DNA of 64,000 nt, taken from contig NC_011529.1 in assembly GCF_000018365.1 (NCBI RefSeq), positions 1,240,001 to 1,304,000 on the forward strand, given 5' to 3'. The notes below the pieces were generated by a model that saw only the letters and a list, made by a program, of their open reading frames with translations, ran no database searches and had not been told where the DNA came from. Below, in pieces: positions 1 to 64,000 of this stretch. This DNA is from Thermococcus onnurineus NA1 (GTDB lineage Archaea; Methanobacteriota_B; Thermococci; Thermococcales; Thermococcaceae). Every line of letters starts with the position of its first letter. The stretch's first letter is position 1. Made by a program: the position numbers and the translations under genes.

Positions 1-7
1 GCTCCAT
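1..7 (-). CDS. Possible 5' end of a gene running off the window
   Basis: Read on the minus strand, a GGTGAT motif (12-17) lies four bases upstream of an ATG whose first base is position 7. This is the usual Thermococcus ribosome-binding-site and start arrangement. Only two codons are visible, so no product can be named and the call rests on the start signal alone. Confidence 0.3.
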
Positions 8-161
8 GGGTATCACCTTTTTTCTTCCTTACCTTACTTTATTTTATTTAGGGTGCTTTAGCTAAAAAGTTTTTGTGCTTTTTGGTGCTTCCATGTACTT
101 TTAAGTTCAGTCAATTCTGGAATTAGGTTTTTAAATCTACCTCCCGAGTAGTTATGGGCAT

Positions 162-239
162 GGGCCGGTGGCTTAGCCTGGATAGAGCGTCGGCCTCCGG
201 AGCCGAAGGTCGCGGGTTCGAATCCCGCCCGGCCCGCCA
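162..239 (+). tRNA. tRNA-Arg (CCG), CCA encoded
   Basis: The acceptor stem GGGCCGG pairs with CCGGCCC, the T arm contains GGTTCGAATCC, and the anticodon loop CTCCGGA gives anticodon CCG, which reads CGG arginine codons. The 3' CCA is encoded at 237-239. There is no intron. The 3' end faces the 3' end of tRNA-Val, and the gap between the two is filled by a repeat element. Confidence 0.95.
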
Positions 240-242
240 AAA

Positions 243-848
243 ACAAACTTCACCTTCGTGAAGTTTGATCAAGGTTCGTGGTTCTCTTGGAAATATCAAT
301 ATTGCAGTAAGGATTCCTTTTTTACAAGCCGTGTAGGAATTGAATTCTCCCATTAATGCCTCCCTCAAGGAGTTTCTTTCCTTGACGCCCTTTGGGCGCC
401 GTTAAAAGCAGACCCATATCAAAACCAGTTTGAAAGCGAAAGCACGGGGAGCGAAGCGCGTGAAAAGCACGTATGAACTTTGATGAAACTTTTCACCAGA
501 AAAGTTTTCTCCTGTGGGGCTTTGCCCCACTACGGGGGTTTGAGAGTACAGGAAGCTTTTGGAAAAAGCTTCACCAAAAGTTCGTAGCTCTCCACTTAGA
601 GGGTTGAAGTGAACTAGTTTCAAACTTCCAACGTCCTCCGTTAGGAGAGAACGCTCTAAGACCACCCTTTAAAAGGGGTTTACATTCTTTGACGCCCGGA
701 GGGCGTCTTCTTAAAAGTAGACTCCTCCAAGGAAGCCACCAACAGTGTTCTCACTGAAAACCGCAGTTTAACGCTGAAACTGCCAAAAGATTGGCCTCTT
801 TAAGAAAGAGCTACGAACTTGATCAAACTTCGCGCAGGCGAAGTTTGT
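243..848. repeat. Two tandem hairpin-ended, MITE-like repeat units between two tRNA genes
   Basis: Four copies of a 9-bp hairpin are present at 245-266, 486-507, 552-572 and 825-846. In the first and third the hairpin precedes a conserved flank ending like GTTCGTAGCTCT. In the second and fourth the flank is inverted and precedes the hairpin. This defines two units with inverted ends, about 243-509 and about 548-848. Each unit also carries, about 140 bases from its left end, a related internal hairpin (TTGACGCCC, three bases, then GGGCG) followed by TTAAAAG and AGAC (near 381-416 and 687-724). No convincing protein is encoded; the short ORFs lack start signals and family features. The units look like non-autonomous mobile or structured repeats. 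I do not recognise a named family. Confidence 0.7.
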
Positions 849-853
849 AGAAC

Positions 854-931
854 TGGTGGGCCCGCGGGGCTTTGAACCCCGGACCTCCGCCGTGTGAGGG
901 CGGCGTCATAACCAGGCTAGACCACGGGCCC
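854..931 (-). tRNA. tRNA-Val (CAC), CCA encoded
   Basis: On the minus strand the acceptor stem GGGCCCG pairs with CGGGCCC, the anticodon loop CTCACAC gives anticodon CAC (GUG valine codons), and the T arm reads GGGGTTCAAAGCCCC. The CCA end is encoded at 854-856. The gene converges with tRNA-Arg across the repeat element. Confidence 0.95.
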
Positions 932-973
932 GTCCCGGGAATAGTGGAAGGGAACGAAAATATAAAGCTTTCG

Positions 974-1768
974 CTAGACCTCGTCGAGTATCTTCCTCGG
1001 TGCACCGGCGAAGGTCACTAAGTATTCCGCCTCAACAATGTGCAGTCTCCCCGGAACGACCATAACGTGCGGCTGTCTGCCGAAGTCCTCGTTGAGCATG
1101 TCCCTAACGTAGCCAGCTTTGAGCGTCGGATTGAGCGAGCCCGCACGCGCAAGAACGACTACCAGCGTATCAGGCGTGAAAACACCTTCCCCCTTCATCT
1201 CCTCGACCTGGAGGAGAATCTCCATAGCCTCGTTAGCTGTCATGTAGCGATTCTGATCAGCCTTTATGTCAAGGAAGAGCATCGTGTGAAGCCCCCGCTC
1301 TTTGTTCTCTCTTATCACGTCGTAGTGACTCGTTGGAAACCAGTTTTTCTCTGGGTAAGCTACGGTTGCGCTCTTGCCGAACTTGTATACCTGAAGGCCG
1401 GTTATTGCTATGGCGGAATAGATGCTTGGCGCGTGGATGACGTAACTCTCGATTCCCATCTCCTTCGCCCTTATGCGGAGGTCGGAGTGAGTGGTTGCCA
1501 CCATAGGGTCACCCGCGGTTAGAAAGGCGACGTCCTTGCCCTTCGCCTCGCTAAGAACGATTCTCTCAAATTGGAGCTCGACCTCTTCCCTGCTGAGCCT
1601 CCTGATGGGCTTCCCTATGAGCTCCTCAATCTTATCAAGCGTCGTCCCGGCCAAAAGCGAGGTGTAGAACTCGGCAAAGACGAGGTCGCATTTTCTGGCC
1701 GTCTCCAGGCCCTTGAGCGTGATGTCTTTTTCGTCGTAGAGTCCCAACCCAATGAAGTATATCGCCAT
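974..1768 (-). CDS. dphB: Diphthine synthase (diphthamide biosynthesis methyltransferase)
   Basis: This 264-residue protein is a class III (tetrapyrrole-methylase fold) S-adenosylmethionine methyltransferase. It methylates the 3-amino-3-carboxypropyl histidine of elongation factor 2 during diphthamide synthesis. The N-terminus MAIYFIGLGLYDEKDITLKG is the family's opening strand and glycine loop, and the central FLTAGDPMVATTHSDLR is the GDP-type cofactor loop. I chose the ATG at 1768 rather than an upstream in-frame codon at 1819, because GGTGGGG lies just before it and the shorter protein matches the family length. A TATA-like CTTAAAAAC stands near 1800 on the minus strand. Confidence 0.93.
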   Translation of the reverse strand: MAIYFIGLGLYDEKDITLKGLETARKCDLVFAEFYTSLLAGTTLDKIEELIGKPIRRLSREEVELQFERIVLSEAKGKDVAFLTAGDPMVATTHSDLRIRAKEMGIESYVIHAPSIYSAIAITGLQVYKFGKSATVAYPEKNWFPTSHYDVIRENKERGLHTMLFLDIKADQNRYMTANEAMEILLQVEEMKGEGVFTPDTLVVVLARAGSLNPTLKAGYVRDMLNEDFGRQPHVMVVPGRLHIVEAEYLVTFAGAPRKILDEV

Positions 1769-2125
1769 TTTCCCCACCGACCGAGCGTAGGAGGGGGGGT
1801 TTTTAAGCTTGACCGCCAATGTGGGAAACTCTGAAACTTCATTTAATCTCTCAATTACTGATTAAACCTGGATCCAACTTAAAATGACCCTTTTAACGCG
1901 AGTTCACTTTGTTTTGGATGTCCACACGACGTCAGGTTGGAGAGAACTCGCATAAATATTACTGTTCGGTGAATGAACCCATCAACAAGCAAGCCAAATA
2001 AGAAGAATGAACTGTAAAACTGCAATCTTGGAAGTTAATTACTTTTGATCAACCTTTTCTCAAGAGAAGTTTGCCTGTTAGGCAATTGCCGAAAGGTTTA
2101 TAATGATTGACGAATATCATCCACT
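1769..2125. promoter_or_regulatory. Divergent promoter region between dphB and an HTH regulator gene
   Basis: No gene is seen in these 357 bases. For the rightward gene a BRE/TATA-like GAAAGGTTTATAATG (2091-2105) lies about 25 bases before its ATG, which predicts a leaderless or nearly leaderless transcript. Just upstream is the palindrome TTGCCTGTTAGGCAA (2071-2085) overlapping a second one, GGCAATTGCC (2081-2090); these are good candidates for an operator. A weak copy of the hairpin motif seen between the tRNA genes occupies 2041-2073. GCGAGTTC (near 1898) and GAACTCGC (near 1943) form a further short inverted pair. Confidence 0.5.
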
Positions 2126-2857
2126 ATGCTTGAAAAGGAGAAAGAAGCTCTTGCCAAGAGGATAGCCGGAGAAATAACCCTCTCCTCCGACCCCGGAAAG
2201 ACCATGCGCAAATGGAGGGAGATATTCGGCATAAGTCAGACGGAGCTCGCCGAATACCTTGGCGTCTCTTCTTCTGTCATAAGCGACTACGAGGGTGGGA
2301 GAAGAAAGAGCCCCGGTGCTTCAACCATCAGGAAGTTCGTTGAGGCTCTCCTGGAGATAGACGAGCGGAGAGGAGGAAACGTCATAAAAGCCTTTAGCAA
2401 GACCATTGGAAGTGAGCTTCCGACCAGCGCTATCCTTGATATAAGGGAGTTCGCACTGCCCATCACAATCAAAGATCTCGTTGGAGCCGTCAAGGGTGAA
2501 GTTGTTGCAAACATGCACCTTCTGGATAGAAGGATATACGGATATACAGTCGTTGACAGTATAAAGGCGATCCTTGAGATGTCGGCGGAAGAGTTCCTCA
2601 AGCTCTACGGCTGGACGACTGAGAGGGCGCTAATATTCACCAAGGTAACGACCGGAAGGAGTCCAATGATAGCCGTCCGCGTTCAGGGGCTCAAGCCGGC
2701 AGTAGTCGTCCTTCACGGCATCAAGAAGCTCGATGAGCTTGCGGTAAAACTGGCCGAGCGCGAGAGGGTCCCACTGGTGATTTCCCACGCGGGAAGTGAG
2801 GCAGAACTTATAACGGGGCTGAGAAGACTTGTAGAAAAGACAGAGATGGAGCTCTAA
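2126..2857 (+). CDS. Archaeal transcriptional regulator with N-terminal Xre-type HTH domain
   Basis: This 243-residue protein has a clear helix-turn-helix at about residues 30-65 (WREIFGISQTELAEYLGVSS, then VISDYEGGRRKSPG), typical of Xre/Cro-like repressors. The remaining 170 residues form an alpha/beta domain of the archaeal predicted-regulator group I know as COG1709; its ligand is unknown to me. No ribosome binding site precedes the ATG and the TATA box is about 25 bases upstream, so the mRNA is probably leaderless. A palindrome overlapping the promoter upstream suggests autoregulation. It is convergent with the phosphopantothenate synthetase gene. Confidence 0.8.
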   Translation: MLEKEKEALAKRIAGEITLSSDPGKTMRKWREIFGISQTELAEYLGVSSSVISDYEGGRRKSPGASTIRKFVEALLEIDERRGGNVIKAFSKTIGSELPTSAILDIREFALPITIKDLVGAVKGEVVANMHLLDRRIYGYTVVDSIKAILEMSAEEFLKLYGWTTERALIFTKVTTGRSPMIAVRVQGLKPAVVVLHGIKKLDELAVKLAERERVPLVISHAGSEAELITGLRRLVEKTEMEL

Positions 2858-2867
2858 TGGGCAAACT

Positions 2868-3653
2868 CTAATCGAGCTGCTTCTTCCGCCATATCCCACC
2901 TTCCGCGAGCTTAGTTAGTCTGTCCCTTATGTGGAGAAGTACGTCGTTCAGCGTTTTTCCATTGTCATACTCCTCGATAATTCTGATGAGCTCCCCCCTG
3001 CTGTAGTCCTTCATTTCACGAGCGAGCTCTGTCATCCTCGGATAAGCCCTGACGATGTTGTCTACGATGGTTATATCTGCCATCCTCGCTGAACGAGATA
3101 ATGGGTTCAAATCAATGGTTATCACAAATTTGCCCATCCTAACGAGGGCCTCGGTCCTGTCACCGTCCTCCAGAGGAACGACTACCACGTCGGCCTTCCA
3201 GATGCCATTCTCATCGACTTTTCCGCGCTCGTGCTCTAGGCCGGGAATCCTCTTTGTTGGGTTTATACCGAGGAGCTCTATCTCGGGATCGTATTTGCGG
3301 AGTTCTTCTGCTATCGCTTTAACACGATCCTCCGTGCGATAGAAGAGGTTTATCTCGAGTTTGGCATTGAGTGCTCTGGCGAGCTCTATTGTCTCCTTCG
3401 GCACCAAAGCGGCAACGTTGCCGTTCACAGAGACAACGGGATTCTCCGCAAGGAGGAGCTTCGCGACCGCTGCTCTCATGGCCCTCTCAGCAGGTTCTAT
3501 CGTCCTTTCGCCGATGAGATAGTCGAAGGCCTCTCCCCTACCGTGGGCGATCAAGCCGGCCTTCGCCGTCATTCCCTTCTCCATTCCCTCGATGATCTTC
3601 TCTCTATAGTAGAGGCTCCAGTAGCGTGGATGGCTCTTGGGTATTTTCACCAT
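2868..3653 (-). CDS. 4-phosphopantoate--beta-alanine ligase (phosphopantothenate synthetase)
   Basis: This 261-residue protein belongs to the archaeal phosphopantothenate synthetase family (COG1701), which joins 4-phosphopantoate to beta-alanine with ATP. In archaeal CoA synthesis this replaces the bacterial pantothenate synthetase and kinase order. The N-terminus IPKSHPRYWSLYYREKIIEG, the segment GLIAHGRGEAFDYLIGE and the central NGNVAALVP are characteristic of the family, and the length is usual. AGGTGATGT lies upstream of the ATG at 3653. The gene is monocistronic and divergent from sudBA. Confidence 0.92.
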   Translation of the reverse strand: MVKIPKSHPRYWSLYYREKIIEGMEKGMTAKAGLIAHGRGEAFDYLIGERTIEPAERAMRAAVAKLLLAENPVVSVNGNVAALVPKETIELARALNAKLEINLFYRTEDRVKAIAEELRKYDPEIELLGINPTKRIPGLEHERGKVDENGIWKADVVVVPLEDGDRTEALVRMGKFVITIDLNPLSRSARMADITIVDNIVRAYPRMTELAREMKDYSRGELIRIIEEYDNGKTLNDVLLHIRDRLTKLAEGGIWRKKQLD

Positions 3654-3766
3654 TTACATCACCTTGTATTGGTTTGGCATGATATGATAAAAAGCCTTCC
3701 CAGCAGGATTTATCCTTTTAGCCGTCCCTAATAAAGCCTGCAGAGAACTTTTTGGGGTGGCTCGGG

Positions 3767-3823
3767 GTTCTGAACCTTTGGTTTAAAAAAGGAATATAAA
3801 CCTTAGGTTCAAAACCTTAGGTG
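3767..3823 (+). promoter_or_regulatory. sudBA promoter with two SurR-like sites
   Basis: A TATA element GGAATATAAACC (3791-3802) sits between two GTT-N3-AAC motifs. The upstream one, GTTCTGAACCTTTGGTT (3767-3783), fits the full SurR consensus GTT-N3-AAC-N5-GTT. The downstream one, GTTCAAAACCTTAGGTG (3807-3823), fits except for the last base. SurR is the redox-sensitive regulator of sulfur and hydrogen metabolism in Thermococcales. A site upstream of BRE/TATA usually goes with activation and one over the start region with repression. Confidence 0.65.
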
Positions 3824-3857
3824 AACAAATTTGAACACATGCTCAAGGTGGTGCATT

Positions 3858-4706
3858 ATGGGATATAAGATAACAAAAAAGGAGAACCTGAGCGCCATAG
3901 ACTTCTTCATGGAGGTCGAGGCACCTCACATAGCTCGCTCCTGGAAGGTGGGCCAGTTTGTGGTTTTGATCCCCGATGAGAAGGGCGAAAGAGTCCCGAT
4001 GTCTGTCTATTATGCTGATGACGGAAGGATAGGTATGTTTCTCAGGCGCCATGGAATCACAACCTTCAAGCTCTGGTATGAGTTTGACGTTGGAGACGAG
4101 ATTCTCAGTATAACAGGCCCTCTTGGAAAGCCGATTGACGTCAAGTACTACGGCAACGTTGTCTTTGTCTCGGATGCCGTCTGTGCACAGGCCGAGAGCT
4201 ACGCAACGCTCAAGGCAATGAAAGAAGTTGGAAACTACACTATAGCGATTCAGACCTTTGAGAACGCCGCAAACGTTTATCCAGAGAAGTACCTAGCAAA
4301 ACCGGTGGCAGACGAGCACTACCTCACAACGGAGGATGGGAGCGTTGGCATAAAGGGCCACTACCTTGATGTCCTCAAGGAACTCATCGAGAAGGACAAG
4401 GTGGATATAGTCTTCGGCGGTGGAAAGCTCGGCTCCCTCAAAAAACTCGCTGAGCTAACAAGGCCCTACGGAATCCCCACGATAGTCACGGTCAGGCAGA
4501 TAATGGTTGACGGAACAGGAATGTGTGGTTCGTGTAGGGTTCTTTACGACGGTGAGATAAAGTTCGCCTGCAGGGACGGGCCGATGATGGATGCTCACAA
4601 AATAGACTGGGACGATGCCATAAAGAGGAACGCCCGCTTTGCTGAGCAGGAGAAAATTGCAAGAGAGAGATACCTTGCCAAGCTGAGGGAGAAGGGGGTG
4701 ATCTGA
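3858..4706 (+). CDS. sudB: Sulfide dehydrogenase / NADH-dependent ferredoxin:NADP+ oxidoreductase small subunit
   Basis: This 282-residue FAD and [2Fe-2S] subunit belongs to the NfnA/SudB family. With the large subunit it couples NADH and ferredoxin oxidation to NADP+ reduction by electron bifurcation in the cytoplasm. The N-terminal half is a ferredoxin-reductase FAD domain (VGQFVVLIPDEKGERVPMSV) followed by a nucleotide-binding domain. The C-terminal MCGSCRVLYDGEIKFACRDG supplies the cysteines for the [2Fe-2S] cluster. I chose the ATG at 3858 because AAGGTGGTG precedes it; an in-frame codon at 3831 would add nine unlikely residues. It is followed immediately by sudA and sits behind SurR-like sites. 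Confidence 0.92.
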   Translation: MGYKITKKENLSAIDFFMEVEAPHIARSWKVGQFVVLIPDEKGERVPMSVYYADDGRIGMFLRRHGITTFKLWYEFDVGDEILSITGPLGKPIDVKYYGNVVFVSDAVCAQAESYATLKAMKEVGNYTIAIQTFENAANVYPEKYLAKPVADEHYLTTEDGSVGIKGHYLDVLKELIEKDKVDIVFGGGKLGSLKKLAELTRPYGIPTIVTVRQIMVDGTGMCGSCRVLYDGEIKFACRDGPMMDAHKIDWDDAIKRNARFAEQEKIARERYLAKLREKGVI

Positions 4707-6155
<1,449 letters not shown>

Positions 6156-6170
6156 TACCTCTTTTCTTCT

Positions 6171-6635
6171 CTACCATTGCCTTTTCCTGTCACCGAAGAA
6201 GAACTTCATGAAGCCTGAGAAATCCTCGCCTCGAAAGGCCGCGTAGAGGCTCTGCGTTTCCTCCGGGGAGAGCCATTCAATCCTCTCTGGAATGCCTTCC
6301 TCAAAGAGGTATAGAATCTCGTCGCCCTTTCTGGCCACATCGAGAGTGTAGATCTTCTTTCCCTGCTCCTGGGCGATTTTTATCTCCCTGACAACGAGGG
6401 AGGTGAACTTGCCCACTATGGCTATAGCCACAAATACCTCCGCGTCCTTTATCATGTGATCTGTGCTCTTGAGTCCATAGTCTGAAGGAACTATGAAGTT
6501 GTTCGAGCCGAGCTTCTCCTCAAGTAGCTCAAGGATGACCTTCTCTGTGTGGGTGTGGTAAAGTATCGTGGGTTCGCTCAGGTAAACGAGCGGCCCGTAT
6601 TTCTCCTTTTTCTTTCGTCTCAAAAATCCAAACAT
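6171..6635 (-). CDS. Conserved hypothetical protein
   Basis: This 154-residue soluble protein begins with a basic stretch (MFGFLRRKKKEKYG). It has an alternating strand-helix pattern in the middle (VFVAIAIVGKFTSLVVREIKIA) and ends FMKFFFGDRKRQW. I do not recognise the family; the pattern could be a small Rossmann-like or TIR-like fold, but no catalytic motif is visible. Its ribosome binding site GGTGG is also the 3' half of the terminal stem of the sRNA just upstream, so both probably come from one transcript. It is convergent with sudA. Confidence 0.7.
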   Translation of the reverse strand: MFGFLRRKKKEKYGPLVYLSEPTILYHTHTEKVILELLEEKLGSNNFIVPSDYGLKSTDHMIKDAEVFVAIAIVGKFTSLVVREIKIAQEQGKKIYTLDVARKGDEILYLFEEGIPERIEWLSPEETQSLYAAFRGEDFSGFMKFFFGDRKRQW

Positions 6636-6639
6636 GAGA

Positions 6640-6703
6640 CCACCTCAGGTGGGGATAATGTCCTCATCGTCTCCTCGGGAGGGATGACACTCATCACTGG
6701 TGG
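6640..6703 (-). ncRNA. C/D box sRNA guiding 2'-O-methylation of 23S rRNA
   Basis: On the minus strand the order is: stem CCACC, C box GTGATGA, guide GTGTCATCCCTC, D'-like CCGA, C' box ACGATGA, guide GGACATTATCCCCAC, D box CTGA, stem GGTGG. The boxes, spacing and terminal stem fit archaeal C/D sRNAs. The D' guide matches 10 bases of the 23S antisense text (35334-35343) and the D guide 9 bases (35313-35321). By the N+5 rule the targets are G residues at plus-strand positions 35340 and 35318. A TATA-like TTTTTAAAC lies upstream near 6738. Confidence 0.85.
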
Positions 6704-6840
6704 CGTGCACACCTCAGTGCAATGCTACACACAGGTGTTTAAAAACTTTGCGCTCCAGGCGAAAAAGGAGGCAGGATAGGGTAGTTCGCTGAACTAACTT
6801 TTAAAAATTCCAAAGTGGCAAATGGAGATGAGGGCACGTG

Positions 6841-7944
6841 ATGTATGTACAAGGTGCCCGGGGTCTTAGGGAAAAAGTGTTGGGAAATGGTGTTGGAACT
6901 TGGAGGAACGTCAGGGAGCATAAGAGGAGCATCAGAGTGACATGGGATATGGCAGATGATTTCTTGCGCGAATATAGAGAGAAGTACGAGGCTGGTGTCA
7001 TAGCATACAGCACCTACCGCAATGTCAGTTTTGCAATAACAAGGTTCTTTGAGTTCCTGGTCGAGGTTGTGGGCGTTCAGGAAGTTTATGAGATTGACAG
7101 GGACATACTGCAACACTTCTTTATCTGGGCGGCGAAGAAGGGATACAAGAGAAGGACACTCGAGAAACTGATAACATATGTTGGTAAGTTAATTAGAAGA
7201 ATAGAGATGCTACAACTGACATTTCTCGGGTTTGAGTTCAATTATAGAGCAGTACTTGGTGGCAAGGGAATCAAAAGATTCGACTCGGACGATTTGGACT
7301 GGGATGCCCCGGACGCAGAAGATATACAACATACCCTCGATGAACTACACCACCGCTATGAGCGAGGGGAGCTCTCCGAACTAGTCTATGACAGACTGAG
7401 ATTAATAGTCCTTCTTGGGGCATACACTGGCGCAAGAGGCACAGAGATGTCCAGGATCAAGGTTAAACACATCTTTTTCGAGGAGGGGCTACTACAGCTC
7501 TTCAGGGACAAAATCGAGAACGAGTACGAGAAAATGACTTTAGTCCCAATACACCCTGTGTTGTCTAGATACCTGAAGTATTACATCGGAAAGTACGGAC
7601 TATCCCGGGGCGATCTATTGTTCGGGAGTAGCGTCAAAACAGGCGGAATAGACATAGACAAGTATCTGTATCGTTACGGGATTTCAAAAATGCTCAGACT
7701 GCGTGATATGCGCAAGTTCTTCGCGAACACCCTAATCGAGTCGGGGGCAGTACTGAGTTTCGAGTACCTAATGGGGCACTCGGTGCGTAACAACATCAAA
7801 ACTATCAGTTTTGTCCACTATATCGCGAGAGCAAAACTCATTCCAATTGTTCGTCAAGAATACTTTACCGCCTTCGCTAACATAAACTTCGACCCCCATC
7901 TTGACACAGGATTGGACACCAGTGGACAGGAAGGTGCATCCTGA
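6841..7944 (+). CDS. Tyrosine recombinase / integrase of the element
   Basis: This 367-residue protein has an N-terminal SAM-like DNA-binding domain (about 35-135) and a C-terminal catalytic domain. The visible tyrosine-recombinase signature is an arginine in LGAYTGARGTEMSRIKVKHI, a second arginine in RLRDMRKFFANTLIESG, then MGHS and a tyrosine in FVHYIARAK. The second box reads D-M-R where the family usually has H-x-x-R. The ATG at 6841 is chosen; the GTG just before it is also possible. GATGAGG serves as a weak ribosome binding site and CTTTTAAAAATT (6797-6808) as TATA. The gene appears intact, unlike the split integrases of SSV-type integrated elements. Confidence 0.88.
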   Translation: MYVQGARGLREKVLGNGVGTWRNVREHKRSIRVTWDMADDFLREYREKYEAGVIAYSTYRNVSFAITRFFEFLVEVVGVQEVYEIDRDILQHFFIWAAKKGYKRRTLEKLITYVGKLIRRIEMLQLTFLGFEFNYRAVLGGKGIKRFDSDDLDWDAPDAEDIQHTLDELHHRYERGELSELVYDRLRLIVLLGAYTGARGTEMSRIKVKHIFFEEGLLQLFRDKIENEYEKMTLVPIHPVLSRYLKYYIGKYGLSRGDLLFGSSVKTGGIDIDKYLYRYGISKMLRLRDMRKFFANTLIESGAVLSFEYLMGHSVRNNIKTISFVHYIARAKLIPIVRQEYFTAFANINFDPHLDTGLDTSGQEGAS

Positions 7945-8005
7945 TGGTTCTTTTCTCTTTACTGAGTTTAAACCTTCAAAACTATGTATTGTAGTGGTGA
8001 AGTCA

Positions 8006-8185
8006 ATGACCGGTACGAAGTCAAACTTCATCGTGAGAAAACTGAATGTGAGGAAGGACCGCCGTGCAGTGCTGTACCTTCCGCTCGACTACATCATCAG
8101 CGACTGGGTTGTCGTGCGGCGCGAGGGTGAGAAGATTGTGATCGAGCCCATAAAAATTACAGGAAAAAACAGCGAAGAGAGGTGA
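8006..8185 (+). CDS. AbrB/SpoVT-like small DNA-binding protein
   Basis: This 59-residue protein fits the swapped-hairpin AbrB pattern: NFIVRKLNVRKDRRAVLYLP, then a DWVVVRREGEKIVIEPIK hairpin. Such proteins dimerise and bind DNA, often as repressors in archaeal plasmids. The ATG at 8006 follows GTGGTGA with good spacing. The longer reading back to 7901 overlaps the integrase gene and adds unrelated residues. The gene lies between the integrase and the primase-like gene, and its stop is only a few bases before the next start, so it probably belongs to the same transcript as the replication genes. Confidence 0.75.
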   Translation: MTGTKSNFIVRKLNVRKDRRAVLYLPLDYIISDWVVVRREGEKIVIEPIKITGKNSEER

Positions 8186-8191
8186 TGGCGC

Positions 8192-10594
8192 ATGTGCGCC
8201 CAGACAACCCCCATAGTTAGAAATGTTTCTGATGATTTAAACTTTACTCTCAGCAATGCTATAGAATATCTGCAGGAATACTACAGTAGGGCTGACAATG
8301 ACACATACTTTTTCCTTGCCTATCTCGACAGGGGTGGGCACTTCGTACAAAGGGGTTTCAAGGTCAAGGAACTCTATGAGAATCCATCAGTAATTGAGGA
8401 GTTCATCGAGCAGAATCTTGACAAAAACCTCTACTACTCAATAAACACATTCAAGAGTGCGAAAAGGAGTGCACGTGAGGTCGCTAACATTCTCGCACTG
8501 CAATTCGACTTCGACCTCAAAAGGCCAGTTACTACCGAGGAACTCGAAAAAATAGTGGAGGTCATCGAGGACTTCGAGAGCGCGACTGGGCTCAGAGTAA
8601 CAGTCATCAAGAGCGGGGGTGGCGTGCAGGTTCTCATTCTGCCAGATAGGCAAATAACCCTCGGAGATTTTATCTCGACCGAGCAGTTTAATGAACTGTA
8701 TGGGAAGTATGGTCCTGAGCTCCGCGGCGCGGACGAGGAGTTGTACAGAATTGCAGACAGCAATATGAAGAAGATACTTGGCATACTTGGCGACAGATTT
8801 GCCGAGGAGTTCGCAGTAAAAGGGTTAGCCATCGAGGTCGATAGTGCTGTATATGATTTTGCCAGAGTGATGAGACTACCATATACATATAATATGAAAT
8901 ATTCAGAACCAATCAGAACCGAACTTATTCAATATAATATCAATGAATATAGCAAGGTAAAAGAGATGCTCGACTACCTGCTCAGCGAGCTCGGTGTAGC
9001 AAATGTTTCCGATGGAGGCAACATATCATCGAATATCATAATCAGTATAGATGATGACCGGGTCAGGAGACTCATCGAGACCATCGAGAAATATGACATT
9101 TACCGCGCTGGTATCAGCCGGAGCGCTGTAACTCTTCACCTGGCCGCACTGCTACATAAAAGGACAAACATCACCTATGAGGAGTTCGAGAAGATTCTCG
9201 ATGCGATACACAACCACTTTAATGTTGAACCAGTGAAGAGAAGAGAAAAGTACGCAGAGGCAAGGGCTGTATTCAATGCTGAGAAAGAAAGGGTTGCCTC
9301 ACTATACTGGCTAATTCAGGTAACCCCTGCACTTGCGCAGGCCTGGGGCATCAGCGAGGAAGAGGCTATTGAGAAGATCAGGAACTACCACCGCGAGGTC
9401 AAGAGAATATTCAATATAGCAGATGTTGATAATCTCTGGAGGCACTTCAAACAACTCGAAGAACAGTCACAGGAACATTACATTATTGGTAGAGTAGTCA
9501 TCAGCGATAAGGACATCGAGCAACTCAGAAATGTGATCAGGAGTGCAATCGAGATAGTTGATGAGAAGGTAGGGCTAAACAACATCACCTATGAATTAGT
9601 TGTCAGACTGGTTATCAGGAAACTGAGAGCCAGTGCCGACATTGATAAGAACATACTGGTCAAACTCTTCAAGGACTTTGAAAATTTCTCGGTCGCGTAC
9701 GATATCATAGAAGAAGAACTCGCTGGGGACAACACCAACTTCGCAGAGGTTGTCGTGAAATACACAAATTACTTACAAGTAGATTCGGAAAAACTAGCAA
9801 CCCTGAAGAGGACATTAAGGAGACTAATTCACGATATTGATGCTGTCCTATTGCAACAGACTGCCCAGAAAATTAGAAAGATCACCGTGAAGGAACTAAT
9901 ATCTACCATCAGTGCTGTGTATATTTATAATGATATTATAAGGATTGAACTGCGCGGAATTGGTGACATCGAGTTCGACTACAAGTATAGTATTAAGAAG
10001 ACAAAGGTCGGCGATGAGGTGCACTATATCGCGAACTTCGATGATAACTTCAGGAAACTCGCGGACACCCTTTACAAGAACTATGGACTGAAGATCGAGC
10101 ACGCAACCGAGGATGAAGTACGCGAGCTCTTTAGCTACATTGAGAGCATTGCCTACAAGGTGAACATGGACCTCTACAGCATCGATGCGATAACCATACT
10201 GTACGACCTGTTAATAACAAACATACACAAATACCAGTACTATCTCGAATTGACCTCAAAGAATGAGGACATCTTCTTCAAGGTAGTGAATGCGCGCGAT
10301 GGCAGAAAATACATAGCGATTCCCAAACCACTACTTGAGAAAATACTAACTAACAGTGCACTCACCGAGAAGGAGAAGAGCATTGTGCTCCGTGCGAGCG
10401 ACAAGGTGCAGAAGGCGAATTTTGGAGGCAAGAGGCTACATGCATTTATGTATAATGCAGAGCGGTTCAAAGAAATTGGAGTAGACATAATTGAAGAGTT
10501 GAACCGGTTGGCAGAGGAGAGGGCATCAGACTACAGGATGCTACAGGAAGAGGGCCTCATCGACAGCCTCTTCGCAGGGGGTGGTAGTGAATGA
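8192..10594 (+). CDS. Archaeo-eukaryotic primase (AEP)-like replication protein
   Basis: This 800-residue protein has an N-terminal AEP-like core. Motif I is LQFDFDLKR, with D106 and D108 as likely metal ligands. Motif II is SGGGVQV (141-147), where the usual histidine is Q146. Motif III is DFARVMRLPYTYNMK (222-236), like the RxPGTxNxK of primase-polymerases. The long C-terminal part (about 270-800) is mainly helical and I do not recognise it. The start follows AGGTGATG, and the end overlaps the helicase start by four bases. Partnered with an SF1 helicase, it is probably the element's replication initiator or primase, as in pTN2-like plasmids. Activity is inferred, not shown. Confidence 0.7.
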   Translation: MCAQTTPIVRNVSDDLNFTLSNAIEYLQEYYSRADNDTYFFLAYLDRGGHFVQRGFKVKELYENPSVIEEFIEQNLDKNLYYSINTFKSAKRSAREVANILALQFDFDLKRPVTTEELEKIVEVIEDFESATGLRVTVIKSGGGVQVLILPDRQITLGDFISTEQFNELYGKYGPELRGADEELYRIADSNMKKILGILGDRFAEEFAVKGLAIEVDSAVYDFARVMRLPYTYNMKYSEPIRTELIQYNINEYSKVKEMLDYLLSELGVANVSDGGNISSNIIISIDDDRVRRLIETIEKYDIYRAGISRSAVTLHLAALLHKRTNITYEEFEKILDAIHNHFNVEPVKRREKYAEARAVFNAEKERVASLYWLIQVTPALAQAWGISEEEAIEKIRNYHREVKRIFNIADVDNLWRHFKQLEEQSQEHYIIGRVVISDKDIEQLRNVIRSAIEIVDEKVGLNNITYELVVRLVIRKLRASADIDKNILVKLFKDFENFSVAYDIIEEELAGDNTNFAEVVVKYTNYLQVDSEKLATLKRTLRRLIHDIDAVLLQQTAQKIRKITVKELISTISAVYIYNDIIRIELRGIGDIEFDYKYSIKKTKVGDEVHYIANFDDNFRKLADTLYKNYGLKIEHATEDEVRELFSYIESIAYKVNMDLYSIDAITILYDLLITNIHKYQYYLELTSKNEDIFFKVVNARDGRKYIAIPKPLLEKILTNSALTEKEKSIVLRASDKVQKANFGGKRLHAFMYNAERFKEIGVDIIEELNRLAEERASDYRMLQEEGLIDSLFAGGGSE

Positions 10595-12192
10595 CCGCCC
10601 CCATTCCAACAACATATTCAATATTGGGTGTAGCAGGGGCTGGCAAGACAACACAACTCATTGACCTCCTTAACTACCTTAATTTTGAGAACTCAAGAAA
10701 TGAGAAAATATGGGAGCGGCACTTCGAGCCAGTCGAACTCAACCGGATCGCATTCATTAGTTTCAGCAACACCGCGATACAGGAAATTGCGAATAGAACT
10801 GGAATTGAGATCAAGGCAAGAAAGAAGAGCGCCCCGGGCAGGTACTTCCGCACTGTAACAGGGCTGGCAGAGGTACTGTTGTACGAGAACAACCTGATGA
10901 CCTTCGAGGAGGTTCGCTCAGTATCAAAACTCGAAGGGTTCAGGATCAAGTGGGCGCGGGAGCACGGTATGTACTACAAACCCCGTGACAATGACATTAG
11001 CTACAGCGGAAATGAATTCTTCGCTGAATACAGCAGGCTCGTGAATACCTACTATCACGTGAAGAGTCTCAGTGAAATAATAGAAATGCACTCCAAGTCG
11101 CACCTACTACTGGACTATATCCGCGAGAAGGAGAAGTTGGGAATTGTGGACTATGAAGACATACTAATGAGGGCGTACGATTACCGTAATGACATTGTAG
11201 TGGATCTTGAATATATGATAATTGATGAGGCCCAGGACAATTCATTGTTAGATTATGCTACACTGCTACCAATAGCGAAGAACAATGCAACCGAGCTCGT
11301 TCTTGCAGGCGATGATGCGCAACTCATCTATGATTTCAGAGGCGCGAATTATAAACTATTTCACAAGTTAATCGAGCGCTCAGAGATAATACTGAACCTC
11401 ACAGAAACTCGCAGGTTCGGTAGTGAGATCGCCAACCTGGCGACAGCGATAATCGATGATATGAACTACATACAAAAGAGAGAGGTCCTGAGTGCCGCCA
11501 CCCATAGCACAAAGGTTGCCCACATCGACCTCTTCCAGATGATGAGTATATTACAGAATATGGCAACAACAGACCTTACTGTATATATACTGGCGCGGAC
11601 AAATGCGGTCCTGAACTATGTAGCAAAAGTCCTCGATGAGTATAAGATTCAATATAAGAAGAATGAGAGAATCACAGACTTCGACAGGTTTCTGCTCTCA
11701 TTGAACCGCCTTATGAGAAATGAATATACCAATGATGATATATATACAATCTACAACTACCTTCGCAACAAGGTCGCGAGGGAGGAAGAACTCAAGGAGA
11801 GGCTGTTCCAGCATAAGTTGCACTGGACCGAGAAAGATGTACTCGGTATTCTCCTCCTGGCGTACGAGCAAACTACTGCCAAGAGGATACTAACCACTGC
11901 CAAGAACACAAACTTCAAAATCAAACTCAGCACGATACACAGCGCAAAGGGCAGTGAGGCCGATGTGGTCTTTCTGATAAACTCTGTGCCACACAAAACC
12001 AAGATGAAAATCCTCGAAAACTATGAGGGCGAGAAGAGGGTCCTATATGTGGCAGTTACAAGAGCAAGGAAATTCCTCTTCATTGTCGATCAGCCGGTCG
12101 CCAGAAGGTACGAGCAACTATACTACATAAGGTCATATGAGAGTCGTGCACAGGGTTCACTTGTTAATAGAGTAGCTGTTCCAGTTGCGTGA
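10591..12192 (+). CDS. Superfamily 1 (UvrD/Rep-like) DNA helicase
   Basis: This 533-residue protein shows the SF1A motifs in order: Walker A GVAGAGKTTQ (residues 13-22), motif II MIIDEAQDNS (about 209-218), motif III ELVLAGDDAQLIYDFRGAN, motif V KLSTIHSAKGSEADVVFLIN and motif VI RVLYVAVTRARKFLFIV. It should be a 3'-5' ATP-dependent helicase. It is shorter than UvrD, with small 1B/2B insertions. Its ATG overlaps the stop of the primase-like gene (ATGA), indicating translational coupling and joint function in replicating the element. The stop is followed about 105 bases later by the iteron palindrome. Confidence 0.9.
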   Translation: MTAPIPTTYSILGVAGAGKTTQLIDLLNYLNFENSRNEKIWERHFEPVELNRIAFISFSNTAIQEIANRTGIEIKARKKSAPGRYFRTVTGLAEVLLYENNLMTFEEVRSVSKLEGFRIKWAREHGMYYKPRDNDISYSGNEFFAEYSRLVNTYYHVKSLSEIIEMHSKSHLLLDYIREKEKLGIVDYEDILMRAYDYRNDIVVDLEYMIIDEAQDNSLLDYATLLPIAKNNATELVLAGDDAQLIYDFRGANYKLFHKLIERSEIILNLTETRRFGSEIANLATAIIDDMNYIQKREVLSAATHSTKVAHIDLFQMMSILQNMATTDLTVYILARTNAVLNYVAKVLDEYKIQYKKNERITDFDRFLLSLNRLMRNEYTNDDIYTIYNYLRNKVAREEELKERLFQHKLHWTEKDVLGILLLAYEQTTAKRILTTAKNTNFKIKLSTIHSAKGSEADVVFLINSVPHKTKMKILENYEGEKRVLYVAVTRARKFLFIVDQPVARRYEQLYYIRSYESRAQGSLVNRVAVPVA

Positions 12193-12298
12193 ACACTTTT
12201 GTTCATTTTCTTTTCTCCACACTCTTTCTATTTGTCGATAATTGTTTGCTGTCTCTTTATCAATGTAAAGAGATTGAGGGGGGTAGAAGTGCAGAAAA

Positions 12299-12422
12299 GT
12301 TCCAGAAGTTCCCGAAGTTCCGCGAGTTCCAAAAGTTCCAGAAGTACCAAGGTTGTGTCGGGACAAAGTGGTGGGAACTTTTGGAACTTCGGGAACTCCG
12401 GGAACTTTGGGAACTCGGGAAC
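12299..12422. repeat. Palindromic iteron array, 6 + 6 copies of a 9-bp unit
   Basis: GTTCC recurs at an exact 9-base period at 12299, 12308, 12317, 12326 and 12335, with GTACC at 12344. Its complement GGAAC then recurs at 12374, 12383, 12392, 12401, 12410 and 12418, the last step being 8. The two arms are inverted about a centre near 12361 (TTGTGTCGGGACAA), so the whole could form a long imperfect cruciform. A lone AAAAGTTCCGGAACTTTT palindrome at 13281-13298 carries the same half-site. Position just behind the helicase gene suggests a replication origin or a partition/regulatory site. The rest of 12193-12580 holds no gene I can support. Confidence 0.8.
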
Positions 12423-12580
12423 TTTTCACCCACACTATATAATGTGAGGGTTTGTAGATGGTGTACGTACACCCTGCTACCCAATACCTTGTTTCAGAAG
12501 TGGAGACAAGTAGGTACTTGTACATAAAACCAAAAACTGTGTTCAAGGGTGGTTACGAATCTATATAAGTGGTGATTGCA

Positions 12581-12949
12581 ATGGGAAGGCGGAGATCTGT
12601 GAGACTCTATTCCTCACCGCTCCGCCGCATTGATGATGAAAAGGCGCGTGAGGTTATTCTATCGCGCCCGGCTAGCGCCTTAACAGTCGCGGCACATATC
12701 TCACTCGCAGAACTTGAAGAGTTCAAAAAGTTCCTAGATGGATTAACTACTGCAACCTGGCACGGCGATATTTTTACTAGCGTGCGCAGAGGAATTATTG
12801 ACTATATAGACTACTTGAAATCTAGGGATAGAGGTAGGGAGTTAAGGAAATACAATTATAAGGAACTCTTCACGGCAATGATTCTCTTCGCACACACAAA
12901 ATACAAATGGAAGTACACAAACCTCATTATTGCAAGGTCAAGAAAGTGA
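12581..12949 (+). CDS. Small element protein, RHH-like N-terminus (paralog 1)
   Basis: This 122-residue basic protein begins MGRRRSVRLYSSPLRRI, resembling the first strand and helix of ribbon-helix-helix proteins. It continues with LAELEEFKKFLDGL and ends with a helical YKELFTAMILFAHTKYKWKY. The order RxxSVRL, then an EF-containing helix, then an FA/Y helix is shared with the genes at 13357 and 13751. I chose the ATG at 12581 because GGTGATT stands upstream. CTATATAAG (12561-12569) looks like a TATA box but is too close to the start unless initiation is further downstream. Function unknown; DNA binding to the nearby repeats is a reasonable guess. Confidence 0.65.
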   Translation: MGRRRSVRLYSSPLRRIDDEKAREVILSRPASALTVAAHISLAELEEFKKFLDGLTTATWHGDIFTSVRRGIIDYIDYLKSRDRGRELRKYNYKELFTAMILFAHTKYKWKYTNLIIARSRK

Positions 12950-13356
12950 CTATGTGTGTCACGTGACAACCCCTGTCACTAATAACTCCTCTCTCCTTCC
13001 TTCTTTCCCCCAAAATCGCCTTTCTTGTTTGTGTTTTTCACTGACTATTGTGTAGTGGCATAGCAGAACACTAGTAACAAGTGCTGTCACTGCTCTCCGT
13101 CCCCTGTTCGACAAAAAATCGCCTCTGAGCGCTGATTTTCAATGCAAATTGCAACCCCCTGCGGACACTCACCCCATACACTAGATATATATATCTTATA
13201 CATATGGGGTGAACGAGTCGGTGAGTAACAAATCTCTGTCAGAGTTGCTAGCGAAAATTTCGCTGTCAGTTTTGCCGCACAAAAGTTCCGGAACTTTTCT
13301 CTGTCACTTCTGACATAGTTTAAGTCGCGTCAGATTATTATACTGATGGTGATGCT
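12950..13356. promoter_or_regulatory. 407-base gene-free stretch rich in TGTCA/TGACA motifs
   Basis: TGTCA or its complement occurs repeatedly here: TGACA-ACCCC-TGTCA (12964-12978), then GCTGTCACT near 13086, CTGTCAGAG near 13228, GCTGTCAGT near 13263, and TGTCA-CTTC-TGACA (13302-13315). The palindrome AAAAGTTCCGGAACTTTT (13281-13298) abuts the last. An AT stretch with TATATATATC lies near 13185. No gene is visible. This looks like a regulatory or replication region of the element rather than ordinary spacer. Confidence 0.5.
13291..13318 (+). repeat. 28-bp direct repeat with inner TGTCA palindrome, copy 1
   Basis: The 28 bases starting GAACTTTTCTCTGTCA and ending TCTGACATAG recur at 14239-14266 with one difference. 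The core TGTCA-N4-TGACA is a perfect inverted repeat, as expected for a dimeric DNA-binding protein. This copy lies about 40 bases upstream of the second small paralog gene. Confidence 0.75.
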
Positions 13357-13683
13357 ATGCTGAGGACAGTTCAGTTCTACATACCCGAGGGTAGCAACCT
13401 GACCCCCCTAAACCGTTCCATTATGATTGCGATTGTGATCGCATACCTCGAAATTGATGAGTTTGTTGAGTTCGTGAAGACACATACCCTGCATTGGTAT
13501 ATGTGGAAGACAGCCAAGGTACCGGACGAACTACTCAATAGATTCAAGAGTGATGTTGAAGAACGAGTTGGTAAGAAATTCACGAAGGCTGACATCGTTA
13601 CCTATGCTCTACAGTTCGTACTTTCTAAGTATCCAAACTTTATGAACATTGTCTCGCTAACATCATCAAGGCAATCAAAATAA
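13357..13683 (+). CDS. Small element protein (paralog 2)
   Basis: This 108-residue protein begins MLRTVQFYIPEGSNLTPLNR and has the middle helix LEIDEFVEFVKTHTL. It ends with FTKADIVTYALQFVLSKYPNFMNIV, matching the order of segments in the proteins encoded at 12581 and 13751, although identity is low. GGTGATGCT precedes the ATG. The 28-base operator-like repeat lies about 40 bases upstream, where a regulator would cover the promoter. Function unknown. Confidence 0.62.
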   Translation: MLRTVQFYIPEGSNLTPLNRSIMIAIVIAYLEIDEFVEFVKTHTLHWYMWKTAKVPDELLNRFKSDVEERVGKKFTKADIVTYALQFVLSKYPNFMNIVSLTSSRQSK

Positions 13684-13750
13684 TGAGGGTGAATATTTGT
13701 GCGGAAATCCTCCGGAACAACCACCAAATACCCCCTATATATATAGATAA

Positions 13751-14149
13751 TTACTGTGAACGCTCGGTCTGTTTGATTCTTTTTCTAATTGCAGAGAGCG
13801 GGATTGTTACCTTGATGAGCTCTATGTAATCACTACCAAGTCTATCATATGCAAACTCGACTGCCGCCGATACAAGTTCCTTCATTGTAATTCCATATTG
13901 TGAAAATCTCTCTTTTGCTAATTCCAACAATGCTGCGTTCAAGTACGTAAGTATGTCATTCTCTCTATCGCCCTGGAATTTTGTGCTATTTTGAATGTGC
14001 CTTGCGAACTCATCACTATTGAATAGCGCATACATTAGCGCGACCTCGGTTGCAGTGGTTGGAAACAATTTGACCAGTAGTTTCTCTTTCTCAGACATCG
14101 CATCGAGTGCATGATGAGAGAGCCGAACACTTGTTCGTGCTCGTGCCAT
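13751..14149 (-). CDS. Small element protein, RHH-like N-terminus (paralog 3)
   Basis: This 132-residue protein begins MARARTSVRLSHHALDAMSE, close to the start of paralog 1 (R-x-x-SVRL, then L and EK). It has FNSDEFARHIQN in the middle and ITMKELVSAAVEFAYDRLG near the end. I chose the ATG at 14149 because GGTGATTGAT precedes it. The same GGTGATT-to-ATG layout is found in paralog 1, so the start regions look duplicated too. Copy 2 of the 28-base repeat lies about 90 bases upstream. It is convergent with paralog 2 and downstream of the serine recombinase. Function unknown. Confidence 0.65.
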   Translation of the reverse strand: MARARTSVRLSHHALDAMSEKEKLLVKLFPTTATEVALMYALFNSDEFARHIQNSTKFQGDRENDILTYLNAALLELAKERFSQYGITMKELVSAAVEFAYDRLGSDYIELIKVTIPLSAIRKRIKQTERSQ

Positions 14150-14238
14150 ATCAATCACCATATATAAAAAACATCTTACAAGTTTAAACCCGGATATTCA
14201 GTCAATTACCTATATAGGACATTGTCAGTATTGTTAGT

Positions 14239-14266
14239 GAACTTTTCTCTGTCATTTCTGACATAG
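14239..14266 (+). repeat. 28-bp direct repeat with inner TGTCA palindrome, copy 2
   Basis: This is the second copy of the 28-base sequence at 13291-13318, differing at one position in the spacer (TGTCA-TTTC-TGACA). It lies between the serine recombinase stop and the start of the paralog 3 gene, in that gene's likely promoter. Confidence 0.75.
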
Positions 14267-14313
14267 ATTTTGTTCATATAGATCATAAATAGAATAATAA
14301 GGAATAAGAAGAG

Positions 14314-15006
14314 TCAGGAAGAGATGACCTCTCTAATTTTACCCTCCTCGCGAAGTTTCCTCACCCGCATCATAAATGCCTGATAGGAAATAGTCTCCCT
14401 TCTCTTGCGTTCGAGGTCGCTGTTTAGGATTGCCCATATCGCCTTATAACTGAGCCCCTTACTCCTGTACTTCTTTAGGTATTCGAGTAGTTCATCATCG
14501 GTAATCTTGACCGGTCTTCCTTTTTGTTTTCCACTAGCCCATGCCAACTCCTGGCGCTCGCGCCTTTTCTTCAATTCGAACTGTGCGAAGAAGGAGAGTG
14601 TTTCAAGTAGAATGTTTGCTACCAGTTTGTAGACATCATCAACACTGTCATCAAACAAATAGTTAATCCAGCCCTCGGAATCTGAGAGTGTTATTATCCT
14701 TATGTTATTATTTTTGAAATACTCAATCATATTCTTCAGGTCAAGACTATCACGTGCAATCCTGTCAATACTCGTGACTATAACAGCATCAACACTATTT
14801 TCATTTATATATTGTAGCAGTTCTGACGCACCCTGTCTGTCGGAGAACTTCTTCAGTCCACTGACGCCTCGGTCCTTGAAGACTTTCATTAGCCGGATAT
14901 TGTGTCCTCGGCAGTACTTCTCGATTGCCCGGACCTGATTTTCTTCATCTTGTTTGTTCGTGCTGACGCGGACATACCCGACAGCAGTCAAGTTTTTCTC
15001 ACTCAC
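14314..15006 (-). CDS. Serine recombinase (resolvase/invertase family)
   Basis: This protein of about 230 residues has the catalytic domain first: AVGYVRVSTNKQDEENQ carries the nucleophilic serine, and DAVIVTSIDRIARD carries the arginine-containing motif. A helical linker (ELKKRRERQELA) follows, then a C-terminal helix-turn-helix (LSYKAIWAILNSDLERKRRE). This is the resolvase order, not the IS607 order, and no tnpB-like gene is near. Start choice is uncertain: TTG or GTG at 15018-15013, or the GTG at 15006 with GGTGA upstream, which I prefer. It may resolve multimers or invert DNA within the element. Confidence 0.85.
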   Translation of the reverse strand: MSEKNLTAVGYVRVSTNKQDEENQVRAIEKYCRGHNIRLMKVFKDRGVSGLKKFSDRQGASELLQYINENSVDAVIVTSIDRIARDSLDLKNMIEYFKNNNIRIITLSDSEGWINYLFDDSVDDVYKLVANILLETLSFFAQFELKKRRERQELAWASGKQKGRPVKITDDELLEYLKKYRSKGLSYKAIWAILNSDLERKRRETISYQAFMMRVRKLREEGKIREVISS

Positions 15007-15018
15007 TTTCTTCACCAA

Positions 15019-15553
15019 TTTATCATAATAAGTTTAGACTTTTAAACACTAATACAAAAACCGGACTTTTTTGACACTCTTCCACAAATTTTATAAACAT
15101 CTATGAAAACCCCATTATTTTCAAATTCACACTATGGATTATATTACTTTGGCGAAGATTAATTAGATATTTACATACTCTATCCTGTCCAAGGTTACTG
15201 TATATAAATGTAATACCCAATATCACAGGTCAAAGGGATAATAGAAGTATAAATTAACAATTTTTGACTTTTGTGGGTTTCTTCACTCTAACTGGATTGA
15301 ATTATCGCCGCAGGACATTATGTGACATTAATAGATTTTTTGAAAATTCGTTTCTGAAATCTGTTCTGCTCTTTTGAGTATATTCTTTGAGAGTGTCGTA
15401 TATTTGTAGATAGAGTTTAGCAATGTTTGCAATTAAAATGTGACTATTTGATTGTGATTGTAACATATTTGAGTTCATATCTATAAAGAATTCCCGCAAA
15501 AGACTTTTATCATGTTCTTTTAACAATTCTAAAGTGCTATGGGGTGATTGCAG
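15019..15553. other. AT-rich intergenic stretch between recombinase and restriction gene
   Basis: These 535 bases are strongly AT-rich. They contain TATA-like sequences but no RNA gene that I can see. One weak minus-strand ORF at 15302-15526 is listed separately. The composition changes here from that of the replication half of the element, consistent with separately acquired cargo. Confidence 0.45.
15302..15526 (-). CDS. Doubtful small ORF, 74 residues
   Basis: The ORF would start at a TTG without a ribosome binding site. The product is helical and polar (LLREFFIDMNSNMLQSQSNS and so on), with no motif that I recognise. It is divergent from the restriction gene, the place where a controller protein might sit, but no helix-turn-helix is visible. 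It may be chance in AT-rich DNA. Confidence 0.25.
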   Translation of the reverse strand: MLKEHDKSLLREFFIDMNSNMLQSQSNSHILIANIAKLYLQIYDTLKEYTQKSRTDFRNEFSKNLLMSHNVLRR

Positions 15554-16738
15554 ATGCCGAAAGAGTACCGGGATAAGGTAAACTCTTTGCTGGAAAAAAT
15601 AGAGAGTTGTGGACTAGAAATTCCAGAATTTAGTCCGGGACGTACACCCACGCAGGCATTTTCTCAGTTCTTAATAAATAAAAGGCAGGGAGATTGGGCA
15701 GAACGGATTGTATTAAATGCTATCAATGAAACATTTGATGATATAATTGCTGTGAGGTATGGCAGGTCTGAAGATATTATTGCAGGGGAAGAGGGTTTTG
15801 AGGAGTTTTACGCTGAATACCAGAGAGAGCTCTCCGAGATTGGAAAACGTCCTGATATCTTAATATTTTACAAAGATGAGTATTTTAAATTGAGATCATT
15901 GTATTCGTTGCATGGTAACAAGTACGACATCAGTATGCAATCTCGCGACAAACTTGATAAGATAGTTCCCCATGCAATCGCTGGACTAGAAGTTAGATCA
16001 AGTTCATTTTTGGTAGATAAACATAGAACTTACATAGAAACTGAAATACAAAAACTTCTAGAAGAAGCCCTTAAATTAGTTCAGACCATTAGGGAGCGGA
16101 AATTGTCATCCTTACCGAGCCCTTGGAAAAAATGGATAGCACACATTAATTCAATTAACGACTTAAGATATGCACTCGCGGAGATTCCCAGATTATCACA
16201 AACCAGAGATGCTAAAATACAGGAATTTATGGATACTATCAAAATGATTAAGACCAAATATGACGCATTATCCTCAAAACAATTGAGTTTTACGCCTAAA
16301 GTTGAAGACTTAGCAGTAATAAAACAGTGGATTAACACATATGGCGTTCCTCATTATTATGTCCAAGTATTCTTTGATAGGATCTATGCAATATCTTTCA
16401 CGAGAATTCTTGAGATTGTCTCAAATGGACTGCAACAAATAAAGAGAAGACCTTTGCCTAAGATGGTGAAAAGTGAAAAATTTAAAATTGACAGACAACC
16501 AAAAAATCAGTTTAAAATAACTATTTATCTTGATATCAACGAAGGTGTTCATATTGGAGATGTATGTGAAGGGGAATACTGCCCAACGGATGAAAATCAT
16601 CTTCCCGAACTAGCTGGGAAGTACACAGTTCTAAACGATGGTAGAGTCATCGTAGCTGTGGATTTTGTAGGAGGATATGCAAAAATTTATGAAGACAGGT
16701 TTCTCAGCCTTATCGGGTTGAGAAATAATGACGGGTGA
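15554..16738 (+). CDS. AccI-like type II restriction endonuclease
   Basis: This 394-residue protein resembles the AccI restriction endonuclease family. It has the opening QGDWAERIVLNAIN, a PDILIFYKDEYF segment whose aspartate could be the metal ligand, and AGLEVRSSSFLVDK whose E-x-R matches a variant PD-(D/E)xK site. AccI itself cuts GT^MKAC; the specificity here is unproven. The C-terminal half (about 250-390) probably recognises DNA. The ATG at 15554 follows GGGGTGATT. The methyltransferase reading frame begins at or inside its last codons. Composition is much more AT-rich than the host, a sign of transfer. Confidence 0.65.
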   Translation: MPKEYRDKVNSLLEKIESCGLEIPEFSPGRTPTQAFSQFLINKRQGDWAERIVLNAINETFDDIIAVRYGRSEDIIAGEEGFEEFYAEYQRELSEIGKRPDILIFYKDEYFKLRSLYSLHGNKYDISMQSRDKLDKIVPHAIAGLEVRSSSFLVDKHRTYIETEIQKLLEEALKLVQTIRERKLSSLPSPWKKWIAHINSINDLRYALAEIPRLSQTRDAKIQEFMDTIKMIKTKYDALSSKQLSFTPKVEDLAVIKQWINTYGVPHYYVQVFFDRIYAISFTRILEIVSNGLQQIKRRPLPKMVKSEKFKIDRQPKNQFKITIYLDINEGVHIGDVCEGEYCPTDENHLPELAGKYTVLNDGRVIVAVDFVGGYAKIYEDRFLSLIGLRNNDG

Positions 16739-16858
16739 AACAATACGACTATCTTATATTTTTCTGATCGACCAGAGAAGGACTATATAAGACGTGTTAG
16801 TCGTAAACATAGACGAAAGTACGCACAGTTTTTCACACCGTTCTATATTGCAGAGTTT

Positions 16859-18358
16859 ATGATAAAATGGCTTTATCCTAGTACAAAGAAACAGAATCCT
16901 GTTATTGTTGATCCTGCCCTAGGTTTGGGCGTGTTTTTCAGAGCATTAGCTAAAAACAATAAGATTCCCAAAGATACCGTTCTTATAGGATATGAGATTG
17001 ACAGGAATATTTTGGAAAGAGTCCGTGATCTCTTTTCTCAGCTAAATATATCCGTTGATATAAGAGAGTCCGACTTTTTAGTTAGTGACTGGGAAGAACA
17101 ATATAATGCTATTATTTGCAATCCCCCTTACCTAAAATTTCATGACTATCCTAATAGGAATGAACTTATCAAATTATTCAAAGAGAATATGGGAATTGAA
17201 TTATCCGGGCTGACTAACATTTACGCACTCTTTATATTGAAATCAATTAGACAGCTGAAAAAAGGAGGGAGAGCCTCGTTTATTGTGCCGGTGGAATTTC
17301 TTAATTCAAATTATGGAATTGCAGTTAAAGAATATATGAAGGAATCAAAAACCCTTAGATATGTTATAATTTTAGATTATCCTGTATTCGAGGATGCAAC
17401 AACAACAGCGGCAATTCTCTTGTTTTCCAATGATAATCACACTGATAAGGTCTCTTTTGTTACAGTTAAAAACCAAAACCAACTCAAAGAACTTGAAAAG
17501 TATATTTTGACATATCCCTTAGCGTCCAGTCCAGTGGGGAAAGTTTATCGCTTATCTGAACTCGACGAGACTAAAAAGTGGAAGATATATTATCAAAAAG
17601 AAAACGGTGAAAGTTACAGGAACCTGGTTCCGTTTTCTAAGTTTGCCGTCGTAAAAAGAGGTATTGCTACTGGAGCAAACAACTATTTCCTGTTTTCTAT
17701 AACCAAAAAAAGAAGATATAAAATACCTGATAAGTATTTTCTGCCCTGTATCCCCCGGGCATCTTATGCAAGGACTCATTTCTTCACAAAACAAAATTTT
17801 GAGGAACTGTTGAAAAATGACAAACCAGTTTTGTTACTAAACGTAGTCGATTTGGATGATGAAAACGTCCATAAGTACATAAAAAAAGGAGAGAAAGAGG
17901 GGATTCATAAAAGATACTTAACAAGTCATCGCAATCCTTGGTACAAACTTGAAAATCGTCCTCCCTCGCCTATATGGGTAACAGTGTTCCATCGGGAGGG
18001 AATTAGATTTGTTAGAAATGAGGCTGGAGTTTACAACCTGACTGCATTTCATTGTGTATATATAAAACCAGAATATGAAGATGAGATAGATTTAATAATG
18101 GCATATCTCATTACTGACGTTGCAAAGAAGATCTTGGAGGACAATATGAGAGAATATGGCGAAGGGCTAAAAAAGGTTGAGCCTAAAGACGTCAGTAACG
18201 CTCTTGTCGTTGATTTCGACAAGATATCCTCTGATGAAAAGTATGAAATACTGAAGTTATTCCGGGAATTTAGAGAAAGGGAAATTAAAGGCAAAGATAC
18301 AAAAGATGTCTTAAAGAAGTTGAACGCAATATTTGAAGAAATATTAAGACGAGGCTAA
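16859..18358 (+). CDS. Type II N6-adenine DNA methyltransferase, frame-broken start
   Basis: The ORF from this ATG gives 499 residues with AdoMet-binding VDPALGLGVFFRAL and catalytic IICNPPYLKF (NPPY), typical of gamma-class adenine methyltransferases of the M.TaqI type, then a target-recognition domain. The same frame is open upstream to 16739 and reads RKYAQFFTPFYIAEF, the conserved N-terminal box, but has no ATG, GTG or TTG there. A probable start, ATG 16728 or GTG 16735, lies in other frames and joins through a T5 run at 16759-16763. A one-base indel or sequencing error there would restore about 540 residues. It is the partner of the upstream restriction gene. Confidence 0.78.
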   Translation: MIKWLYPSTKKQNPVIVDPALGLGVFFRALAKNNKIPKDTVLIGYEIDRNILERVRDLFSQLNISVDIRESDFLVSDWEEQYNAIICNPPYLKFHDYPNRNELIKLFKENMGIELSGLTNIYALFILKSIRQLKKGGRASFIVPVEFLNSNYGIAVKEYMKESKTLRYVIILDYPVFEDATTTAAILLFSNDNHTDKVSFVTVKNQNQLKELEKYILTYPLASSPVGKVYRLSELDETKKWKIYYQKENGESYRNLVPFSKFAVVKRGIATGANNYFLFSITKKRRYKIPDKYFLPCIPRASYARTHFFTKQNFEELLKNDKPVLLLNVVDLDDENVHKYIKKGEKEGIHKRYLTSHRNPWYKLENRPPSPIWVTVFHREGIRFVRNEAGVYNLTAFHCVYIKPEYEDEIDLIMAYLITDVAKKILEDNMREYGEGLKKVEPKDVSNALVVDFDKISSDEKYEILKLFREFREREIKGKDTKDVLKKLNAIFEEILRRG

Positions 18359-18588
18359 AAATATCACTCAGATTTGTTGGTAGGCTCTAGGTCTCTAATT
18401 CTTTAACATGAGCTATTATCTCTTATTTAGCATAGTGGAGATGATTACAATCCATAACCTCCAAAAGACTTATTAAGGAGTTTGTATATAGCGAATACTA
18501 CCCTATCCTCGTCCATCGGCATGATAGCAGGGATGAAAAATCCGACAGTAGGGATGAAAACAAACTGGCCCTCAGAAGTCTCTAATTG
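18359..18588. other. Right-hand junction of the element with gene remnant
   Basis: No intact gene lies here. On the minus strand the truncated cas6 frame is interrupted by its stop at 18589-18591. The same frame then stays open for about 46 codons (IMPMDEDRVVFAIYKLL and so on) before stopping near 18448, which looks like a C-terminal remnant of another protein. The 12-base end repeat CTACCCTATCCT (18498-18509) is inside this remnant. Confidence 0.4.
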
Positions 18589-19065
18589 TCAAACAGGGCA
18601 AGGAAAAACCCGATGGGGATGACATATCTTCATCCTATTGCTGCTGAGCTTGACTGTTCTTACCATGATAGGACTAAGGGTAGAGAAGAGGGCACTATCC
18701 TTTATCTTGGGCTCCTTCAAAATTTTTATATCCTCAGTTATGAAGGTAGCATCGCCTATCTGAAGGATAGGACTGTCGATGAAGCCCTCAACAACGGCCC
18801 TTATGAGCTCACTAGAAGAGGAAGAGACGTAGAGAGAGACATCATCAGAGAGAACTCTTATGCCTCTGTCAGGAATGAGCTCGCGCTTCCTCACCATCAT
18901 GCGGGAAAACGTAAAGTAATCAACGTGGCTCACTTCAGCCTCACGGGCAATCTCGGGAGAAACGATGGCCATCTTCTCTATGAGCTGAGTATAGATATCG
19001 TAATTGTAGTTGAAAGGAAGAATCGTGTCCTCCTCTGTGGGTCTAAACTTTATCTCAACCCTCAT
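18589..19065 (-). pseudogene. cas6: Truncated cas6 (CRISPR RNA endonuclease), C-terminal half lost
   Basis: From the ATG at 19065 (GGTGAT upstream) the first 140 or so residues match the N-terminal RAMP domain of Thermococcales Cas6: MRVEIKFRPTEEDTILPFNY at the start, VDYFTFSRMMVRKREL, and LYVSSSSSELIRAVVEGFID. The last match is LSPIMVRTVK. The tail then changes to an unrelated 18 residues and stops, giving 158 residues against about 240-265 usual. The second RAMP domain with the glycine-rich loop is missing. No repeats or other cas genes are in the window. The break falls at the edge of the integrated element, which probably truncated the gene. Confidence 0.75.
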
Positions 19066-19298
19066 TCCATCACCCCTTGCTACAGCACCCCTCTGTAATT
19101 GGCACTCATAGTTAATAAAAATTTCGCAAAGAAACCCGCTACCCATTACTTCAAAACTAAGTCAAGAAGAGTCCACACATTTGTTACCAAAAATATATAA
19201 AGAAACACAAATCAAAACTTATAAGGAAGGACTTATAATGTAAGGATAGAGTTAAAAAGGCCCTTCTACACAAGTTGACCCGTGAGAGGTGAAAGATT

Positions 19299-20495
19299 AT
19301 GAGTATTGAAGATGTCGGGATAAAACCCTCCGAAGAGTACGATGATTACATCATGTACCTTAAAAAGAGGATTAGGCAGCTTGAGCTCCAGGTAAGAACC
19401 CTTGAGGCAGATAAGGAAAGGCTCGAGAGAGAGCTCTCACGGTTGAGGATGGAGATGTCAAGACTCAGGCAACCACCGGCTTTCGCTGGAACACTGATAG
19501 AGCTTCTCGACGAGGACAGAGCGATAGTCCAGAACTACAACGGCCCGCGCTTTGTCGTCAGGATAGCTCCCTGGATCGAAAGGGAGAACTTGAAGCCCGG
19601 CGCGAGGGTTGCCCTTGACCAGAGGACAATGGCCATCGTTGAGCTCCTTCCAAGCGAAAAGGATCCAAGTGTCCTTGGCTTCGAGGTCATTGAGAGGCCG
19701 ACAGTAAGTTACAATGACATAGGCGGTCTGGACAAACAGCTCCAGGAGCTGAGGGAGGCAATAGAACTCCCGCTCAAGCACCCCGAGCTCTTCGAGAAGG
19801 TCGGCATAGAGCCCCCCAAGGGTGTTCTCCTCTACGGCCCACCCGGTTGTGGAAAGACCCTCATGGCAAAGGCCCTAGCCCATGAGGTTAACGCAACATT
19901 CATCCGCGTCGTTGGAAGCGAACTCGTGAGAAAGTTCATCGGTGAGGGCGCTCGTTTAGTCCACGAACTCTTCGAGCTGGCAAAGGAGAAGGCACCTGCT
20001 ATCATATTCATTGATGAGATTGACGCCATTGGAGCAAAGAGAATGGACGAGACAACTGGTGGTGAGAGGGAGGTCAACAGAACCCTTATGCAGCTTCTAG
20101 CGGAGATGGACGGCTTCGACCCAAGCGGCAATGTCAAGATCATCGCCGCCACCAACAGGCCGGACATCCTCGATCCAGCACTCCTCAGGCCGGGGAGGTT
20201 CGACAGGCTCATAGAAGTTCCACTGCCCAACTTCAAGAGCAGGCTCGAGATACTCAAGATCCACACTAAGAGGATGAACCTCAAGGGCGTCGACCTGAGA
20301 ATAATAGCAGAAATGACTGAGGGAGCGAGCGGTGCAGATCTGAAGGCCATAACCATGGAGGCTGGAATGTTTGCCATAAGGGACAGACGTGAGTACGTGA
20401 CACAGGAAGACTTCCTCAAAGCTATTGAGAAAGTTCTTGGCTCGGAGCAGAGGCTCTCCCAGCAGATAGCCATGCACGAGGTCATGTACGGCTGA
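19299..20495 (+). CDS. pan: Proteasome-activating nucleotidase PAN
   Basis: This 398-residue AAA+ ATPase unfolds substrates and opens the 20S proteasome gate. Residues about 18-60 form the coiled coil and an OB domain follows (about 65-125). Walker A is GPPGCGKT, Walker [15 protein letters not shown], and the second region of homology [20 protein letters not shown]. The C-terminal MYG is the HbYX motif that docks into the 20S ring. GAGGTGA precedes the ATG. TATA-like AAATATATAA (19191-19200) and CTTATAATG (19233-19241) offer two promoters. Its 3' end overlaps the convergent MFS gene by 14 bases. Confidence 0.97.
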
Positions 20496-21609
20496 GATCT
20501 TCCTTTTCTTCCAGCTTTTCTTCAACTTTGATTATTGCCCAGGCGAGGAGATACATCACAGGAATTGATAAGAAAGCCATCTTGTAGCCAAAGCCATCTA
20601 TCAGAAGGCCAAGGAAGTAAGGGCCTATCGTTGCCCCGAAGAATCCAACCATATTAACGAAGCCCATGACTGAGCCGAGGTTTTCCCCACTGGCCTTCTC
20701 CGAAGTATAAGCTGTGACTATGGCTCCCACGGAGTAAAAGGTGAGACCAAGAGGTACGATGACCAAGGGCGATGCCGTAACTGTTAAAACAAAGGTCAAC
20801 AAGGCGTTGAGTCCAAATACAACCGTGATGCTCTTCCTTCCGATTCTATCGTAAAGTCCTCCCCCAAAGAGAGAACCCGCTATGCCTATGACAGATAGGA
20901 GCGAAAAAAGCAGGGAGGCCATCTCAATGGAAACGCCGGAATTTACAAGAAATGAAACGAGGAATGTGAGAAGGCCGAAAAAGGCAGCTAGAACTATGAA
21001 GTTGGCAGCACTCAAGAGGAAAACATTTTTGGGGATTGAAAAGCTCACTCTGCTTGGCTTTGAAACTTCTCCCCTTACCACAAAGGCCAGCGCAAGGCCA
21101 ACGAGGAGGCTCATAACAGAGAGAACCAAGAAAGCATAGCGCCACTCAAGGTCGAGAGCTATGGGCACGACTATAATGGGTGCTATTCCACTTCCAACCG
21201 GCGGACCTATCATGAAGACGCCCAGGGCAGAGCCCTTTCTCTCACGGTAGACCTCGCTTATTAGAGCAGTTGCAGGGGCATAGTAGAGACCAGAAAATAG
21301 ACCGTAGATGGCCCTAACTGCAAGAAGCTCCCAGTACTCCCGTGCAAAGATTATCAGAGCGGATGAAAGTGAGTAACCTATTATACTGAGCACGAGGAGT
21401 CTTTTTCGCCCGATTCTATCGCCGAAATAGCCCGCAGGAACCTGAATGAGAGCGTAAGGAAGGAGCAGGGAGGTCATCAGAAGCCCAGCCTCAGCGTTGT
21501 TTATTCCGAGTTCTGCCTTTATCATCGGAATCAGGGGTGGAATCGCCATCCTGTGGGCGTAGTTGAAAATCCAGCCAAGGGATACAAGGAGTAAAAGCCT
21601 GCGGCGCAT
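20482..21609 (-). CDS. Major facilitator superfamily transporter
   Basis: This 375-residue membrane protein has about 12 hydrophobic segments. It carries the MFS loop signature [14 protein letters not shown] between helices 2 and 3, repeated in the second half as [15 protein letters not shown]. That fits the two-domain fold. The substrate cannot be told from the sequence. It begins [20 protein letters not shown]. It is divergent from the small anchored protein gene at 21693 and its stop overlaps pan from the opposite strand. It is one of three MFS genes in the 20-29 kb region. Confidence 0.9.
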
Positions 21610-21692
21610 GTTTTCGATAAAAAGTTAAGCGCTTAAAAAATTGTCTGTCCAAAGGCTTAAGAACAATTATAGATAGTAATTTATGGGCAGCT

Positions 21693-22244
21693 ATGACGAA
21701 GAAAGAGTTATTCCTAGCTATCGGGATCATTGCAGTGGTCATGATTGGAATGCTATATCTGACAGCTCCAAGGGAACTGACCGTCAAAGAGTATCTAAGT
21801 GGGCCTGTGGAGTTTGGTAACTTGACAACCGTATTGCTCTATTACAAGGGGGAGAATCTAGCCCACGTCAGCACTCGAGCAGAGATGAACGGGCATATCC
21901 TGATCTCGATCCCCCATTCGGGAGATACAGCCATAACTTCCATCAAAGTGACCATAAAGAGTCCCGGAGACGGAACAGTGTATTTCCTCTTCCCGAGGGG
22001 TGGTCCTTGGAAGAGCATTAGGATGGAAAAGCAGTTTGAAGACTACCTCACGATCAACGTGGTGGAACTCAGCGATCTAGGCATTCTAGGAAAAGGAACA
22101 ATTACACTTGAATATTTAATCGCACCAATTTGTGACTTCACCAATCCAGTTGAAGTTAGCGTAGAAATTCATCTAAGAAATGGATTACAGAGATATTCTG
22201 GAAAGGTACATTTCGTCTACAACTTCTGCTCCCAGGCCAACTAA
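21693..22244 (+). CDS. Hypothetical membrane-anchored or exported protein
   Basis: This 183-residue protein starts with MTKKELFLAIGIIAVVMIGM, a single N-terminal hydrophobic segment with a positive start, so it is an anchor or uncleaved signal with the rest outside the membrane. The remainder is beta-rich (ITSIKVTIKSPGDGTVYFLF; GTITLEYLIAP), as in Ig-like extracytoplasmic domains. Two cysteines occur near the end. I do not recognise the family. The preceding bases have an AAGAACAATTATAGATAG promoter-like stretch. Confidence 0.65.
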   Translation: MTKKELFLAIGIIAVVMIGMLYLTAPRELTVKEYLSGPVEFGNLTTVLLYYKGENLAHVSTRAEMNGHILISIPHSGDTAITSIKVTIKSPGDGTVYFLFPRGGPWKSIRMEKQFEDYLTINVVELSDLGILGKGTITLEYLIAPICDFTNPVEVSVEIHLRNGLQRYSGKVHFVYNFCSQAN

Positions 22245-22286
22245 CGTTTATAAATATCCAACCCAAAGCGAATTCAGGGAGAGAAC

Positions 22287-23222
22287 ATGGTAAGCAAGTT
22301 ACTTGCATTGGAGGCCTATCCAAAACTGCGAGACCTGGACTTCCGCATACTCAGAGGGATAGAGCTCAATATGCGTCACCACAAGTGGGTCCCTCTGGAG
22401 GACATAGCACGCTTTGCGAGGGTTGATATTGAAACAGCCTCGTTCCGCCTCGGAAAGCTCGACGACTGGTCGCTTGTCAAGAGAAAGAGTGACATCGGCT
22501 ACATCGGTTACCAGCTGACGATACACGGCTATGATGTTTTAGCCATAAGGGCACTGGCGAAAAAAGGCGTTGTAGAAGCGATAAGCACGGCACAGATAGG
22601 CGTTGGCAAGGACGCGGATGTTTACATTGGCATAACATCAGGCGGAGAGAAAGTTGCCGTCAAGTTCAACCGCATAGGCGGGAGAACGAGCTCCAGAAAA
22701 GCTGGCTACCACGGAGTAGTCTTTCAGGATAAGCACCATACGAGCTGGCTCTACGTTTCGAGGTTGATAGCCAAGAAGGAATATGAGGCACTGACTCTGC
22801 TCAGCCCTATAGCCAGAGTTCCTAAGCCAATAGCCTGGAACAGGCATGTTGTGGTGATGGAGTTCGTGGAAGGAACTGAATTAGCGGAGCTCCGTGACAC
22901 AGATTTAACCCGAGAAGAAGCGGAGCGTATACTTGACCGCGTCCTCGAGGAATATCTCAAGATAGTGCGCTTTGGAATAGTGCACTCCGACATGAGTGAG
23001 TTCAATATCGTCTTAACAAGCAATGACGACGTTCTAATAATCGACTGGGCACAGTACCTGACGACAGCCTATCCTGAAAGCTACGAGCTTCTGAAGAGAG
23101 ACATAACAGTTCTCCTTAACGCCTTCAGGCGAAGGTGGCGCATCGAGAGGAAGTTTGATAATGTGTGGCCGGCCTTTGAGGAGGCCTGGAACGAGAGTAG
23201 GGGGGAGGCAAATGGTTATTAA
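22287..23222 (+). CDS. rio2: RIO2-type serine/threonine protein kinase
   Basis: This 311-residue protein has the Rio2 N-terminal winged helix (LRDLDFRILRGIELNMRHHK; residues about 10-85) followed by the RIO kinase domain. The ATP-binding segment is IGVGKDADVYIG with lysine in EKVAVKFNR, and the catalytic loop is GIVHSDMSEFNI with metal site IIDWAQ. In archaea and eukaryotes Rio2 acts late in small-subunit ribosome maturation. AGGGAGAG precedes the ATG. Its end overlaps the next gene by 11 bases, so the two are cotranscribed. Confidence 0.93.
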   Translation: MVSKLLALEAYPKLRDLDFRILRGIELNMRHHKWVPLEDIARFARVDIETASFRLGKLDDWSLVKRKSDIGYIGYQLTIHGYDVLAIRALAKKGVVEAISTAQIGVGKDADVYIGITSGGEKVAVKFNRIGGRTSSRKAGYHGVVFQDKHHTSWLYVSRLIAKKEYEALTLLSPIARVPKPIAWNRHVVVMEFVEGTELAELRDTDLTREEAERILDRVLEEYLKIVRFGIVHSDMSEFNIVLTSNDDVLIIDWAQYLTTAYPESYELLKRDITVLLNAFRRRWRIERKFDNVWPAFEEAWNESRGEANGY

Positions 23223-23703
23223 GTACGAACCTCTCAACAGACGGGAGAGAATAGTGAAACTTTTTAGAGAGGCCATAGAGGCCGAGAACGTGAAGGATTT
23301 GAATGCCGCCAAGAGGAAGCTCGATAAGATAATGGAGCTCGCTAAGGACAAAGAGCCAGAGTTCTACTTCGAGGCCTGCTTCAGAATGGCAGACGTCTTT
23401 GTTCAGGAGGACAACTACCGTGGGGCTGTTAAGTGCGCTATCAGGGGTATATACCGAGCTCCAAGTAGGGACCTTTACAGGCTCGGCATCAAGAGATTAG
23501 GGGATCTCCTGTTTATTATGAAGAAAGAAGGCAGGCTCCGTGAACTGGCCGAGAGTATGGAAGTCACGCTTAGCCTCGTAAAGGATGACGAAGAGCTGCA
23601 CCGTTTCACTCAAGCTCTGGTGAGGCTCGCGAAGGGAGAAAATGTCAAGCCAGACTTCTCGCTGAAGGAATTCAACGAAATTATAGAGGCACTTAAAGAA
23701 TAG
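23212..23703 (+). CDS. Helical repeat (TPR-like) conserved protein
   Basis: This 163-residue, almost entirely helical protein has repeating 30-35-residue helix pairs (YFEACFRMADVFVQEDNYRG; RLGIKRLGDLLFIMKKEGRL), as in TPR-like scaffolds. I chose the ATG at 23212, preceded by GGGGGAGG, rather than the upstream codon at 23155. The gene starts inside the end of rio2, so it is translationally coupled to it and may assist the same ribosome-assembly process; that link is only contextual. Its 3' end overlaps the convergent radical SAM gene. Confidence 0.72.
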   Translation: MVIKYEPLNRRERIVKLFREAIEAENVKDLNAAKRKLDKIMELAKDKEPEFYFEACFRMADVFVQEDNYRGAVKCAIRGIYRAPSRDLYRLGIKRLGDLLFIMKKEGRLRELAESMEVTLSLVKDDEELHRFTQALVRLAKGENVKPDFSLKEFNEIIEALKE

Positions 23704-24646
23704 AGTCGAGGACTCTTTTTACGTACTCTTTTTCTGGTCTTAGAGGGAAGTTGTAAGGCTCCTTTTTGGGCCTCTCATTGTAGTAGGGTCTGTTGCAGCC
23801 AGGACAGCCGTGGGTTGCAAAAACATCAGGAGGAACTATCTCAACCAGCTCTTCTTTGGGAATCCCAAAGCTTATTAGCGAGCCGTTCACGTCGAACTCG
23901 AGATCATCCAGCCCGATAATTCCTTCCCCAAGCAAGTAGTTCGCGAGCTGAATCTTTCTGTAGCGTTCGAGGCTGGGCGGTTGTGCGGTCCCAAGGAGTG
24001 TTCCCCTAATTGGAGTGAATGCAAAAAGCGAGACCTGGGCACCCATAGAATAAGCCTTTGCTATGGTTTCAACTGCCTCTCTGTCAGTCTCACCAAGGCC
24101 AATTATCAGATGGACAAAAGCCTTACCATCACCAAAAACTTCGATGATATCCTCAGTAAAATCCCACATATCGTCCCACGAGTAAAGAGAGTCCTTAATC
24201 TCTGGATAGAGCCTCTCACTAGCCACGTCAAGGCCAACACCGATGTAGTCAACGCCAAGGGCTTTAAACTCTTCCAAGATTTCCCTATCCACTGGTGTTA
24301 TGGAGACGGAAATGGGCAAGCCCAAAGGCCGGAAAAGTCCGAGGAGTTCAAGAACATCGTCCACTAGCCCTGGATGATCGACCGTCTGAAGGCAAATTCT
24401 GGCAAAGTTCCCATCGGAAAGCTTCTCCACGACCCTCTCAACCTCGAAAGTAGGCCACGTCACACGGGAAAGTCTGCTTAGATCCGCCCTGCTCTCCCTT
24501 GCCTGGGGACAGAAGGCACAGTTGTTCCTGCAGCGGCCATCGTAATGTGTCATGAGGTAAGCGGTGGTTGGTCTGGCGAGCATCCTAGCATTGATTAGAC
24601 CCATCGCTATAGCCGTCCCATAGGAGACCCTTATCAGCACCCTCAT
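23693..24646 (-). CDS. lipS2: Radical SAM protein, probable lipoyl synthase component LipS2
   Basis: This 317-residue protein has the radical SAM motif C-x3-C-x2-C in GRCRNNCAFCPQARES. A second conserved cysteine pair (THGCPGCNRPYY) lies near the end and could bind an auxiliary cluster. It is of the biotin-synthase-like archaeal group. In T. kodakarensis two such proteins, LipS1 and LipS2, together insert sulfur into octanoyl groups to make lipoate. From memory, LipS2 lies between the pan and asparaginase genes, as here. LipS1 or another radical SAM role is the alternative. The start overlaps the upstream MFS gene by four bases. Confidence 0.65.
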   Translation of the reverse strand: MRVLIRVSYGTAIAMGLINARMLARPTTAYLMTHYDGRCRNNCAFCPQARESRADLSRLSRVTWPTFEVERVVEKLSDGNFARICLQTVDHPGLVDDVLELLGLFRPLGLPISVSITPVDREILEEFKALGVDYIGVGLDVASERLYPEIKDSLYSWDDMWDFTEDIIEVFGDGKAFVHLIIGLGETDREAVETIAKAYSMGAQVSLFAFTPIRGTLLGTAQPPSLERYRKIQLANYLLGEGIIGLDDLEFDVNGSLISFGIPKEELVEIVPPDVFATHGCPGCNRPYYNERPKKEPYNFPLRPEKEYVKRVLDSIL

Positions 24647-25827
24647 CCCCCTGTGGAGTTTTTACCATCTTTTAAAAGCCTTGGCAACTGGGCAATGAGA
24701 AGGGACAGCGCCATTATGATGGGTAGGAGCGGAAACACAGCGGTGTAGCCTTTGAGCTGGGCGACGTATCCAAGGACTATTGGCCCAGTCAAGTAGCCAA
24801 GGTCAAAGAACATCGTATAGACACTGGAACCAAAGGTTCTTATCCTTTTTGGCAGATTCGCCAATGCCATCATCTGTAGGGATGGAACTGCCAAACCGAA
24901 GCCGGCTCCAAGTATGGCGGCGCTAGCGTAAGCCCAAGGTGGCTCGGTGTATAGGGCCAGTAGAATATAGGCTATCAGAACACCGCTCAGGCCGACCGTT
25001 GCCACCGGCAGGGGGCCCCTCCTGTCAGCCTCCTTCCCACCGAGTACCCTCGTCAGAAGACTGGTCCCGCCCATCACGCTCGCGTAGAGGCCAAAGACGC
25101 TCGTTCCAAGGTCGATAGACTTATAGAGGGCCGGAAGGAAAGTACTCATCCCACCGTAGGCAACCGCCATAAAAAATAGGGCGAGCGAAGCGGCCACGAA
25201 GAAGGGCTTGAGCAGAGCCCTGTACTGCGGCTTTTCGTGCCTCTCATGGTGCCGAAGTTCAGCCCTACCTTTGACCTTAGAATACGCTAAGAGAACGAAG
25301 CCTATAGCTGTTATTGAAAGTAGCACTGTGAGCAGGAAAGCCGCCTGAAAGCCAAGTAAATCTGCCACGAAGCCACCTATGGCAGGCCCCATAAGGTTGC
25401 CAAAGGAGAACATCATCCCACGCCATCCAAGGGTCTCTCCAATCCTTCCCTCAGGGGCTAGGTCTATAGCGGAGGAGAGAGAGGATGGAAAGAACAGAGC
25501 CATTCCGAAGCCATGAACTGCCCTGCCAATGGCAAAGATCATCAGATTGTCAGTTAGGATCGAGACAACGTAGAGACCACCCGCAAGTGCGCCGAAGAAA
25601 GATCCAAGAGCCATCATCTGAAAACGCAGGCCCCTGTCGCCGAGGACTCCCCCCAAGGGCTTGGATACCAACGCCACTATTGAGGCTATCGCCGCAATCA
25701 TTCCGACGACGAACGGATCAGCGCCGAGGGTCATAGCTAGGGGGGAGATTAGAGGATTGACTACCGCCATTCCAAGGAAGAAGAAAAACGTTGAAGCGTG
25801 GAGGAACCAGATATCCCACTTTCCCAT
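24643..25827 (-). CDS. Major facilitator superfamily transporter
   Basis: This 394-residue protein has about 12 hydrophobic segments. It carries LGGVLGDRGLRFQMMALG as the helix 2-3 loop signature and GGKEADRRGPLPVATVG as its second-half counterpart. Substrate unknown; the nearest well-known relatives are drug/proton antiporter-like permeases. It is the middle gene of a tight minus-strand set, asparaginase then MFS then radical SAM, with a four-base overlap to the latter and almost no gap to the former. The set is probably one operon. Confidence 0.88.
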   Translation of the reverse strand: MGKWDIWFLHASTFFFFLGMAVVNPLISPLAMTLGADPFVVGMIAAIASIVALVSKPLGGVLGDRGLRFQMMALGSFFGALAGGLYVVSILTDNLMIFAIGRAVHGFGMALFFPSSLSSAIDLAPEGRIGETLGWRGMMFSFGNLMGPAIGGFVADLLGFQAAFLLTVLLSITAIGFVLLAYSKVKGRAELRHHERHEKPQYRALLKPFFVAASLALFFMAVAYGGMSTFLPALYKSIDLGTSVFGLYASVMGGTSLLTRVLGGKEADRRGPLPVATVGLSGVLIAYILLALYTEPPWAYASAAILGAGFGLAVPSLQMMALANLPKRIRTFGSSVYTMFFDLGYLTGPIVLGYVAQLKGYTAVFPLLPIIMALSLLIAQLPRLLKDGKNSTGG

Positions 25828-26748
25828 TCAGACACCTGCGTGAGGTTCTTCCATTCCTTCTTTCATGAAAGCGTAGCTCATGTGTTTGGTGTTCTTGGCG
25901 AAGCCAATGTTTCCGCGGGAATCAACCATTATGATGCCCATGGTATCGGGGCCAAAGTACCTTGTGGCAAGGCTTATCGCGGCCTCGCTGGCAGCCTGAG
26001 CATCCATTCCCAAGCGGACGAAGTCGGTCGCGCTCTTGGCCAGAGCCAGCTTTATAGCGACCTCACCGAGGCCAGTACAGGAAGCCCCGGCAACTTCGTT
26101 AGCGTAGGTTCCGCCTCCGATTATCGGTGTATCACCAACGCGGCCGAACATCTTGAGGAAAACGCCGCCGGTTGATGTACCAGCCACAACCTCCTCGCCG
26201 TCGAAGGCAACCGCACCAACCGTGCTCCTCAGGACTTCGGGATACTCCTTAATCAACTCACTCAGCTTCTTCCAGTGCTTTACTTCTCCAGTTTCAAGGA
26301 GCTTCTTCCTGAGCTCTTCCCACTGCTTGAGTCTCTCCTCTGTCCTCGGGTCGTACTCTTCAAAGCCCATCAACCGGGCGAACTTAACAGCACCCTCTCC
26401 ACTGAGGATAACGTGATCGGTCTTCTCCATTACCTTCCTCGCAACGCTTATGGGGTTCTTAACGCCCCATATCCCGGCAACTGCACCGGCTTCAAGGGTT
26501 TTGCCGCGCATTATTGCCGCATCCATCTCGACCTTGCCGTCGAGGGTCAGGACGGAACCAGTTCCGGCGTTGAAGATAGGGTTATCCTCAAGAGCTTTGA
26601 GGGCCTCCTCAACGGCATCCAAAGCCGAACCCCTCTTCAGCTCGCGCCAGCCGGCAAGAACAGCCTCTCTAACACCTTCAATAACCTTTGGAATACGTTC
26701 CTCCTTCCTTATGGTACCAGCACCACCGTGAACTATTATCGCGACCAT
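25828..26748 (-). CDS. Plant-type L-asparaginase / isoaspartyl peptidase (Ntn hydrolase)
   Basis: This 306-residue protein begins MVAIIVHGGAGTIRKEERIP, the family's first strand, and includes NPIFNAGTGSVLTLDGKVEM. The autocatalytic cleavage site is at STVGAVAFDG, which makes Thr176 the new N-terminal nucleophile; GTSTGGVFLK and GGGTYANE follow. It hydrolyses asparagine and isoaspartyl dipeptides. I chose the ATG at 26748 because GGTGATT precedes it. It heads a likely operon with the MFS and LipS2-like genes. Confidence 0.93.
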   Translation of the reverse strand: MVAIIVHGGAGTIRKEERIPKVIEGVREAVLAGWRELKRGSALDAVEEALKALEDNPIFNAGTGSVLTLDGKVEMDAAIMRGKTLEAGAVAGIWGVKNPISVARKVMEKTDHVILSGEGAVKFARLMGFEEYDPRTEERLKQWEELRKKLLETGEVKHWKKLSELIKEYPEVLRSTVGAVAFDGEEVVAGTSTGGVFLKMFGRVGDTPIIGGGTYANEVAGASCTGLGEVAIKLALAKSATDFVRLGMDAQAASEAAISLATRYFGPDTMGIIMVDSRGNIGFAKNTKHMSYAFMKEGMEEPHAGV

Positions 26749-26814
26749 GAGAATCACCGTAGGCAATGAATCTCGAATGGTTAAAAGAGTTGTGGAAACG
26801 AAAAGATTGGAACT

Positions 26815-27729
26815 TCAGCTCAGCGCCATGTTGATTATAGTTTCACCTATGTTCTCCAGGTACTCCAGAATCCTGCGGTAGCTCTCGAGGGCTATTGAGC
26901 TGCGGTAGTCAATGGAGCGTATTTCCTCCTTGAGCTCGAGCATCAGCCGGTCTATTTTACCCAGATCACGCTCCTCTATCTGTGCCATCATCTGACTGAA
27001 CTTTTCTTTGAGGTACGGGACGTTTATCTCGCTCGGGTTCTCGGCTATGCGCGTTATGTGGTCACCGATGCGCTCGATGTTCCTGACTATGAACAGTATG
27101 CCAAGAAGATCGAATGTCCTCCTGATTATGCCACTCTCCTCTGTGACGCCTCTTTTGGTGAGGAGCCTGTTGACTGCACGAATTATGAGGAAGTAGAATC
27201 TGTCGAGCTCATTCTCGAGGTCATTAATGTCACGGAGTATTTCTTCCTCCCCAGGCGCGGCTATAAGCATCTCAAGATCACCGAGCATAGAGATTATCAG
27301 TGAGCGTATCCTGTTGAGAAGCTCCGCAAGATTGACCTCCTCCTCATCAAGAAGGCTCTTGGCAACCATTCGCTGAGGCTCGTCGAGAATTATCTCAACA
27401 CCAGGAAGGCTCTGGAGAACCTTGCGTATTTTGACCTTATATATTGGCATCTCCTCGGCGAGATGTATCTCGAGAACGTCATAGCCCTGAATGTACGCCG
27501 AGATGACAAGTCTCACTGCCATGTCTGGTGAGTACTCACGCGAAATCTTGAGAATCTTTCTCTCACTTACCTCCCTCGGCTCCTTTGGAAAAATCGTTAT
27601 GCTTCCGTCGGGATTTATAGCTAGAGGAACGACGTCGCCCTGCTTCAGGTTGTGCTCCGTAACCCATTTCTTGGGTAGAGAAATTATGTAGGAGCTCCTT
27701 CCGGTAAATTGAATCTTCCTGAACTCCAT
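26815..27729 (-). CDS. PhoU-like regulator with N-terminal AbrB domain
   Basis: This 304-residue protein starts with an AbrB/SpoVT DNA-binding domain (MEFRKIQFTGRSSYIISLPK; residues 1-45). A linker and two three-helix PhoU repeats follow, recognised by ENELDRFYFLIIRAVNRLL and IGDHITRIAENP. Such proteins are thought to control phosphate uptake. No pst genes are adjacent. I chose the ATG at 27729 because GGTGAT precedes it and it starts the AbrB fold. Divergent from the MFS gene at 27819. Confidence 0.88.
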   Translation of the reverse strand: MEFRKIQFTGRSSYIISLPKKWVTEHNLKQGDVVPLAINPDGSITIFPKEPREVSERKILKISREYSPDMAVRLVISAYIQGYDVLEIHLAEEMPIYKVKIRKVLQSLPGVEIILDEPQRMVAKSLLDEEEVNLAELLNRIRSLIISMLGDLEMLIAAPGEEEILRDINDLENELDRFYFLIIRAVNRLLTKRGVTEESGIIRRTFDLLGILFIVRNIERIGDHITRIAENPSEINVPYLKEKFSQMMAQIEERDLGKIDRLMLELKEEIRSIDYRSSIALESYRRILEYLENIGETIINMALS

Positions 27730-27818
27730 AGATATCACCGTCGGTATATAGCTAACTGGGCATGTATAAAAGGCTTCACTTCGACAATCTTATAAACGCT
27801 AAGATTTAGATTGCAAAC

Positions 27819-28985
27819 ATGCTTGGAGAGTACACCAAGGACGCCAAGGTGCTCATACTCGCGAATGCCGCTGGACAGCTTTTCCTCCAGTTCTCGATAT
27901 TCATAATGCCGTTTTACCTGACCGCCCTCGGCTACGACATGGCCCAAATGGGAACGTTCTTTTCAATCCAGACTCTCGTCGGGGGCCTCTTCTTCCTCAT
28001 AGCAGGCCAGATTTCGTTAAGGATGGGATACAAGAAAACCCTAATACTAAGCGCTCTCTTAGGACTGACTGGAAGACTCCTACAGGTGCTCGCAATTAAC
28101 GATTACGTCCTTGCCCTCGGCTTCTTCCTGGTGGGCGCAAATATGGGGCTCAGACAGCCCAACTTCTCGGCACTCCTCAGTGAGGAGGTAAAGGAGGAGC
28201 AGAGACACCATGCATTCTCGATAAGCTTTGGGCTGGGAACACTGTTCAACGCCCTTGGAGTCCTCATAGCGGGCTTTGCCCCCGAGTTCTTCATAAGCCT
28301 TGGACTGACGGAAAGCCTAGCCTACAGGCTTGTCGTTTCGCTCGCGCTCCTTCAGTTCGTCCTGGTTATTCCTGCGCTCCTCATAATCAGCGACGTCCCA
28401 GTTAAGAACCCGAAGATAGACTGGAACCGTGAGCTGATAATCAAGATACTCAAATTCTCCCTGCCGAGCGCACTAATAGGTCTCGGCGCGGGGATAACAA
28501 TACCATACATGAGCCTCTACTTCAAGCTCCAGTTCGGACAAACGCTCGCCGCGATAAGCGGCATCTTCTTCTTTCAGCAGCTCGCGATGGGTCTCGGTTC
28601 CTTCGGGCTGCCAAGGCTTGTCGAAAGGATAGGGCCCGTTAAGGTCATAACGTCCTTCCAAAGCTTTGCAGCCTTTCTCTTCCTGATATTCCCATCGATA
28701 GAGACGTTTTTGCTGGCGGCGGCGCTCTACATACTCCGCTCCATACTCATGAACATAGTCTGGCCCATAAACGACTCCTTCATGATGGGCTTCTTCAGTA
28801 CCGAGGAGAAGGCGACCGCGGCCGGAATAAGAAGGGCCTTCTCAACCTTCATGCGTGGCGCTGGAAACTATATAGGTGGTCTCCTCTTCGGCATGTCCTT
28901 GAGCTATCCATTTTACACAACGGCGTTCCTCTACATAGTAGCGACGGTGATTTTCTATGCATTTTTCATAAAACACAATAAGTGA
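27819..28985 (+). CDS. Major facilitator superfamily transporter
   Basis: This 388-residue protein has about 12 hydrophobic segments. Its first helices are followed by the short conserved loop QISLRMGYKKTLILSALLG, and an FGLPRLVERIGPVKVI loop stands at the equivalent place in the second half. Substrate unknown. No GGTGA-type site precedes the ATG, but CTTATAAACG (27789-27798) is a TATA box about 25 bases upstream of it, so the mRNA may be leaderless. It is convergent with iorB, with stops three bases apart. Confidence 0.88.
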   Translation: MLGEYTKDAKVLILANAAGQLFLQFSIFIMPFYLTALGYDMAQMGTFFSIQTLVGGLFFLIAGQISLRMGYKKTLILSALLGLTGRLLQVLAINDYVLALGFFLVGANMGLRQPNFSALLSEEVKEEQRHHAFSISFGLGTLFNALGVLIAGFAPEFFISLGLTESLAYRLVVSLALLQFVLVIPALLIISDVPVKNPKIDWNRELIIKILKFSLPSALIGLGAGITIPYMSLYFKLQFGQTLAAISGIFFFQQLAMGLGSFGLPRLVERIGPVKVITSFQSFAAFLFLIFPSIETFLLAAALYILRSILMNIVWPINDSFMMGFFSTEEKATAAGIRRAFSTFMRGAGNYIGGLLFGMSLSYPFYTTAFLYIVATVIFYAFFIKHNK

Positions 28986-28988
28986 AAA

Positions 28989-29570
28989 TCAGCGGGCAAG
29001 CTCGATGCCCCTTTCCAGGGCTTTGAAGTTTACCTCCCAGAGCTTTTCGCGGAGGGTGGCCTTTATACCTCCGTAGATGCTCTCCTTCTTGAGGGGAATC
29101 AGCCCTTTGCCGTAGGCGTAGCCGAGCATGAGGACGCCCAGCGTTTTTGGGTTTATTTTGTCGGCTTCCTCCTGGAAGTTGAGCATGTCAACGGAGCAGA
29201 TCCTACCGATGGCATCCTTAATTTCATCGAGATCAGGGTACTTCTCCTTGCCAACAAGGGTTGTTGCCGTGTGAATTGGATAGGCGTTGATTATTGCGTA
29301 ACTGTTTTTCCCAAGGAAGCGGGCGTTCCTGAGGGCTTCTGCAGGCTCGAGGGCGAGCATAAGGTTCGCTTTTCCCTCCTCGATGAGCGGGGAGTAGACT
29401 TCTTCGCCGAAGCGAAGGTAGCTGAGAACGCTCCCATACCTCTGGCTCATTCCAAGAGTTTCACCGATTCTAACGTTGTATCCCTCGGCCATAGCGGCGT
29501 TCCCGACTATACGCGAGAGAGTCAAACCACCCTGACCACCGACTCCAGTGATTATGAAATTGAACTCCAT
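28989..29570 (-). CDS. iorB: Indolepyruvate ferredoxin oxidoreductase beta subunit
   Basis: This 193-residue protein begins MEFNFIITGVGGQGGLTLSR, the gamma-domain signature of 2-oxoacid:ferredoxin oxidoreductases, with GETLGMSQRYGSVLSYLRFG next. IorB partners with IorA, which carries thiamine pyrophosphate and ferredoxin-like clusters, to oxidise aryl pyruvates from aromatic amino acids to aryl-acetyl-CoA. No alpha subunit gene lies beside it, unlike the usual iorAB pair. The ATG at 29570 follows GGTGGTG. Confidence 0.85.
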   Translation of the reverse strand: MEFNFIITGVGGQGGLTLSRIVGNAAMAEGYNVRIGETLGMSQRYGSVLSYLRFGEEVYSPLIEEGKANLMLALEPAEALRNARFLGKNSYAIINAYPIHTATTLVGKEKYPDLDEIKDAIGRICSVDMLNFQEEADKINPKTLGVLMLGYAYGKGLIPLKKESIYGGIKATLREKLWEVNFKALERGIELAR

Positions 29571-29705
29571 GAGCACCACCGTACATACTTAGATCCAGAG
29601 AAATAAAAAACCTATTGTCGAGAAAATTCAAAGAATCTCCGTGTCTTTCGAAAGAAATGTACATTCAAGCGGCAAATATTTAAAGAATAATGATAACCTC
29701 CAACC

Positions 29706-30392
29706 ATGAGCTTCGAGAAATATTACACAGTCTTCAAAGCCTACAGCGATATATATTCCAATGAATATAAGAAAAGGATCAAGACGCTGGAGCCGCTGCT
29801 TCTCAAGCACATGACTCCCAGAGGAAAAGTTCTTGATCTCGCCTGTGGCGTGGGAGGCTTTTCTTTCCTGCTCGAAGATCTCGGGTTTGATGTTGTAGCC
29901 CTTGACTCAAGTGAGTCAATGCTAGAAAAAGCCAGGAAGTTCGCAAAGGACAAGATGTCCAGAGTTGAGTTCGTTAAGGGGAACGCAGAGAACCTTCCCT
30001 TTGAGGACAATTCATTTGAGTACGTGATCTTTATAGACAGCCTTGTCCACTTTGAACCAGCCGAGTTGAATGTGGTCTTCAAAGAAACTGCAAGGGTACT
30101 CAAACCGGGCGGAAAGTTTATCCTCCAGTTCACAGATCTAAGAGAACTTCTCCCGGTTCTAATGAGTGGTCAGGTTGTGGGAACAGAGTACTGGATAAGC
30201 AGGGTTCTTCCAGATCCAGAGGAAAAGACCGTCGTTATTGAGTTCCAGAGTGAGAATGACCATTTCCGAATTCGCTTCAACGTGTGGGGAAGAACTGCCG
30301 TTGAACTCCTCGCAAAGCTCTATTTCAGACAGCTCCACAGTGAAAAGCTCAACGAGCATAGCTACTTCCAAGTGTACACCCCAAAAAAGTGA
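29706..30392 (+). CDS. Class I S-adenosylmethionine-dependent methyltransferase
   Basis: This 228-residue protein has the AdoMet motif VLDLACGVGGFSFLLEDLGF (residues about 39-58), the acidic end of strand 2 in VVALDSSESMLEKARKFA, and post-I GNAENLPFEDNSFEYVI. This is the UbiE/methyltransferase-11 pattern. RVLKPGGKFILQF marks the late strand. The substrate is unknown; small molecules are typical. A TATA-like AAATATTTAAAG lies near 29674, and no strong ribosome binding site is seen. It is convergent with lysS, five bases apart. Confidence 0.9.
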   Translation: MSFEKYYTVFKAYSDIYSNEYKKRIKTLEPLLLKHMTPRGKVLDLACGVGGFSFLLEDLGFDVVALDSSESMLEKARKFAKDKMSRVEFVKGNAENLPFEDNSFEYVIFIDSLVHFEPAELNVVFKETARVLKPGGKFILQFTDLRELLPVLMSGQVVGTEYWISRVLPDPEEKTVVIEFQSENDHFRIRFNVWGRTAVELLAKLYFRQLHSEKLNEHSYFQVYTPKK

Positions 30393-30397
30393 TAAAA

Positions 30398-31978
30398 TCA
30401 GGCCTCCATGCGGAGGCGCTTGATGACGAACTCCCTGTTCATTGAAGCGAGGAGCGGTGCCAGTTTTGGACCTCTGTCTTTACCAATGAAGAGATTGTAG
30501 AGCACCTTGAACCATTCTTTGCTCGGAATGCTGCGCTTCTTGGCCGCGTCGAAGATAATATTGTTGAGCTCATCGACGGTGAAGCTTTCGTTGGCCTCGA
30601 GCCAGTTGGCCACCTCCTCAATAGCATCCTTTATCTCAGGCGTAAGCTCAACCTTCGGCGGCTTTTCTAGGATACTGAACTTAACGTTGTCTGGCGCGTA
30701 CTTCTCGATCCAGTTCTTGGCCAATTCAATGCGGAGCCTTATCCTCCCGATGTCCTCCTCACTCAGTTCTCTGGGTATGTGTCCCTGCTCCTTGAGGACT
30801 TCAATTATGCCGTCCTCGTCGAGGTGAGGCATCTGAACGAGTGTAACCAGGAACCTGAAAGGTGCCTGAGCGATGAGTCTCTCCGGAACCTTCGGCATCG
30901 AGAGCTCATAGGTTCTCTTGAGCTCCTCTTCCTCCTCGGGGTTCTTTGCGTGCTCAAGGCCAAAGTATATCCTCTCGACCTTATCAAACTCATCATAGAG
31001 GTTGAGCAGACCGAGGCCGAGGTCTATCTTAAGCTCCTTGTTGGGCCTGTGCTTGGCGTAGATGAAGCGAATTATACCGGGCTCAAGAACCTCGTAGAGG
31101 TCGCTGAGAAGAATCACGTTACCCTTGCTTCCACTCATCTTGCCCTTCTCTCCCTTTATGCCGACAAACTCGTACATGAGCGTTAGCGGAGCGGGCTTTC
31201 CGAAGACCTTCTCCACTATCTCGCTGCCAGTATCGTAGGAACTACCGGCGGCGAGGTGATCCTTGCCAGCGGGCTCGAAGTCCACACTGAAGTGTGCCCA
31301 GCGCATCGGCCAGTCAACACGCCAGCGGAGCTTGACGTTGCCCTCGCGGATGTCTGTTTCTCCCTCGCTTCCGCAGTGGGGACACTTATAGGCTACCTTC
31401 CACTCGCCGTCCCAAGAAACGAACTCAGCCTCCCTTCTGCACTTGGGACAGTAAACCATGACAGGCTGCCAGCTCTCTTCGAGAGGCGGCTGCTTGGCCC
31501 TCTCGCGGTACTTGTCGAGGATTGCCTTTATCTCGTTGCGCCTCTCCAGAGCAAGCCTGATGTCCTCTGCATACTCTCCCGACTTATAGAGCTCGCTCGC
31601 GTAGAGGAAGTCAGCCTCGATGCCAAGCTTGGCAACTTCTTTCTCGAAGAGGCTCATAAAGTGCTCGGCATAGCTATTGTGGCAGCCCCAGGGATCTGGA
31701 ACCTCACGGACAGGCATGGTGAGGTATTCCTTCCACTCGCTCGGAACGTTCTTGGGAACCTTCCTAAAGCGGTCGTAGTCGTCCCACATGTGAATGTGGC
31801 GAACCTTCTTTCCCCTGTCTCTGAGGGCATGACCGACAATATATGCAGTGAAAAACTCCCTGAAGTTGCCTATGTGAACGTAACCACTCGGGGTTATGCC
31901 GCTCTCTACCACGTACTCCTCCTTGTCTCCCATTTCCTGGATGATCTTCTCAGCCATGTAGTCAGCCCAGTGCACCAT
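30398..31978 (-). CDS. lysS: Lysyl-tRNA synthetase, class I
   Basis: This 526-residue class I enzyme charges tRNA-Lys, the form common in Euryarchaeota. The HIGH-like signature is [13 protein letters not shown] and the KMSKS-like one is [11 protein letters not shown] zinc-binding insertion [10 protein letters not shown] with a later [10 protein letters not shown] lies in the middle, and the C-terminal helical domain recognises the anticodon. I chose the ATG at 31978 since GGGTGA lies before it; a GTG three codons upstream is also in frame. A TATA-like CTTAAAAG lies upstream on the minus strand. Confidence 0.96.
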
Positions 31979-32110
31979 TTTCTTCACCCGAGGTAGCTTG
32001 GTGGAGGGGCTTTTAAGTTTAAGCTCACTGACCCAATGACAACTAAAAGACGGAAAAATTTATAAGCATTGATAGTAAACAACTCAAGAGCGTAAAAAGG
32101 AGGTCTTCGA

Positions 32111-32986
32111 ATGGAGTTAGAGCTCGAGAGGATGCAGGTATTCTTTCCGGCGTCGCTGGAGATACAGGAGGAGCTCCTTAAGGCGGGCTTTAAGGTACCC
32201 TACGACAAGGAAACCGGGAGAAAAACACCGGTCCCCGTTGTTGTCAGCTCAAGAGAGGGAAGAAAGCTTAGGAGGGACAGGCTGCTCAAAGCCAGTGACT
32301 TCGAAGAGGATGATAAATTCGCATTTGTGCCCGGAAGAAGGGCACTGGTCGATGTTGAAGCAACAGACAGGGGATTCCTAATACTGAAGCCGAAAGCCAT
32401 AGAATACCATCTGGAGGACATGAACTTTGTATCAATACCTCCTAGAGTATGGGGAACATGGGCAAGCTTTTCTCTTCCATTCTCAGCCTATGAGGCGCTC
32501 ATGGATTTTCTGGAGGAGTTCAGGGGTGAGGAGCCGAAGGGATTCTACTTGGCATCAAAGGGTTCGGGGAGGCGAATAGAGGTCTACACGTACAAAGGCA
32601 GGAGCAGGAAGGATTTAGGCATACCCGTCTTCGGCTACGCGCTCGGCCTCCATGGGCTAACTTTAGTCGAAGAATACCTAAAAGAAAAAGCCGAGGAGAA
32701 CGACATCCCGGGGGAGAGACTGCGCTATCTGAAGCTCGGCCTCAGGAAAAGGAGGGAAACAAAAGCCGGACTAAAGGTTGGAATAGTCTGGGAAGATGGG
32801 AAGCCTGTAGAGATAACGATGAAGCTCTCCACGACTGCACCCAGAGTCCGGATTCAGGGACTCTACGGCGAGCTAGTGGGAAAATCAAGGGGAGAGCTCG
32901 TTAAAACCGATGAGTGGTACTTTGTGGTACACGCCAGCGACCTCTACTGGGGTCTCAGGATAGTCCGGTCGGCTTTCGGCAGCTAG
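32111..32986 (+). CDS. Conserved hypothetical protein
   Basis: This 291-residue soluble, charged protein begins MELELERMQVFFPASLEIQE and has the segments FVSIPPRVWGTWASFSLPFS and FYLASKGSGRRIEVYTYKGR. I do not recognise the family. No membrane segment, metal motif or nucleotide-binding loop is visible. AAAGGAGG precedes the ATG and ATTTATAAGC (32057-32066) is a TATA box, so it has its own promoter. It is divergent from lysS. Confidence 0.75.
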   Translation: MELELERMQVFFPASLEIQEELLKAGFKVPYDKETGRKTPVPVVVSSREGRKLRRDRLLKASDFEEDDKFAFVPGRRALVDVEATDRGFLILKPKAIEYHLEDMNFVSIPPRVWGTWASFSLPFSAYEALMDFLEEFRGEEPKGFYLASKGSGRRIEVYTYKGRSRKDLGIPVFGYALGLHGLTLVEEYLKEKAEENDIPGERLRYLKLGLRKRRETKAGLKVGIVWEDGKPVEITMKLSTTAPRVRIQGLYGELVGKSRGELVKTDEWYFVVHASDLYWGLRIVRSAFGS

Positions 32987-33056
32987 CTAAAAACACTAAG
33001 GCATTGAGCGAAAAGCATATTAACATTCTTTCATTTTTAACTTCAGGTGGAATCAA

Positions 33057-33665
33057 ATGGCCTCGTGGCCCATCTACACAATAATCGCCGCGACGTTTAT
33101 ACTCGCCGCTATATGGCTAACACGGCATCTAGGAGAAGACTACGCATGGATCAACAGAAAAATCATTCACTTCAGCATTGTTCCAGCAGTTCTGATGTAC
33201 TATCAAGGCTTGATCCCAAAGGAGGTCTTCAGTGCTGCAGCCTTTATCTTCGGCGCCTTTCAGCTTTGGCCGCACCTGAAGAACAGCGAGTTTTCGTGGT
33301 ATCAGATCAAGCACAACTACGGAGAGGTCTTCTTTGCATTCTCTGCTTCAGCTGTTGCGTTTTTCCTGCCTAGAGAGTACGCAACGGCACTGCTTTTGGC
33401 CATGGCAGTAAGCGACGGAGTTACAGGGATCATCAGGCATCACTATTTCAAACGGCATGGTTTCAACGTCAAGCTCAAGAAGCACTGGACCGGAAGCCTT
33501 GGCTACGTAGTAACTGCCACGATAATAGCCTTCGCACTGCTTGATGGAGCAACAATAATGAAAATAGCATGGGCAGGAATTCTGATGCTTGCAGAGTACC
33601 AGCCCTACGTGGATGACAACTTGGCCGTTCCACTCGTGGGAAGCGCCCTCTTTTGGGCGTTTTAG
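33057..33665 (+). CDS. Dolichol-kinase / CTP-dependent phytol-kinase family membrane protein
   Basis: This 202-residue protein has about five membrane segments. Family marks are RKIIHFSIVPAVLMYY after the first helix, then AVSDGVTGIIRHHYFK and KKHWTGSLGYVVTATI, which correspond to the conserved D-G and G-S-x-G parts of the SEC59/CDP-alcohol-kinase fold. In archaea such enzymes may phosphorylate dolichol or geranylgeraniol with CTP for glycosylation or lipid recycling. The exact substrate is not evident. The ATG follows CAGGTGGAA. It overlaps the convergent DUF366 gene by four bases. Confidence 0.75.
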   Translation: MASWPIYTIIAATFILAAIWLTRHLGEDYAWINRKIIHFSIVPAVLMYYQGLIPKEVFSAAAFIFGAFQLWPHLKNSEFSWYQIKHNYGEVFFAFSASAVAFFLPREYATALLLAMAVSDGVTGIIRHHYFKRHGFNVKLKKHWTGSLGYVVTATIIAFALLDGATIMKIAWAGILMLAEYQPYVDDNLAVPLVGSALFWAF

Positions 33666-34228
33666 CTCGCCCATCTGACCTTCAGACTGTCTTTCTTTAC
33701 CTTTTTGAACTCCTCGACGAGGGCCTTTCCGGTTTTCTCCATGAAGCCGCCGATGTCCTCGATGCCGAGCTCCTTAAGGCCAATAGCCTCGACGCCCTCG
33801 GGAATTCCCTTTGCCTCGACATTAATGCCTATGTGGATCTTGATGCTGACAGGTGAAACGGTCGCTATTGATATGCTGAGTTTCCTCCCGTTAACGTAGA
33901 TGTCGTCGCCCTTCCTGATGGTTTTGATACCGTAATCACCAAGAACTTCACAGAGTTTGGCCATGAAAAGCTTCTGAAGGGCCGAGGCAAGCAGGACATT
34001 GGGAAAGTCGAAGACCTCGATGATGTAGTGCACCATATCGTCGCTCTTTATCTCCTTGTTCTGCCTCAGATCCTCGATGTCAATCATCTCTTCCACTTTC
34101 ACATCACACTTACCGCGGAAGACAACGAGTGAGTTGCCAAGTATTCCAAAGTTCCTATAAGTCCAATGGCTCTGGATTGCAGAACCGTCGTAGTCAATAC
34201 GCTTGTCCTTAACTATGAGCAGCTCCAT
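33662..34228 (-). CDS. DUF366 family protein
   Basis: This 188-residue protein begins MELLIVKDKRIDYDGSAIQS and has FGILGNSLVVFRGKCDV and IHIGINVEAKGIPEGVEAIG, patterns I associate with the DUF366 family of archaea. No function is known to me. The ATG at 34228 has GGAGGG upstream with good spacing, so the longer reading from 34288 was rejected. Its 3' end overlaps the convergent membrane kinase gene by four bases. Confidence 0.75.
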   Translation of the reverse strand: MELLIVKDKRIDYDGSAIQSHWTYRNFGILGNSLVVFRGKCDVKVEEMIDIEDLRQNKEIKSDDMVHYIIEVFDFPNVLLASALQKLFMAKLCEVLGDYGIKTIRKGDDIYVNGRKLSISIATVSPVSIKIHIGINVEAKGIPEGVEAIGLKELGIEDIGGFMEKTGKALVEEFKKVKKDSLKVRWAS

Positions 34229-34305
34229 CACAAACCCTCCAGCAGTTTTTTTTTTCAGCTCGTCTAAACCTTTAACGTCCATCCACATATAAATGAAATG
34301 AATCT

Positions 34306-34701
34306 TTAAAAAGACTTCATCGACATGAGCGTTCTGTCATCTACGTAGATTACTTCCCCGATTTCGTGGCCAATCGATTGGAGCTCTTCGATTGTGCGAA
34401 GTATCATGTCGACCTTGTTCGGATGCCCCTCGATTTTAGGGAAGAGGAAGTAGTCCCACAATCCAAAACCCTCAAGAATTGGCCTAACCTTCTCTTCAAG
34501 ATTCCAGCTAGCTATGCCGAGTATAAAGCGCTCGCTCGCCCACTCAATGAACTCGCGAACTCCTGAAAACAGACGGAGCTCTTCACCGTGGCATCTACGA
34601 GGTAATCGTCGTAAAATTCATAGGGTGGAGTAAGGAGTGATGCGTCTTCGTGATCCCAGAGTGTGCCGTCCAAATCGAGAACGAGCAGGCTTCACTGCCA
34701 T
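34306..34701 (-). pseudogene. Frameshifted HAD-family (MDP-1-like) phosphatase
   Basis: From the ATG at 34701 (GGTG upstream) the frame reads MAVK. It must then drop one base near 34689 to give LLVLDLDGTLWDHEDASLLT, the HAD nucleophile motif with both aspartates. It must shift back near 34590 to give LFSGVREFIEWASERFILGI, then LWDYFLFPKIEGHPNK and VIYVDDRTLMSM before the stop at 34306-34308. The two indels compensate, so both ends share a frame but the middle does not. The family is the magnesium-dependent phosphatase-1 group. The C-terminal part may also be shortened. Confidence 0.75.
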
Positions 34702-34777
34702 CACCGAAGTTAGAATCCACAGGCAAGTTTTAACAATTGCGATTGAAGTGCACAGAAGCGCGAGAAGTTAAGGGCTT

Positions 34778-34804
34778 TGAGGACCGTGCATAGGTGGATT
34801 GACC
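34778..34804 (-). other. 23S pre-rRNA processing stem, 3' arm
   Basis: These 27 bases are the exact inverted complement of 37886-37912 on the far side of the 23S gene. In the transcript the two arms pair into a long helix continuous with the first 23S helix. Archaeal rRNA processing stems carry the bulge-helix-bulge motif cut by the tRNA-splicing endonuclease, whose gene endA is also in this window. Confidence 0.85.
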
Positions 34805-34808
34805 TATC

Positions 34809-37881
<3,073 letters not shown>

Positions 37882-37885
37882 TTTG

Positions 37886-37912
37886 GGTCAATCCACCTAT
37901 GCACGGTCCTCA
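37886..37912 (-). other. 23S pre-rRNA processing stem, 5' arm
   Basis: This is the perfect 27-base complement of 34778-34804 and lies between tRNA-Ala and the 23S 5' end in the transcript. Together they form the 23S processing helix. Confidence 0.85.
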
Positions 37913-37979
37913 TCGTGACCCCTGTTCGGGGCCTAGGACCCTTCCACCCCGAGCCGTGCTCGGGATGTGCACCTCTTCG

Positions 37980-38056
37980 TGGTGGACCGGCCGGGATTCG
38001 AACCCGGGGCCTTCGGCTTGCAAAGCCGACGCTCTCCCAGGCTGAGCTACCGGCCC
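37980..38056 (-). tRNA. tRNA-Ala (TGC), in rRNA spacer, CCA encoded
   Basis: On the minus strand the acceptor stem GGGCCGG pairs with CCGGTCC (one G-U pair), the anticodon loop TTTGCAA gives TGC, and the T arm is CCGGGTTCGAATCCCGG. CCA is encoded at 37980-37982. A tRNA-Ala between 16S and 23S is the standard euryarchaeal operon arrangement. Confidence 0.96.
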
Positions 38057-38062
38057 ACGGAT

Positions 38063-38098
38063 GGCAGGCCCGGCACCCCTTAAACCCCCCGGACGGAT
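38063..38098 (-). other. 16S pre-rRNA processing stem, 3' arm
   Basis: GGCAGGCCCGG and AAACCCCCCGGACGG within this arm are complementary, with small bulges, to 39644-39680 upstream of the 16S gene. The arms enclose the 16S RNA in the precursor and are the expected site of endonuclease cleavage. Confidence 0.75.
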
Positions 38099-38108
38099 TT
38101 CCGGCGAT

Positions 38109-39595
<1,487 letters not shown>

Positions 39596-39973
39596 TGAGC
39601 AAGGAGTACGGCCGGTGGGACTTCCCATGGCGGGAAGTACCAAATTCCGTCCGGGGTTTAGTCGGGGTACCGGGCCTGCCTTACCCCCGAGGGGTCCGCC
39701 TTTCGGCGTTTCCTCGGGAGCGCACATTGCTGTGCCCATGGCTGGAGGGCGGGGTTCATCTTGGGCGCTTTGCGCCCTTTCCCCCCGACGCCGCCGTCTT
39801 GGCGCCTGGGCTTCGTCGCGCCCTGTTCGGGCGCTCCACCCAATAGGGGGGAACCCCAGCAGTGAAAAATTTTTGCAAAACTTCTCCTCGGCAACCTCCT
39901 TAAAAAAGGAACTGTCAAAAAGCACTTTAGAAACGCACATTTTAGACACAAAAAAGTCAAAAATTTTGCAAGG
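39596..39973 (-). promoter_or_regulatory. rRNA operon leader and promoter region
   Basis: These 378 bases precede 16S on the minus strand. They contain the 5' arm of the 16S processing stem (39644-39680) and GC-rich leader sequence to about 39850. AT-rich sequence then follows, where the promoter should lie (a CTTTTTTAAGG-like element near 39898-39908 is the best TATA candidate). No protein gene is supported here. Confidence 0.5.
39644..39680 (-). other. 16S pre-rRNA processing stem, 5' arm
   Basis: CCGTCCGGGGTTTA and CCGGGCCTGCC within this arm pair with the 38063-38098 arm after the 16S gene. The helix is about 30 pairs with small internal bulges. Confidence 0.75.
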
Positions 39974-40240
39974 TCAGAGGAAGAAAAAGGACATGGCAAT
40001 GAACGCAACCACCGAAACCAAAATCCCGACTGTGAGTGATTCCTCACCATCAAGTCCCAAACAGGGAGAGCAGTACCCTGCCACGTAGCCGCCAAGCAGA
40101 ACCATTGGGAGGGAAACCAGGAACGGAATAAGACGGCCCTTCAGGGGCAGTATCAGGTCTATGAAGAGAACCCACATGAACGAGGCGAGAATGGTCATGA
40201 TGATAAACGCAAGGATGAAGAAGATAGCCCTAACCTTCAT
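39974..40240 (-). CDS. Small membrane protein, three hydrophobic segments
   Basis: This 88-residue protein starts MKVRAIFFILAFIIMTILAS. It has further hydrophobic segments LIPFLVSLPMVLLGGYVAGY and TVGILVSVVAFIAMSFFFL, with two cysteines (CSPC) before the last. I do not recognise a family. The ATG at 40240 follows GGGGGTG; the longer reading to 40315 was rejected because its first 25 residues overlap the upstream gene and look non-coding. It lies in a minus-strand series after prs. Confidence 0.65.
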   Translation of the reverse strand: MKVRAIFFILAFIIMTILASFMWVLFIDLILPLKGRLIPFLVSLPMVLLGGYVAGYCSPCLGLDGEESLTVGILVSVVAFIAMSFFFL

Positions 40241-40242
40241 CT

Positions 40243-40519
40243 CTACACCCCCGCTCTGGGATGAGCCAAGTAAAGCAAAACAGTCGAGAGTATCCCAACG
40301 AGAAGGGCCACCCACCTTGCGGTCTCTTCATTGGCCCCAATGCAAACGGCCAAAAGCTTTGTAACGGGTAGCAAGATTGCCAAGGACAGAACCACCGAGA
40401 GCCCCCATGTACCTTGAGGGAAGACCTAAGACATCAAAAGCCACCGAGAAGACCAGCATAATCCCCGCCCCTGCAAAGGAGAGAAAAATGACAAGAGAAG
40501 CAAGCTTCCCGAATTTCAA
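40243..40519 (-). pseudogene. Frameshifted small membrane protein
   Basis: A TTG start at 40519 with GGGGG seven bases upstream opens a membrane protein (LASLVIFLSFAGAGIMLVFS; YMGALGGSVL). After about 46 codons, near 40383, this frame goes to GNLATRYKAFG and a stop at 40328. The next frame instead continues sensibly as AILLPVTKLLAVCIGANEET and VALLVGILSTVLLYLAHPRA, ending at 40243-40245 just before the next gene. One extra base (GTC CTT G GCA) explains it. Either a recent frameshift or a sequence error; the intact product would have about 91 residues. Confidence 0.65.
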
Positions 40520-40532
40520 TGGGAATCCCCCA

Positions 40533-41372
40533 CTAAAGACTCACTATATCCGGCACTATGCTTATCCTCGAAACCGGCGTCGGTATTGTGTTGGTTACGG
40601 CGAGCTCATCCACGGCTTTACTAACTCTCTCTATTGCACCCTCAGCGAAGACGCCGTGCGTTGCCGCCACGAATATCTTCTCAGCACCCATCTCCCTGAG
40701 CAGGTTCGCGGCTCTAACCATCGTGCCGCCCGTGCTTATGATGTCGTCCACTATAAGCACGTTTTTGCCTTTCACGTCGATATCAACTGGCCACATCTGA
40801 ACCTCAGTTGGGGAAATCCTCCTCTTCTCGAAGTGGCTGTACTCCAGCCCGAGCTTCTCGGCAACCACTCTAGCCCTCTCCCGGGCACCCTTGTCCGGGG
40901 CAAGGATTATACCATCGCCGAGTTTCTCGCCGAAGTACTCAGCTATCGCCCTTGCCGGCGAGAGGTTCACCGCCTTACCTGGGAAGAACCTGAGAGTTTC
41001 GGGATTGTGCAGATCAAAGACGTAAAGCTCGTCGTAGTAGAGGCCAAGCGCTCTCATGATAGCCCTAACGCTTACCGGTTCGCCCTCCCTTGTAACCCTG
41101 TCCTGCCTGGAATAGGCTAGGTATGGGACAATGGCACTGAGGTTCTCAAAGCCCCTCTCGCGGAGGGCGTCGCCTATGAGGAGCAGCTCGATGAGGTTCT
41201 CATCCTGCGGCTTAAATGTCGACTGAACCACAAGGGCCTCATCGCCCGAGCCAAAAACGCGAACATACTTCTCCCCATCCGGGAACTTCTTAATCTCGAC
41301 GTCGAGAACCTCACCGCCGAGCTTCCTTATCTCGTCCTCCAGGTGCCTCGCACCGCTTCCGACCACTATCAT
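40533..41372 (-). CDS. prs: Ribose-phosphate pyrophosphokinase (PRPP synthetase)
   Basis: This 279-residue enzyme makes phosphoribosyl pyrophosphate from ribose 5-phosphate and ATP for nucleotide, histidine and tryptophan synthesis. [20 protein letters not shown] and [20 protein letters not shown] are the ATP and metal sites, and [20 protein letters not shown] is the PRPP-binding loop. The length fits the shorter archaeal class. I chose the ATG at 41372 because GGGGTGATG precedes it; upstream codons at 41378 and 41381 are possible. The small membrane genes follow within 13 bases. Confidence 0.95.
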
Positions 41373-41438
41373 GAGCATCACCCCATAACCGCGGATCTTG
41401 CCACTTCCATGTTTAACCCAGGCCTTATAAACCCACCG

Positions 41439-42143
41439 TTATGCCAGGAGAACGGCAATCAGACCGGCCAGAAAGATACCGTCGAAGGTTCCAGCCCCAC
41501 CTATGCTCACCATCGGTGCGCCGAGGTTCTTGATTTTGCGCCAGTTCATCAAATCTGCCCCTATGAGAACTCCCATCGTTCCGCTCACGTAGGCCACCAG
41601 CGGAGGGTTTCCGTCACCAAGAAGAAGGGCTAGGATCAGAGCCATCAAAGGAGGCAAAAATAGCGGCATTGCTATTCCTAGACCCTTAACCGGCTTCGCT
41701 ATGGCATGGCTAAAGAGGGCCGCTATCGCAACCGCGAGGAGCGTGTTGAAGAGTAGCCCGAATTGCCCGAGATAGACGAGCCTGAGAAGCTCGTAGATGA
41801 CGATACTGAGGGGAACCAAAGCGCCGCCAACGTTTATGGCTATTATGACCTTTCTCTCTTCCCAATCAAAATAGGGGACTGGATAGGGGATTCCAAAGAA
41901 CCGAACCTCCCCCACCCGTATGACCGGCTCGTAGGAGGTTTCCTCAGCTATGGGGATGTTGATGAAGCTGCCGAGCAATGCGAAAAGGAAAAGCGCATAG
42001 GCGACCTGCGGAGGGATTCCAAGCTTCGCAAAGGCCGCCATAACTATGCTCGAGAACAGGAGAAAAACGAGGAGAAAGAGGATGAAGATGACTACAAGGA
42101 CTGGCAGTGAGACCGGCGGAATTATGAGGCGCCTATTGTTCAT
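41439..42143 (-). CDS. DUF1614 family membrane protein
   Basis: This 234-residue protein has about seven hydrophobic segments. It shows the family's FFGIPYPVPYFDWEERKVII and AINVGGALVPLSIVIYELLR, then VAYVSGTMGVLIGADLMNW and SIGGAGTFDGIFLAGLIAVL. The function is unknown; conserved polar residues inside membrane segments (GTFDGIF; GTMGVLIGADL) hint at a transporter or enzyme. Its start overlaps the end of the ASCH-domain gene by 11 bases, so the two share a transcript. Confidence 0.85.
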   Translation of the reverse strand: MNNRRLIIPPVSLPVLVVIFILFLLVFLLFSSIVMAAFAKLGIPPQVAYALFLFALLGSFINIPIAEETSYEPVIRVGEVRFFGIPYPVPYFDWEERKVIIAINVGGALVPLSIVIYELLRLVYLGQFGLLFNTLLAVAIAALFSHAIAKPVKGLGIAMPLFLPPLMALILALLLGDGNPPLVAYVSGTMGVLIGADLMNWRKIKNLGAPMVSIGGAGTFDGIFLAGLIAVLLA

Positions 42144-42513
42144 CCTTCATCACCACGTTCGCCCACACCTGGACTCCCTTGGCAATGTTCACCTTCGCAG
42201 GTTTTTCGAACTTCTCCGCGTTGCGGAGAACCCACGCATAGAGGGGCCTTCCATTCGAATAGGCCCTGAGGAACTCGAGATCAGCGAGGTGTTTGTCCCT
42301 GTGCTCAGCAAGCTCTTCGGGCGTGAATGGTCCAAGAACCTCGACCAGTTCAGCCTTTCCCAGAGCCTTCCCTCCATTCAGAATCAGGATCTCACCTCTC
42401 ACCCTCGTGCGGGACTTCCTTATTTCCCAGACCTTTTTACCCTCAACGATGAGCGTCGCGAAGGGCTCTCTCACTATTAGACCCTTCTTTCGGGTTTCAA
42501 CTTCCACCGCCAT
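42133..42513 (-). CDS. ASCH-domain protein
   Basis: This 126-residue protein fits the ASCH (PUA-like) fold: LIVREPFATLIVEGKKVWEI, RTRVRGEILILNGGKALGKA and PLYAWVLRNAEKFEKPA. ASCH proteins bind RNA and some act as coactivators or nucleases; the role here is unknown. The ATG at 42513 lacks a strong ribosome binding site, so a different start within a few codons is possible. It overlaps the DUF1614 gene downstream. Confidence 0.75.
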   Translation of the reverse strand: MAVEVETRKKGLIVREPFATLIVEGKKVWEIRKSRTRVRGEILILNGGKALGKAELVEVLGPFTPEELAEHRDKHLADLEFLRAYSNGRPLYAWVLRNAEKFEKPAKVNIAKGVQVWANVVMKDEQ

Positions 42514-42615
42514 CAAAGAGATAATGCACTCCCGACTTATAAAACCAACGTCGGAAAGGAGCAAACAAAAAACTTTAAGTCCACCTCACCGAACCCATGA
42601 AAGGAGGTACTACCT

Positions 42616-43251
42616 ATGAGGATTATCTGGTATGGACACGCGTGCTTCTGGGTCGAGACAAAGGGTGTGAGACTGCTCATCGACCCGTATCCCGAGGTTG
42701 ACGACGACAGAATAGGCGAAGTCGACTACATCCTGATAACCCACGAGCACAGCGACCACTACGGCAAGGTCGAGCTCCTCTCGAGGTTGCGCGATGCAAC
42801 CGTTATCGGACCGAAGCCAGTATATCTCATGGCTATCAGCGACGGGGTAACAAAAGTCAGGGAAATCGAGGAGGATCAGACCATAGAGCTCGAGAACGGC
42901 GTCAAGGTTACCGCAATATACGTTGAGCATCCCTCCAGCCAGTACCCGGTCGGATACCTAATAGAAGGGGACAAAACGTTGTTTCACACGGGGGACACAT
43001 ATTCGACGCCGACCATTCAGAGACTCCGCGGAAAGGTCGACGTTCTGCTGGTGCCCATAAGCGGCCGCTCGACGGCGAACGAACGCGAAGCAGCTCAGAT
43101 AATCGAGGACATAAGGCCGAGAATGGTCATCCCGATGCACTATGGGGTCTACGGAGGGGGAAGCGTCGAGAAGCTCCTGGAGGAACTCAAGAAGAGGCGC
43201 ATCTGGACCTTGGTGAAGCCCCTCAAGCTCTACGAGGAGCTCTCGCTTTAG
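42616..43251 (+). CDS. Metallo-beta-lactamase-fold hydrolase, UPF0173 family
   Basis: This 211-residue protein begins [20 protein letters not shown] and has the metal-binding [10 protein letters not shown] (H-x-H-x-D-H). Other metal ligands lie in [10 protein letters not shown] and [10 protein letters not shown]. This is the short YycJ/UlaG-like hydrolase group whose substrate is not known. AAAGGAGGT precedes the ATG. Its stop is 11 bases before the radB start, so it is likely cotranscribed with it. Confidence 0.9.
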
Positions 43252-43262
43252 CGGTGGAGGTA

Positions 43263-43937
43263 ATGCTGAGCACGGGAGTCAAATCACTGGATGAACTTCT
43301 CGGAGGGGGCATAGCCCCCGAGGTTCTGACCCAAGTTTATGGGAGTTTCGCCACCGGAAAGACCACCCTTGCCGTTCAGATTGGCCTCCTGAGCGGCGGG
43401 AAGGTTGCATACGTCGATACAGAGGGCGGCTTTTCTCCCGAGAGGCTCGCCCAGATGGCTGAATCCAGGGGCCTCGACCCTGAGGAAGCCCTCCAGAGAT
43501 TCATTCTTTTCACTCCAGCAGATTTCAAGGAACAGAGAAGGACAATAGGAAGCCTGAAGAAGATCGTCGATAAGAGTTTCTCCCTCATCGTCGTGGATTC
43601 CATAACGGCTCACTACAGGGTTGAAGAGCAGAGGAAGAACCTCACCGCTGAACTCGGGAAGCAGTTGCAGGTTCTCCTGTGGCTCGCAAGGAAGCTCGGT
43701 ATCCCAGTAATCGTGATAAATCAGGTGCACTTCGACAGCCGCGCCGAGAGAATGAAGCCAGTTGCCGAGCACACCCTCGGATACCGCTGCAAGGACATTC
43801 TGAGGTTGGATAAGCTGAACACACCTGGATTGCGCGTGGCCCTTCTGGAGAGGCACAGGTTCAGGCCAGAGGGCGGCATGGTGTACTTCAGGATAACCGA
43901 GAAGGGCATAGAGGACGTGCTTGGGAGAGAAGAATAG
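43263..43937 (+). CDS. radB: DNA repair and recombination protein RadB
   Basis: This 224-residue RecA-fold paralog is made of the ATPase core only. Walker A is YGSFATGKTTLAVQIG and Walker B LIVVDSITAHYR. It lacks the N-terminal helix-hairpin-helix domain of RadA, as is normal for RadB. RadB modulates RadA and the Hjc resolvase in archaeal recombination. I chose the ATG at 43263 because GGTGGAGGT precedes it; the in-frame GTG at 43254 belongs to that site. Confidence 0.95.
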   Translation: MLSTGVKSLDELLGGGIAPEVLTQVYGSFATGKTTLAVQIGLLSGGKVAYVDTEGGFSPERLAQMAESRGLDPEEALQRFILFTPADFKEQRRTIGSLKKIVDKSFSLIVVDSITAHYRVEEQRKNLTAELGKQLQVLLWLARKLGIPVIVINQVHFDSRAERMKPVAEHTLGYRCKDILRLDKLNTPGLRVALLERHRFRPEGGMVYFRITEKGIEDVLGREE

Positions 43938-44008
43938 TCGAGTTTTGCGAGTATTGCCTGCTGAGTACAATCAATAATATTCTGGCCGAGCAAGAGAAAA
44001 GAAAAGGT

Positions 44009-45433
44009 TCAAACCCTCTCAAACACTTCCTGGGTTATCCTGAGCACGGCTTTGTAGAGCTTCTCTGTGATGATGCCCTCTTCGTAGTGCTCGGTGAGCT
44101 TGTCCTTGTCGATTATCTCCTTCTTGCCGTCCGGCCACTTGACGATGTCGACCTCAAGGTCAACGTAGCGCGCCCTGTCAGGGTAAATCTCGACGGGAGT
44201 GTTGATGTTGTAGTACTCGCCCTTTAGGTTGCCGTCTCTGTCGTAATACCTGTGGACGAACCACCATTTACCTGCCTCTATCTCAGTAATCACATAGTCG
44301 CCGAACTCTATCGGAATGTCAAGGCCGTCGTAGAACTTGCCGGGCTTGAGGTGGCGCTTTATGGTAACCTTGAGCGGGTTCATGGAGACCTCAACTATCT
44401 CGCCCGGCCCTATCTTTATCCTCTGGCCGTCGGGCTTGTAGTGCTCCAGGCTGAAAAGCCAGCCCTTCTTCGGCCCCCTGTTACTAATCAAAGCCTCCCA
44501 GAAGCCCTGCCTCACCTTTCCCCTCTGGCCCGGAACCTTGGCGAGGATTCCCTCGGCTATTTCAACCGCAAAACTGAGCTCTGGGTCATAGGCTTTCAGC
44601 TGGTGGTGACCCTCAACGGTGGGAACAACCTTGTTTCTTATCTCGTCGAGCTTCTTCTTTGCCCCTCCACCGAACTCGACCTCGTAGATGTTCCTGCCCT
44701 CAATTATGACAGATGGAGCCGTGTAGGAGTCCGCCTTCTTGAGCTTGTCGGCGAGCTTGGAAAGCTTTATTATCTCATCCCTGAGGGTGTTCCAGTCCTT
44801 ATAGGCTGCGGCAGTCCTCCAGAGTATTCCCCACTCCCCGAGGTCTATGCTGAGTCCGAGGATCCTAAGCCTCTCCCTCTCGCTCTGGTCGCGTATCTTT
44901 CTGGATATCTTCACGTGCCTCTGCGCCCCTATCGGCTTTGGAATGAGCACCGCGTAGTCACCGGGAATGGTCAAAGTAACGCTCAGATGCGGCAGGAGGT
45001 TGTGCTTCTTGACCTGGACGAGGACTTCGTCGCCTTCCATAGCGTTTGGAAGCTCGTCGGCAACGACTGTGCCTATGGCACTGCCTATGTCGATGTAAAC
45101 GTAACGCTCGTCTCTCTTGACGATCATTCCCTTGTATATCCCATAGAGCTGGTAGGGAAGCTTTCTAAAGAAAACATCTATCAGCTCGTCCTCAAGGACC
45201 TTCCTAACCTCCTCAACCCTCGTCCCAACGAGAACGACACCGTGATGGTTCTTCTTGTCGTAAACATCAACGTCAAACTCGTCGTAGGTCTTTTCGAGGT
45301 TGAAGCGCTCGACGATCTTCTGGCTCGGCTGGGAGATGCCAAAGCCCCTGTCGAGGAAGAGCTTCGTGAGGGCCGTGCTGTAGATGCCCCTAACCCGAAC
45401 TGAAACTCCTGTGTCTGTAGACACTTTCACCAC
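44009..45433 (-). CDS. FAU-1-like ribonuclease / AU-rich RNA-binding protein
   Basis: This 474-residue protein contains an S1/RNase E-like segment ([40 protein letters not shown]) and a C-terminal DUF402 domain ([40 protein letters not shown]). This is the FAU-1 arrangement described in P. furiosus as binding AU-rich RNA and cleaving RNA, with a proposed part in 5S rRNA maturation. The start is uncertain among GTG codons at 45433, 45430 and 45424; GAGGGGTG suits 45424 best. It overlaps the upstream gene by about 40 bases. Confidence 0.88.
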
Positions 45434-46136
45434 CCCTCATTTTCTTTTCCACCACTCCTATGAGCGTCAGACCTTCGAGTATCTCGCCGGCTCTCCCAAC
45501 GCCGCTGAGCTTCTCCACGTTCCTCGCCTCGACCCACAACAGGCCCCTTGAATGCCAGTCCTTTAGGGCCTCCTCAACCTTGTGAACGTCGCCAGGGTGA
45601 GAGTAAAGCCTGAGCATGAAGGTTTTCACAACCTCAAGCTCAGCCTCAAGCTCTTCAATCTTCCGGAGCTTGTCCATTATACTCACGGGTACCTTTTTCT
45701 CCTTTTCGCCCTCGGCCAGAAGGGTGAGTCCCTCAACCTCAGTGGCAAGTTCTTGAATTGCCCTGCTCACAGCGTAATCGTAAACCCGGTGGAAATGAAC
45801 AAGTCTGTCAAGAGCAGTGTTCAGCCGTAGCCGAGCGTCATAGTCGGTTGCTTTCGCCAGCAGAGACAGGATCTCCTCAAGGCGGAACTTCATCTGGTGC
45901 TCGTTCCTGTGGAGCTCCTTGGCAAGTTCCTCAGCTCTTCCACCAATCTGGGCCATCTCCCGGTAGAGAACAGAGGCTATCTCAAGCTTCTCTCTGGAGA
46001 GCATGTAAAGTCCCTTGATCCTTGCAAGAAGAGCCTCATAGTCCTTCTCCTCGTAGATGCCAGGAAACTGATGCTCAAATTGAGCGTGGAGCTCCTCGAG
46101 ACGGGACAGCCTGGCCCTCAGTTCGTCAACGTTCAT
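45390..46136 (-). CDS. Helical conserved protein upstream of FAU-1
   Basis: This 248-residue protein is almost all helix, with heptad-like stretches ([40 protein letters not shown]). It ends with a short winged-helix-like segment ([20 protein letters not shown], then [19 protein letters not shown]). I do not recognise the family; coiled-coil scaffolding or an archaeal regulator are both possible. The end overlaps the FAU-1 start, pointing to coupling and perhaps joint action on RNA. Confidence 0.65.
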
Positions 46137-46263
46137 GCGAAAACCCCCTGAGGGTTATCTAGATTTCTCCCCCTACTTGTAGTTTTCGATAATCGTTGGG
46201 TAAACAGAATCACTTACCCAAACCTTTTTTTAAGCCAAAATGTTAATCATCTTGGTGCTTGAA

Positions 46264-47190
46264 ATGGTGCTCTATGACCGCTTTGGCAGGCCGGTGACGA
46301 ACCTCAGGATTTCAATCACACGGGACTGCAACTACAGATGTTTCTTCTGCCATCGAGAGGGCCAGCACTTCAACGTAAGGTTAGAACTCACTCCAGCAGA
46401 AATCGAAAGGCTCGTTAAAGTGGCCTCAAACCTAGGGATAAAGAAGGTCAAGCTAACCGGCGGCGAGCCGACTGTGAGGGACGATATTATCGAGATAGTG
46501 AGAAGGATAAAACCCTACCTAAGGGACCTCTCGATGACGACCAACGGAAGTCGTTTAAAAGAGCTAGCAAAACCCCTGGCAAAAGCAGGCCTTGACAGGG
46601 TGAACGTCTCGCTCCACAGCCTTAAGCCCGATGTTTATAAGAAAATAACCGGCGTTGACATGCTCGATGTCGTTCTTGATGGCATTGAGGAGGCCGTCAG
46701 ATACCTCAGCCCGGTCAAGCTCAACATGACAGTGATGAAAGGCCTCAACGACGGCGAGATATGGGATATGATAGGCTTTGCGGCCAAGACCGGCACGATA
46801 CTCCAGCTGATAGAGCTCGAGGCACCGAGAGAGATGACACAAACGAGCTTTTTCAGGAAATATTTTTACCCGCTCAAGCCCGTTGAGCAGAAGCTCGAAG
46901 AGATGGCTGTAGAGACTCGTGAGAGAAGAATGCACAGGCGCAAGAAGTACTTTGTTCCGACAGAGTATGGAATAGCCGAGGTCGAAGTCGTCAGAGCTAT
47001 GCACAACACGATTTTCTGCGCCAACTGCACTCGCCTTAGGGTCACCTCAGACGGCAAGTTCAAAACCTGTCTGCTGAGAAAGAGAGACCTCATAGACTTT
47101 GCAACTGCTCTAAGGAACAATGCCAGCGATGCAGAACTTGTTGATCTCTTCCGGAAGGCAGTCCTGATGAGAGAGCCCTACTGGAAATAG
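46264..47190 (+). CDS. moaA: GTP 3',8-cyclase MoaA (molybdenum/tungsten cofactor synthesis)
   Basis: This 308-residue radical SAM enzyme starts [20 protein letters not shown]. The first cluster site is CNYRCFFC; the second, C-terminal one is [20 protein letters not shown]. It converts GTP to 3',8-cyclo-dihydro-GTP in pterin cofactor synthesis, which serves tungsten enzymes in Thermococcales. [13 protein letters not shown] is the AdoMet motif. The C-terminus ends EPYWK, without the double glycine of bacterial MoaA. I chose the ATG at 46264, preceded by GGTGC, over the codon at 46240. Confidence 0.93.
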
Positions 47191-47228
47191 TTTAATACTA
47201 CTTTGCCCTAAACTACAAGGGTGACTGG

Positions 47229-49125
<1,897 letters not shown>

Positions 49126-49129
49126 AGCC

Positions 49130-50626
49130 TCACTTCTTCAGGAAGTCAAAGAGCGTAGCCTGCTTGCCCTTCTTCTTGGGCTTGTCGATCTTCTCGGCCT
49201 TCTTCTCCTTCTCGACGGCTTCCATCTCTTCCTCTGCCTTTTCGAGCTCCTCTTCGCTTATCCCCTCTTCTTCGAGCTCTTCTGCTTCCTCGACTTTTTC
49301 TTCGGATTCTTTCACCTCAGCTGTCTCGACTGCTGCCTTAACGTGCTCCTTGAGCTCGCTCCGCTCCTCCTTGAGGCGCTTGTGAATGTTGAGGCTCTTG
49401 CCCCATATCGTCTTCGCCTTCTCCTTGTCGCCAACTATGAACTCGACCTCCTTCTCACTCAGGTCGAGGAAGACGACGAAGTGCGCCGCCATGTCGGGAT
49501 TGTGCTCGAATATAGCCTTGAGGATGTTGAGGGTTTCAAGGGCCTCGAGCTTCGCCATGTGCATCTCGCTCATTATCTTCTTGACCACCGAATCCCTGAG
49601 CGAGCGCTCCCCCTTGCTCTCGGTGAGGAGCTTTATCGTCTTCGGCGGGTAAATCCTCACGAAGCCCTTCTTCTTGACGCCAGCCACTGCAACGCCGGCG
49701 GTCATCATGTCCGTGGCGTACTTCCAGAGTCCGTAGTTACCCGTCCTCTGGGCCCTGCCGAGGTATATATCAGCTCTGCTAAGCGCTTCGTAGGCCCTCG
49801 CTATGTCCTCCGGCTTGTAATAGACGTAAGGCAGGTTCTCGTCTATCCACTGGAGGAGTTCATTGGGGAACATGTCAACGCCGAGAACGGCCAGCTTTGC
49901 GCGTTTGGCGTTGTCCGTTGCGAACAGCTGAGCCAATGCCTGGAAGACGCTCTTCTCCACGTCACGGTACGCGAGAACCTCTCTGGCGTCCTCGATTCCA
50001 CCCGAGACAACAGTCTGAAGGTCGTTTATTGCTGCCCTTAAGTCGCCGTTGGCGCGCTTGGCTATCTCCTGGAGGATTTCCTTCGGAACGGTTACACCCT
50101 CTGCCTTTAGGATCCTTATGAGGGCCTTCATTATGTCCCTCTGGCTCAGGCGCTTGTATTCAACTATCTGGGCCTTGTTCCTTATCTCCCTCGGAACCTC
50201 CCAGTAGTGGTTGGCTGACATGATTATCGGGTTCCTGGCTTTGTCGATGAGCTTCGCTATCTCTCTCGCTCCGCTTGGTTCTATGTTGTCTGACTCGTCG
50301 AGGAATATCAGCTTTCTCCTCTTTCCAAGGATGTCCATCGTGTAGGCTGCCTGGACATAGCGCTCTATCTTCTCGTAGGTCCTCTCGTCGCTCGCGTTGA
50401 GCTCGATGACCTCGAAGCCGTACTCCCTGGCCAGGGCATAGATGGTGGTGGTCTTGCCCGTCCCCGGAGATCCAGCTAGGAGGAGAGCCTTCTTCTTCGG
50501 CGGATTACCGTGCAGCCATGCCTCTATCCATGCCCTTACCTGCTCCAAAGCCTTGTTCTGGTTCACTATCTCGCTTAGCCTTCTCGGGCGGTACTTCTCA
50601 ACCCAGGGAACATCGGAGGAGGGCAT
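49130..50626 (-). CDS. rfcL: Replication factor C large subunit
   Basis: This protein of about 498 residues is the clamp-loader large subunit that loads PCNA with RfcS. It begins near [20 protein letters not shown], with Walker [13 protein letters not shown] and the DESDN Walker B. The C-terminal third is charged (Glu/Lys-rich from about residue 420) and ends with the PCNA-interacting box [10 protein letters not shown]. No intein is present. The ATG at 50626 gives the family-like start; ATG 50632 overlaps the rfcS stop and is an alternative. It is cotranscribed with rfcS. Confidence 0.94.
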
Positions 50627-50631
50627 GGCCA

Positions 50632-51612
50632 TCACTTACCCATTAGGGTGAACTGAGCGAGCAGAGCCTCGAGCTGAATCATCTCGTTCGCTCCCTCAAC
50701 GAGCCTGAAGTTGTACTCGCCTATCTTGTCCGCCAAAGCGACCTTTCTGTCCTCTGGAATTGTGAGGTTGAACACTTCCTTGTGCATCTGGATGAGAACG
50801 TCCTCGCCGCTGAGCCCCTGCTTGAGGAGAATCTCCCTCAGCTTCTCTCTGGCCTTGAGGAAGTTGCCCTCGAGGGCAAGGTTCATCATCTCACGTACAT
50901 CTTCTGGACGAGCCCTGCTCGCAACGAGGAAGACGTTCTCATCGGTTATCTTTCTGTCGAGCGCAGCAGCTGCCTGAAGGACATTTATTGCCCTCCTGAG
51001 GTCGCCTTCAGCGACATAAAGGAGCGCCTGAAGGCCGTCCTCAGTGAGCTCAAGCCCCTCGTTCTCGGCTATGTACTTGATGCGCTTTGCTATGTCATTA
51101 TCGTTGAGCGGTCTGAAGCGGAAGATGGCACACCTCGACTGTATTGGCTCGATTATCTTGCTACTGTAATTACAGCTGAGTATGAACCTCACGTTGGTCG
51201 AGAACATCTCCATTGTTCTCCTAAGCGCCTGCTGGGCGTCCTGGGTTAAAGCGTCCGCCTCGTCGAGGAAGATTATCTTAAAGCTTGCACCACCTATCGG
51301 CTTAGTTCTCGCGAACTCCTTCACCTTCTCGCGGATGACGTTTATACCGCGCTCATCGCTCGCGTTGAGCTCGAGGAAGTTGTGCCTCCAGTGCTCGCCG
51401 AAGAGCTCCCTCGCCAGGGCTAAAGCGGCCGTGGTCTTTCCGACACCAGGCGGTCCTGCGAAGAGGAGGTGGGGCATCGAACCGGTTTTAACGTAGTGTT
51501 TGAGGCGCTTGACTATATGCTCCTGACCGACTATATCTTCCAGCCTCTGCGGCCTGTACTTCTCAACCCACGGCTTTTCAAGGATTTTAACCTCCTGGAC
51601 TTCCTCTGGCAT
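50632..51612 (-). CDS. rfcS: Replication factor C small subunit
   Basis: This 326-residue AAA+ subunit has [20 protein letters not shown] at the start, Walker [13 protein letters not shown], Walker [19 protein letters not shown] and the arginine-finger SRCAIFRF. Four copies with one RfcL make the archaeal clamp loader. The ATG at 51612 follows GGTGAT. The uninterrupted Walker A region shows that there is no intein, although several Thermococcales homologs carry one. Its stop overlaps the rfcL start region. Confidence 0.95.
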
Positions 51613-51758
51613 AGCTATCACCTTTCCTAAAAGGCTTATGCGCCTCCGGGGTATTAAGCCTTTTGCCCTTCCGAACCCCCACTTCTAGGCCCTGATGAAC
51701 CCAAAGGAGAAGTGCAAAACTTTTATACCTCGGTGTCCAAAAACTTTCGGTGGTTCTC

Positions 51759-52946
51759 ATGGCGAAGCTCGACTGGATTAGGGAAGAGCTCCAGGAGCTT
51801 AAGGAAAAGGGCCTCTATGTGACTATTAGAAAGCTCGAGAGCGCCCAGGGGCCCTGGGTTGTGGTTGACGGAAAGCGCGTTCTCAACATGTGTTCGAACA
51901 ACTATCTCGGACTCGCTGCACATCCCAAGATTAAGGAAGCTGCCATCAGGGCTATTCTCGACTACGGTGTTGGTGCCGGCGCCGTCAGGACCATAGCCGG
52001 TACCATGGAGCTCCACGTTGAGCTGGAGGAGAAGCTGGCCAAGTTCAAGAAGAGAGAAGCCGCAATTCTCTTCCAGAGCGGCTACAACGCCAACCTGGGA
52101 GCTATAAGTGCGCTCCTCAAGAAGGGTGAGGATGGAGTATTCATTAGCGAGGAGCTCAACCACGCGAGCATAATCGACGGAATGCGCCTCAGCGGCGCCC
52201 CAAAGGTCATTTACAAGCATCTCGACATGGAGGATCTCAAGAAGAGGCTGGAGGAGAACAAGGACAAGAAGAAGAAAATCATCGTCAGCGACGGTGTCTT
52301 CTCGATGGACGGCGACCTTGCCCCGCTCCCCGAGATGGCGGAGCTCGCCGAGCAGTACGATGCTATACTCTACATCGACGACGCTCATGGTGAAGGTGTC
52401 CTCGGAGACAGCGGAAGGGGTATAGTAGACCACTTCAAGCTCCACGACAGGGTTGACTTCGAGATGGGTACGCTGAGCAAGGCCTTCGGCGTCATAGGCG
52501 GCTACGTCGCCGGCCCTGAGGAGGCCATCGAGTACCTCCGCCAGAGGGCCAGGCCGTTCCTCTTCTCGAGTGCCCCGAACCCACCTGACGTTGCCGCGGC
52601 AATAGCGGCCGTTGAGATACTCCAGAAGAGCGACGAACTTGTCAGGCAGCTCTGGGACAACACTCACTTCCTCCAGAACGGATTGAGAGACCTCGGCTAC
52701 GACCTCGGCAACACCAAGCACCCGATTACCCCAGTCATGCTCTACGACGAGAAGCTCGCCCAGGAGTTCAGCAGGAGGCTCTACGAGGAGTACAACATCT
52801 TCGCGCAGGCAATCGTCTATCCGACTGTCCCGCTCGGAACTGCCAGAATAAGGCTCGAGCCGTCAGCGGCCCACAGCAAGGAGGACCTGCAGTACGTCAT
52901 CGATGCCTTCGAGGACCTCGGAAAGAAGACTGGGTTCCTGAAGTGA
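51759..52946 (+). CDS. kbl: 2-amino-3-ketobutyrate CoA ligase / glycine C-acetyltransferase
   Basis: This 395-residue pyridoxal-phosphate enzyme belongs to the alpha-oxoamine synthase family. The PLP lysine is in [14 protein letters not shown], the aspartate in [13 protein letters not shown], and [16 protein letters not shown] is the cofactor ring contact. With threonine dehydrogenase it would convert threonine to glycine and acetyl-CoA; other family members join acyl-CoA to different amino acids, so the substrate is likely, not certain. GGTGGTTCTC precedes the ATG at 51759 and AACTTTTATACC (51717-51728) is the TATA box. Confidence 0.88.
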
Positions 52947-52969
52947 GGGCTTTTTCCCTTTTACTCTTC

Positions 52970-53365
52970 TCACATGCCTCCCGAGAAGGAACCGAAGACG
53001 ACGAAGCCAAGAACGTACGAGGCGAAGAGGGCAACAAGCCCAACGCCCATCAGCTCCTGTAGTTTTCCCGGGCTGGCTTCCTCCCTGTAAAAGCCCAGCC
53101 CGAGCATGCGCCTGTTGTCCGCTTTCGGAACAATCCAGCTGAGGGCCACCGCCCAGAGAATTAACAAAATGGCCGCCACGTACAGGTTACCACCGAACAG
53201 GACTATGAAGTGCAGAAAACCGAGCGCAAAGGAAAGTAGGGACACCACCAGGAACAGCAAAACCGAACCCCGGTCCGGCCAGGAACCGAGGAAGATACGG
53301 TGATAGGCGACACGAAGGAGGAACCAGAGAAAAGGCCACAGAAAGAGCGCAATGAGAGGTACCAT
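52970..53365 (-). CDS. Small integral membrane protein
   Basis: This 131-residue protein has four hydrophobic segments: LIALFLWPFLWFLLRVAYHR, VLLFLVVSLLSFALGFLHFI, LYVAAILLILWAVALSWIVP and LVALFASYVLGFVVFG. No family is recognised. The ATG at 53365 overlaps the stop of endA (TGATG) and has GGGTGA upstream inside that gene, so the two are translationally coupled. A link to tRNA splicing is not implied by the sequence. Confidence 0.7.
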   Translation of the reverse strand: MVPLIALFLWPFLWFLLRVAYHRIFLGSWPDRGSVLLFLVVSLLSFALGFLHFIVLFGGNLYVAAILLILWAVALSWIVPKADNRRMLGLGFYREEASPGKLQELMGVGLVALFASYVLGFVVFGSFSGGM

Positions 53366-53895
53366 CAAAACTTCACCCACTCAATCTTATAATACACGAC
53401 ATCGTTGTCCTCATCAACGACCGCCATAACCATGTTCTTCCTGACGCCGTGGGCGACCCTCACTCGGGCCGTTATGTCGTTGGCGCTGAAGCGGAGGTTC
53501 TCCGGAACGACCCATATCAGCCACTGGGAGTGCTCGTCCATTCCGCGCCTGTAAACCCTGAAGTGGGAGCCGAACTTAAGGGCCGACTTGACGATATAGC
53601 CCCTGTCGCGCAGGTCTTTGTAAACGAGGTATTTGATGTCGAACTGGTCGTCTTTTTTCCGGCCGAGTTCAAAGAGCTCCTCAAAGGAAAGCTCCTTACC
53701 ACCGTCAAGAACCTTTATCTTGCCCCTCTCCATCAGGTATGCCGCCTCTATGAGCGAAAGAAAGAGCTTTCCGTTGACGACCTCGCCGAAATAGCGCCTG
53801 TTGTAGAGCTGGTTTATTGCCTTCTCCCTCTCGCTGAAGGCCCTGTCACCGCTGAGCTTGAACTCTATCGGCTCCTTCAATTCCTTCCACCCCAC
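53365..53895 (-). CDS. endA: tRNA-splicing endonuclease
   Basis: This 176-residue EndA cuts bulge-helix-bulge motifs in tRNA introns and in rRNA processing stems. The C-terminal catalytic domain shows YIVKSALKFGSHFRVYRRGM, the histidine in DEHSQWLIWVVPE and the lysine in VRKNMVMAVVD. The length is that of the homotetrameric archaeal class. The start is a GTG at 53895 inside rimI. A TTG at 53880 with GGTGGAAGG upstream is an alternative. The rimI, endA and membrane protein genes overlap in that order and form one operon. Confidence 0.93.
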   Translation of the reverse strand: MGWKELKEPIEFKLSGDRAFSEREKAINQLYNRRYFGEVVNGKLFLSLIEAAYLMERGKIKVLDGGKELSFEELFELGRKKDDQFDIKYLVYKDLRDRGYIVKSALKFGSHFRVYRRGMDEHSQWLIWVVPENLRFSANDITARVRVAHGVRKNMVMAVVDEDNDVVYYKIEWVKF

Positions 53896-54380
53896 TCGTC
53901 GGCCGGCATAAGCATGTAGTAGGCATCCTCGCCGTCGGCGTAGTAGCCTATTATCCTTTTAACCTTTCTAAAGCCGAAGCGCTCGTAGAGCTTTATGGCA
54001 TTTTCGTTGCTGACACGAACCTCAAGCCCTATGTAGCGCGCGCCCTTCTTTATCAGTCTTTCTATCGCCTCACTCAATAAAGCAGAGCCTATGCCGTTGC
54101 CTCTGTAAGCCGGATCGACGGCGATGCTCATTATGTGGCCCTCCAGGTCGGGCCTCAGGTAGGCCATGATGTAGCCGATAACCCTGCCGTTGTACTCCGC
54201 GACAAGAAATGTATCCGGGTTGTTTTCGAGAAAAATGAGAAAGACGCCCCTAGGGTACTGCTCACGAAACGAGGCACGCTCTATCCTAACTATATCTGGA
54301 ATGTCAAAGAGCTTGGCGGGCCTTATAACCACCATCGAGAGGGGAATCCTTCCCCCCAGTTCCCGGACGGAGACACTCAT
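53877..54380 (-). CDS. rimI: N-terminal protein acetyltransferase (RimI/Ard1 family)
   Basis: This 167-residue GNAT enzyme has VVIRPAKLFDIPDIVRIERA at its start, the acetyl-CoA pyrophosphate loop VDPAYRGNGIGSALLSEAI (R-x-x-G-x-G) and the late strand RYIGLEVRVSNENAIKLYER. Archaeal members acetylate the N-termini of proteins such as ribosomal protein S18 and Alba-like substrates. The ATG at 54380 has AGGTTATA upstream. The 3' end overlaps endA by 19 bases. Confidence 0.9.
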   Translation of the reverse strand: MSVSVRELGGRIPLSMVVIRPAKLFDIPDIVRIERASFREQYPRGVFLIFLENNPDTFLVAEYNGRVIGYIMAYLRPDLEGHIMSIAVDPAYRGNGIGSALLSEAIERLIKKGARYIGLEVRVSNENAIKLYERFGFRKVKRIIGYYADGEDAYYMLMPADEWGGRN

Positions 54381-54417
54381 ATTATAACCTACGTGCCAAG
54401 GCTTTTAATGTTTAGCC

Positions 54418-55986
54418 TCAAAAAAGAAAATTAAAGAGAGCCCATTCTTCAGAATACTCTGTGGCCTCAATGCATATCCCAGTATTTGGATCGCATATCG
54501 GAATCCAATATGATTCTGGCACGTATATGTCCGCATACATAGAACCAAGGTAGTATCCCTGGCCGTTATAGTCAAACCTCACCGGACTGCGATAGAAAGT
54601 AGCCCGGAATGTCTTATCTTTGTCAGTAGGCAGGACTGTTATACCAACAAGGGCATATTCCCGACGGTCTTCAGTTAGCCCAATTCCAACTGAAAGCAGC
54701 AGAGGGTAGAGAACAACGCCCTCTGGCAGTGAAAGAGCCGGTAAAACTGCCGCCGAAGCGCTAAGCAGCGGAATAGTCGAGACATCGCGTGCAACAACAA
54801 TGTTGTTCACATCGAGGTAGTTTGTATTTACAGTACCTCCAGGTTCCCAGTATTTCTGTGTATAGTACATGATTCTTGATAATGTGCCACCATACGGAGA
54901 AGGATATCCATACTCCTTCAAGGAAACAGCCTGGAGTTGATTATAATTTACGACTGGCTGGGCCATGAGAATATATGCAGTTGGATCGAGTTCTACATCT
55001 ACCGCACCAACCAAGTGCAAACGATATTTCGTTATGGCAGCATCACCTTTAATACCGACCCCAACTATGGTGGGATTACTAATTTCATCATTATGTATCC
55101 ATTCTGAATACAAAAGCCAAATATTGTCCCCCCCTAGTGTGTAAACCGTTCCTACAACACTGCCCTCGTAACTTGAACCGGTTCCCGTTTTGTCAACCGC
55201 AGCGACGGCAGAGAAGGTTATTTCAATGCCATAGCTTGTGGAAGATTCAAACTGCTCTCTGAGAACAATGTCATCTATATCATTAACGTCCCCATGGACA
55301 TACGCCACTGCCAAAGGAATCTCAGTGTCTCTTTCAATATCAATAACCTCCTCAAGCTCCCATACATAGCAATATGGATAATACGGATCAGAATAACACT
55401 CCTCTAAAAACCAATCCGGAGGAAAGCTCTCCACACTAACATCTTGACTTGTTGAATCGGAGCTAACATTTAGTTCAAGTTTTTGAAGTTGTTCCCTAGA
55501 AAGCAACTTTTGGAATCTCTTGGTTACTTGGATTTCTACGGTGTTACCTTCACGGAATTTTCCGATATCAAGTGGAACCCCACCGATGAAGTAGTAGAGC
55601 CCATCGTCTTCATAGCTCGTGCCAAGAAGAATTATTCCCGGTCTTACCCAAGAAGGATTCGTGCCAGAGGCCTTCAACTGCAGTTCCCAGTTTTCTGCAT
55701 ACTCCTTAAGTCTATTATAGTCAAGTTTAATTTCATTTCTCCCGGAATAAACTCCCAAACTCAATGGAGTCCCATCTGGAAGCATTGCAATAACTGTCAC
55801 TGTTTTAAGACCCTTGCCCTGCAGTATTACCCTAACCACCGGCTCTTTTAGCGGAGGACTCTTGTAGTAAACAACTTTGACTCCAGCATAGTCGCTCGCC
55901 TCAACAGGTGTGCTGAAAATTGCCCAAAGAATAGGCAATATTACCAGTGAGCTAAAAGCCAACGCAACAATTTTTCTACGTCTCAT
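54418..55986 (-). CDS. Large exported protein of unknown function
   Basis: This 522-residue protein begins with a signal peptide (RRRKIVALAFSSLVILPILW, cleavage likely after the VEA at about residues 28-30). A beta-rich, tyrosine- and serine-rich mature part follows with no membrane segment except a weakly hydrophobic one near residue 430 (LPALSLPEGVVLYPLLLSVG). CYSDPYYPYCYV has a cysteine pair that could form a disulfide, as does CDPNTGICIEA near the end. It is more AT-rich than its neighbours. I do not recognise the family; a cell-surface or S-layer-associated role is a guess. Confidence 0.72.
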   Translation of the reverse strand: MRRRKIVALAFSSLVILPILWAIFSTPVEASDYAGVKVVYYKSPPLKEPVVRVILQGKGLKTVTVIAMLPDGTPLSLGVYSGRNEIKLDYNRLKEYAENWELQLKASGTNPSWVRPGIILLGTSYEDDGLYYFIGGVPLDIGKFREGNTVEIQVTKRFQKLLSREQLQKLELNVSSDSTSQDVSVESFPPDWFLEECYSDPYYPYCYVWELEEVIDIERDTEIPLAVAYVHGDVNDIDDIVLREQFESSTSYGIEITFSAVAAVDKTGTGSSYEGSVVGTVYTLGGDNIWLLYSEWIHNDEISNPTIVGVGIKGDAAITKYRLHLVGAVDVELDPTAYILMAQPVVNYNQLQAVSLKEYGYPSPYGGTLSRIMYYTQKYWEPGGTVNTNYLDVNNIVVARDVSTIPLLSASAAVLPALSLPEGVVLYPLLLSVGIGLTEDRREYALVGITVLPTDKDKTFRATFYRSPVRFDYNGQGYYLGSMYADIYVPESYWIPICDPNTGICIEATEYSEEWALFNFLF

Positions 55987-56102
55987 TCACACCGCCGCCG
56001 ACAATAAACTATTTGAAGTATAAAAGATTTTCGATTACTAAGTTATAAATCACGCGTCAAAGCTTTTAAGGCTTGAGGGAACTCTAAGCGGGGTGGCCAC
56101 CC

Positions 56103-56165
56103 CGGCGTGATGAGCACTCTCGAACCTGACCCAGGGATGATGACCGGATTCCTGGCTGATTGCCG
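56103..56165 (+). ncRNA. C/D box sRNA guiding 2'-O-methylation of 23S rRNA
   Basis: In order: stem CGGC, C box GTGATGA (56107-56113), guide GCACTCTCGAAC, D' box CTGA (56126-56129), C' box ATGATGA (56137-56143), guide CCGGATTCCTGG, D box CTGA (56156-56159), stem GCCG. All four boxes are canonical. The D guide shares CGGATTCCTG with the 23S antisense text at 35450-35459, plus a G-U pair. By the N+5 rule the modified base is the G at plus-strand position 35456. The D' guide has no rRNA match that I could find. CTTTTAAGG near 56064 is a likely TATA box. Confidence 0.88.
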
Positions 56166-56242
56166 CCGTTTTCTTCACTCCCACTATCCCGTTGAGTAAA
56201 ACTTATAGCCCGGAAAAACCAACCTACTCGACAGGTGGTGTT

Positions 56243-58003
56243 ATGCGAATTAAAGAGGAAGCCGTTGGAATAGTAACCGGTGAAGCCACCGTCAGCTCAT
56301 TTCAGTTCTACGCTCAGCCCGATGTAGATCTGAAGTTCGGCGACTTCGTCGTCGCCAAGCTCTGCAAGGAGGCAAAAGTGAGAGACTGCCGCTGGAGTGA
56401 CGACGTCGAGTGGGTAATAGGCACGATTAGAGGCCTCAAAAACATAAACTGGCTCCTTAGCGAGGGGAAGAGCACTTTCCACTCCCTCCAGCTCGACATA
56501 AAGGAGTACGGTGAGAGCATAGGCGAGAACGAGGCTTTGATAGTGAACGTCCGCGTGCTCGGTAAGGTCCTCCTTAACGGCGAGAAGGCTGAGATAGTGC
56601 CCAACCGAGTGCCGGTTCCAAACGGCAACGCCGTCTATAAGGCCAGCTCGGAGCTGCTCAAGGCGATTTATTACGGTGGAGAGGGATTCATTGAGGTGGG
56701 AACACTCCTACTGAGAGAGGACGTGCCGATTTACCTCGACGCCGATGAGCTGGTTTCAAGGCACTTTGCGGTTCTAGCCGTTACGGGAGCGGGCAAGTCC
56801 AACACGGTTGCTGTTCTAATAGGGGGCATAGTCAACGATCTGAGGGGAACGGTGATAGTCCTCGATCCTCACGGCGACTACGTCAAGCTAAAGCTTCCGG
56901 GAACCGGGAAGGACTACGTCAAGCTCATCGAGGCAAAGATAATGCCGGAAGAAATGGACAGCGAAGAGTTGGCCGACCTCATAGAGGTCGCCAGCAACGC
57001 TACGATACAGAGGGAGTTCCTGGCCAAGGCATGGGAGACGGTTAAGTACGAAAACCCAGATTTAGGTGGAAGGGAGCTCATGGAAGCTCTGATGAACACG
57101 CTCAACGACTGGATAGCCAACAGAACTGCCTACTTCTGGGATGAGGGCAAAGGGGCCTATATCACGGAAGAGTTAAAGAGCGAGAGGATCGAAACGCTTC
57201 GCGGAGTGGTCTACAGGATTAGGCGTTTCCTGAGGAACTACGGCTCTCTCCTCACGAGCGAAGATTTAATAGCCCAGATAGAGCCCGGCAAGGCCAACGT
57301 GATCGACCTCGGTCCTCTTGACGAGGGTCAGATGAAGGTCGTTGTGGGCAAGCTTCTTGGAAAGGTCTTCGAGGCTCGCGTTGACTACGAACAGGCGAGA
57401 AAGAACCTCTTCAGGCTGAGGGAGGAGCTGAAAGAGAGACCGAACTCGAAGACAGCCGAAGAGATAGAGAAGTTCGAGAAGGTAATGCGCGAAATCGAGA
57501 GGAGGAGCCCAGCTTTAGCGGAGCCCGTGCTGATAATAGTCGAGGAGGCCCATATCTTTGCACCTCAGGGGGAGCACAACGACGCTGTCAGGATTCTGAG
57601 CAGGATAGCGCGCGAGGGAAGGAAGTTCGGCGTTGGTCTTGGCATAGTCTCTCAGAGGCCCAACAAGCTCAACGAAGACGTATTGAGCCAGACCAACACA
57701 AAAATCATCCTCAGGATAGTCAATCCCAAGGACCAAGACTACGTTCTCAAGGCGAGCGAGCAGTTGAGCTCCGATCTGCTTGGAGACATAGCAGCACTCG
57801 GCAAGGGTGAGGCGGTCATAGTCGGCCAGGCTATAAGCCTGCCCGCACTTGTCAAGATACACAACTTCAAGGCATTGGGAGGAGACTACGGCGGCGAAGA
57901 CATAGGTGTAGTCGCTCGCTGGCGCGAAAGGGCACTTCGGGAGAAGGAGGAGCTGGAGAAACAGGCCTTATACGAGGAGGAGGACATAGAGATAGATCTC
58001 TGA
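56243..58003 (+). CDS. herA: HerA bipolar DNA translocase/helicase
   Basis: This 586-residue hexameric FtsK/HerA-type ATPase works with NurA, Mre11 and Rad50 to resect DNA ends for homologous recombination. The N-terminal HAS barrel ([20 protein letters not shown]) is followed by Walker [16 protein letters not shown] and Walker [14 protein letters not shown]. The arginine-finger region is near [18 protein letters not shown]. The ATG at 56243 follows AGGTGGTG; the codon at 56192 is too far upstream. First gene of a four-gene operon. Confidence 0.96.
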
Positions 58004-58012
58004 GGTGTTAGG

Positions 58013-59383
58013 ATGAGGTTCGCGCACCTGGCAGACATCCATCTGGGCTTCGAACAGTACAGGTTGCCGTACAGGGCTGAAGAGTTCGCCCAGGCCTTCA
58101 GAAAGACAATAGAGAAAGTCGTCGAGGAAAAAGTCGATTTCATACTCATCGCCGGCGACCTCTTCCACCAGAGCAGGCCAAGCCCCGAGACCATAAAGGA
58201 AGCCATTGAAATCTTAAGCATTCCAAAAGAGAATGGCATTCCCGTCTTCGCCATAGAGGGCAACCACGACAGAACTCAGAGGAGGATTTCAGCCTATCAC
58301 CTCATCGAAAGCCTCGACCTCCTTTACCTCGTCGGCCTGAGGGAGGAGAAGGTCGAGAACGAGTACCTAACGAGCGAGAAGATAGGCGGGAAGTACCTCG
58401 TCAAGGGTGTCTTTGAGAGAGGAGGAAAAAGCGTCGAGATTCACGGACTCAAGTACATGAGCGCCGCCTGGTTAGAGCGCAATAGGTTGAGTGATATCTT
58501 CAAGCCAGAGAGCGATGCAATCCTCATGCTCCACCAGGGCATCAAGGAGCTCATAGAAAGGATGATGGGTGTCATTCCCGAGAGCCAGCGCGACTACTTC
58601 GAGCTGAAGATGGAGGACTTACCGAAGGGCTACGTCTACTATGCCCTCGGCCACATCCACAGGAGGTTCGAGACCAACTACGACATCGGGAAGGTCGTCT
58701 ATCCCGGCTCCCTCCAGCGCTGGGACTTTGGCGACTACGAGCTCAGATACCGCTGGGACGGTAGAGCCTTCAAGCCGAAGGCCGGAATCGAAAAGGGCTT
58801 TTACATCGTGGAGGACTTCGAACCGCGTTTCGTTGAGCTTAAAGTTCGGCCATTCGTGGACATCAGAATAGAGGCAGATGAAGAAACCGCTAAGAGAGAG
58901 ATTAAACGCTTGAGCACAAAAATCCCGAGCGAGGCCTTTGTGAGGCTCGACCTCAAGTGGGAGAGGCCCTTCGATGTCTCGACATTTCGTGATCTCCTGG
59001 ACGTTAAGTATCTCTACATCAGGACGCGCTTCGAGAGGAAGCTGAAGACGGCTAAAGGTGGTGAACTGCCCAGGCCAAGCGAGTACTTCCTCCCGGTCGA
59101 GCTGAAAGCTATAGAGCTGACGGGCGAGAAAAAGTTTGAGGCTGTTGATGCCGTCGTTGAGCTCTTCCTCGGCGAGGGCTGGGACGAGAAACCCAAGAAC
59201 AAACCGAGAGAAAAGCCCGAAGAGAAGCTGAAAGACGAAGAAAAACCGACAGAGAAAGATGAAATTTCAGAGAAAAGAGAAGCCAAAAAGCTCGAAAAAG
59301 TGGAGAAGAAAGAGGAGACCAAAGCAAAAGTCAAGCCTAAGAAGGGTTCTGACCTCTTAGCCTGGCTCGGTGGTGAGAGATGA
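58013..59383 (+). CDS. mre11: DNA double-strand break repair nuclease Mre11
   Basis: This 456-residue manganese-dependent phosphoesterase nuclease has motifs MRFAHLADIHLGFE, LIAGDLFHQSRPS, AIEGNHDRTQ, LMLHQGIKEL and YYALGHIHRRFE, which supply the metal ligands. The C-terminal 75 residues are a Lys/Glu-rich tail (KPREKPEEKLKDEEKPTEKD) before a short Rad50-binding segment SDLLAWLGGE. It starts 10 bases after herA and overlaps rad50 by four bases. Confidence 0.97.
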   Translation: MRFAHLADIHLGFEQYRLPYRAEEFAQAFRKTIEKVVEEKVDFILIAGDLFHQSRPSPETIKEAIEILSIPKENGIPVFAIEGNHDRTQRRISAYHLIESLDLLYLVGLREEKVENEYLTSEKIGGKYLVKGVFERGGKSVEIHGLKYMSAAWLERNRLSDIFKPESDAILMLHQGIKELIERMMGVIPESQRDYFELKMEDLPKGYVYYALGHIHRRFETNYDIGKVVYPGSLQRWDFGDYELRYRWDGRAFKPKAGIEKGFYIVEDFEPRFVELKVRPFVDIRIEADEETAKREIKRLSTKIPSEAFVRLDLKWERPFDVSTFRDLLDVKYLYIRTRFERKLKTAKGGELPRPSEYFLPVELKAIELTGEKKFEAVDAVVELFLGEGWDEKPKNKPREKPEEKLKDEEKPTEKDEISEKREAKKLEKVEKKEETKAKVKPKKGSDLLAWLGGER

Positions 59384-62034
59384 AGATAGAGAAGCTCATA
59401 ATCAAGGACTTCCGCTCCCACAAGCTCACGAAGGTAACCTTCACGAGTGGGATAAACCTCATAATTGGCCAGAACGGGAGCGGAAAGAGCTCCCTGTTGG
59501 ACGCACTCCTGATAGGCCTCTACTGGCCGAGCAAGCCGAAGGACTTGAAGAAGGATGACTTCCTGAGGATAGGCGGCACCACGACTGAAATCACAGTCTT
59601 CTTCGAGAAGGACGGCGTCAAGTACCAGATACACCGCAACATAACGCGCGGACTTTCTTTCGTCAAGTACCACGACGGAAGCAGCTGGAGGGGATTGGAG
59701 AGCGGCCAGAAGCAGGTAAGGGACTGGATGGAGAAGCTCGTCCCCTACGACGTCTTCCTCAACGCGATTTACATAAGACAGGGTGAGATAGACGCCATCC
59801 TAGAGAGCGACGAGAGCAGGGAGAAAGTTGTCAGGCAGGTTCTTGGCCTCGACAGGTACGAGAACGCCTACAAGAACCTGCTCGAGGTAAGAAAGGAGAT
59901 AGACGCAAGGATAAGGGCGATAGAGGACTACCTCAAGAGCACGGAGAACATAGACGAACTGATTGGAAACATGGAGAAGGAGCTGGCCGAGACCCTCAAG
60001 GTCATAAATGAGCTCTCGCCCGAGATTCCAAAGCTGATAAAGGAGCTGGAAGGCGTTGAAAAGAGGCTCAGAGATCTCGACGCCCTCGCCGAAGAAATTA
60101 ACGCTCTCCAACTCGAGACCAGGAAGAGGGAAGGGAATGTAAAGGCCCTCGAAGCAAAGCTCCAGGAGCTGGAGAAGAGAATCGAAGAGAGCCGGAGCCA
60201 CCTTAGGGAGCTGGAAGAGAAGGTTAGGGAGTCCAACAAGCTTAAGGGAAGCGCCGAGCTCTATCTCAAGCTGGTGGAGTTCAGGAAACAGTATGTTGAT
60301 GAAAAGGCAAATGGAGAGAAGCTCGCCGAGAACTACAGGGCGCAGATTTCAGGCATAGAAGAGCGCCTGGCCGAACTCAGTGATATGAAGAATCGCATCG
60401 GAGAGCTGGAGAAGAAGAGGGAAGAGCTCAAGAAAAAGCTCGCTGAACTCGAGGAGAGCGTTAAGGCCTACGAAGAGGCCAGAGCCCTGAAGACTAACCT
60501 AGATAGGCTGAGAAAGAGGCTTAAGTTCGAACCGGAAGAGATTGAGAGGCTAGCCGCAGAGATTGAGGCCGCCAAAAAGAGGAAGGAAGAAATCCAGAGG
60601 GAGCTCGAGGAGATAAACGAGAAGAGGGGAGAGCTGAAGAACAGGGTCAGCGAGAGGAACAAGGCCATCATAGAGCTCAAAAAGGCCAAAGGCAAGTGTC
60701 CGGTCTGCAACAGGGAGCTGACGGAGGAGCACAGGAAGGGGCTGATGGAGAGGTACCTAGCCGAGGTTAAGGATGTCTCCAAGGAGATTAAGGAACTCGA
60801 CTCGCAGGAGAGAAAGCTCAGACGGGAGCTCGTGAAAGTCGAGGGGGTTCTCAAGGGGGAGCGCGAGCTGATAACCCAGAGGGAGCTCCTCGAGCAGATA
60901 AAGGAGCTCGAGGAGAAGCTCAAGTCCTACGACCTCAAGAAGCTCGAGAAAAAGGCAGAAGACTACGAGAACCTGAAGGGGAAGCTTGGAAAGATCGAAG
61001 GTGAGCTCAAAAGCCTGAAGGACGAGCTTGAAAAGGCCAAAGCCCTCGAGAAAAAGAAGGCAGTTCTCGAGAAGAAGCTGAAGAGCATCGAAGAAAAGCT
61101 CGCCGAACTCGAGAATGAACTCGGAGAACTCGGCTTCTCTGACATCAAGGAACTCGACGAGAAGCTCTCGGAGCTTGAGCCGGCATACAGGAGGTACCTG
61201 GAGCTTAAAGGGGCTGAAAGTGAGCTTGAGAGAGAAAAGAAGCGCCTCAAACGAACGGAAGAAGAGCTGGAAGAGACAAGAGAGAAGCTCCAGGGAGAGT
61301 TCTCTTCCCTCGAGGAGCTGAGGAAGAGGCTTAATGAGAAGGAGAAGCTCTACAGTCCGGAGGAGCACGCCGGGATCAGAGAGAGGTTCACCTCATTGAG
61401 AGAGGAGCTTGCAGGGAAGAGGGCTCAGCTCGAAGCCCTGGAGAAGAAGCGGGAGGAAACCATGGAGAACCTCAAGAAGCTCAAGGAGGAAAAAGAGGAG
61501 AGGAAAGAAAAAATCAAAGAGCTCGAGAACCTAAAGAAGGCCCGGGAGAGAGTGCAGAACCTCAGGGAGAAAGTGAGACGCTACAAGGCCATGCTGAAGG
61601 AGGGGGCCTTGGCCAAGGTCGGTGAGCTGGCAAGCGAGATATTCGAAGAGCTGACGGAGGAGAAGTACTCCGGAGTTACCGTCAAGGCCGAGGAGAACAA
61701 GGTGAAGCTGGGCGTCATCTACAATGGAAAGGAATACGGCCTCGGCTTCCTCAGCGGCGGCGAGAGGATTGCCTTAGGTCTGGCGTTCAGACTTGCACTC
61801 TCACTCTACCTGGCCGGAGAAATAAGCCTGCTTATACTCGACGAGCCAACGCCCTACCTCGACGACGAGAGGAGAAGAAGGCTCGTTGACATAATGCAGC
61901 GTTACCTCAGAAAGATTCCGCAGGTTATCGTGGTTTCTCACGATGAAGAGCTGAAGGACGCGGCCGACAGGGTGATACGGGTAAGCCTCGAGAACGGCGT
62001 TTCGAGCGTGAGGGAGGTGGAGCTAAGTGTATAG
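59380..62034 (+). CDS. rad50: DNA double-strand break repair ATPase Rad50
   Basis: This 884-residue SMC-like protein has Walker [21 protein letters not shown] (from residue 30) and Q-loop [13 protein letters not shown]. Long coiled-coil arms (about 170-420 and 460-750) surround the zinc hook CPVC (Cys440, Cys443), and the signature [20 protein letters not shown] and Walker [18 protein letters not shown] follow. It forms the ATP-gated clamp with Mre11 at DNA ends. Its start overlaps mre11 (ATGA) and its end overlaps nurA by eight bases, so all are translated in coupled fashion. Confidence 0.97.
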
Positions 62035-63361
62035 GCTCATAGACAGGGCGAGCGTCGACAGGATAAAGGCGATGCTCCAGAGGAGCTACGTGGAGGCACA
62101 GAGCAAGTTGAAGGATATAGAGTGGCGTGAGCTTCCAGAGGAGCGGGTCAATAGCAGGGTTTATGCCGTCGACGGAAGCCAGGGAAAGCAGAGGCTCAGC
62201 GGGACGATATTCTACGCCGTTTCTTCTTATGCATTCGGAAACGGTCCGGCATACAGACTCGTCTATACCAACGCGATGCTATACAACCAGGGCATATCGG
62301 ACCAGATTATCCGCCTCCAGATGGAAACCCTTGAGAACAAGCTCGGCTACCTCGCGGCGAAGATTGGAAACGTTGACTACGTCATGATGGACGGTACGCT
62401 TACCGGCTCGCTCACGAGGCCTCCGGTTTATCCGGAGAGTGTGAAGGGGATAACTACGATAAGGGGCGCTCTCGAGGAGGAAGGCCTCGAAGACCTCGTG
62501 AAGAAGTTCATAGAGATGCTTGACGAGCACTATTCGGAGCTCAAAGAGGGGCTGGAGGACGGCGGGAAAATCAACGGGAGAGTGATTCTCGCCGATGAGA
62601 GGCTTGATGACTTTGAGGAGTTCTACAAGGCGATGGAGGGATTTCCGGTTAGAGACCTAGCGGCAACCCTGCCTAACAGAGGGGTCAGAATATCCGGAAA
62701 GACCCTCGATGCATACCTCAAGGGTGAGAAGAGCGCCGAAGAAATATTCCGGGAGATTCTGAATGAGTACGGAGAGGAGAAAAAGCTGTCCCTCGACGAT
62801 GCACGGAACGCCGTCCACGTCGTCCTCGGATACCTTGAGTACCTCTACTCCCTCGAGAAGCTGCTCAAGAAGAATCTCGTCTACATCGCCAAGAGCTTCT
62901 ATAACAGGAAAATAACTCAAAAGCTCGGCATAGACATCGTGGACGTCCCCTATCTCGACGCCTACCTCAGGAGCCGCTTTGGAGAGGAGCGGGCAGGATA
63001 CTACGTCATAACGCAGGGAGGAAAGGCGATAAGCCACAGGATGCCAAAGGTTCTGAGGAAGCACTTCCCCACCGTCGAGCACTACATCGAGAACGGTGTG
63101 GCAATGGCCTACATCAGAACCATGAAGGGCGGCGTTATATACCTGCTCCAGAGCAACAGGGAAATTAACGATGAGCTTTTGAGCGAAATCCTCTGGCACG
63201 AGAGCAACGGCTACTTCAGACCCCTTCAGAGAGCGCATGAAGGAGTAAAGATAGAGAAGAAGGCCTTCGAGGCCGAGCTCGCGGCCCTGCTCAACATAAT
63301 AAAGAGGGAATCGCCCGAGCTGAGGGTCTTCCTGAAGTACGGAAGGAGCCCGCTGGAGTGA
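62027..63361 (+). CDS. nurA: 5'-3' nuclease NurA
   Basis: This 444-residue RNase H-fold nuclease partners HerA in 5' strand resection. [20 protein letters not shown] (D about 50) and [16 protein letters not shown] (D about 122) supply the catalytic aspartates. [20 protein letters not shown] and [20 protein letters not shown] are later conserved segments. The start is inside the end of rad50, as usual for this operon in Thermococcales. A separate promoter and gene follow. Confidence 0.95.
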
Positions 63362-63401
63362 TACCAAAATCTTTAAACGGGTGGACAAATAATCCACGGC
63401 C

Positions 63402-64000
63402 ATGAAGAAGTGGCTCCCCGCGCTGATAACCCTCTCCATTATCGCCTGCTTCCTGGGCGTTTACATCGGCTCTGTAAACGTGAGTCCTTCCGACGTCACT
63501 GGGAGCATATATTACGGGATAAAATCTGTCCTCGCACGATTATTCCCTTCGATTGAGACGGGAGAGGAGCCAAAGTACTTCATCATCATCTGGAAGCTCC
63601 GCCTGCCCAGGGTTCTGCTGGCTTACCTCGTCGGGATGAGCCTGGCCTCGGCTGGAGTCGCTTCTCAGGCACTTTTCAAGAACCCGCTAGCTGACCCGTA
63701 CATAATAGGCGTAAGTGCTGGTGCCGGAATAGGGGCCGCGCTTGCCGCCATATACGCACCTGCGCATATGGGAGCTTTTGCACTGGTTTTTGCTATCATC
63801 TCTGTCTTCGTCGTTTATTCTGTTTCCAAAGTTGACGGTCACATCCCGGTCGATACGCTTCTCCTGGCTGGCATAGCTTACGGCTTCTTAGCGAGTGCGA
63901 TAACATGGTACCTCGTCATAAGTCAGGGGGAAAAGGCCCACGTGACGTGGATGTGGCTCATGGGGACCTTCAATGGCTCTGACTGGGACGACGTGGGAGA
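63402..64000 (+). CDS. FecCD-family ABC transporter permease, 3' end outside the window
   Basis: The frame is open from the ATG at 63402 to the window edge (about 199 codons). It reads MKKWLPALITLSIIACFLGV, then IIIWKLRLPRVLLAYLVGMS and AGVASQALFKNPLADPYIIG, then VSAGAGIGAALAAIYAPAHM. This is the BtuC/FhuB/FecCD signature of permeases for iron-siderophore, haem or cobalamin uptake. The substrate cannot be set without the binding protein. ATCTTTAAACGG (63370-63381) is a likely TATA box about 25 bases upstream, so the mRNA is short-leadered or leaderless. Confidence 0.9.
   Translation, partial: MKKWLPALITLSIIACFLGVYIGSVNVSPSDVTGSIYYGIKSVLARLFPSIETGEEPKYFIIIWKLRLPRVLLAYLVGMSLASAGVASQALFKNPLADPYIIGVSAGAGIGAALAAIYAPAHMGAFALVFAIISVFVVYSVSKVDGHIPVDTLLLAGIAYGFLASAITWYLVISQGEKAHVTWMWLMGTFNGSDWDDVG

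Follow-up and report, generated by a model that had tools for sequence, protein, structure and literature searches.

Paired inverted 9-bp arrays as a predicted Rep-bound iteron region of an integrated replicon of the pTN2 superfamily in Thermococcus onnurineus NA1

Results

Anatomy of the array

An array of short repeats at 12299-12422 of the window, i.e. the whole 64-kb stretch of DNA that was analyzed, is interpreted, with a probability of about 0.7, as the iteron-bearing part of the replication origin in a chromosomally integrated replicon of the pTN2 superfamily, and is predicted to be bound by the Rep protein of this element. Direct reading and mapping showed that the left arm (12295-12348, + strand) consists of the six 9-bp units AAAAGTTCC AGAAGTTCC CGAAGTTCC GCGAGTTCC AAAAGTTCC AGAAGTACC, with exact GTTCC cores at 12299, 12308, 12317, 12326 and 12335 in steps of 9 bp; the last unit is degenerate and reads GTACC at 12344. 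After a spacer of 25 bp (12349-12373) follows the right arm (12374-12426, - strand) with six inverted units, in which GGAAC is found at 12374, 12383, 12392, 12401, 12410 and 12418, in steps of 9, 9, 9, 9, and 8 bp. Both arm limits take in flanking AAAA/TTTT caps. A preliminary description of this DNA had placed twelve units at 12299-12422, with 9-base steps and a last step of 8. Position and spacing are correct and GTTCC units indeed face GGAAC units, but 11 of the twelve units are exact and one is degenerate.

Read as a gap-free inverted repeat, the array has arms of 42 nt that are 86% complementary. The unit AAAAGTTCC is present at the outer end and near the inner end of each arm, and all seven copies in the 64-kb window fall within 12295-13298 (0.86 expected). 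The half-site was also reported to recur at 13281-13298. This proved to be a real, isolated dyad of two half-sites, AAAAGTTCCGGAACTTTT, which precedes the small gene at 13357 and whose 16-bp core is matched exactly at a single site in the genome. When the 64-kb window was Markov-resampled 60 times, no inverted pair of at least 3+3 units arose, and a scan of the 1.85-Mb genome for GTTCC-N4-GTTCC-N4-GTTCC gave matches in the array only (3 forward, 3 reverse, control 0). Therefore, the array is not a product of chance. Calculated at 10.5 bp per turn, a 9-bp step corresponds to a rotation of about -51 degrees per unit, so that six units sweep ∼257 degrees; bound proteins would therefore spiral around the DNA and not, as was first supposed, line up on nearly one face.

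In addition to the GTTCC dyad, the intergenic region at 12950-13356, the second one of the locus, contains several CTGTCA repeats and a palindrome (13169-13212) centred on AT-rich DNA; this region may be part of the origin.

The integrated element and its replication genes

The element encodes a tyrosine integrase (6838-7944, + strand), a small protein directly upstream of Rep (7901-8185, + strand), Rep (8192-10594, + strand) and an SF1 (UvrD/Rep-like) helicase of the pTN2 superfamily (10591-12192, + strand). The true start of the small protein is probably later than 7901; no family match was obtained for it, and it is probably the protein earlier described as AbrB-like. The large Rep gene lies directly upstream of the helicase gene, with which it overlaps by 4 bases, and the latter ends 102 bp before the array.

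Rep, the candidate reader of the array, has an N-terminal primase-polymerase region akin to that of pTN2-family Reps. It matched a DNA polymerase/primase family in PHROG (E 6e-10) and the Reps of pP12-1 (E 2e-7) and pIRI48 (E 5e-6), and N-terminal similarity was seen to the Reps of pP12-1, pIRI48 and pCIR10; no close relative was found in plasmid and genome searches with this Rep. A single-protein scan with the helicase likewise gave no close relative, and alignment was used instead. The helicase is 27-29% identical to helicases of pTN2-family plasmids, with 29% identity over 93% to that of pIRI48 (E 1e-36) and shared motifs in the alignment. Viral contigs yielded only distant helicases, which were used as background. 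The window helicase has been assigned to clade 3, and the order integrase, primase-polymerase, SF1 helicase corresponds to TON_1378-1380 of T. onnurineus NA1, a suspected integrated element (PMC3543421). As judged from these sequence comparisons, the element is a member of the pTN2 plasmid superfamily. No element protein matched the plasmid homologs of a conserved ∼170-aa coiled-coil/wHTH protein by BLAST, and therefore the element shares the replication module but is not a full pTN2-like plasmid. At the DNA level, 12190-13360 had a single match in a similarity search, which was judged to be due to chance.

Chromosomal homology with relatives ends at 6696-6702, where an sR55 C/D RNA gene terminates, and restarts near 18623. 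In an Rfam scan sR55 was detected at the left border only, and no convincing attachment repeats flanking the element were found. In relatives, the flank on the left (up to 6696) has the opposite orientation and is located several kb away from the right flank (from 18623), so that the element seemingly sits at a chromosomal inversion breakpoint beside the sR55 C/D RNA gene. An AccI-like restriction enzyme and an Eco57I-like methylase are encoded at 15548-18358; with 36% GC this region is below the rest of the element, and the pair is a probable later cargo.

Paired inverted arrays in related replicons

Looking for similar arrays beside the primase/helicase genes of related plasmids had been proposed as a check, and they were found in every related replicon examined. 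Inverted array pairs are located near the rep/helicase genes of pTN2, pP12-1, pCIR10, pIRI48, pMETVU01, pAMT7, pEXT9a, pIRI33, the contig G089:C12 and the integrated elements L207 and L208, and all eight known pTN2/pEXT9a-type plasmids carry two inverted arrays beside the rep cassette. The unit is 9 bp long, in one replicon 10 bp, and its sequence is replicon-specific. L207 and L208, which are integrated in other Thermococcus genomes and nearly identical to each other, contain GTTGC/GCAAC pairs. No array pair was detected in pTBMP1 or in the loci L209-L212, which have related helicases without this rep cassette.

In a strict scan of 2.48 Mb of DNA, pairs of at least eight units were confined to the pTN2 family; the only other matches in the scanned loci, both weaker, were one Halorubrum locus and one bacterial plasmid. 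pIRI48 was missed by the strict scan and its units were counted by eye. The looser units of pAMT7, pEXT9a and pIRI33 were also missed, and were found with a 9-bp autocorrelation scan with a background of 324 weak single peaks in 2.07 Mb, so that these three are supported by an inverted pair located where it is expected.

Some further arrays were observed. In pMETVU01 (L011) there are two array pairs that differ in unit type (4418-4571 and 4747-4906), and pCIR10, at a distance from its rep genes, has a further array that is one-sided and built of the 10-bp units TGTCCCAAAG (L006, 6561-6660). The Athalassotoga plasmid pATS1 (L176, 2501-2728) contains an inverted CCTTA array with 9-11-bp steps, a possible bacterial parallel.

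GTTCC and GGAAC arrays were also identified in G089:C12, a contig of a Thermococcaceae genome of another genus. This contig (L028 and L031) is circular with a size of 28,590 bp, as it has a 127-bp terminal overlap and a 972-aa Rep frame spans the junction. The order Rep, helicase, array is that of the window, with the GTTCC unit likewise behind the helicase, and the cumulative GC-skew minimum (4286) falls inside the array region, with the maximum 12.6 kb away. A large protein encoded at 7294-10365 resembles, by eye, a fused restriction-modification enzyme. An out-of-frame reading behind the G089 helicase that looked like a ribbon-helix-helix (RHH) protein was rejected, having no usual start codon.

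GC skew and spacers

In nine episomes the skew minima cluster near the arrays, with the maxima on the far side; the combined Fisher P of 1.0e-4 is indicative only, because the nine episomes are related and not independent, and gene direction also shapes skew. The minimum is nearest to the array in pMETVU01, G089:C12, pTN2 and pAMT7; in pIRI48, pCIR10 and pIRI33 the two are separated by more than 1.5 kb. In pMETVU01 the minimum and the midpoint of the second array pair are 22 bp apart. The spacers are more AT-rich than their own replicon in all nine episomes.

Unlike in these episomal relatives, the spacer in the window is short (25 bp) and not AT-rich (AT 0.48), one unit has degenerated, and a skew maximum instead of a minimum is found near the array. 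Integration may have erased the skew, and the window array is probably a silent or decaying origin, which would be dormant, passively replicated and slowly degenerating in its integrated state. A compact variant with a melting site outside the arms, e.g. the palindrome at 13169-13212 near the dyad, would look alike.

Small proteins downstream of the array

Three small orphan proteins are encoded downstream of the array: sm1 (12581-12949, + strand), the first gene past the array, sm2 (13357-13683, + strand) and sm3 (13751-14149, - strand), the latter two being weakly like sm1 (27 and 28%, respectively). Searches with sm1-3 gave no Pfam, PDB or fold match of note, the fold search with sm1 being empty, and for sm1 a further 93 genomes of the family yielded no convincing relative. 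Structure models were poor, with a pLDDT of 62 for sm1 and 46 for sm3. Binding of the array by sm1-3 is possible.

Judging from the sequence, TATATAAT (12436-12443, + strand) is a likely TATA box for the gene at 12581, and since it starts ∼10 bp past the right arm, the array could double as an operator of this gene. The gene at 13357 has a TATA-like stretch, which follows the dyad at 13281 by ∼20 bp, and the positions of array and dyad would suit autoregulation by the small proteins. That the array is solely such an operator, with a second one at the dyad and no role as an origin, is nevertheless considered unlikely. The genes following the array vary between replicons, and in L207 (4622-5377) and L208 (3493-4269), which are otherwise near-identical, the array region of ∼780 bp is present in opposite orientations, inverted via ∼33-bp inverted repeats. 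Moreover, a paired symmetric array near a skew minimum exceeds the needs of an operator.

Candidate readers of the units

The preliminary description had left the choice between an origin and a centromere-like partition site. The origin is favored by the arrays beside the rep/helicase genes of all related replicons examined and by the episomal skew minima at or near them. In the partition reading, small RHH-type proteins would bind the array as they do the tiled 7-bp parS of pSM19035, to which the contiguous short units, direct and inverted, beside a promoter bear a resemblance (PMC9499535); RHH genes are indeed found downstream of the array in pIRI48, pCIR10, pP12-1 and pIRI33. However, a Pfam scan of the main proteins of the element revealed no ParA/ParM-like ATPase, and an RHH identity of sm1-3 was not supported, with an hhalign probability of 0.3% against RHH proteins of the family. 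Furthermore, the RHH proteins of pCIR10 and pP12-1 gave no BLAST match to each other despite their common unit, whereas the Reps of these two plasmids are 70% identical (57% for pTN2, which has a different unit). Since the relatedness of RHH proteins does not follow unit type, Rep is placed above them as the reader, and partition is quite an improbable function of the array.

Co-variation of unit and Rep was observed among the pEXT9a-like plasmids (n = 4). The unit is CTAC in pMETVU01 and pIRI33 and CCCCA in pAMT7 and pEXT9a; pMETVU01 carries CCCCA too. In this one subgroup of four related plasmids, which represents effectively one or two exchange events, 46 alignment columns of Rep split exactly with unit type, compared with 3 and 6 for the remaining two splits, and the helicase columns for the same three splits number 6, 3, and 0. 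Within residues 41-120 of Rep, where 33 of the 46 concordant columns are located, identity across the split is ∼0.4, compared with 0.75-1.0 over most of the remainder. pMETVU01 and pIRI33 have the array (4325-4584) and Rep (from 5666) in common and not the ∼1 kb in between. Because the pMETVU01 sequence immediately ahead of Rep (from 5098) matches that of pAMT7, a single continuous exchange is insufficient to account for this. The joint switch of the unit and Rep residues ∼41-120, in which the intervening DNA takes no part, makes Rep the likeliest reader of the units. Extending this to the window is a further step, because the N-terminal domain of the window Rep differs from that of the pEXT9a-like Reps.

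A role of the arms as a nucleic-acid hairpin, i.e. a cruciform, an attenuator or a terminator following the helicase gene, is highly improbable: the array folds much better than shuffles (z of -8.3 as DNA and -10.3 as RNA), but strong folding is expected from inverted identical cores, an alignment of the arms shows pairing at only 6 of 12 between-core positions, as counted by eye, and in relatives the arms have unequal unit numbers and are ∼31-138 bp apart.

Discussion

If the array is an origin read by Rep, the primase-polymerase encoded at 8192-10594 would, in the circular form of the element, bind the 9-bp units and tile both inverted arms as a spiral. The opposed arms would help to open the DNA at or near the spacer, after which Rep would prime and the SF1 helicase would unwind. 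As a second role, the array may act as an operator of the downstream small gene.

For the replicons as a group, it is tentatively proposed, at somewhat less than even odds, that a common origin plan of two opposed 9-bp arrays is combined with an exchangeable address. The unit and an N-terminal Rep segment of ∼80 residues would be swapped together, so that plasmids change origin specificity as a two-part module, and the window element and G089:C12 would carry a GTTCC-type address across genera. As far as the accessible literature shows, the paired 9-bp array plan and its co-variation with a Rep segment have not been described; the first origin prediction (Soler et al., 2010) lies outside that scope. 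The replication enzymes of archaeal primase-polymerase plasmids have been studied in vitro, and how pTN2 starts replication at a defined site has been stated to be open (PMC3973330). A shared origin plan with a unit-linked Rep segment offers a testable answer on initiation, and replicon-specific 9-bp units with a matching Rep segment give a starting point for the design of compatible Thermococcales shuttle vectors.

The predicted origins of the pTN2 family lie in the same intergenic regions as the arrays and were marked by repeats and skew only (Krupovic 2013, PMC3543421). They share with the window the rep-helicase cassette family, an intergenic repeat region and array pairs in inverted orientation whose units are 9 bp (in one case 10 bp) long. 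The window differs from them in that the array is downstream of the helicase, which is otherwise found only in G089:C12, that the spacer is short and not AT-rich, and that the element is integrated. The parS sites of pSM19035, bound by the RHH protein omega, are likewise made up of short repeats, tiled near promoters in either orientation, but have 7-bp units and work with ParA (PMC9499535), whereas no ParA was found among the main proteins of the window element and the small proteins lack an RHH match. Bacterial iteron origins of the R6K, P1 and RK2 type resemble the window in having tandem, replicon-specific repeats beside rep, and their repeats are located near an AT-rich stretch. Bacterial iterons are ∼17-22 bp long, form direct arrays and are recognized by winged-helix-type Rep initiators. 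In contrast, the window combines 9-bp units and two opposed arms with a Rep of the archaeo-eukaryotic primase type.
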